From: Candidatus Raymondbacteria bacterium RIFOXYA2_FULL_49_16
Lineage (GTDB): Bacteria; Fibrobacterota; OXYB2-FULL-49-7; XYB2-FULL-49-35
Direction of reading: 5' to 3'
DNA: 32,091 bases
NCBI GenBank assembly: GCA_001789205.1
Contig: MFYT01000063.1
Coordinates: 40,497 to 72,587, forward strand
The stretch's first letter is position 1; each line of letters opens with the position of its first letter. This document shows positions 1 to 32,091 of this stretch, in pieces. The notes beneath the pieces were generated by a model. That model saw only the letters and a program-made list of their open reading frames with translations, was not told where the DNA came from and did not search any database. The position numbers and the translations under genes are program-made.

Positions 1-90
1 AAGTCGAAGGCAGCAGCATAGATACTTTTCTCCGACACCTCAGCGCGCGGTACGTCGCAAGGTCTGTTACGACCTATCCAACAACAATAA

Positions 91-120
91 CCGCTGCCTG
101 AGCGAAGTCGAAGGCAGCGG
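91..120. repeat. Interspersed repeat with hairpin (GAGCGAAGTCGAA family)
   Basis: An 8-bp perfect stem (CCGCTGCC at 91-98, GGCAGCGG at 113-120) encloses the core TGAGCGAAGTCGAA. The same core occurs at 3617-3630 and, inverted, at 3656-3669. The window also opens with its tail (AAGTCGAAGGCAGC, 1-14), 104 bp before the same string at 105-118. It lies just downstream of the yqeY stop, so a transcript leaving that gene would form the hairpin. There is no T-run, so I do not call it an intrinsic terminator. Nothing else is visible in 1-122. Confidence 0.6.
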
Positions 121-122
121 GC

Positions 123-599
123 CTATTCTCCTTCACTCTCCTGCGCAGGAACCAGCGCAGCAAGCATCTTCCCCACTGCCTCGTTCACCGCCTTGCCGTC
201 GGCCTTGCCTTTGACCTTGGGCATAAGCAGCTTCATAACCTTGCCCGTGTCCTTTGGACCCAGGGCCTGGGCCTCGGCCATGGTCTCTTTAATTACCGCT
301 TCAAGCGCTTCAGGAGTCAAGGCCTCGGGCAGATAGATTTTTATCCATTTAATATCCTGCTCTTCTTTCCTCACAAGGTCGGGCCTGTTGCCTTTGGTAT
401 AATTCTCTATCTCTTCCATGCGGCTTTTAACGGATGAGGCGATGATCGATATGGCATCGTCGTCCGTGACCTGCTTGTTCTTGTAAATGCCAACATCCTT
501 GATCTTGGCAAGCAGGAACCTGAGCGCGTTTACCCGTTCCTTTTCCCCGGCCTTCATAGCGACCTTGATGTCTTCGGTTATTTTTTCGAGAATTGCCAT
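123..599 (-). CDS. yqeY: GatB/YqeY domain protein
   Basis: A protein of 158 residues that reads as a GatB/YqeY-family small helical protein. It opens with the typical AILEKITEDIKVAMKAGEK helix and ends with the conserved GKVMKLLMPKVKGKADGKAVNE segment near residues 120-140, a length usual for the family. The domain is shared with the tail of the GatB amidotransferase subunit, where it contacts tRNA; the free-standing protein has no firm role. Two starts are possible. ATG at 626 overlaps the nadE stop as ATGA, suggesting coupling. ATG at 599 is where family members normally start and has AGGATT nine bases upstream, so I chose it. It is the last gene of the minus-strand block. Confidence 0.88.
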   Translation of the reverse strand: MAILEKITEDIKVAMKAGEKERVNALRFLLAKIKDVGIYKNKQVTDDDAISIIASSVKSRMEEIENYTKGNRPDLVRKEEQDIKWIKIYLPEALTPEALEAVIKETMAEAQALGPKDTGKVMKLLMPKVKGKADGKAVNEAVGKMLAALVPAQESEGE

Positions 600-622
600 G
601 GTTTCCAATCCTTTCGTATGGT

Positions 623-2314
623 TCATTTTCCGTAGAAATTCGTTATGGGCATGCGCCGGTCTTTGCCAAATGAGAGCGGCGTTGTCTTGATGCCTGGCGG
701 CGACTGACGGCGTTTATATTCACTGGTGTTCACCAGACGCATGACTTTTGCCACAATCTCAGGGCTGTGTCCTTTTGTAACCAGGGTCTCCGGGCTTTCA
801 TGCTTTTCGACATAATTAAGCAAAATGCTGTCCAATATCGGATAAGGCGGTAAGCTGTCCGAGTCTTTCTGGTTGTGCCGGAGCTCGGCCGTGGGTTCGC
901 GGTCAATGACGCTCCGAGGAATCACCGGTTTCCCGCGCATGGTATTGAAAAACTCTGAGAGTTCGTAAATAAGTCTCTTGGGAATGTCTTTTATAGGGGC
1001 GAATCCGCCGGCAAGGTCGCCATAGAGCGTACTATAACCCACGGAAGTCTCGGATTTGTTTCCTGTTGAAAGAAGAAGCATGCCAAACTTGTTTGAATAA
1101 AACATGAGCGCCACCGCGCGCACCCGCGCCTGCAGGTTTTCCTCGGCAACATCTGGAGCGTGGTCTGCAATGTCACTGGCAAGCGCCTGAAGAAAACCCT
1201 CGCACAACTTCTGGATGGGAATTTTCCTGAAACCAATGCCAAGCTGTTCCGCAAGGAGCGCCGCGTCCGAACGGGTGCCCTCGGACGAATAGACCGTTGG
1301 CATGGTGATGCCAAGGACGTTTTCCTTGCCCAGGGCTTCAGCAGCCAATGCAGCCACAATACTCGAATCGATTCCTCCGGAAAGACCCAAAACAGCCTTG
1401 GTAAACCTGTTTTTATGCGCATAATCGCGTATGCCGAGTACCAGGGCCTGAAAGACCTCTTCAACAGGACCGAGAAAACGCGAAACAGCTGGTTTGGCTA
1501 TGGAAGGCTTTTGCCCATTCGCGGTAATGACAGGCGTACAGGTTATTGGAAAAACGGCAAGGCCAATATTTTTTTCTGGCTGCCGTGAAAATTCGATGTC
1601 AGCAACGCAGGCGTCTTCTTTGAACTGGGCAGCGCGCGCAATAGTGCGGCCCTGCGCGTTGATAATGAAACTGCCGCCGTCAAAAACCAATTCATCCTGG
1701 CCGCCGACCAAGTTGCAATAGGCAACGGCTATGCCAGCACCCTTTGCCAGTGAACAAAGCTTCTTTTCCCGTTCAGCGATTTTGTTCCGGTAATATGGTG
1801 ATGCTGATAGATTTATTAAAAGCGATATTCCGGATGCGAGAAGCGTATTTACCGGCCCGCTGGCGCCCCAAACATCCTCACAGATAGAAATACCGATACA
1901 TGCCTCTTTGGTCTTGAGCGTACAGACGCTGGCGCCAGGAATAAAATAGCGTTTTTCATCGAAGACTGAATAATTGGGTAGTAATATTTTGCCGTACACG
2001 GCCGCTATCTTCCGTTTATGAAGAATTGCGGCCGCGTTAAAGAGGCCGTGCGGTGTACGATGGGGAAAGCCCACGCAGACTATGCCTGCGCCAGCGGCTG
2101 ACCTGATTCGTTCCAGCGCGCGGCGCGCATCGCTGATAAAATGTTTTTTAAACAGCAGGTCTTCGGGCGGATAGCCGCACAAGGCTAGTTCGGGAAATAC
2201 CGTAAGATCAGCGCCCATGCCCCTTGCGCGTTCCATTTCACCGAGGATTTTTTCGCTATTGCCCGCGAAATCGCCCACGCGGGAGTTTATCTGAGAAAGA
2301 TAGACGCGCATCAT
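623..2314 (-). CDS. nadE: Glutamine-dependent NAD+ synthetase
   Basis: This 563-residue cytoplasmic enzyme makes NAD+ from deamido-NAD+ using ATP and glutamine. Residues 1-260 are a nitrilase-type glutaminase domain with its catalytic triad visible: Glu42 in PELALCGY, Lys109 in YGKILLPN and Cys145 in GISICEDVW. Residues from about 280 form the synthetase domain, with the ATP-pyrophosphatase loop SGGIDSS at 312-318. Length and domain order match the two-domain bacterial form, so it should use glutamine rather than free ammonia. The start (two consecutive ATGs) overlaps the stop of the upstream DUF2905 gene, and its own stop overlaps a possible yqeY start, which points to one translationally coupled transcript. 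Confidence 0.96.
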   Translation of the reverse strand: MMRVYLSQINSRVGDFAGNSEKILGEMERARGMGADLTVFPELALCGYPPEDLLFKKHFISDARRALERIRSAAGAGIVCVGFPHRTPHGLFNAAAILHKRKIAAVYGKILLPNYSVFDEKRYFIPGASVCTLKTKEACIGISICEDVWGASGPVNTLLASGISLLINLSASPYYRNKIAEREKKLCSLAKGAGIAVAYCNLVGGQDELVFDGGSFIINAQGRTIARAAQFKEDACVADIEFSRQPEKNIGLAVFPITCTPVITANGQKPSIAKPAVSRFLGPVEEVFQALVLGIRDYAHKNRFTKAVLGLSGGIDSSIVAALAAEALGKENVLGITMPTVYSSEGTRSDAALLAEQLGIGFRKIPIQKLCEGFLQALASDIADHAPDVAEENLQARVRAVALMFYSNKFGMLLLSTGNKSETSVGYSTLYGDLAGGFAPIKDIPKRLIYELSEFFNTMRGKPVIPRSVIDREPTAELRHNQKDSDSLPPYPILDSILLNYVEKHESPETLVTKGHSPEIVAKVMRLVNTSEYKRRQSPPGIKTTPLSFGKDRRMPITNFYGK

Positions 2315-2523
2315 TCTTTTCTGGAAAAAATCTTATAGACAGCGATGAGAACAATAAAAAAGAGCGCCATGGTGGTAAACGGCACCCTGATACGCATGTT
2401 CGCGTGCGAAAAGGTGCAATCGCCGGGCAAATGTCCCAGAAAGGGGATTTTTCCCATGGCAGTGAGCACCGCGGCGCCAATGACCGCGATCACTATGGCG
2501 TAAAAAAGGAGTTGTTTGAGCAC
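2311..2523 (-). CDS. DUF2905 family small membrane protein
   Basis: A 70-residue protein with two hydrophobic segments (about 3-22 and 48-66) separated by a loop holding GKIPFLGHLPGDCTF, which resembles the GRLPGDI-type core of DUF2905 proteins. It should sit in the inner membrane with a short basic tail (FSRKE). No biochemical function is established for the family. It lies 12 bp after ruvB and overlaps the nadE start, so it is probably co-expressed with both. Family members often lie beside ruvB or queA in bacterial genomes, so the location adds support but no function. Confidence 0.82.
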   Translation of the reverse strand: MLKQLLFYAIVIAVIGAAVLTAMGKIPFLGHLPGDCTFSHANMRIRVPFTTMALFFIVLIAVYKIFSRKE

Positions 2524-2535
2524 CGTGCCTCCTTG

Positions 2536-3561
2536 TTAGAACAGGGTTTCCTGTGATGAGCCTGCTGCCGCGGGTTTAAGCCCGAAATGCCGGTAGGCAA
2601 GGCCAGTTACCTCGCGTCCGCGGGGCGTGCGTTTGAGCAGGCCGGACTGGATGAGAAAAGGCTCAAAGACCTCTTCAATGGTATCCGCCTCTTCGCCAAT
2701 GGCCACGGCAAGCGTGTTGAGTCCTACCGGCCCGCCGTTGTATTTCTCGATGAGCGTATGGAGTATCTGCTTATCGACAAGATCGAGTCCCAGCTTATCG
2801 ACATCGAGCCGGTCGAGGGTCTTTTTCACCACAGGCAGGGAAATCGAAGGATTGCCGTCGACCTGGGCAAAGTCACGGGCCCTGCGCAGATACCTGTTTG
2901 CGAGACGCGGGGTACCGCGTGAGCGGGTACCTATCTCAAGGCCCGCCTCAGGATCAAGGGTTGTTTTCAAAATCGTAGACGAGCGTGATACAATTTGAGC
3001 CAGCTCTTTGCCGTCATAATGGTCAAGCCTGCACTGAATGCCAAAACGCGCCCGCATGGGCGGGGTCAGCATTCCCCACCGGGTGGTGGCGCCGATAAGG
3101 GTAAAAGGCTTTACCGGCAGACGAATTGAACGCGCGCCCGGTCCGCTTTCGATCACAATATCAAGCATAAAATCTTCCATGGCGCTGTAAAGGTATTCCT
3201 CGACAACGCGGTTCATGCGGTGGATTTCGTCTATAAAAAGCACATCGCGTTCGCTGAGATCGGAAAGAATGCCGGCAAGGTCGCCGCCTTTTACCAGGGC
3301 CGGTCCGGAGGTTACCTTGAGTTCGGCCTTCATTTCGTGGGCAATTATGTTTGCAAGCGTGGTTTTACCGAGTCCGGGCGGGCCGTAAAGAATCACATGA
3401 TCGAGAGGTTCTCCCCGTTCGCGCGCAGCCTGGATAAAGACCTTGAGGTTCTCGATGTTCTTGTGCTGGCCCACGAACTCATTGAACAGATGAGGCCGTA
3501 TGGTGGCCTCAAAATCTTTTTCATCGCCGTATTGTTCCGGAAGAATTACCCGTTCCCTCAT
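2536..3561 (-). CDS. ruvB: Holliday junction branch migration ATPase RuvB
   Basis: A 341-residue AAA+ motor that drives branch migration of Holliday junctions with RuvA and prepares them for RuvC cutting. The Walker A motif GPPGLGKTT is at 60-68, Walker B with DEIH at 111-114, and the arginine-finger region GATTRWGMLTPPMRARFGI follows. The C-terminal winged-helix domain ends in the usual RTPRGR segment. Length is standard. The start MRERVILPEQ is the only sensible ATG, though no strong ribosome site precedes it. It is separated from ruvA by 127 bp holding an inverted repeat, unlike the tight spacing of its other neighbours. Confidence 0.97.
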   Translation of the reverse strand: MRERVILPEQYGDEKDFEATIRPHLFNEFVGQHKNIENLKVFIQAARERGEPLDHVILYGPPGLGKTTLANIIAHEMKAELKVTSGPALVKGGDLAGILSDLSERDVLFIDEIHRMNRVVEEYLYSAMEDFMLDIVIESGPGARSIRLPVKPFTLIGATTRWGMLTPPMRARFGIQCRLDHYDGKELAQIVSRSSTILKTTLDPEAGLEIGTRSRGTPRLANRYLRRARDFAQVDGNPSISLPVVKKTLDRLDVDKLGLDLVDKQILHTLIEKYNGGPVGLNTLAVAIGEEADTIEEVFEPFLIQSGLLKRTPRGREVTGLAYRHFGLKPAAAGSSQETLF

Positions 3562-3616
3562 ATCATGATACCCACTGTTGATTTGTTTCTGTTCAGCAAC
3601 GCTTTCTTTCGGGTAC

Positions 3617-3669
3617 TGAGCGAAGTCGAAGCGCCGATTATCCTTAAACGCCCGTTTCGACTCCGCTCA
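3617..3669. repeat. Inverted pair of GAGCGAAGTCGAA repeats between ruvA and ruvB
   Basis: Two 14-nt arms (TGAGCGAAGTCGAA at 3617-3630, TTCGACTCCGCTCA at 3656-3669) pair with a single mismatch around a 25-nt loop. A second overlapping inverted pair is TAAACGC at 3645-3651 and GCGTTTA at 3674-3680. In the ruvA-to-ruvB transcript either would form a stem-loop before ruvB. The core matches the copy at 98-111, so this is a dispersed repeat rather than a ruv-specific signal. It fills the only sizeable gap in the ruvC-A-B run and could lower or uncouple ruvB expression. Confidence 0.7.
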
Positions 3670-3688
3670 ACGTGCGTTTAAAAATCTG

Positions 3689-4294
3689 TTATATATACTT
3701 CAACGCCTTCTTGATCAACTCTTCGACCGACTGGTCCGCACCGCTGTCTTTGATTACGCGCTCAATGGCTGTTTCAGCGTGTATACGCTTGTACCCAAGC
3801 GATTCCAATGCCTTGATCGCTTCGTTTGCGGGTCCCTCTTCAAGGGATATTCGCGGTCCATCCTCGCCCCCTTCTCCCTGCCCGATATCTATTTTGTCGA
3901 TCTTCTTCTTGAGTTCGACTATAATCCGTTCGATTGTCATTCCGCCCACGCCGGAAATTTTTGGAAAAGAATGTTTGTCGCCTTTTTTGACGGCGCGCAC
4001 CAGATTTTCGACTGAAATACCCGACAGAATGGCCAAGGCCATCTTAGGCCCTATTTTGGAGACCGACAAAAGCATGAAAAACATGTCGCGTTCTGTTTGC
4101 CGCGAAAAACCGTACATCTGCATGATGCCCTCGGCAACATGAAGATATGTATAAAGATTGGCCTCTGATCCCAGTGTCCCCAGCTTCTCGTAGGTATAAA
4201 GTGTGATATTGAGTCCGTACCCCACGCCACTGCAGTCGACCACCACGCGGCCAGGGTTCTTTTCGATGAGTACGCCTTTTATTCTGTCGATCAT
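3689..4294 (-). CDS. ruvA: Holliday junction DNA helicase subunit RuvA
   Basis: A 201-residue protein that forms the tetrameric platform binding four-way junctions and recruiting RuvB. The N-terminal OB-fold begins MIDRIKGVLIEKNPGRVVVDCSGVGY, typical of RuvA. It is followed by the helix-hairpin-helix region (LSVSKIGPKMALAILSGI and FPKISGVGGMTIERIIVELKKK) and a C-terminal domain with ALESLGYKRIHAETAIERV that contacts RuvB. The length is usual. It begins 8 bp after the ruvC stop, consistent with one transcript. An acidic, Gly-rich linker (GQGEGGEDG) joins the second and third domains, as expected. Confidence 0.96.
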   Translation of the reverse strand: MIDRIKGVLIEKNPGRVVVDCSGVGYGLNITLYTYEKLGTLGSEANLYTYLHVAEGIMQMYGFSRQTERDMFFMLLSVSKIGPKMALAILSGISVENLVRAVKKGDKHSFPKISGVGGMTIERIIVELKKKIDKIDIGQGEGGEDGPRISLEEGPANEAIKALESLGYKRIHAETAIERVIKDSGADQSVEELIKKALKYI

Positions 4295-4302
4295 GCGTGT
4301 GT

Positions 4303-4776
4303 TTATCCTCTGGTGATTGAAAGGCCGTGGGCCAGGGCAACGGCTAGAGCGTCGGCCGCGTCTTCATTTTCAGGTTCGCGGGAAAGCCCGAGGATACGGC
4401 AGGTCATGTATTTGACCCGGTCTTTGCTGGCATTGCCGCTGCCGGTCACAAACTTTTTTATTTCCTTGGGCGAAAGTTCGACCACGTGCGCCCCGTTCCG
4501 TTGTCCTGCAAGCAGCAGCACGCCCCGCACATGACCGAGGACCATGGCTGCCCGAACGTTTTTATAGTAAAAGGCATTTTCGACAATGACTTCCTCTGGT
4601 TTGTGCTGGGAAATGACCGCGGTCACGTCGTTGTAGATGAGCTCGAGTTTGGCGCTTAAAGACGAATCCGGCTGCGTTTTTATGCACCCGTATTCGATGG
4701 CGCGCAGCTGTTTTCCCTCAACGGCAATGACGCCGTATCCGGTGATCCTGCTGCCCGGATCAAGGCCCACAAGCAC
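4303..4776 (-). CDS. ruvC: Crossover junction endodeoxyribonuclease RuvC
   Basis: A 157-residue nuclease that resolves Holliday junctions by paired nicks. The four acidic metal ligands of the RNase H-like fold are visible: Asp6 (GLDPGS), Glu66 (VIVENAFY), and Asp139 and Asp142 (NEDAADALAVA). The start is GTG at 4776, which shares one base with the yebC stop (TAGTG), so translation is probably coupled. No longer in-frame start is needed because the protein opens directly with the family's LVGLDPG strand. Confidence 0.96.
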   Translation of the reverse strand: MLVGLDPGSRITGYGVIAVEGKQLRAIEYGCIKTQPDSSLSAKLELIYNDVTAVISQHKPEEVIVENAFYYKNVRAAMVLGHVRGVLLLAGQRNGAHVVELSPKEIKKFVTGSGNASKDRVKYMTCRILGLSREPENEDAADALAVALAHGLSITRG

Positions 4777-5525
4777 TACCCTGCTAATGTTTCAAGCTCC
4801 TTCTCGTCAATATCAAAATTGGCGTATACATTCTGCACGTCCTCATGTTCTTCGAGCGCTTCGATGAGTTTGAGCACCTTTGAGGCCTCGGGACCCGAGA
4901 CTTTGACCGTATTTGATGGCGCCTTGGTGATCGCGGACGAGATGATGGGTATTTTCTTGGCTTCAAGCGCCATTTTTACCTGGTGATAATTTTCCTGCGC
5001 GGTTTTTATCTCGTACGCGTCGTCGGAGACTTCCATGTCATCCGCGCCCGCCTCGAGCACCAGTTCCATGAGCTGGTCTTCGCCAATGGCGCTTTTGGCG
5101 ACCACAATTGATCCCTGCGATTTGAACATCCAGGCCACGGAGCCGCTGGTACCCAGATTGCCTCCACCTTTTTCAATGATATGGCGTATTTCAGAAACAG
5201 TACGGTTCTTGTTGTCGGTGAGCGCTTCTATGATGACCGCCACACCGCCCGCCGCATAGGCTTCATAGGTGTTTTCCTCGTACGAAACGCCCTCGAGCGT
5301 TCCCGAACCCTTGGCTATGGCGGTCTCAACGTTTTTGGCGGGCATGTTGTTTTCTTTTGCCTTGTCAACGGCCAGCCTCAGCCGCGGGTTTCCATCGGGA
5401 TCGCCGCCGCCCAGCCGGGCGGCCGTGGTGATTTCACGGATGATCTTGGTAAACACCTGGCCCCGCTTTGCGTCGAGGGCGCCTTTTTTTCTTTTTATTG
5501 TTGCCCATTTGGAATGGCCTGACAC
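4776..5525 (-). CDS. yebC: YebC/PmpR family protein (TACO1-like)
   Basis: A 249-residue protein of the YebC family. It has the signature start SGHSKWATIKRKKGALDAKRG and the internal GGGNLGTSGSVAWMF segment. Members have been described as transcription regulators and, more recently, as factors helping ribosomes through proline-rich stretches. The start is GTG at 5525 with a strong AAGGAGG site five bases upstream. It precedes ruvC, a very common arrangement. The 45-bp gap after murI is AT-rich and could hold a promoter, but I cannot define one. Confidence 0.94.
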   Translation of the reverse strand: MSGHSKWATIKRKKGALDAKRGQVFTKIIREITTAARLGGGDPDGNPRLRLAVDKAKENNMPAKNVETAIAKGSGTLEGVSYEENTYEAYAAGGVAVIIEALTDNKNRTVSEIRHIIEKGGGNLGTSGSVAWMFKSQGSIVVAKSAIGEDQLMELVLEAGADDMEVSDDAYEIKTAQENYHQVKMALEAKKIPIISSAITKAPSNTVKVSGPEASKVLKLIEALEEHEDVQNVYANFDIDEKELETLAG

Positions 5526-5570
5526 ACATGCCTCCTTATTGTTTATCGTACACTGGATAATATAATTTAC

Positions 5571-6380
5571 TCAAATGGTCACTTTCATCACTTTGGATAT
5601 TGCCTGTCCCAAAAACGCCTCGCCCGTTTTCCTGAACTTTATTGGATGGTCGGTGACAACGAAGCGGTGGTCGAGCACACTCACCGGTTCACGCTCCGCG
5701 CACAACCCGCGGCGCTCCAGTTCGGCCGCAGTGGCGCGCGCTGTCCAGGTGGCTGAATCAAAGACGTCGACCTTGCCCTGAAAATAAGCACTGATCCCCT
5801 GCTTGAAAAAGGGATAATGGGTGCAACCCAGAATGAGCGCCTTGAGGCCGCGGGGAACAAACTCCTTCAAATACATATCGAGCACCAGTTCGACGATGGG
5901 CCCATGGACAACGCCCTCTTCGGCAAGGGGCACGAGCAGCGGACAGGCACGTGAATATACGGCAAGGGCGGGATTGCGCGCCTTGATTGAGCGTTCGTAG
6001 ATGCCGCAGGAAATAGTGCCTTCAGTGCCAATGACGCCCACAGCGCCCTCTGCAACACCGCGTACCACAGCCTCAACGCAGGGCGCCACCACTCCCACAA
6101 AGGGAACAGCGGGAAAACGCGCTTTCAGGTGCTCAAAGGCAAAGGCCGTTGCCGTGTTACAGGCCACCACCACAAGTTTCACCTCGTGCGAAAGCAGGTA
6201 TTCAATGCATTCCTCGGCCATGCGACGGATTGTCTCCTCGGAGCGGTTGCCATAGGGATAACGCGCCGTATCGCCGACATAGACGATGTGCTCGCGCGGA
6301 AGTTCGCGCATAAGCGCCTGGGCCACGGTGAGGCCTCCTACGCCTGAATCGAACACGCCTATTGGCCTTGTCTTTTCCAT
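5571..6380 (-). CDS. murI: Glutamate racemase
   Basis: This enzyme makes D-glutamate for peptidoglycan. The 269-residue protein opens with GVFDSGVGGLTV (Asp11, Ser12) and carries both catalytic cysteines: Cys74 in VVACNTAT and Cys186 in LGCTHYPFF. I chose the ATG at 6380, 39 bases inside a longer frame, because AAGGACG lies just upstream, the family starts here, and it leaves a normal gap after the amidase stop. It sits between a cell-wall amidase and yebC, so two peptidoglycan genes are adjacent. Confidence 0.95.
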   Translation of the reverse strand: MEKTRPIGVFDSGVGGLTVAQALMRELPREHIVYVGDTARYPYGNRSEETIRRMAEECIEYLLSHEVKLVVVACNTATAFAFEHLKARFPAVPFVGVVAPCVEAVVRGVAEGAVGVIGTEGTISCGIYERSIKARNPALAVYSRACPLLVPLAEEGVVHGPIVELVLDMYLKEFVPRGLKALILGCTHYPFFKQGISAYFQGKVDVFDSATWTARATAAELERRGLCAEREPVSVLDHRFVVTDHPIKFRKTGEAFLGQAISKVMKVTI

Positions 6381-6390
6381 TGTCGCGTCC

Positions 6391-7905
6391 TTATTCAAGT
6401 GTGTCCGCGTATCTGACAATGCCGTTCAGGACAGCTTCGGCAACCTGGCGATGGAATTCCCTGGTCCTGAGCACTTTGACCTCTTCGGGATTCGAGATAA
6501 ATGCCGCTTCAATAAGCACCGCTGGCATCTCCACCCCGCGCAGTACATAGAAATTGGCCTGGTTTACGCCCAGCTTGTGCCGCCGCACTTTTTTAAGCGA
6601 TTTGCTCATCTCCTGTTCAAGGCAAATGGCAAAGCGTTCACTCTGGTTACGGTAGGTGTTCAACTCAATGGACTTGATCATAAAATCGATGTCATCGATA
6701 TTTTCCCTGGCATCGCCGTCTTTTTCGTACTGGATGGCGGAGTTTTCGAGCGCGGCCACCGCGCGTGCGTCATCGTCGCGCGCAAGGTCAAGGAAATAGA
6801 CCTCAAAGCCGTCAATGACCGATTTTTTGGTCTTGTTGCCCGAGATGCTGTTGGCGTGCACGCTGATAAAGAGGTCGCCCTTTTTCGAATTCGCGAACTT
6901 GCTTCTGCCTTTCAGCGGTACAAAGGTGTCGTCGTCACGGGTCATGAGGACCGTGACGTCCCTGAGATGCTCCTTGAGGAGCTTCCGGAGTTCGAGCCCA
7001 ATGGCAAGGACAATCTCCTTTTCCTCGGCCTTGGCCTGCGTGTTCACCGCGCCCGGGTCTTCGCCGCCGTGGCCAGGGTCAATGATGATCCGTTTTATAC
7101 GCAGCGCAGCCTGGTCCGCGGCAAGGGAATCCGGCAACGCCACGGCCGCGGATTCAGCGGACGCAACCTGTTTCGTATCTTCGATCTTGTTCCTGAGGAC
7201 CGCCTCAATGCGGCACGGCCCATCCTTGTAACAGACCTCGGGCTGGCCGGAACGGGCGCTGATGATAAGCGATATCTGGGCCGAACCCGCGAATTGGACC
7301 GCTGAAATCCCGGTCACCAGGCCCACGGTCTCTTTCCGCGTCAATTGTTCAACAGACACCTTGCCTTTGAGGACATTGATATTGAGCTGTGGTTTAAAAA
7401 AAGTATGGTCAAAGGCCATCTTCCCTGGCAGAAAAAGCGTGAAGACTGTGCCGTTTTTTCGTTCCTCGCAGGTAAAGGAATCGATGACAGCGACCGCACT
7501 GCCAATGCGGAGGCTCTTTTTTTCCGCGTCCCAGGTCACGGTATCGGGAACTAGTGAATCGAGGAGCAGTACAAATTCTCGCGCCGGAACATAGAGATCG
7601 CCCTCTTCACAGAACGGGGCTGCGGACCATTCACGCACCTCTCCGCCCACTGAAACAAAAGGGTTGTCCTCGGTGAAAATCAGGTCGGTTTCACTAATGT
7701 TTATGACCAACTTACGTTTGTCCGGCGCCCAGGCAAACCGGTTGGAAAAAAGGTCAAAGATTACCGTGGCCGGGAAAAACACATTGCCATCGCGCTCAGC
7801 GACAAGCGCCTTTTTTTCAGCGCCATTGTCATAGCGTACGCTGATTTCAGCCGCATGGCATGCAAAAAGAATACTACCAATAAAAAGTAATACTACGCGT
7901 TTCAT
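6391..7905 (-). CDS. Exported N-acetylmuramoyl-L-alanine amidase (AmiC type)
   Basis: A 504-residue exported enzyme that cleaves the amide between MurNAc and the stem peptide. Residues 1-19 form a signal peptide ending CHAAE. Residues about 22-135 look like a two-lobed copper amine oxidase N-terminal-type domain. Residues 140-240 resemble an AMIN-like targeting domain. The catalytic Amidase_3 domain runs from about 271 to the end, with zinc ligands His279 (DPGHGG), Glu294 or 295 and His350 (SVHANS), and catalytic Glu466 (VLIEAAFISN). Its start overlaps the smpB stop as ATGA. A plausible role is daughter-cell separation or wall turnover; the exact septal role is inferred. Confidence 0.92.
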   Translation of the reverse strand: MKRVVLLFIGSILFACHAAEISVRYDNGAEKKALVAERDGNVFFPATVIFDLFSNRFAWAPDKRKLVINISETDLIFTEDNPFVSVGGEVREWSAAPFCEEGDLYVPAREFVLLLDSLVPDTVTWDAEKKSLRIGSAVAVIDSFTCEERKNGTVFTLFLPGKMAFDHTFFKPQLNINVLKGKVSVEQLTRKETVGLVTGISAVQFAGSAQISLIISARSGQPEVCYKDGPCRIEAVLRNKIEDTKQVASAESAAVALPDSLAADQAALRIKRIIIDPGHGGEDPGAVNTQAKAEEKEIVLAIGLELRKLLKEHLRDVTVLMTRDDDTFVPLKGRSKFANSKKGDLFISVHANSISGNKTKKSVIDGFEVYFLDLARDDDARAVAALENSAIQYEKDGDARENIDDIDFMIKSIELNTYRNQSERFAICLEQEMSKSLKKVRRHKLGVNQANFYVLRGVEMPAVLIEAAFISNPEEVKVLRTREFHRQVAEAVLNGIVRYADTLE

Positions 7906-8351
7906 TTCATTGATTTCAGAATGTTTCTGACCGTACGGCTCGCCTCTTTTTTATCCATGTCCTGCCGTTTATCGATATTTTTCCGGTATTTGCACAGACC
8001 CAGCTCCACCTTGATGCGTCCCCGGTCATTCACATACAGCATAAGGGGGATTAGGGACAGGCCTTTTTCATCGAGGGAAACGCCCGCCTTTACAATTTCC
8101 CTGCGGTGCAGCAGCAATTTGCGCTTCCGTTTCGGCTCGTGGTTAAAAACATTTCCCTTTTCATAGGGCTGGATGTCGAGGTTCTTGATGAACATCTCGT
8201 TCGACTCAAGGGCCGCGTAGCAATCGGCAAAATTGACCTTGCCATCCCTGATAGACTTTACCTCGGTTCCCACCAGCGAAAGTCCCGCCTCAATCTTTTC
8301 AAGCACAACATAGTGATGAAATGCCTTACGGTTTTTGACCAGTATTTTCAT
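7902..8351 (-). CDS. smpB: SsrA-binding protein SmpB
   Basis: A 149-residue partner of tmRNA in rescuing stalled ribosomes. The GLSLVGTEVKSIRDGKVNF core and the basic C-terminal tail (RKNIDKRQDMDKKEASRTVRNILKS) are diagnostic. The frame is open for 26 codons further upstream, but that extension is AT-rich and unlike the family, so I start at MKILVKNRKAFHHY. No clear Shine-Dalgarno site precedes it. It is the first gene of the long minus-strand block, so its promoter should lie in the AT-rich 8352-8490 stretch, where I see no convincing consensus. Confidence 0.94.
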   Translation of the reverse strand: MKILVKNRKAFHHYVVLEKIEAGLSLVGTEVKSIRDGKVNFADCYAALESNEMFIKNLDIQPYEKGNVFNHEPKRKRKLLLHRREIVKAGVSLDEKGLSLIPLMLYVNDRGRIKVELGLCKYRKNIDKRQDMDKKEASRTVRNILKSMK

Positions 8352-8495
8352 CAAAGTAAAATACAACCTTTGGTGCGGATATCGCAACCGGCAAAAATAT
8401 ACTAAATATTCGTTATATTTAATAACCACTTAACTATTTTTAGGAAAAAATTTCCCAAAAGAACGGCAAAATATTCCATAAGTCATTATTGTTAT

Positions 8496-8522
8496 TAAAG
8501 TTATACAATATTATGCCGATAA
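8496..8522 (+). promoter_or_regulatory. Consensus sigma-28 (FliA-type) promoter
   Basis: TAAA at 8496-8499, exactly 15 bases, then GCCGATAA at 8515-8522. This equals the textbook sigma-28 consensus in every position. Transcription would begin about 8529, leaving a short leader with AAAGGA before the ATG at 8553. A second promoter of the same form drives flagellin at 18801-18827, so the two genes appear co-regulated. Confidence 0.85.
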
Positions 8523-8552
8523 ATATGATAAGAACTTAACAAAGGAAACCTT

Positions 8553-9104
8553 ATGGCACTCGATGCTGTTTCAGCTGCAAAAATTGAACAGTACAAAGAA
8601 ATGTTCAAAAGCATGAACATACGGCAATATGGAGTGGGTGTGCTTCTCGATGCCCTGAACAATAACGAAGAACCTTTGGATCCCTATGGGTCTGATCTTG
8701 GAAGCCTCTCAGAGGACCAGGGCGCCGCTGCCACGGTGAAAATAGACACCTCGGCTGTAATGAAAAAAATCTGGTCTGAACTTGAAAAAGAGATCAAACT
8801 CTACGAAAAACAGCATCCTGAGACAAAAGACAAGTATTGCGTTGCCGTGAACAACGATACCGGCGAATCCATGCCATCGTTTTCAGTCGCGCGCATTGAC
8901 GATCTGATGGAACTTATTGCCGATAGCGACAAGGAAAAGAGCCAATCGGTCATGACCAGCCACCCGGTCCAGGTCTTTCAATCAGACACAATAGATGTCT
9001 CAATCTTTGACGGCACTGGCGATGAAGGGCTTGACGCGCTTGTTTCTGATTTTTTCAAGAAAAACGAAGGTGTCTTCAAGTTCATTGCCGCACAGAATAA
9101 CTAG
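8553..9104 (+). CDS. Unknown protein under flagellar sigma-28 control
   Basis: I do not recognise this 183-residue protein. It has no signal peptide or membrane segment and is strongly acidic. A helical N-terminus (about 1-35) is followed by a linker rich in Asp/Glu/Ser and a helix at 67-85 (AVMKKIWSELEKEIKLYEKQ). The C-terminus ends FFKKNEGVFKFIAAQNN. ATG at 8553 has AAAGGA upstream. It stands alone between divergent smpB and a convergent gene whose end it overlaps by 4 bp. The upstream consensus sigma-28 promoter suggests late flagellar or chemotaxis expression; it could be a chaperone, an anti-sigma-like factor or a motility regulator, but nothing in the sequence selects among these. Confidence 0.75.
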   Translation: MALDAVSAAKIEQYKEMFKSMNIRQYGVGVLLDALNNNEEPLDPYGSDLGSLSEDQGAAATVKIDTSAVMKKIWSELEKEIKLYEKQHPETKDKYCVAVNNDTGESMPSFSVARIDDLMELIADSDKEKSQSVMTSHPVQVFQSDTIDVSIFDGTGDEGLDALVSDFFKKNEGVFKFIAAQNN

Positions 9105-10585
9105 AATGTAATGCTCGCCTGGACCAGGTCTATCCGGCGATCAGTGGCATGGGAATCGCGGCTGGCGATTGAATGCGGGGCGAATAACAGCGGCCATTGA
9201 TACGCAACCGGCAGCGAAACATTCAGCCTGACATGCCGCTGGTCCTGACCAGTGACCTCAAAAAGCGATCGCGCAAGGTATTCGCCCAGGACCAATCCTC
9301 CCCACGCGCCGGCAATTCCCGCAACTATATACTGTTTGTCGGATTCAGCCTGAGCCAAAAGAGGAACACTGAGGCAAAGAGCACTGCCGCATATTGCTGA
9401 AAAACCCGAAAAAACACCCTGGAAAAAGGTATATGAGTTTTCCTCCTTAAACTTGAAACCAAAGGCCGTACCCAATGCATGTCCGGCAAGAATCGATGAG
9501 ATCCAGATACGCCGGCTTCCCACGCTGTTAAAATCAGCGTCAAAAAGCATGGGCGCAAGCAGTCCGGTAAGTCCGCCCATGATACCCGTGGTCTCTATGA
9601 GAAACCCGCGGCCCGAGGAATAGTCTTTTCCTTTGGTCAATCTATGCCCTCCATATATTCCCGCAGGTATAAGTCCCATTGTTAGACCGCCTGCCGCGAT
9701 GTTATATGCATGACGGTTATCGCCGGAAGAGTACATGGGCAACAGAAAGCCATAGAGCCAGGCCGACCTGCCAAAAAACCGGATGATATCAGCATTGCCA
9801 TACTGATAATTGCCTGCCAGATTTACTCGCGATCCAAGGTATATCCCAAGAGGAAAGCCGATCATAGAGCCAATGGCTAAAATCTGTCCTGGTTTCTCGG
9901 ACTCCGTAGTATCGTAGAAGGTGATAGTACCGCCTATTGGATCTGCCATTGTAGTTAACTGTACGCGGGGCTTATAAATATCCAGACCATACACAATCCG
10001 TGATGTCAGAAACGAATACGTAGTCGCCAGTTCGCCGCCATAATTCATGAGCGCTACCCTGCCATAGCCCAATTCACGCCCCTTGGTAAAACGGTACGAA
10101 CCATAGAGTGAGGCGCCAAAGGTGAGCAATGATAGCCCCATAACAGTGCGGGGATCCGCATTATCTTCTCCCAATGCAGTGCCGAATCCAGCGGGATAGA
10201 TGGCAAGGGTACGCATGGCTGTGGTCACAATGAAATAGACACGGCCGCTTTCCCGTGCCTGGTTAGTGGAAAGAACGAGAGATTTTTGCCGCTGCTCAAT
10301 GCGCTTTTCTAGAATGGCCGTGTAAAGTTCCGGGCCGCTCTCGACCACTGTTTTGACCGGAGCGCCTGTAGAATCAAATGAAAGTATCACCAGTTTTTTA
10401 GAATCACTTTCAAATCCCATGGCAACAATGGATACGGGAGTAAAAGAAACGCCAAGACTTTCAGCAGCGGCAATGGCGCGATGCCATTTTTCAGGAGAAA
10501 TTGGTTCAAAAGAATACTGGGCATGCAGGCCATTTAGAAAAAAAGAGAGAACGAAAACACAGAGCCAGGTTTTGTGCGCTGGCAT
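9101..10585 (-). CDS. Exported multi-spanning membrane protein, unknown
   Basis: A 494-residue protein of unknown function. Residues 1-22 form a signal peptide ending GLHAQ. Residues about 23-110 are a soluble region. The rest contains repeated Gly-rich hydrophobic stretches with a recurring theme: SLYGSYRFTKGRELGYGR, PAGIYGGHRLTKGKDYSSGR and LVLGEYLARSLFEVTG, each following a hydrophobic run. This looks like internal duplication. It could be an outer-membrane barrel or an inner-membrane protein; the alternation is not clear enough to decide. The frame extends 17 codons upstream, but ATG at 10585 has AAAGGA before it and directly begins the signal peptide. It follows gmhA by 13 bp. Confidence 0.75.
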   Translation of the reverse strand: MPAHKTWLCVFVLSFFLNGLHAQYSFEPISPEKWHRAIAAAESLGVSFTPVSIVAMGFESDSKKLVILSFDSTGAPVKTVVESGPELYTAILEKRIEQRQKSLVLSTNQARESGRVYFIVTTAMRTLAIYPAGFGTALGEDNADPRTVMGLSLLTFGASLYGSYRFTKGRELGYGRVALMNYGGELATTYSFLTSRIVYGLDIYKPRVQLTTMADPIGGTITFYDTTESEKPGQILAIGSMIGFPLGIYLGSRVNLAGNYQYGNADIIRFFGRSAWLYGFLLPMYSSGDNRHAYNIAAGGLTMGLIPAGIYGGHRLTKGKDYSSGRGFLIETTGIMGGLTGLLAPMLFDADFNSVGSRRIWISSILAGHALGTAFGFKFKEENSYTFFQGVFSGFSAICGSALCLSVPLLAQAESDKQYIVAGIAGAWGGLVLGEYLARSLFEVTGQDQRHVRLNVSLPVAYQWPLLFAPHSIASRDSHATDRRIDLVQASITF

Positions 10586-10598
10586 GGGCACGTCCTTT

Positions 10599-11177
10599 CT
10601 ATTCGTCAGGATGCGGAAAGAGCTCCTTTTCCACAAGTTCGCAGATTATATGATAAGCGATTTCGTGGCTTTCCTGGATTTCATACGCTTTTTCCCCGGG
10701 AGCGGTAAGGCAAATATCGCTGAGTTCCTTGAGTTTGTTGGGACCAGTACGGGTAAAACCTATGATGACAGCTTTTGCTTTGCGCGCGGCATAGGCGGCG
10801 AGAAGAATATTGGGCGAACTGCCGCTTGTTGAAAGCAGAATTACCACGTCGCCTTCGTTGCAAAGCGCCTCAATCTCGCGCGAAAAAATATGGTCAAAGT
10901 CAAAATCATTGGCCACAGCGGTAAGCGTGGAGGTATTGGCGTTCACCGCGATCGCTGGCAACGCAGGCCGTTTGTAGGCAAACCTGCCAGTGAGTTCGCC
11001 CGCGATATGCAGCGCATCAGCAGCGCTGCCGCCATTGCCGGCAAGAATGAGCTTTTTACCATTTCGGTAGGCCGTGGTAATGGCACGGGTGATTCCCTCG
11101 ATCTCGCCCACGCAATTGGTAAGACCCTGGAGGGTTTCCAGGTGCGATTTCAGCATATGCTGTATTGAGCTTTTCAT
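10599..11177 (-). CDS. gmhA: Phosphoheptose isomerase (SIS domain)
   Basis: A 192-residue SIS-domain protein that fits GmhA, which turns sedoheptulose 7-phosphate into heptose 7-phosphate for lipopolysaccharide inner core. The phosphate loop GNGGSAADALH is at 47-57 and STSGSSPN at 116-123. The likely zinc and catalytic residues align with the family: His57, Glu61, Gln168 and His176 in IQESHEIAYH. A DiaA-like replication factor shares the fold but usually lacks this full set, so GmhA is preferred. A GGGGAG site precedes the ATG. Other heptose genes are not in the window. It lies 13 bp after purN. Confidence 0.87.
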   Translation of the reverse strand: MKSSIQHMLKSHLETLQGLTNCVGEIEGITRAITTAYRNGKKLILAGNGGSAADALHIAGELTGRFAYKRPALPAIAVNANTSTLTAVANDFDFDHIFSREIEALCNEGDVVILLSTSGSSPNILLAAYAARKAKAVIIGFTRTGPNKLKELSDICLTAPGEKAYEIQESHEIAYHIICELVEKELFPHPDE

Positions 11178-11190
11178 ATCGTCTCCCCTG

Positions 11191-11796
11191 TTAGTTCAGT
11201 TTGGGCATGGATGCCTTGCCCGACACCACCCGCAGAATGGCCTCGGGATATATAGCGTGCTCAACGGCAAGGACCCGTTCAGCAAGCTGTTCGGCCGTAT
11301 CGCCAGGAAGGACCGGGACGCACTGCTGGACAATCACCGGACCATCGTCGTATTGTTCGGTGACAAAATGGACCGTTGCACCGCTCTCCTTTTCTTTGGC
11401 CGCAATGACTGCCGCGTGCACATGGATGCCATACATTCCTTTGCCGCCGAACTTGGGCAGCAAGGCAGGATGAATATTCAGTATCTTTCCCTGGTAACGC
11501 CTGATGACCTGCGCTGGCACCAGCTTCATATACCCTGCCAGACAGATGATATCTATGGCATGCTCCTCGAGCAGTTTGAGCATTGCCTGTTCGTACGCCG
11601 CCGGGCCGGGATAGTGGATTCCGCTGAAATGGATGGCGGGAATAGCGTGTTTCCTGGCCCGTTCGAGCGCGCGCGACACGCTGTTGTTGGACAAAACAAA
11701 TCCAATGCGCGCGGGTATGCGGCCTGAGGAGACATTGTCTATGATGCTCTGGAGGTTGGATCCGCCTCCGGAACAAAAAACCGCGAGAGTTGCCAC
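11191..11796 (-). CDS. purN: Phosphoribosylglycinamide formyltransferase
   Basis: A 201-residue purine-synthesis enzyme that transfers a formyl group from 10-formyl-THF to GAR. The nucleotide loop FCSGGGSNLQSI lies at 7-18. The catalytic residues are visible: Asn107 and His109 in LNIHPALLPKF, and Asp150 in EQYDDGPV. The start is GTG at 11796 with no strong ribosome site; no better in-frame start is seen because the protein already opens at the first beta strand. It precedes gmhA closely, a combination that looks like chance operon membership rather than a shared pathway. Confidence 0.93.
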   Translation of the reverse strand: MATLAVFCSGGGSNLQSIIDNVSSGRIPARIGFVLSNNSVSRALERARKHAIPAIHFSGIHYPGPAAYEQAMLKLLEEHAIDIICLAGYMKLVPAQVIRRYQGKILNIHPALLPKFGGKGMYGIHVHAAVIAAKEKESGATVHFVTEQYDDGPVIVQQCVPVLPGDTAEQLAERVLAVEHAIYPEAILRVVSGKASMPKLN

Positions 11797-11843
11797 TGGA
11801 GGTAAGGATAAAATATTCGCCTCCTTTTTTTCAATGGTAACCT

Positions 11844-14450
11844 TTAAATGCGCAGGAGCAGATCAAGGAAGAACTCCGATATACGGCTGGAATAAAAACG
11901 CGTGGATTCAATGGTATGCATGGCCCTGCCGCTTGCGGTGAGAAGCTTATAGGTATATGAAATCATTGCTTCGGCCACGCCTTTGTCCGTGTGCACATAG
12001 CCGCGGGAAAAGACCCCTGATACCACCGAGGAAAAAGAAACATTTTCAGCCGGATTCACCTGCAGATTAAGCAAAGGCTGCAGACCCAGCGTCTCTTCGT
12101 CTGATACAGGTGTTCCTTCGGGAGAGAGATAATCCGTGTTGTAAAAAAGCGCCATGCGAAAACCGGCTTCCCATGCCTTGCCTCGGTGCGAATATCCAGG
12201 TTCAAGCATGCGTTCAATGCGGTCAATATTCACATACGCCTCTGACAATTCCATGCCATACGGGGTGGTAAGATAGGAACTATCGCGGTCCATTGCCTGG
12301 AGCGTGAAAACCGTCTGTGTAAAAGAACCCAGGGAAAGTCCCAGCTCTGCAAGGCCTTTTTCTCCAGCAGGCATGGTAAGAGCGGCCTCGCCTTTTTTCC
12401 TCACAGAGCTCTTTGAACGGACATCGCCGGAAAAAGGGCTCATTTCATCCTCTTTCGCGTGTCTGTATTCAGCGCTCGCTTTCATGGCCGCCTCAAAAGG
12501 GAGCAGCGCCTGCAGCGAACCGCGTGTCTCCTCCTCTTGCGAATGGCTCCGTATCTGCTCGTTGATTGTACGCCGAAGCAGATCAGCGGCAAGCGCGCCC
12601 TTGAGCGCGCCTTTGCCCGCGGACGCCTCTCCCGAATGGCGGACCTCTGACAGAATGTCCCTGCCCGCTTCCTGGTTGCGCCGCTTTCTGAATACCGGAG
12701 CGTATCCTAAAGAAAGGGTTGAAAAAGGCGCAAACCGTATTTCGCCCGCTGCAAAGGTACGGCGTTCGGCGCTTTGTGAATCAGGCGCATTGGCCTGCCT
12801 GCTGGTCTGCAAGGCGTCGCGCACCCTGGCTGACACAGTGGTAAAAGGCCCCGCGCTTCCGTCAAAAGAGCCTTCGAGCGAATTCTCCAGCAATCCATGG
12901 GGACCAGCGCTGGCAGCGCCTGTTGCCGAAGCGTTAAACCCGGCCACGGAACCTGAAACAATGGCAGAGGTCCTGCCCCGCACCTCTTCCTGAGCGCCAG
13001 CCCCATTGTCTGGCGCATACCGCACGCTTTCCCCGCCCGCAAGCAGCTGATAATTAAACTTTGCGGTCCCGGTGCTGTATGCCTTGAGGAACACAGGTAC
13101 ACGGCGTTCCATGTTCCCCGCGCCCAATATGCCTGAAAAGGTCTCATATTCTCCGCCAGCGGCCAGACCTCCCCATGCAAGGTTTTTGGAAACCTCCCCA
13201 TGCAAAAAAAGGTTCCCCGCATATGATGAATCAGAGGTGATTTGCCGCTGTTTGCCCCACGCGCTCAGCCAGGGCGCTTTGCCAGGCTTCAGGTCGGCCC
13301 GGGCAAAGGCCTCATTCTCGCGTACCCTGCCATCGGCGTTATCATACCCGCCCGCGGCGTATTCAGCGCTGCCGGAAATAATCGCCACAGGCTGAAACCG
13401 GAGAGCACCGCGCGCCCGGGCAAGGCCAGGTTCAACAGGCGAATTGCCCTGCAGAACATATCCTGGTTCGAAGTTTTCGTACTCACCCCTTATATCAAGA
13501 AGTTCCCTGAGCGAAAACCGGCCTTCCACCGAACCAGCGGCAACGCGTTGCCGGCCCCTGGCGTCCTGAAAGCCTATTTCTCCATTCACATAGGCGGCCG
13601 AATCCCTGCCAAGGGAGGCAAGCGCGCCATACCCGTATTGCGTCGCGGTCTGCCCTGAAATCCCTGTCGCTGAATCACCCTGCGGCGCGGTTTGTTCCGC
13701 CAGGCCAATACCGCCTAATCTGAGAAACGAAAAAGGGGAAAAGACAACACGGCCGCCATTCAAACCCTGGCCCAATTCAGAGGACGCCTCGTATACCACG
13801 CGGATAAGCGAAGCGGAACGGTTTTCCTCGAGCGCGTGCTCCGCTAAAAAACGAGGGGTAAAATAAAACCGGCCAATGGTATAATCAAAAATATAATCCC
13901 TACCTCGCTGCAAAACATCACGTTCAAGTTCTATCCGTTCACTCTGGAACACCACAGGCGCCTGTGCCACAAAGTATTCGCCCCTGCCCGAAAAAGAGAG
14001 TTTTTCATAACAGGGCGTTCCATTGGGACGCGACACCAGGGCCTCGGCGCGCACCCATGGCTGTTCAAAATAAACGGCGCCTCCCTCAACACGCCGGTCA
14101 ACACAAAAAAGGCGCGATCCTGAAAACGCGGCATTGAACCTGCCCAAGGTGAGTCCGGCAGCCCGGTCTTTGAGCGAAAGCCAGAGAATGCCTTCTTCGT
14201 CTCCGCTTCCCGCGTTTTCAATCTCACCTTCGACTTTGACCCGCTGGTATAATTCGCCGTTGATAGCCAGCCGCAGTTGCTCACGGCGGTCAGAACCCGC
14301 GTAAAACCCAATGGGCGCGTGCATGGCAAGCCGTTTTTCAAAATGCATGCTCTTCTGTCCTTCAATACGCAGGGAATAATCCCTGCCAAAGGCCTCAAGG
14401 GACCAGGACACTGAAAAAAGCAGGAAAACAGCGCAGAAAAAAACCTTCAT
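11844..14450 (-). CDS. Large outer-membrane beta-barrel candidate
   Basis: An 868-residue protein with signal peptide MKVFFCAVFLLFSVSWSLEAFG. A periplasmic part holds the pattern IELERDVLQRGRDYIFDYTI followed by GRFYFTPRFL, resembling the 'surface residue, label, RG-DY-IDY-G-I-F' signature in outer-membrane proteins of several diderm phyla. Residues from about 230 alternate short amphipathic strands with Gly/Ala/Ser turns, as in a large barrel of 20 or more strands. The C-terminus ends LLLRI, lacking the usual terminal aromatic. It is the last gene of an overlapping three-gene cluster (TAATG with the lipoprotein gene). The function, perhaps a translocon or adhesin-like assembly, is unknown. 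Confidence 0.75.
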   Translation of the reverse strand: MKVFFCAVFLLFSVSWSLEAFGRDYSLRIEGQKSMHFEKRLAMHAPIGFYAGSDRREQLRLAINGELYQRVKVEGEIENAGSGDEEGILWLSLKDRAAGLTLGRFNAAFSGSRLFCVDRRVEGGAVYFEQPWVRAEALVSRPNGTPCYEKLSFSGRGEYFVAQAPVVFQSERIELERDVLQRGRDYIFDYTIGRFYFTPRFLAEHALEENRSASLIRVVYEASSELGQGLNGGRVVFSPFSFLRLGGIGLAEQTAPQGDSATGISGQTATQYGYGALASLGRDSAAYVNGEIGFQDARGRQRVAAGSVEGRFSLRELLDIRGEYENFEPGYVLQGNSPVEPGLARARGALRFQPVAIISGSAEYAAGGYDNADGRVRENEAFARADLKPGKAPWLSAWGKQRQITSDSSYAGNLFLHGEVSKNLAWGGLAAGGEYETFSGILGAGNMERRVPVFLKAYSTGTAKFNYQLLAGGESVRYAPDNGAGAQEEVRGRTSAIVSGSVAGFNASATGAASAGPHGLLENSLEGSFDGSAGPFTTVSARVRDALQTSRQANAPDSQSAERRTFAAGEIRFAPFSTLSLGYAPVFRKRRNQEAGRDILSEVRHSGEASAGKGALKGALAADLLRRTINEQIRSHSQEEETRGSLQALLPFEAAMKASAEYRHAKEDEMSPFSGDVRSKSSVRKKGEAALTMPAGEKGLAELGLSLGSFTQTVFTLQAMDRDSSYLTTPYGMELSEAYVNIDRIERMLEPGYSHRGKAWEAGFRMALFYNTDYLSPEGTPVSDEETLGLQPLLNLQVNPAENVSFSSVVSGVFSRGYVHTDKGVAEAMISYTYKLLTASGRAMHTIESTRFYSSRISEFFLDLLLRI

Positions 14451-15514
14451 TATGGAAGTCTCCGGGCCCATGCTTCACCGCTTTTTTCCAAATCGAGCCG
14501 GTATAGCGCAAGCAGGTTCTCCTCGCGCGAAAGCAGCGCCACCCGTCCCTGGCCCGCGGCGATTCCTGATACAAACCTTTTTCCCAGCGTAACCAAGGGC
14601 CCGCGCCGCAGGTCAATGTCGAAAAAGGAGCAGCGTCCCTCTTCGGAAAAAACGAGCAGCAGACTGCCGCAGGCAACCATAAAATCCGGGGAAGAGAGTG
14701 TGTTGGCAGGCTGGGTCTGGTTAAGCGCGCCGTTTTCGCGCAGGCTCGCCACCCTTCCGTTTCCCTGGTCCAGCACACAAATGGTATTGGTAAAAAAACA
14801 GGCGTCTGATGGCCTGCTAAAAAAAAGACCGCCTGCGCGTGAAAACTCAGCCACGCAATGGCCCTGCTGGTCTAGATAGAGCACGCGGTCGTTCCGCGTA
14901 TCAACACACAGAATCCGGTTGAATCTGCCCATGCGCACTTTAAGCCTGTTTGAAAGCGGCCTGTTGCACAATGATAAAATCGGTTCATTGCTTTTACCAA
15001 AACGGTCAATAATAAAAAGCGCGCGCAGCGCGCAGTCAGCGACCAGATAATTTCCATTACCGCACTCAATCGCCGATAAGGGCTCCTCTCCCGCGCTCAC
15101 CGGCATGGCGAAAAGGAAATCGCCCGAGGAACCGCATACTGACAAGCGTCTGTTTCCCGCGTCGGTTATAAGAAACCGGGGTTCTCCGGCGACTGAAAGC
15201 GCGGCAGTCAGATCAACAGGCCTGCTGAAGTCATTTTCCTGCGTGCCCAGCCTTCCCGCTGAACCAGTAAAAACAAAACGCGGTAAAAAAAGCGAGGCGC
15301 GCACTGAATCGTCGAAGGTATGCGCAAGAAAAATTGTATCAGATGGCGTTGTACCCGCGCTGCGATACTCCGCGCCTGTTGGATTAAACAGGACAAGCGC
15401 AGGGCTTGGCAGGGTAATGACATACCAGGAACCCGCCAGGTTTCCTGGCCGAGAACCACTGCAACCCGTGACGAGGAATCCAATAATGACAGTCAGGAGC
15501 AGAGCGGATTTCAC
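14450..15514 (-). CDS. Beta-propeller-like lipoprotein, unknown
   Basis: A 354-residue lipoprotein. The lipobox LVTGC places the lipidated Cys at 18. The body has several repeats of the form 'FLITDAGNRRLSVCGSSGDF', 'NYLVADCALRALFIIDRFGK', 'ILCVDTRNDRVLYLDQQGHC' and 'ICVLDQGNGRVASLRENG'. Spacing of about 45 residues suggests an NHL- or WD-like beta-propeller of five to six blades. Its start overlaps the previous gene as ATGA and its stop overlaps the next start as TAATG. A propeller lipoprotein beside a large barrel suggests a periplasmic assembly partner, but this is inference from context. Confidence 0.78.
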   Translation of the reverse strand: MKSALLLTVIIGFLVTGCSGSRPGNLAGSWYVITLPSPALVLFNPTGAEYRSAGTTPSDTIFLAHTFDDSVRASLFLPRFVFTGSAGRLGTQENDFSRPVDLTAALSVAGEPRFLITDAGNRRLSVCGSSGDFLFAMPVSAGEEPLSAIECGNGNYLVADCALRALFIIDRFGKSNEPILSLCNRPLSNRLKVRMGRFNRILCVDTRNDRVLYLDQQGHCVAEFSRAGGLFFSRPSDACFFTNTICVLDQGNGRVASLRENGALNQTQPANTLSSPDFMVACGSLLLVFSEEGRCSFFDIDLRRGPLVTLGKRFVSGIAAGQGRVALLSREENLLALYRLDLEKSGEAWARRLP

Positions 15515-16218
15515 GGGGTATTTCCACTGGGCGCGGGCGGATCAGGAATAACAAGCGGCCCATCGCTGTCCGATGGCGCGCGGTAGACGAACCAGTAGAC
15601 AGCGGCAACCGCGGCCACGACAACGCTTCCGGCAATGACCATGGGCAGCATGCTCTTTTTTTTAGCGGGCTGGGGCGCGGGAGCTATTGGCGCAGGAAGG
15701 GCCGCGGGCGCGCGTCCTGAAAAGGCGAAAACACCCGTTGCGTCAGGTTCGAGCTGCCGTCCTTTTACTGAAATCCGGTTGACGCCATTGTTCCCCAGAA
15801 ACACGTTGTCAATATCACAATCGGCTGATAGGGCGGCAATGCCGTCGGTCCCGTAAAAAATGCTGGCATTTGCAAGTACGCAGCCGCGCGCCTGGGACTC
15901 AAACACAATGTGGTTCCAATCAAGGGCCGCGGCGCCTGCACCACCGTAATTGGCATCCTTTACCGAGGTAAAGACCACCCTATTTTGCTGGGAGCCTTCG
16001 ACCAACAGCGTGCCTTTCACAACAAGCGAGTAAAATCCGTCAAAAAGTACGACAGTACCTGCCCGGATGACAAGAGAGCTGTTTTCAGGCACCACGATGT
16101 CGTCAGCGGCCACGTAGGCGCCTGGACCAAGCACGCCGGTCTGTTCGCCTCCAAGGGTGTTCTCCCCGGCGGCCAAAAGCGAAGCGCTTGCCAAAACCAG
16201 AAAAAGGGCCTTTTTCAT
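15511..16218 (-). CDS. Beta-helix protein with C-terminal membrane anchor
   Basis: A 235-residue protein. After a signal peptide (1-18), residues 30-160 repeat short strands in the style of a right-handed beta helix (LVIRAGTVVLFDGFYSLVVKG and LLVEGSQQNRVVFTSVKD, similar to pectate-lyase-like coils). A Pro/Ala linker (170-185), a KKK patch and one transmembrane helix (about 191-211) follow, then a short Pro-rich tail. The layout suggests a periplasmic beta-helix domain anchored in the inner membrane. It is first in the three-gene cluster; the 58-bp gap to the divergent helicase gene should hold promoters, but none is clear. No function is assigned. Confidence 0.75.
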   Translation of the reverse strand: MKKALFLVLASASLLAAGENTLGGEQTGVLGPGAYVAADDIVVPENSSLVIRAGTVVLFDGFYSLVVKGTLLVEGSQQNRVVFTSVKDANYGGAGAAALDWNHIVFESQARGCVLANASIFYGTDGIAALSADCDIDNVFLGNNGVNRISVKGRQLEPDATGVFAFSGRAPAALPAPIAPAPQPAKKKSMLPMVIAGSVVVAAVAAVYWFVYRAPSDSDGPLVIPDPPAPSGNTP

Positions 16219-16276
16219 GACTGGGAAAGATAATTATTTGTAAATTGGTCAGGGTAAATGATATTTTACGAAATTC

Positions 16277-17803
16277 ATGACTGGTCCAATTATTGATATA
16301 TTACTCAATGGCGTGAATCCCGAGCAACGCAGAGCCATACTCCACGACCACGCCAAAGACGGGCCGCTCCTGGTGCTCGCGGGCGCGGGCACGGGCAAGA
16401 CCTCGGTCATTACCCGCCGGATCGCCTATTGTATCGCGAACGGCGCAAATCCCGCATCCATCTGCGCTGTCACCTTTACCCGGGCAGCTGCACTCGAAAT
16501 GAAGGAACGTACTTGCAGCCTGCTCGAACGCTGCGGTTTGGGCCGCATAGGCGCGACAATGACCATTGCCACCTTTCATTCCCTTGCCTTAAGCATTGTG
16601 AAAGAGAGTTGTCCTGGCATCACTGTCGCGGGGGAAGGCGAAACCCGCGGTTTGCTGAGGAACGTGGCATTGCAATGCAGAAAATCCATGGGAGAACCGG
16701 CTGGCGCCCTCCCCTTTTTCGACGAAGCGTGCGATACGCTGGAACGTCTGCGCAGCCATTTTGAATCACCCGAAACCATTGATTTTGACGCCATGGGCAT
16801 ACGGGACAACAGGGAATATTTCCGCGCCCTCTGGAAGGGCTATTCCACTGAAAAAAAAGCGCGCAACATCATCGACTTCAATGACATGATCTCCCGGTGC
16901 CTGGAGCTTCTGCGCGACAACGCCGGGCTGCTTGACCGCTGGCGCAACCGGTTCACCTACATTCATATCGACGAATACCAGGACACCAACATACCCCAAT
17001 ACGCGCTTTCACGGATGCTTGCGGGCGGCAACCCGAATGTCTTTATTGTGGGCGACGATGACCAGTCCATCTACCGCTTCCGCGGAGCGGATGTCTCGAA
17101 TATTTTAAAATTCCAGGAAGATTATCCACGTTCCACGATGATAAAACTGGAGACAAACTACCGAAGCACGCCCAATATCCTTGCGCTTGCAAACGCCATT
17201 TTCAAAAAAAAGAAACATGGCTTACGAAAACAACTGAAGCCGAATATGAAAAACACAAATACTCACTTCATGGAAAATCTGAAAATCAGGCTTTTTTGCG
17301 GTAATCATGAAGATGATGAGACCACGTATGTGCTTGCACAAAGCAGGGAACTGATCAATACCGGCGCGTTCTCTCCTGCCGACATCACCATTCTCTGCAG
17401 AATGAACTATCAGGTTGATTCCTGGAAGGAACTTCTGCGGGCTGAAAATCTGCCGCTTGCGGCCATGACGCTGCACAGCGCCAAGGGCCTTGAGTTTCCG
17501 GTTGTCTTTTACGCGGGTTTAAACGAAGGCCTTTCACCTTTGAAGCCCCGCGACAATACCACGGAAAGGGAACAACGCGCGCACCTGGACGAGGAGACGC
17601 GCCTCTTCTACGTGGGGGTAACGCGGGCCAAATACCTGCTCTTTCTCACGTCCGCGCGCGAGCAGCGCTGGTATGGGAAAAAGAGGAAATTCGCGCGGTC
17701 CAGATTCTTTTCCCTGGTACCGCGCGCCATTCGTTTTCGGCGGCCCCTGTTCACGTTTCTCCGTGACCTGCTGCTTGAAGCGCCAGAACCCGCATCAACC
17801 TGA
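16277..17803 (+). CDS. UvrD/PcrA-family helicase lacking subdomain 2B
   Basis: A 508-residue SF1 DNA helicase, about 200 residues shorter than UvrD, PcrA or Rep. All core motifs are present: Q-like NPEQRRAI, Walker A AGAGTGKT (35-42), Walker B IDEYQDTN (231-238), QSIYRFRGA (263-271), NYRSTPN (294-300), TLHSAKGLEF (398-407) and VGVTRAK (446-452). Subdomain 1B (about 100-205) is intact. After motif IV (ITILCRMNYQVDSWKELLRAENLPL) the sequence jumps directly to the TLHSAKG motif; in UvrD about 170-180 residues of subdomain 2B lie between. The frame is open throughout, so it looks functional rather than decayed. No clear ribosome site precedes the ATG. It converges with flagellin, overlapping by 9 bp. 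Confidence 0.9.
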   Translation: MTGPIIDILLNGVNPEQRRAILHDHAKDGPLLVLAGAGTGKTSVITRRIAYCIANGANPASICAVTFTRAAALEMKERTCSLLERCGLGRIGATMTIATFHSLALSIVKESCPGITVAGEGETRGLLRNVALQCRKSMGEPAGALPFFDEACDTLERLRSHFESPETIDFDAMGIRDNREYFRALWKGYSTEKKARNIIDFNDMISRCLELLRDNAGLLDRWRNRFTYIHIDEYQDTNIPQYALSRMLAGGNPNVFIVGDDDQSIYRFRGADVSNILKFQEDYPRSTMIKLETNYRSTPNILALANAIFKKKKHGLRKQLKPNMKNTNTHFMENLKIRLFCGNHEDDETTYVLAQSRELINTGAFSPADITILCRMNYQVDSWKELLRAENLPLAAMTLHSAKGLEFPVVFYAGLNEGLSPLKPRDNTTEREQRAHLDEETRLFYVGVTRAKYLLFLTSAREQRWYGKKRKFARSRFFSLVPRAIRFRRPLFTFLRDLLLEAPEPAST

Positions 17804-18646
17804 TTGGAACTTATAGAGCTGCAGAAGCGAAGCCTGCGACAGATTGGCCTGGGCAAGCATGGCGGTAGCCGCCTGCCGATTTACGTCGAGTGTCGTATAA
17901 TTCACCATCTCCTCGGCAACATCGACCCCGATGAGCGATGACCGCGCGGCGGTATAATTCTGGATAGTGCTGTCAATGATGTTTGTGTGGCTCTCCAGCT
18001 CGCTCGTATACGCGCTGGCTTCGGAAATAAATGATCCGACCACGGTTATGGCCGCGCTTACCTCGTTCGCCGCGGTGGTGACCTTGACACCAATGGGATC
18101 ACTCCAATCGGCCAGGGCGACATTAATGCCATCCGCATCGCCCACATCGAGCTTGCTCAGATTAACATCCATGGTAATAGTACTGTCCGGGGCTAACGGA
18201 ATGGAGAGCGCCTGGTTGTAGGTGCCTGCGGCGTTCAGTATGCCGCCACCATCGTATTTGGTCCCCTTCACAATGGTGTCCATGCCATTGCGGAGTGTAT
18301 TGTATTCTGCTTGCAGCACCAGTCGCTCTGACTCGGCCATGGTTGGGTCTGACGCCTGCGTGGTAAGTTCCTGCATGCGCTCAAGCTTGTGCAGAATCTC
18401 GGTTGCCGCGTCATTGGCAAGATTAAAAATGGACTTGTACTCGTCCAGGGTCGATTTGACCCCCTCGTACATACGGGTTTCATTCTGCAGATGGCTTGCG
18501 CGCAGGAACTCAAAAGCGCCGTCCGAGGGCTTGTTGAACCTGAGTCCTGTGGACAGTTTGAGGATTGATTCGCCAAGCCTGGCGTTTGTGGCCCGCAGGT
18601 TTCCAGCCGCCTGCAGGGCAGTGAGATTGGAAAAAGAAATATTCAT
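17795..18646 (-). CDS. fliC: Flagellin
   Basis: A 283-residue flagellin. The N-terminal coiled D0/D1 region is clear: MNISFSNLTALQAAGNLRAT, then LSTGLRFNKPSDGAFEFLRASHLQ, replacing the usual RINSAADDAAGLAI stretch. The C-terminal D0 helix is also clear (RQAATAMLAQANLSQASLLQLYKF). The variable middle (about 140-205) is short, so the filament surface is minimal. I start at the ATG at 18646, which has an AGGGAGGGTGAC site just upstream; the longer frame runs through the leader. A sigma-28 promoter lies at 18801-18827. It is the only flagellar structural gene in the window. Confidence 0.93.
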   Translation of the reverse strand: MNISFSNLTALQAAGNLRATNARLGESILKLSTGLRFNKPSDGAFEFLRASHLQNETRMYEGVKSTLDEYKSIFNLANDAATEILHKLERMQELTTQASDPTMAESERLVLQAEYNTLRNGMDTIVKGTKYDGGGILNAAGTYNQALSIPLAPDSTITMDVNLSKLDVGDADGINVALADWSDPIGVKVTTAANEVSAAITVVGSFISEASAYTSELESHTNIIDSTIQNYTAARSSLIGVDVAEEMVNYTTLDVNRQAATAMLAQANLSQASLLQLYKFQSG

Positions 18647-18678
18647 GTCACCCTCCCTTGGTGAAAGTAAATGATACA

Positions 18679-18701
18679 AAGACCCGCTTCCCTTGGGTCT
18701 T
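18679..18701 (-). promoter_or_regulatory. Hairpin in the flagellin mRNA leader
   Basis: AAGACCC and GGGTCTT form a perfect 7-bp stem with a 9-nt loop, about 35-60 bases before the flagellin start and upstream of its ribosome site. A second short stem (TCCGC/GCGGA) lies nearer the promoter, at about 18763-18780. With transcription starting near 18794 the leader is about 148 nt, long for flagellin. It could act in mRNA stability or translation control; no T-run follows, so it is not a terminator. Confidence 0.5.
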
Positions 18702-18800
18702 GAAACCAGCAACTATGTATGCAGGGAGAGTGAGAGCGTGAAAATATGTGCAGAAACGCTTCTCCGCCTTCCCCTGCGGAAAAAAGAACCTCTGCTACAA

Positions 18801-18827
18801 GTATCGGCATAAATCTCGAAATCTTTA
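18801..18827 (-). promoter_or_regulatory. Sigma-28 promoter of flagellin
   Basis: On the minus strand TAAA (18824-18827), 15 bases, then GCCGATAC (18801-18808). This matches the sigma-28 consensus TAAA-N15-GCCGATAA at 11 of 12 positions. It points at flagellin, as expected for a late flagellar gene, and supports reading 8496-8522 as the same class of promoter. Confidence 0.85.
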
Positions 18828-18879
18828 GCTTTTTCTGCATATACCGGAATGCGCTCATATATTGTATTTTATATTGTAC

Positions 18880-18925
18880 GGGCGTCATTCTTGCGATGCA
18901 TGCCTAAAATGACAGAATGGCACCC
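18880..18925. repeat. 46-bp inverted repeat, copy A (degenerate)
   Basis: Arms GGGCGTCATTC and GAATGGCACCC at the ends of a 46-bp unit, differing from perfect pairing at one mismatch and one G-T wobble. Spacing equals copies B and C. It lies upstream of the flagellin promoter. The 18647-19145 gap holds only the flagellin leader, its promoter and these repeats. Confidence 0.65.
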
Positions 18926-18974
18926 GAAAAATTAATTCGGCAATTAATGCTAAAACAATGGGATTGCCTTGTAC

Positions 18975-19020
18975 AGGCGTCATTCAGCAATTGAAGGCCA
19001 AAATTAGCAGAATGACGCCC
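18975..19020. repeat. 46-bp inverted repeat, copy B
   Basis: Arms AGGCGTCATTC and GAATGACGCCC (10 of 11 paired) around a 24-nt centre that is nearly identical to copy C. The similarity continues outward: about 18 bases on the left (ATTGCCTTGTA) and CTG on the right are shared. Copies B and C are therefore direct duplicates of one palindromic unit, 97 bp apart. Confidence 0.8.
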
Positions 19021-19071
19021 CTGGAAAAAATCATGCATCTAATGCCTGAAAATAATGGAATTGCCTTGTAC

Positions 19072-19117
19072 GGGCGTCATTCAGCAATTGAAGACAAAAA
19101 TTAGCAGAATGACGCCC
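19072..19117. repeat. 46-bp inverted repeat, copy C
   Basis: Perfect 11-bp arms GGGCGTCATTC and GAATGACGCCC around a 24-nt centre differing from copy B by only two bases. It ends 28 bp before the ATG of the nucleotidyltransferase gene, so a transcript from farther upstream would carry this stem-loop in its leader. Confidence 0.82.
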
Positions 19118-19145
19118 CTGCATAAATAATGGAACAAATGCCCAA

Positions 19146-20099
19146 ATGATCCTTGCCCAATTTCTCAAATCCCTGGAACACAACTGCAGCAAAAAGCCAG
19201 AATCACTTTGGCCCCTGCGATATTACCTGGGAAAAAACAGCCCAGATAATCAGTCCCCGCCCCATTTCAAAGACGCCTATGCCAAGGTACTGGCCTACTC
19301 TATATTCATGGCAGAGCAGGAGAAAAAGCTTTCATTATTACTTGATAGTATTAACGCATCTCATTTATTATTCAAAGGCTTGGATATCGAATCACGGTTC
19401 TATCCAGGACCAGGCACGCGGCCGCAGTCAGACATAGACCTTCTTGTAGATCCTGCTGCCATGCCGCAGATCCATACCCTGCTTGTGGAAAATGGATTTG
19501 CCTTCAACTGGAGCGGAAATTACCATCATGTGTACAAGAAAGACAGCATAAGCTTTGAGATTCATACTGCTTTCTGTTCGTACAAATACCTCCTCTACTT
19601 CGATTTGCTGAATCTGAACTATCTCGATCTCTTCCAAACAAAATCCCTATCACCCGAACTCTACCTTCTCTGTTGCGCAATCCAATTCTACGATGAAAAC
19701 GCCTCGCGCCCAATCCCGCTTGTCGATATGTATCAAATCATTTCATCGGGAATTGACCTGCACGCATGGACAGAACTGGTAAAAAACCGCTCAGCAGGCT
19801 TTCCCGTCTATTTTGCCCATTTTTGGATGGAAGAACATCTGGGATACTCGCCCTGGACCGAGGAGCTGCTTGCGCCTTTGGGATGGGACAATGCAAAAAA
19901 GAATATTGCGGCAATGGTTGTTAAGACACAGAACATAAAAGAAAAAGATTTTTGGACGCTCTTTAGAATGGCGGACAACAAACCCATGAAGCTTTTAAGG
20001 ACCTTTTTCCCGCCAAAAGAGGTCTATGCAGGCCACGTAGGAGCAGGCCGCTTTCCCCTACTTGCGCATATCTTGAAAACAGCGCGCAGGCTGTTATAA
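19146..20099 (+). CDS. Nucleotidyltransferase-family protein (NTP_transf_5-like)
   Basis: A 317-residue protein. The core LLFKGLDIESRFY followed by RPQSDIDLLVD (Ser95, Asp96, Asp98) matches the GGS-DxD-type active site of the uncharacterised nucleotidyltransferase family often found near surface-polysaccharide and peptide-modification genes. The middle has HHVYKKDSISFEIHTAF, also typical: a third acidic residue in an FEIH strand. The C-terminal half is helical. The substrate is unknown. The ribosome site is weak. It is a lone gene flanked by repeats on the left and convergent with pabBC, overlapping by 6 bp. Its base composition looks more AT-rich than the ruv block, but I did not measure it. 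Confidence 0.78.
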   Translation: MILAQFLKSLEHNCSKKPESLWPLRYYLGKNSPDNQSPPHFKDAYAKVLAYSIFMAEQEKKLSLLLDSINASHLLFKGLDIESRFYPGPGTRPQSDIDLLVDPAAMPQIHTLLVENGFAFNWSGNYHHVYKKDSISFEIHTAFCSYKYLLYFDLLNLNYLDLFQTKSLSPELYLLCCAIQFYDENASRPIPLVDMYQIISSGIDLHAWTELVKNRSAGFPVYFAHFWMEEHLGYSPWTEELLAPLGWDNAKKNIAAMVVKTQNIKEKDFWTLFRMADNKPMKLLRTFFPPKEVYAGHVGAGRFPLLAHILKTARRLL

Positions 20100-21899
20100 T
20101 AAAACGCATCTCTCCCACGTACGCACGGAATTAATCCTGAAAATTTTCTCACTCTGCGCGAACTCCTGGAGCAAAATCGTTCTTTCAATTATTTCACCAT
20201 TGTCTAGCAGGTGCTGCCGAAAGACGCCTGGCAAAAGGCCGCAGGAAATAGGAGGCGTGCATAGGGTCCCATCTATGCGTACGACCAAATTGGCTATCGT
20301 TGTTTCAGTGATCTCATTGTTTTCATTGAATAAAACAACATCATCACAATCCGGACATGCCACCTTTGCCTGTTCGTACAAATCCCTCCAGTCTGTCTTA
20401 TGAAACAAGAACCGGTTCCGCGAATGCACGCCTGTCGTTGCCATACGAAGTTTTACCGGACTCAAGACAGCTGTTGCATCAAGGGGAAAAACCTCATGCC
20501 GCATCTCCCCAGCCCTGCTGGCCAGAAAACGCACTCTGCATTGTTCAAACGCAATTTTCGATGATACATTTTTCAGATACTCTGAAACTTGTTTTTCAGT
20601 TATTGCAAACCCAAAATATTCAACCGATGCCATGAGACGTTTGAGATGATACTCAAGCAGATAATACCCATTGTCCCTGGTCCAGAGCATTGTTTCGAGT
20701 AGAGAAAAGTCCGGTGTTGCTGAAAAGAGTACCCGGGTTTTGGCCAATGCCTCCTGAAACTCTTTTTCTGGATCTGAATCCCATACAATACCGCCGCCTG
20801 TGCCATATGCAACAATTCCCGTCTTCTTATCATAAAGAATAGTGCGGATGGCAACATTGAACTGCGCTTGTCTGTTTGGCCCCCAATAGCCGATTGCGCC
20901 GGTATATATATTCCGGGGTGATTGCTCCAGATCGTCAATGATTTTCATGGTGCTTGCCTTGGGAGCGCCAGTGACCGAAGCGCAGGGAAACAAGGCAATA
21001 AAAATTTCAGGAATGGACGCGTTCGTAGAACCGGAAACAGCTGAAACCATCTGGAACAGAGTATCGTATTTTTCAATGGCGCATAAATCATCGACAGATA
21101 ATGTCCCAGGCCTGCACACACGGCCAAGATCGTTCCTGATCATGTCAGTGATCATGATATTTTCAGCGCGGTCTTTGGCCGAATTCTTCAGCCAGGAAAT
21201 AAATTGTCTGTCTTCTTCAAGAAAACGCCCTCGTTTTATAGTACCCTTCATTGGCCTGCAGTTGATACGATCACCCTGTAACTTAAAAAACAGCTCTGGT
21301 GAAAATGAACAGACAGTAAAATCATCTGTTTCAATGAAACAGGGGTATTTCCCATGGCCACCCATGGCCAGATTCAAAAAGGCATTCTCAAACCTGCATG
21401 ATGTTTCCGCCAGCATTCTGAAGGTGTAGTTTACCTGATATGTATCACCGTTACGGATATGCTCTTTGATTTTGGAAAATGCTTTTTGGTATTGCTCTGG
21501 AGTGACCTCACCCCTGAAGGAAGCATGTTCCAGCGATTTCCCTCTCCCTTTTTCTTCCCTCTCCTCATAGGAGAGGGAGAAGAGGGTTAGGTCAGGGAGA
21601 GGGGCACACGATAAAGGTTTCTTTCGGGGTGAGGTCAGGACCGTTTTATATATTCCAAACCATGCTAACGGAAAATCTCCTGGAACGTGGGTTGTGAGTG
21701 CCTGGTCAAATGCTGGCGAAGCCTCGTACGAAACAAAACCAGCCGCATGCAGCCCTTTTTGCGAAACAGCATTCTCAGCCTCACGCAATAGAGGCAGGAC
21801 CTCCTGCACAGAATGCGCGATAAGAACAGTGATCGGCTCTTTGAAATGAAACCATTGTCCGGAAAGCGTATCGAACAGAATCGCTGAATTATTTTTCAT
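20094..21899 (-). CDS. pabBC: Fused aminodeoxychorismate synthase I / lyase (PabB-PabC)
   Basis: A 601-residue fusion for p-aminobenzoate (folate) synthesis. Residues about 1-385 are PabB: GFVSYEA near 54, chorismate-binding GDTYQVNYTFRM near 151, PMKGTIKRGR, MITDMIRNDLGRVC, and FPCASVTGAPKASTMKII. Residues about 395-601 are the PLP lyase PabC: LETMLWTRDNGYYLLEYHLKRL, the likely Schiff-base Lys in LFHKTDWRDLY, and NEITETTIANLVV. The start at 21899 overlaps the trpA stop by 11 bp. PabA is absent, so TrpG may supply ammonia. Residues about 88-133 are encoded by a palindromic repeat (see 21503-21637). As the last gene of the operon it should be under the trp attenuator. Confidence 0.93.
   Translation of the reverse strand: MKNNSAILFDTLSGQWFHFKEPITVLIAHSVQEVLPLLREAENAVSQKGLHAAGFVSYEASPAFDQALTTHVPGDFPLAWFGIYKTVLTSPRKKPLSCAPLPDLTLFSLSYEEREEKGRGKSLEHASFRGEVTPEQYQKAFSKIKEHIRNGDTYQVNYTFRMLAETSCRFENAFLNLAMGGHGKYPCFIETDDFTVCSFSPELFFKLQGDRINCRPMKGTIKRGRFLEEDRQFISWLKNSAKDRAENIMITDMIRNDLGRVCRPGTLSVDDLCAIEKYDTLFQMVSAVSGSTNASIPEIFIALFPCASVTGAPKASTMKIIDDLEQSPRNIYTGAIGYWGPNRQAQFNVAIRTILYDKKTGIVAYGTGGGIVWDSDPEKEFQEALAKTRVLFSATPDFSLLETMLWTRDNGYYLLEYHLKRLMASVEYFGFAITEKQVSEYLKNVSSKIAFEQCRVRFLASRAGEMRHEVFPLDATAVLSPVKLRMATTGVHSRNRFLFHKTDWRDLYEQAKVACPDCDDVVLFNENNEITETTIANLVVRIDGTLCTPPISCGLLPGVFRQHLLDNGEIIERTILLQEFAQSEKIFRINSVRTWERCVLL
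21503..21637. repeat. Nested palindromic element inserted in frame within pabBC
   Basis: Three nested inverted pairs are visible. Outer: 21503-21522 with 21619-21637 (TGACCTCACCCC against GGGGTGAGGTCA, continuing with one gap and one mismatch). Middle: CCCTCTCCC at 21540-21548 with GGGAGAGGG at 21595-21603, perfect. Inner: CCCTCTCCT at 21557-21565 with AGGAGAGGG at 21569-21577 around a 3-nt loop. The span of 135 bp is exactly 45 codons and keeps the pabBC frame, adding a Lys/Arg/Glu/Ser-rich linker. Similar CCTCTCC-rich palindromes recur in many environmental genomes (general impression, not searched). Confidence 0.78.
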
Positions 21900-22686
21900 C
21901 AAGGGCTTTGCGCATTGACCGGACAAAAACCGAGACGTTCTTGATTGCTTCGGCCTGGGAACCTGCCTGGCCAATTAATTTTACAATAGCACTGCCGACA
22001 ATAATGCCTTCACAATATTGTTTGAGTGTCCGCGCATGGTCAGGAGTGGAAATGCCAAAACCGATTGCCCGCGGCAGGGCAGTCTGTTTCCTGATGCTGT
22101 CCATGAACGCTCTGAAATCCGTTGAGAATTTGCTGCGCACACCCGTAACGCCAAGCGACGAAACACAGTAGATAAACCCCCGCGCGTTTTTCACTATTTT
22201 ACCAATGCGTGTATTGGAAATCGGGGTCACCATTGAAATGACAATAATATCATGTTTGCGTGAGAGCGTCTTCAATTCCTCCTGTTCTTCAAAAGGCAGA
22301 TCGGGGATAATGAGGCCATTGATGCAGGCATGCGCGCACTCCTCAAAGAAATGCTCTGGCCCGTATTGGAGAATGCAGTTGTAGTAAAGCAAAAACAATA
22401 ATGGCGCCTGCACCTGTTTCCTGATGGCAGCGGCTGTACGCATAATGTCCCTGATCCGTATCTGGTTTTTAAGCGCGCGTATATTTGCCGCCTGGATAAC
22501 AGGGCCTTCGGCAATGGGGTCGGAATACGGTATGCCCAGTTCAACAATGTCCGCACCCGCGCGCACCATTGCCTTGACAATACGCTCGGTAGCCACAAGA
22601 GTGGGGTCCCCGGCAGTGGTAAAAGTAATAAGCGCCTTTTTTTTACGTTTGTTCAATTCCGCAAATACAGTGTCAATTCTGTTCAT
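21889..22686 (-). CDS. trpA: Tryptophan synthase alpha chain
   Basis: A 265-residue TIM-barrel subunit that splits indole-3-glycerol phosphate to indole for TrpB. Catalytic Glu49 lies in [10 protein letters not shown]. The second catalytic acid, Asp60 in E. coli, is here Glu60 (PIAEGPVIQ), a conservative change. The phosphate site GFGIS and the [11 protein letters not shown] loop are present. I use the ATG at 22686, 17 codons inside a longer frame, because [13 protein letters not shown] is the family start; it overlaps the trpB end by 14 bp. It precedes pabBC with an 11-bp overlap. Confidence 0.95.
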
Positions 22687-23872
22687 GGATCGCTTCCCCC
22701 ATGTATTTCGCCACGGAATAGACATCTTTGTCTCCACGGCCGGAAAGGTTAAGGACTATGACCTTGTTCTTCGCCATGTTCGGCGCAATTTTCATTACGT
22801 GCGCAATAGCATGCGCGCTCTCAATCGCGGGGATAATACCCTCCATCCTGGTTAGATACTGGAAGGCCTTCACAGCTTCAGCATCCGTGGCAGGCACATA
22901 TTCAGCCCTTCCGGTTGCGTACAAGTGCGCATGTTCGGGTCCAATGCCCGGATAATCGAGACCAGCTGAAATCGAGTACACAGGTAAAATCTGTCCTTCA
23001 TTGTCCTGGAGAAAGTATGAACGCATACCATGCAAAACGCCGATGTTCCCTTTGGTAATAGTGGCAGCGTGTTTTTTCGTGCCAACACCCTTGCCTCCGG
23101 CCTCAACACCGATGAGCCTGACCTTTTTTTCACGGATAAAATCGTGGAACAGGCCTATGGCATTACTACCGCCGCCAACGCAGGCGACACAGCAATCGGG
23201 CAGACGGCCTTCGAGTTTCAGAATCTGGCACCTTACCTCGCGACCCACAATGGCCTGAAAATCGCGGACAATCACAGGATAGGGATGCGGGCCCATGACC
23301 GACCCAATCAGGTAGTATGTTTCGCCCACAGTGGCCACCCAATTGCGCAGCGCTTCGTTGACCGCGTCCTTGAGTGTGGCAGTACCGGAATTGACCTGTG
23401 TGACCGAGGCGCCAAGAAGCCGCATTCTGAAAACATTGAGGGACTGGCGTTCCATGTCTTCACGGCCCATGAATATTTCACATTTCATATTGAACAAGGT
23501 CGCTGCCGTGGCTGTTGCCACACCGTGCTGGCCCGCGCCTGTCTCCGCAATAAGCCTTGTTTTTCCCATGCGCTTTGCAAGCAGCGCCTGTCCAAGCACA
23601 TTGTTGATCTTGTGTGATCCTGTATGGTTGAGGTCTTCGCGCTTCAAATATATTTTAGCGCCACCCAGGTCTTTGGTCATGCGCTCCGCAAAATAGAGGA
23701 GCGACGGCCTTCCCGCATATTCCCTGAGATAGACGGCAAGTTCGTTGTGGAACTTTTTGTCCCTTTTTGCCCCTACATAGGCCTGTTCCAATTCGTTGAG
23801 GGCGTTCATGAGTGTCTCAGGAGCATATTGCCCGCCAAATTCGCCAAACCGTCCTTTTTTTCTTGTTTTCAT
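22673..23872 (-). CDS. trpB: Tryptophan synthase beta chain
   Basis: A 399-residue PLP enzyme that joins indole and serine to give tryptophan. It has the PLP lysine Lys88 in HTGSHKINN, the alpha-contact region LNHTG, the Gly-rich phosphate loop [12 protein letters not shown] and the terminal [11 protein letters not shown] segment. This is the ordinary TrpB1 form that works with TrpA. The ATG directly abuts the trpC stop (TAA ATG), with a GAGAGGA site inside the end of trpC, so translation is likely coupled. trpF, usually just before trpB, is missing here. Confidence 0.97.
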
Positions 23873-24652
23873 TTATCCTCTCAATTCCCGCACCTTTTCC
23901 CGTATGGAGGTTGCGCGCATAAAGGTCTCTCCTATGAGGACCGCGCTGACCTTTGCTGCTTTGAGTTGCTCCATATGGGCCCTGGTAGCTATGCCACTTT
24001 CACTCACAATCACTGTATGTGAAGGAGCACAAGCGGCAAGGTCAATGGTTGTTCGCAGGTCCACCAAAAAAGTCCTGAGGTCCCGGTTGTTTATTCCAAT
24101 TATTGATGCGCCAAGCGCAACAGCCCTGGCCATTTCCTCTTTGTTGTGCACTTCAACGAGACAATGTAATCCAAGCGTGCCAGCTGTTTTCAGAAACAAA
24201 GCAAGGTCAGCATCGGACAAGGCAGCGACAATAAGCAGTATGGCATCAGCTCCTAAGAGCCTCGACTCATAGACCTGCCATTCGTCGACAATGAAATCCT
24301 TGCGCAAAAGAGGTAAATCTACGGTTTGTCTGATCTGTGAAAGAAAATTAGGATGGCCCTGGAAATAGCGCTCTTCAGTAAGCACTGAGAGTGCCTGCAC
24401 ATTGGCGTGCGCATACTCATGCGCCAAGCCAACAGGATCAAAATCCGGCCTGATCAGTCCCTTTGATGGCGAGGCTTTCTTGATTTCGCCAATAATGGCA
24501 ATAGATCCCGGCATTACCAGTGCTTGTTGAAAGTCCTTGACCAAAGTGAGCTGTGATTTTTCCACCGTGACCTTGAGCTGGTTCACCGATTGGGCGGCTT
24601 TCTTTAGACCAATGGTCTTTTTTGTATTTTCAAGAATTTCTTGTAGAATCAT
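23873..24652 (-). CDS. trpC: Indole-3-glycerol phosphate synthase
   Basis: A 259-residue monofunctional enzyme of the fifth step of tryptophan synthesis. EIKKASPSKGLI (56-67) holds the catalytic Lys and phosphate-binding region; LLRKDFIVDEWQVYESR and IIGINNRDLRTF follow, then the VSESGI loop. There is no PRA-isomerase (TrpF) domain attached, as the length shows. A 26-bp gap with a hairpin separates it from trpD, while it abuts trpB exactly. Confidence 0.96.
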   Translation of the reverse strand: MILQEILENTKKTIGLKKAAQSVNQLKVTVEKSQLTLVKDFQQALVMPGSIAIIGEIKKASPSKGLIRPDFDPVGLAHEYAHANVQALSVLTEERYFQGHPNFLSQIRQTVDLPLLRKDFIVDEWQVYESRLLGADAILLIVAALSDADLALFLKTAGTLGLHCLVEVHNKEEMARAVALGASIIGINNRDLRTFLVDLRTTIDLAACAPSHTVIVSESGIATRAHMEQLKAAKVSAVLIGETFMRATSIREKVRELRG

Positions 24653-24660
24653 AATGCTTT

Positions 24661-24679
24661 GGGGGATTGGAATTCCCCC
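24661..24679 (-). other. Intercistronic hairpin between trpD and trpC
   Basis: On the transcript GGGGGA and TCCCCC form a 6-bp stem with a 7-nt loop, starting at the final base of the trpD stop codon and ending nine bases before the trpC ATG. This is the only gap within an otherwise overlapping operon. The G-rich arm is the only candidate ribosome site for trpC, so the stem might limit initiation, or mark mRNA processing. Confidence 0.45.
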
Positions 24680-25704
24680 TAACCCCTGAATCCTTCTGTC
24701 ATTTTCCTTAATTCCTCCACCTTTGCCAAGGCTTTTCCAGAATCAATCGCTGATTCAGCAAGGGCAATTCCATCTTTTATTGATCCTGCCTTTTTACCCA
24801 CATAAAACGCCGCCGCCGCATTGAGCAGAACAATGTCACGGCATGGACCTTTTTCGCCTTTGAGCACGGAAAAAATGATCTTGCTGTTTGCGATAGAATC
24901 GCCGCCAAGAAAATCCTTGCGTGAAGCATGCGCCATGCCATAATCATCGGGAGTAATCTGATACCCCTTGAGATTTCCCTCGCGCACTTCAAAGACATGC
25001 GTAGGGCCTGTCAGGGTAATTTCGTCCAACCCATCGCATCCATGGACCACTAACGCGTGTTCTACCCCCAAATTGAGCAGCACACCAGCCATTTGTTCGG
25101 CAACAGCGCGGTCAAACACACCCAGAAGCTGTCCCTGGGCATTGGCAGGATTGGTTAGAGGGCCTAAAATATTGAAGATGGTCCTGATGCCAAGCTCTTT
25201 GCGCGGGCCAGCCGCGTACTTCATGGATGGATGAAACGAAGGGGCAAAAAGAAACCCTATGCCCGTGGTTTCAATGCAAGCCTGGACCTGTTCAGGAGTT
25301 AGTCCGATGAATATTCCCAGCGCTTCGAGCACATCAGCGCTACCGCTTTTGCTGGAGACCGACCTGTTCCCATGTTTGGCAACCGCAACACCTCCAGCTG
25401 CTGCGACAAAGGCTGCGGCAGTGGAAATGTTAAAGGTCTGTGAACCATCGCCGCCTGTGCCGCAAGTGTCGATGCAATACACCACCTTTGGAGAGATACG
25501 TGAGGCTTTTTCCCGCATGACACGCGCGCACCCGGTAATCTCCTCAATGGTCTCGCCTTTCATCCTGAGGGCCGTGACAAAACCCGCGATTTGCACTGGC
25601 GTGGCCTTGCCTTCCATAATGGATCGCATGGCTTCCATTGCTTCCTGTTCAGTCAGGTTTCTGTTTGAAACCAGCGTTTGTATTGCCTGCTGGATCATTA
25701 TCAC
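24679..25704 (-). CDS. trpD: Anthranilate phosphoribosyltransferase
   Basis: A 341-residue enzyme joining anthranilate and PRPP. The PRPP loop CGTGGDGSQTFN lies near 81-92, with KHGNRSVSSKSGSADVLEALG following, and the C-terminal HGCDGLDEIT helix is also present. It is a separate protein, not fused to TrpG. The frame may begin at GTG 25704 (overlapping the trpG stop as GTGA) or at ATG 25698; the ATG gives MIQQAIQTLV, which suits the family. Either way it is coupled to trpG. Confidence 0.96.
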   Translation of the reverse strand: MIMIQQAIQTLVSNRNLTEQEAMEAMRSIMEGKATPVQIAGFVTALRMKGETIEEITGCARVMREKASRISPKVVYCIDTCGTGGDGSQTFNISTAAAFVAAAGGVAVAKHGNRSVSSKSGSADVLEALGIFIGLTPEQVQACIETTGIGFLFAPSFHPSMKYAAGPRKELGIRTIFNILGPLTNPANAQGQLLGVFDRAVAEQMAGVLLNLGVEHALVVHGCDGLDEITLTGPTHVFEVREGNLKGYQITPDDYGMAHASRKDFLGGDSIANSKIIFSVLKGEKGPCRDIVLLNAAAAFYVGKKAGSIKDGIALAESAIDSGKALAKVEELRKMTEGFRG

Positions 25705-26276
25705 GCCTTTCTGATAGAGAGAAAATTCTTCAGGATTGTTTTGCCTTCAGGGGTCAAAATTGACTCAGGATGAAACTGAATGCCAAAAACAGGGTATTTC
25801 TTGTGCATTAATCCCATAATCTCGCCAGTAGCTGTTTCCGCGGTAATCGCAAAGCAGTCTGGCAAACCCTGTTTTTCAACAATAAGGGAATGGTACCTGC
25901 CGGCTAGTACTCGCGCGGACAACCCGGCAAACAGAGGGCACTCTGGAGAAACCGTGACATCAGAAGTTTTTCCATGCATGAGTTCGTTTGCATGGATCAC
26001 CTTGCCGCCATACGCCTCGCCAATTGCCTGGTGGCCAAGACAGACACCGAGGATTGGAAAATCGCTCCCCAACTTTTTGACCAGTTCTATTGAAATACCA
26101 GCGTCCTTGGGAAAACCAGGGCCAGGGGAAATAATAATATGAGACGGTTTCTTCTCTCGAATTTGGTCAATGGTAATTGCATCGTTTCTGAACACCTGGA
26201 TGTCCGGATTCATTTCCCCTACATATTGGTATAGATTGTAGGTGAAGGAATCGTAATTATCTATAAGAAGTATCAT
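25701..26276 (-). CDS. trpG: Anthranilate synthase component II (glutamine amidotransferase)
   Basis: A 191-residue class I glutaminase feeding ammonia to TrpE. Catalytic Cys79 is in GVCLGHQAI; His169 and Glu171 are in FHPES. The oxyanion segment ISPGPGFP is present. Its ATG overlaps the trpE stop as ATGA. As no separate pabA occurs beside pabBC, this subunit may also serve the PabB part, as TrpG/PabA does in Bacillus subtilis; that is inference. Confidence 0.95.
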   Translation of the reverse strand: MILLIDNYDSFTYNLYQYVGEMNPDIQVFRNDAITIDQIREKKPSHIIISPGPGFPKDAGISIELVKKLGSDFPILGVCLGHQAIGEAYGGKVIHANELMHGKTSDVTVSPECPLFAGLSARVLAGRYHSLIVEKQGLPDCFAITAETATGEIMGLMHKKYPVFGIQFHPESILTPEGKTILKNFLSIRKA

Positions 26277-27763
26277 TGTATTTCTCCCGCTTCGGCCAAT
26301 GCCTTGAGCAATGCCCTGGCTTTGTTAAGGGTTTCTTCGTACTCTGTCTCAGGCACCGAATCAGCCACAATGCCCGCGCCTGACTGCACATACGCCTTGT
26401 TGTTTTTGAATAGTATGGTTCTGATGGTGATGCAGCTGTCGAGATTGCCATTGAAACTCAGGTAGCCAATAGCGCCGCCGTATGTCCCCCGCTTGACGGT
26501 TTCCATCTCGTCGATGATCTCCATGGCTCTGATTTTTGGCGCTCCTGAGAGCGTTCCTGCGGGCAACACTGACATAAGCGCGTCAAACGGGGTTTTATCT
26601 TTCCTGAGCCTGCCGTTCACATTGGTAACAATGTGCATGACATGAGAGTAGCGTTCGACATGGAGTGGATCTTTTACCTGTACTGTGCCAAAATCGCATA
26701 CTCTGCCAAGATCGTTGCGCGAAAGGTCGACCAGCATGCGGTGTTCGGCAAGCTCCTTCTCATCAGCAAGTAGTTCCAGGGCAAGCGCATCGTCTTGTTC
26801 CGGGTTTTGCCCTCTCTTGCGCGTACCAGCAATAGGACATGTTTCAACCTTGCTGTCTTCAATTCTGGTCAGCATTTCAGGAGAAGCTCCAACTACATAA
26901 TAATTATTGAACTTAAGAAAGTACATATAAGGTGAAGGATTAAGTACCCGCAGTACACGATACACGTCAAAAGGGTCTTCTTTTGATTCAACGCACAGAC
27001 GCTGGGAAAGCACTACCTGGAAAATGTCTCCATTCCTGATATACTCTTTGGCCCTGGTAACGTTTGCGCAGAACTGTTCTTTGGAGACATTACTGGTATA
27101 TTCCTGCTTCCCAGCTCCCGATTTCTGAGGTCTGGCAGGCGAACCAGCCAGCGTGCCGCGCGTAGAGGTTATTTCATTATAAATTTCCATAATACGTTGC
27201 GCCGCAACATTGTATTGCTTCTGGATATCGGGCCCCATATGCATGTTTACAATAATATGCAGCTTTTGCTTGAAATGGTCGCAAACCAGGACTTCATCCG
27301 TGAACATAAAATGACTCTCAGGCAGCATGAGATCGTCTTTTGGCGTATTGGGTAGACATTCGTAGTATCGAATAAGGTCGTATCCGAAAAAGCCCACTGC
27401 GCCGCCATTGAACCGCGGCAGATCGGGTCCGCTTGGACTGCGGTATTTTTCCAGAATGCCGTGCAATGTTTCAACCGGATTGCCCTTCACTTCGCTGGTC
27501 ACGCCAGTGCGCTCATTCCTAATACGTGAAACACCCTGCCTGCTTTCTACGGTCAGGAAAGGGTTGCGGCCCAGGAACGAGTACCTACCCCACTTCTCTC
27601 CGCCCTCAACGCTTTCAAGCAGAAAACAATAATCGTTTTTCTGGAAGCGTTTGAACAGGGTAATAGGCGTTTCCATATCAGAATAGACTTCAAGGGAAAG
27701 GGGAACAACGCCGTACGACCCGGCATAGCAGGCCGCTTCTTCATATGTTGGTTTGATATTCAT
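26273..27763 (-). CDS. trpE: Anthranilate synthase component I
   Basis: A 496-residue chorismate-using enzyme for the first step of the tryptophan branch. The feedback motif LLES (48-51) suggests inhibition by tryptophan. Catalytic motifs include GDIFQVVLSQR, CPIAGTRKRGQ, LVDLSRNDLGRVC, PAGTLSGAPKIRAMEII and GGAIGYLSFNGNLDSCITIRT. I place the start at the ATG at 27763, with GGAG (CAGGAGAAAAAAG) just upstream; the frame runs 14 codons farther, into the attenuator stem. It is the first structural gene of the operon after the leader and terminator. Confidence 0.96.
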   Translation of the reverse strand: MNIKPTYEEAACYAGSYGVVPLSLEVYSDMETPITLFKRFQKNDYCFLLESVEGGEKWGRYSFLGRNPFLTVESRQGVSRIRNERTGVTSEVKGNPVETLHGILEKYRSPSGPDLPRFNGGAVGFFGYDLIRYYECLPNTPKDDLMLPESHFMFTDEVLVCDHFKQKLHIIVNMHMGPDIQKQYNVAAQRIMEIYNEITSTRGTLAGSPARPQKSGAGKQEYTSNVSKEQFCANVTRAKEYIRNGDIFQVVLSQRLCVESKEDPFDVYRVLRVLNPSPYMYFLKFNNYYVVGASPEMLTRIEDSKVETCPIAGTRKRGQNPEQDDALALELLADEKELAEHRMLVDLSRNDLGRVCDFGTVQVKDPLHVERYSHVMHIVTNVNGRLRKDKTPFDALMSVLPAGTLSGAPKIRAMEIIDEMETVKRGTYGGAIGYLSFNGNLDSCITIRTILFKNNKAYVQSGAGIVADSVPETEYEETLNKARALLKALAEAGEIQ

Positions 27764-27798
27764 CTTTTTTCTCCTGCATAGCTGTGTACAGACGCCAT

Positions 27799-27832
27799 AA
27801 AACACGAAACCCGCTCAATTGAGCGGGTTTCG
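27799..27832 (-). terminator. Attenuator terminator of the trp operon
   Basis: A perfect 28-nt palindrome (arms CGAAACCCGCTCAA and TTGAGCGGGTTTCG, 27805-27832) followed on the minus strand by TGTTTT. The 5' arm is segment 3 and the 3' arm segment 4 of the attenuator; it lies 36 bases before trpE. The core resembles the E. coli trp attenuator in stem content (GCCCGC...GCGGGC), an impression from memory. The T-run is interrupted, so termination may be partial. Confidence 0.82.
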
Positions 27833-27917
27833 ATATGTTCTGTTGCTATGCAAAATACAAGAACGCTATACCGTTTCCCGCCCAAGGCATGTTCTGCACC
27901 ATCGCCACCACGGGCGG
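27805..27917 (-). promoter_or_regulatory. trp attenuator RNA with alternative pairings
   Basis: Segment 1 (CCGCCC, 27912-27917) sits just before the Trp codons and pairs with GGGCGG (27878-27883). Segment 2 (TTGGGCGGG, 27877-27885) pairs over 9 bp, one of them G-U, with segment 3 (CCCGCTCAA, 27819-27827), the 5' arm of the terminator. Thus 1:2 permits the terminator and 2:3 blocks it. A ribosome stalled at TGG TGG CGA TGG (27899-27910) would cover segment 1 and free segment 2, giving read-through when tryptophan is scarce. All pairings were found by eye; energies were not computed. Confidence 0.82.
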
Positions 27918-27955
27918 CCGAAAGCATTACCAAGAATACGGTTGTTACTGTTCAC
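27866..27955 (-). CDS. trpL: trp leader peptide with tandem Trp codons
   Basis: A 29-residue ORF beginning GTG at 27955 and ending TAG at 27866. It carries Pro-Trp-Trp-Arg-Trp at residues 15-19 (three TGG codons in four). Trp is the rarest residue, so this cluster at exactly the right place relative to the alternative stems is strong evidence of a leader peptide. The start is the least certain point: no clear ribosome site precedes GTG, and an in-frame TTG lies at 27976. The predicted -10 box is so close that the mRNA might even be leaderless. Too short to be found by ordinary gene callers. Confidence 0.78.
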   Translation of the reverse strand: MNSNNRILGNAFGRPWWRWCRTCLGRETV

Positions 27956-27961
27956 GCTTAT

Positions 27962-27990
27962 AAAATATATAATCAACTGCGTTGTGTCCA
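27962..27990 (-). promoter_or_regulatory. Putative trp operon promoter
   Basis: TGGACA at 27985-27990, 17 bases, then TATTTT at 27962-27967, within an AT-rich run. Transcription would start close to the leader GTG. The fit is moderate and other registers (TATATT with 15-bp spacing) are possible, so the exact promoter is uncertain. Confidence 0.45.
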
Positions 27991-28030
27991 GGATTTTTTA
28001 ATAATGCCCTAAAACGCGGCCAGGATGTAC

Positions 28031-28075
28031 GGACGTTATTCTTCAAAAAAGGCATTCATTTGATGAATAACGCCC
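28031..28075. repeat. 46-bp family inverted repeat, copy D
   Basis: Arms GGACGTTATTC and GAATAACGCCC pair with one mismatch in a 45-bp unit preceded by GTAC and followed by CT, as in copies A-C. One stem pair has changed from C-G to T-A relative to copies B and C, with both sides altered, so the structure rather than the sequence seems kept. It lies between the trp promoter and the lipoprotein gene; the rest of 27991-28138 shows only AT-rich sequence. Confidence 0.7.
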
Positions 28076-28138
28076 CTCCAAAATACAAAACAGCTTTTTA
28101 TGGGAAAACAAGCCTGTAAAAACAGTATATTTTATACC

Positions 28139-28834
28139 ATGAAGACATTTATTGCCCTTGCATGCCTGGCCCTGCTTTCCGGGTGTTATACCCAGTTGAT
28201 GACCTATAGCGATGCCCGGCAGGCCTTTCAGCCCAACATACAGCAACCGGCTGACTCAACAGCGGACTCAATAAACACCGAAGCCACAGAAAATCAAGAC
28301 ACCAACACACCCGGAGTAACAAACCAGCAACAAGGATGCAACTGCTCTGAATTCGAGCGCATGCACGACCTCTGCTGGTGCATCTGCGACCGGTGCGGAA
28401 CGTATCATCGCTTTGGGTACCAGTACTGCCCGTCACGCTTTTATAATTCATACTGGGGATGGGATTATTACTACGAACACCCCTGGTGGTACAACAGCTA
28501 TTATCGCAGTTCCAGGGGATATTATGACAACCGCAACAGATATTATTCACACGACGATTATTACCACAACTATGGCTCCCCCTCCGCCCCTGCGGGTAGT
28601 TCTCTTCCCCGCACACAGGAAAAGCCAAAGAAAAACCGGGGCATGGTAGACCCTGTTCCGAGTTCATCGACGCTCAATAAGCCTGTGATTGAAAGTCCGC
28701 AGCCTGCTGCCCAGCAACCAGCCTCCCAAAGCAGCGGCAGCAACGGTGAATCTTCCTCTCCCCCTCCCAGCAAACCAGTCCAGACAAACACCAAGGATAA
28801 ACCTCAAAAAAACAGAGGACAGGTCGATGAATAA
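28139..28834 (+). CDS. Tyr/Cys-rich lipoprotein, unknown
   Basis: A 231-residue lipoprotein with lipobox LLSGC (lipidated Cys16). It has a Ser/Thr/Gln-rich spacer, a Cys cluster (GCNCSEFERMHDLCWCICDRCG, near residues 65-87), a long Tyr-rich stretch with many His, Trp and Asn residues (YNSYWGWDYYYEHPWWYNSY), and a Pro/Ser/Gln-rich tail. The tail carries a duplicated motif: KKNRGMVD and QKNRGQVD. The Cys cluster might bind metal. I use ATG 28139, not 28100, because it gives a normal lipoprotein signal; no ribosome site is evident. It overlaps the following outer-membrane protein gene by 8 bp, so the pair is likely one unit. Confidence 0.78.
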   Translation: MKTFIALACLALLSGCYTQLMTYSDARQAFQPNIQQPADSTADSINTEATENQDTNTPGVTNQQQGCNCSEFERMHDLCWCICDRCGTYHRFGYQYCPSRFYNSYWGWDYYYEHPWWYNSYYRSSRGYYDNRNRYYSHDDYYHNYGSPSAPAGSSLPRTQEKPKKNRGMVDPVPSSSTLNKPVIESPQPAAQQPASQSSGSNGESSSPPPSKPVQTNTKDKPQKNRGQVDE

Positions 28835-30011
28835 CAAACTGTTTTTATCAGCCGTTCTCGCTGCATGCATGTATTGCGCGCAGCCGACGCACAGCCAGGT
28901 TGTGGATGAGTCTGTTATCAGCGCTGATCAGACATATAGCGCGCGCGCTTTGGCCATGGGAGGCGCTTATACGGCCATTGCGTACGAATATTCCGCGCTT
29001 TACTGGAACCCCGCATGCCTTGCCGGGTTACGGCGAAATGAGATGCACCTTTCAATGGGCTACAACCGGAAGCAAAACAGCGCGAGCGACGCTGTGGGAT
29101 ATTCCGGGGAAAAAACAATATCACAAATCACCCTCAATTCCATTGGGTTTGCGCATCCTTTTGCGGTTTCGCAGGGCAGTTTTGTTTTTGCATTGGGCTA
29201 TTCACGGACAAAAGATTTTCTCGATATCCTGAGCATGACACGTAAAAATCCGAGCAACTTCCTGGACGCACAATCTGACGGCCATTTGTCCAATTGGGAA
29301 ATAGGGCTTGGAATCGATATCTCGGAAAACATCTCCTTTGGTGGTAAATTCTCACTAATAACCGGTGGCGAAGATTTTTCACAACAGACACTGTCCCTAA
29401 AGAAATCGAGCATAGATGACTATTTTGGCATTGGACTGGACGCTGGGCTCCAATTCCGGCTTTCTGATAAAATCGTCAGTGGGCTGAACATCGATTACAC
29501 TCCGTATCTGTTGGCGTCCCGGACATATACAGAGGAAGATGATAGCTTGGTCTATCGATATACCCCGGATACGACGGTATTTACCATGCCCCTGCGTTTC
29601 ACTTTTGGACTTGCCTACACTACGGTCCCGTTGACCGTATCGCTTGATGTGGGATACAAAAACTGGCAGGGTCTCAAAGTCGTTGTGAACAATGAATCAG
29701 TACAGTATGCTGATGATCTGCAGAATACGGTCAGGGTTGGGGCTGGTGTTGAATGGATACTCCCCTTCTTTCCCGCAAAGCTGAGAATCGGTTCGGGGTA
29801 TCAGCAGCAGCCCTATACCAAAATCAAACAGAATTCCATGCCCTTGTATTATACCGGCGGTCTGGGTTTTCTTGTGGACAGGGTGTTGTCAATTGATATT
29901 GGCGGTTGTTACAGCAGTATTGAAACGGAAAATGCCTACGCTAATACGTATAGGCTCCAGGAAACAATGACCACCTCACGCATGGTCCTTACCCTGGCTT
30001 ACCGGTTCTGA
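28827..30011 (+). CDS. PorV/FadL-like outer-membrane barrel protein
   Basis: A 394-residue protein with signal peptide MNNKLFLSAVLAACMYCAQPTHSQ. The start of the mature part, SARALAMGGAYTAIAYEYSALYWNPACLAG, is the hallmark of the PorV/UPF0164 and OMPP1/FadL-like barrel families. The rest consists of alternating strands ending in Phe (MVLTLAYRF), the usual barrel-assembly signal. It is probably a 14-strand barrel in the outer membrane; transport of hydrophobic compounds or a role in protein export is possible. ATG 28827 has AGAGGACAGG upstream and overlaps the lipoprotein gene. The frame continues 46 codons upstream without meaning. Confidence 0.85.
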   Translation: MNNKLFLSAVLAACMYCAQPTHSQVVDESVISADQTYSARALAMGGAYTAIAYEYSALYWNPACLAGLRRNEMHLSMGYNRKQNSASDAVGYSGEKTISQITLNSIGFAHPFAVSQGSFVFALGYSRTKDFLDILSMTRKNPSNFLDAQSDGHLSNWEIGLGIDISENISFGGKFSLITGGEDFSQQTLSLKKSSIDDYFGIGLDAGLQFRLSDKIVSGLNIDYTPYLLASRTYTEEDDSLVYRYTPDTTVFTMPLRFTFGLAYTTVPLTVSLDVGYKNWQGLKVVVNNESVQYADDLQNTVRVGAGVEWILPFFPAKLRIGSGYQQQPYTKIKQNSMPLYYTGGLGFLVDRVLSIDIGGCYSSIETENAYANTYRLQETMTTSRMVLTLAYRF

Positions 30012-30108
30012 AGTAGAAATAACAAAAAAAGAAAAATGTCTGGGACCAGAATCAAAGATCGTGGTGATGATGCGGCTCATAGCATCCTTCACCCATGCTG
30101 CCCTCCCC

Positions 30109-30240
30109 CTACCCCTCAAACTCCGCATTCTTGAACTTCAGCGTCTTGCAGTTCTCCCGCACCGCCCTTTGCGTGTGCTCGTCGAACCCCCCGGCATTAT
30201 CCGCACGGACCTCGACATGGATGGTCACGTTCGTACGCAT
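30109..30240 (-). pseudogene. C-terminal remnant of a DUF499-type ATPase
   Basis: The frame ends NVTIHVEVRADNAGGFDEHT then QRAVRENCKTLKFKNAEFEG before a stop at 30109. It resembles the closing segment of DUF499/Swt1-type anti-phage ATPases (beta strand, Gly-Phe-Asp, 'R-V-EN-TLKF..FE'). It reads in a different frame from the upstream DUF1156 piece, so the two are joined by deletion. Only about 40 codons survive. Region 30012-30108 before it shows nothing. Confidence 0.6.
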
Positions 30241-30541
30241 TTTCCGGTTCAGACCGCATCCATGCACCATACCGCCGGACATCCTCGGCCAACCCTGTCG
30301 CACCGGGCCATTCCTTGGAATGCTCGGTTTGTATATCGTCCTTGGGCAAAGGGCCGATAGGCGCGCGACCGGCAAATATAACCGCACGTGCGGCAGCAAG
30401 GGGTCGCCGCGCCCACCAGAGATGCAGACCACGCGGATGCGCACCAATTCCTGGCATTTTTTCATATGCAGCAGCCTCGTTTATGGCGTCCAGGGGTAGC
30501 GCGACTTCAATGAGCTTGCGGGGAGATTTAATTGTGTTCAA
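30241..30541 (-). pseudogene. N-terminal remnant of a DUF1156 DNA methylase
   Basis: The frame from TTG 30541 encodes PRKLIEVALPLDAINEAAAYEK then HLWWARRPLAAARAVIFA, the recognisable start of DUF1156-type adenine-specific methylases associated with phage defence. About 25 unrelated residues later it has GLAEDVRRYGAWMR, similar to a segment normally well downstream in the same family. So at least one internal deletion is present, then the frame shifts into the DUF499-type tail. The full protein would be about 900 residues; only about 100 remain. It cannot be active. Confidence 0.7.
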
Positions 30542-30623
30542 TTTCTTGTTCTTCCTGTTTACATTTTCTTATTATATAGCCATAACGCATTACATTCGTT
30601 ACTATTACAGAAAACACTAATCC

Positions 30624-30649
30624 CTACTAATTCATACTAAAATTAGTAG
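30624..30649. terminator. Hairpin after the Fic gene
   Basis: Perfect 9-bp arms CTACTAATT (30624-30632) and AATTAGTAG (30641-30649) with an 8-nt loop, starting two bases after the Fic stop codon. On the plus strand TTTT follows; on the minus strand the stem is preceded by AAAA but followed by GGATTAG, so it would stop plus-strand transcription more convincingly than the Fic transcript. It is AT-rich. Nothing else stands out in 30542-30623. Confidence 0.4.
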
Positions 30650-30651
30650 TT

Positions 30652-32028
30652 TTAGGCTTGTTCAGCCCTACTCACCTTTAATTTATGCGCAAGATCCTGT
30701 ACGGGATAAAAATTGAACGCAACACCTCTCTTTCTTCTTTCGAGAAACCCCATATTCACCAGTTCGTCTAAATCTGTGCGCGCGGTTTCATATACGATTT
30801 GGTTCGTGTTCATATGCGCCTTGATGGTATATTCGGCTTCCGGATGTCGCAGGGCATGGCTCAGCAGTGCCATCTGCCGGTGGTTTATCTCGTGCGACGA
30901 TTCCTTAAGCGCAGCCTCTGTTTGCTGGACAGACTGCCGTTGTTCTTCAATATACTGATGTAATTCCTTAATTGCCCGTTCGAGGATCGACAGATGATAC
31001 AGTATAAAATACGTCAGATCATTATCGTCGTTCTCTGTATATAGATAAGCCCTGCCGTATTTTGAGGGGCCCTTCCTGATTATCTGGGAAATGGAAAGAT
31101 ATTCGCAAAGCCAATATCCCTGTTTCATCATGGACCAATAGAACAACGCGCGCGCACATCTGCCATTACCATCAACGAACGGATGAACAAAAGCCAGCCA
31201 GAAATGCAGGATAATGGAACGGACCACAGGATGGATGAAAAATTCCTGCGTTTTTCCGTTTGCGAAATCACACATCTTCTGTATCCGGGCCTCTAATTCC
31301 CCGGCCGATGGTGGTGTGTGAAGTATCGCGCCTCCATCAGTATCATTTTCATAGACACGAACATCTTCATCCGCATTACGAAATCTTCCAGCAGCAGAAG
31401 GGTCGTCGAGTGTTTTATCCACAAGCATGCGATGCAGCTCAAATATCAACTCTTTTGTTAATGGCTGGCTTATCCGGTCCCTGATCAGCCGCATGGTATG
31501 ATAATTATTCATTATCATTTGTTCGCTTTTGTCCCGTGGTTTGCGGTCGTTCCGGATCATTTCCTTGGCGACCTTGCGGGTTGTGGTGGAACCTTCCAGC
31601 TGACTTGAGGTAATGGCTTCTTCTGTCAGAGAGTGAATCAGAAACCGTTCCTGTGTCTTGGGATCAACAGCTTCCCGGTCCAATATCTCAATGCGGCCAC
31701 CCGCATTCTGATCTACATGGTGAAGGTATTCGAGCGCTGGATCGGGCATTGTAAACCCAAAAGACCGTTTTCCGGAATCTTCCAATGGGACCATACGGAA
31801 CTGGCCAAATCGCGCATGTTTTATCGCAAGCCACCATTCCTTGTGGCTACTAAACCCTTTTGGGGGCTTTAGATATTGCAGTTTATGCCAATGAATATAG
31901 CGGCCATCGACTATCGGCGCTAAACGAGCTCCTAATACTCGCCTGGCCCCCTGATGAGACGCAACCACCTCTTGAAAGAGTTCTTTAAAATTAGGGGGGA
32001 GGTCAGGTTTTTGTCGAGTAGGCGTCAT
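30652..32028 (-). CDS. Fic family protein (AMPylator-type) with N-terminal inhibitory motif
   Basis: A 458-residue Fic protein. The active loop HPFVDGNGR at 282-290 is the canonical HPFx(D/E)GNGR motif that transfers AMP to hydroxyl side chains of target proteins. The inhibitory helix motif SSQLEG at 141-146 fits (S/T)xxxE(G/N), so the enzyme should be self-inhibited. Residues 1-130 contain an N-terminal region of the type found on long Fic proteins, and the C-terminus (about 400-458) looks like a winged helix (TDLDELVNMGFLERRKRGVAF). ATG at 32028 has AGGAG upstream (TAAGGAGATACT). It sits beside a decayed phage-defence locus, consistent with an accessory region; its target is unknown. Confidence 0.92.
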   Translation of the reverse strand: MTPTRQKPDLPPNFKELFQEVVASHQGARRVLGARLAPIVDGRYIHWHKLQYLKPPKGFSSHKEWWLAIKHARFGQFRMVPLEDSGKRSFGFTMPDPALEYLHHVDQNAGGRIEILDREAVDPKTQERFLIHSLTEEAITSSQLEGSTTTRKVAKEMIRNDRKPRDKSEQMIMNNYHTMRLIRDRISQPLTKELIFELHRMLVDKTLDDPSAAGRFRNADEDVRVYENDTDGGAILHTPPSAGELEARIQKMCDFANGKTQEFFIHPVVRSIILHFWLAFVHPFVDGNGRCARALFYWSMMKQGYWLCEYLSISQIIRKGPSKYGRAYLYTENDDNDLTYFILYHLSILERAIKELHQYIEEQRQSVQQTEAALKESSHEINHRQMALLSHALRHPEAEYTIKAHMNTNQIVYETARTDLDELVNMGFLERRKRGVAFNFYPVQDLAHKLKVSRAEQA

Positions 32029-32091
32029 AGTATCTCCTTACAATAAAGTGTATTTATCATGAGAGACACCTTACGCCCCTCACAGAACCGG

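Follow-up and report, generated by a model that had tools for sequence, protein, structure and literature searches.

A ribosome-mediated trp attenuator with a predicted leaderless leader peptide in Fibrobacterota

The trpL attenuator RNA of Sinorhizobium meliloti starts at the start codon of the leader peptide, its upstream open reading frame (uORF) being leaderless (PMC7298713), and the trp attenuators of Corynebacterium and Streptomyces combine GC-rich terminators with leader peptides in which UGG codons occur in twos or threes (PMC1262725). In the initial annotation of the window (the whole stretch of 32,091 nucleotides that was analysed), a complete trp attenuator with alternative pairings was proposed upstream of trpE, and the proposal is borne out by the leader ORF, the Trp codons, the terminator, the folding and the relatives (Table 1). 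The element is a real and mechanistically ordinary ribosome-mediated trp attenuator, whose response to Trp is predicted from the folding models. Our reading, to which we would assign a probability of roughly 0.93, is that it sets the expression of trpEGDCBA-pabBC according to the supply of charged tRNA-Trp, with leaderless initiation of the leader included. With 18.1 bits (E 0.26) against a gathering score of 41 bits, it lies by Rfam's model outside the Trp_leader family (RF00513).

Table 1. Features of the trp operon and of its leader region in the window
Feature	Position	Strand	Basis or remark
trpE, anthranilate synthase component I, first structural gene	26273..27763	minus	NCBIfam TIGR00564, 583 bits, above cut-off
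trpG	25701..26276	minus	NCBIfam TIGR00566
trpD	24679..25704	minus	NCBIfam TIGR01245
trpC	23873..24652	minus	NCBIfam NF001377
trpB	22673..23872	minus	NCBIfam TIGR00263
trpA	21889..22737	minus	NCBIfam TIGR00262
pabB-pabC fusion, last gene of the run	20094..21974	minus	TIGR00553, just above cut-off
Segment 1, CCGCCC, weakly supported protector arm	27912..27917	minus	pairs with segment 2 in full-length MFE
Segment 2, TTGGGCGGG, antiterminator 5' arm	27877..27885	minus	folding, shuffles, pairing in relatives
Segment 3, CCCGCTCAA, antiterminator 3' arm, within terminator 5' arm	27819..27827	minus	folding, shuffles, relatives
Intrinsic terminator hairpin, 12 bp + AAUU loop, then TGTTTT	27805..27832	minus	folding, P(terminator)=0.99
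Leader peptide ORF trpL, VNSNNRILGNAFGRPWWRWCRTCLGRETV	27866..27955	minus	29 aa, GTG start, TAG stop
Regulatory codons TGG TGG CGA TGG (Trp-Trp-Arg-Trp)	27899..27910	minus	sequence, Trp runs in relatives
Predicted sigma-70-type promoter TGGACA-17-TATTTT	27962..27990	minus	-10 ends 6 nt before leader GTG

The 29-residue leader ORF with its Trp-Trp-Arg-Trp run is present on the minus strand as annotated (27955-27866), with 29 codons counted from the GTG at 27955 and a TAG stop at 27868-27866, and the Trp codons do lie directly behind segment 1, a single base separating CCGCCC (27917-27912) from TGG TGG CGA TGG. Segments 2 and 3 pair over nine bases, as had been proposed; the helix is uninterrupted and has one G-U pair, and when the spacer was dinucleotide-shuffled, 7 of 500 shuffles matched its score. 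The terminator, which sits between the leader ORF and trpE, has a stem of 12 bp and not of the 14 bp initially given, a figure that comes from the region 27832-27805 being a perfect 28-nt palindrome, the central AAUU of which forms the loop of the RNA hairpin. The sequence 3' of the hairpin is TGTTTTATG, with a short T-run. The whole region folds with a z score of about -2.7, and 2 of 200 shuffles folded equally well.

The gene order trpE-G-D-C-B-A-pabBC expected behind the attenuator was confirmed by NCBIfam, and trpE carries its own AGGAG-type ribosome site. The true start of trpA is probably inside the ORF, since the NCBIfam match begins at residue 25, and the C-terminus of the pabB-pabC fusion gave PRK07546 matches below their cut-offs. 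The trpF gene is found outside the operon, on another contig of the same genome (G000:C73:1553-2146, G000 being the window's genome). Adjoining the attenuator is a divergent gene (28100-28834, plus strand) encoding a Tyr/Asn-rich, putatively lipoprotein-like product with no NCBIfam match. The window also holds, at 19072-19117, a dispersed palindromic repeat of ca. 45 bp (GGGCGTCATTC-N22-24-GAATGACGCCC), a pattern found at 31 places in the genome and at none for the reversed control pattern; a degenerate copy is located at about 28026-28072, just upstream of the trp promoter.

The behaviour of the leader was analysed by folding the RNA that begins with the GTG and ends with segment 3. Blocked bases stood for a ribosome, whose footprint was assumed to extend 12 nt to the 5' side of the P site and 15 nt to its 3' side. 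When the ribosome was placed at the first Trp codon, as in a stall, the 9-bp antiterminator was the MFE structure, and the mean probability that the 5' arm of the terminator pairs upstream was 0.75. With the ribosome at the stop codon the antiterminator was lost, leaving a residual, weaker upstream pairing of the terminator arm (0.29; 0.50 in G001, the only order-mate of the window's genome), and in the free complete transcript the terminator was formed (P 0.99). In these foldings the antiterminator and the terminator are mutually exclusive and the former is free during a stall at the Trp codons, so that the logic of ribosome-mediated attenuation described in the initial annotation is reproduced. 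The naked truncated transcript favours the 2:3 pairing likewise (0.75), which indicates that termination relies on the ribosome covering segment 2 and not on a strong 1:2 hairpin; as the stop codon is only 8 nt past segment 2, the terminating ribosome itself would mask that segment. The proposed pairing of segment 1 with segment 2 held in part: CCGCCC pairs with GGGCGG in the full-length MFE structure, but when the RNA ends before segment 4 and carries no ribosome, 1:2 fails to beat 2:3 and also faces competition from a local GCCGCC:GGUGGC hairpin. The 1:2 hairpin is therefore treated as unproven, and in these models this weakly supported protector appears to be the weakest part of the attenuator.

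According to the mechanism that we propose, transcription would begin with the GTG or immediately beside it, and a ribosome would load at the 5' end of the RNA by leaderless initiation. When Trp-tRNA is scarce this ribosome would stall at TGG TGG CGA TGG, leaving segment 2, about 25 nt downstream of the stall, free to pair with segment 3, by which the terminator would be blocked and the operon transcribed. When Trp is ample, the ribosome would be expected to reach the TAG and to cover segment 2, so that segment 3 would pair with segment 4 and transcription would stop before trpE.

The relatives searched were members of the phylum of the window, among them G001 (a Fibrobacteres MAG, L069), the order being represented by G000 and G001 only. 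According to the initial annotation, relatives without the Trp codon run or the alternative pairings would have refuted the proposal; the run is carried by this order-mate and by 24 genomes of the family f3, which is probably Fibrobacteraceae, so that the proposal passed this check. In G001, trpE is preceded by a Trp-run leader (MKTSNNKVLMWWWQGN...) starting with ATG (MKTSNNKVLMWWWQGNITSLERAFIAN), by a terminator and by an 11-bp antiterminator (TTTGGAGCGGG with CCCGCTTCAAA) that was matched by none of 500 shuffles and that has, with respect to that of the window, an extra internal A-U pair, both strands having changed together. In the 24 f3 genomes, the leader ORF ahead of trpE contains WW or WWW (e.g. 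MMNFVTTATLNRRWWRGL, MRFFCMNNTWWWQVP, MNYSIITLNGNNWWWRTLKSEYAF); in another member of f3, L055 (genome G052), the leader is absent and trpE appears, by eye, to follow trpA, and no TrpE match was found in G026 of the same family. In most of the other families of the phylum that were sampled, no leader of this kind was seen immediately before trpE. Two candidates were discounted, namely a second chorismate-binding gene of G001 with an upstream WW ORF, from which it is separated by a tRNA-like gene (read by eye), and a WW ORF with a terminator in L014, distant from trpE by 230-370 nt. L095 (a Syntrophaceae MAG) and L142 (a Balneolales MAG) also have WWW leader-like ORFs, situated some 140-240 nt before trpE.

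Pairing was examined in detail in fifteen leaders, including those of the window and G001. In all of these, segment 2 is complementary to segment 3 despite differing sequences, with a mismatch in five of them, and the alternative pairings expected in relatives thus recur where they were examined. The antiterminator is uninterrupted in the other ten (compare GAGTCTGG with CCAGACTC and ATCGGAGT with GCTCCGAT), that of L033 being weaker, with 19 of 500 shuffles as good. In the five with a mismatch, which are Fibrobacter-like, GAGCCCGG faces CCGGACTC with one C x A mismatch, the longest uninterrupted helix is at chance level, and a stall raises the probability of the antiterminator modestly (e.g. 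from 0.26 to 0.33), making for a weak switch. Because the leaders of three families are not alignable base by base, complementarity kept between differing sequences carries the argument in place of a formal covariation count. In the 15 leaders, the distance from the first Trp codon to the beginning of segment 2 is 20-26 nt, and segment 2 begins between 25 nt before and 8 nt after the stop codon, a proximity such that a terminating ribosome would reach or abut segment 2 in all of them.

Leaderless initiation is predicted from the position of the promoter. Among 25 leaders scored, drawn from three families and including those of the window and L035, the best promoter had in every case a 17-nt spacer and a -10 box ending 6-8 nt before a leader start codon. 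Of 168 other ATGs in these stretches, just one showed this promoter-to-start arrangement, a result somewhat favoured by the choice of the start according to promoter fit where several in-frame ATGs were available, and the f3 leaders are not independent, as many are close relatives. Since the window promoter alone is no better than chance (1 found, 1.1 expected), it is the comparison across leaders that carries the argument. In 10 of 15 leaders examined for a Shine-Dalgarno sequence there is no match of at least 3 bases, and the other five have 3-4 bases. The conserved spacing thus strengthens what had been a guess about the GTG of the window, namely that the leader mRNA is leaderless, and transcription is predicted to start at the leader start codon.

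It could alternatively be that attenuation is genuine but translation of the leader starts within a conventional 5' UTR, with a promoter further upstream and perhaps with the in-frame TTG at 27976, 21 nt upstream of the GTG, as the start. GTG is a poorer leaderless start than AUG and an uncommon one, and the promoter match of the window is weak by itself. We consider this unlikely, however, because the TTG falls in the promoter spacer, beside the -10 box, neither the TTG nor the GTG start has a convincing Shine-Dalgarno sequence, and the spacing of 6-8 nt between -10 box and start recurs in the other scored leaders of the three families. It is less likely still, besides attenuation with leaderless initiation, that the leader RNA released by termination, of about 150 nt, or the peptide would also act in trans, as do rnTrpL and peTrpL of S. 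meliloti, where a terminated small RNA carries a leaderless uORF (PMC7298713), the layout predicted here as well; trans action is suggested here purely by analogy.

In a rough tree of 34 TrpE sequences, in which bootstrap values are not settled, the window and G001 group with two MAGs labelled as Clostridia, L068 and L070 (100/99), apart from the rest of the phylum, and f3 is found on a long separate branch. The trpE leaders of L068 and L070, read by eye, contain GAG-rich, TRAP-like repeats and a terminator. These TRAP-like repeats, borne by the TrpE neighbours of the window in place of a Trp-codon leader, speak for the alternative that trpE is preceded by a plain terminator or by some other trp control (T-box, TRAP, repressor) and that the Trp codons are there by chance. 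This alternative is highly improbable, since neither a T-box nor any other Rfam element reaches threshold and the Trp run with its matched antiterminator recurs in relatives. At gathering level Rfam gave no match in the window and no leader match in nine relatives; one TPP riboswitch was seen elsewhere in L033 in that scan. A PLSDB megablast search with trpE and its leader as the query gave no match. Because the TrpE proteins of window/G001 and of f3 are on separate branches, the same type of attenuator switch is found with two trpE lineages. It is possible, and we suggest it tentatively, that a leaderless trp attenuator is a trait of two separate parts of the Fibrobacterota, either because the cassette of promoter and leader has outlived a replacement of the genes that follow it or because such attenuators have arisen twice.

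No trp attenuation in Fibrobacter was found described in the literature searched, which covered subscription papers only in small part, and an earlier prediction may exist. With these results the textbook mechanism of trp attenuation reaches a phylum that had no Rfam entry and for which that literature gave no description, and leaderless initiation is predicted as a conserved mode of starting these leaders, so that coupling of ribosome and polymerase from the first nucleotides becomes testable in cultivable Fibrobacter. With the enterobacterial trp attenuator the one described here shares a leader peptide with Trp codons and mutually exclusive antiterminator and terminator ahead of a trp operon, whereas it differs in the stop codon located after segment 2, in the predicted leaderless start, in the weak 1:2 hairpin, and in having pabBC after trpA and trpF elsewhere. 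Judging from their description, the actinobacterial attenuators likewise combine a leader peptide with a UGG run and a terminator ahead of the trp operon, in a different phylum. In mode of initiation it resembles S. meliloti trpL/rnTrpL, also an attenuator with a leaderless uORF (a feature only predicted here), which belongs to another phylum and precedes trpE(G), while the present one has a GTG start and precedes the whole trpEGDCBA. The mechanism is thus a textbook one and a leaderless trpL was already known from S. meliloti; what appears to be new is the occurrence of such an attenuator in Fibrobacterota.
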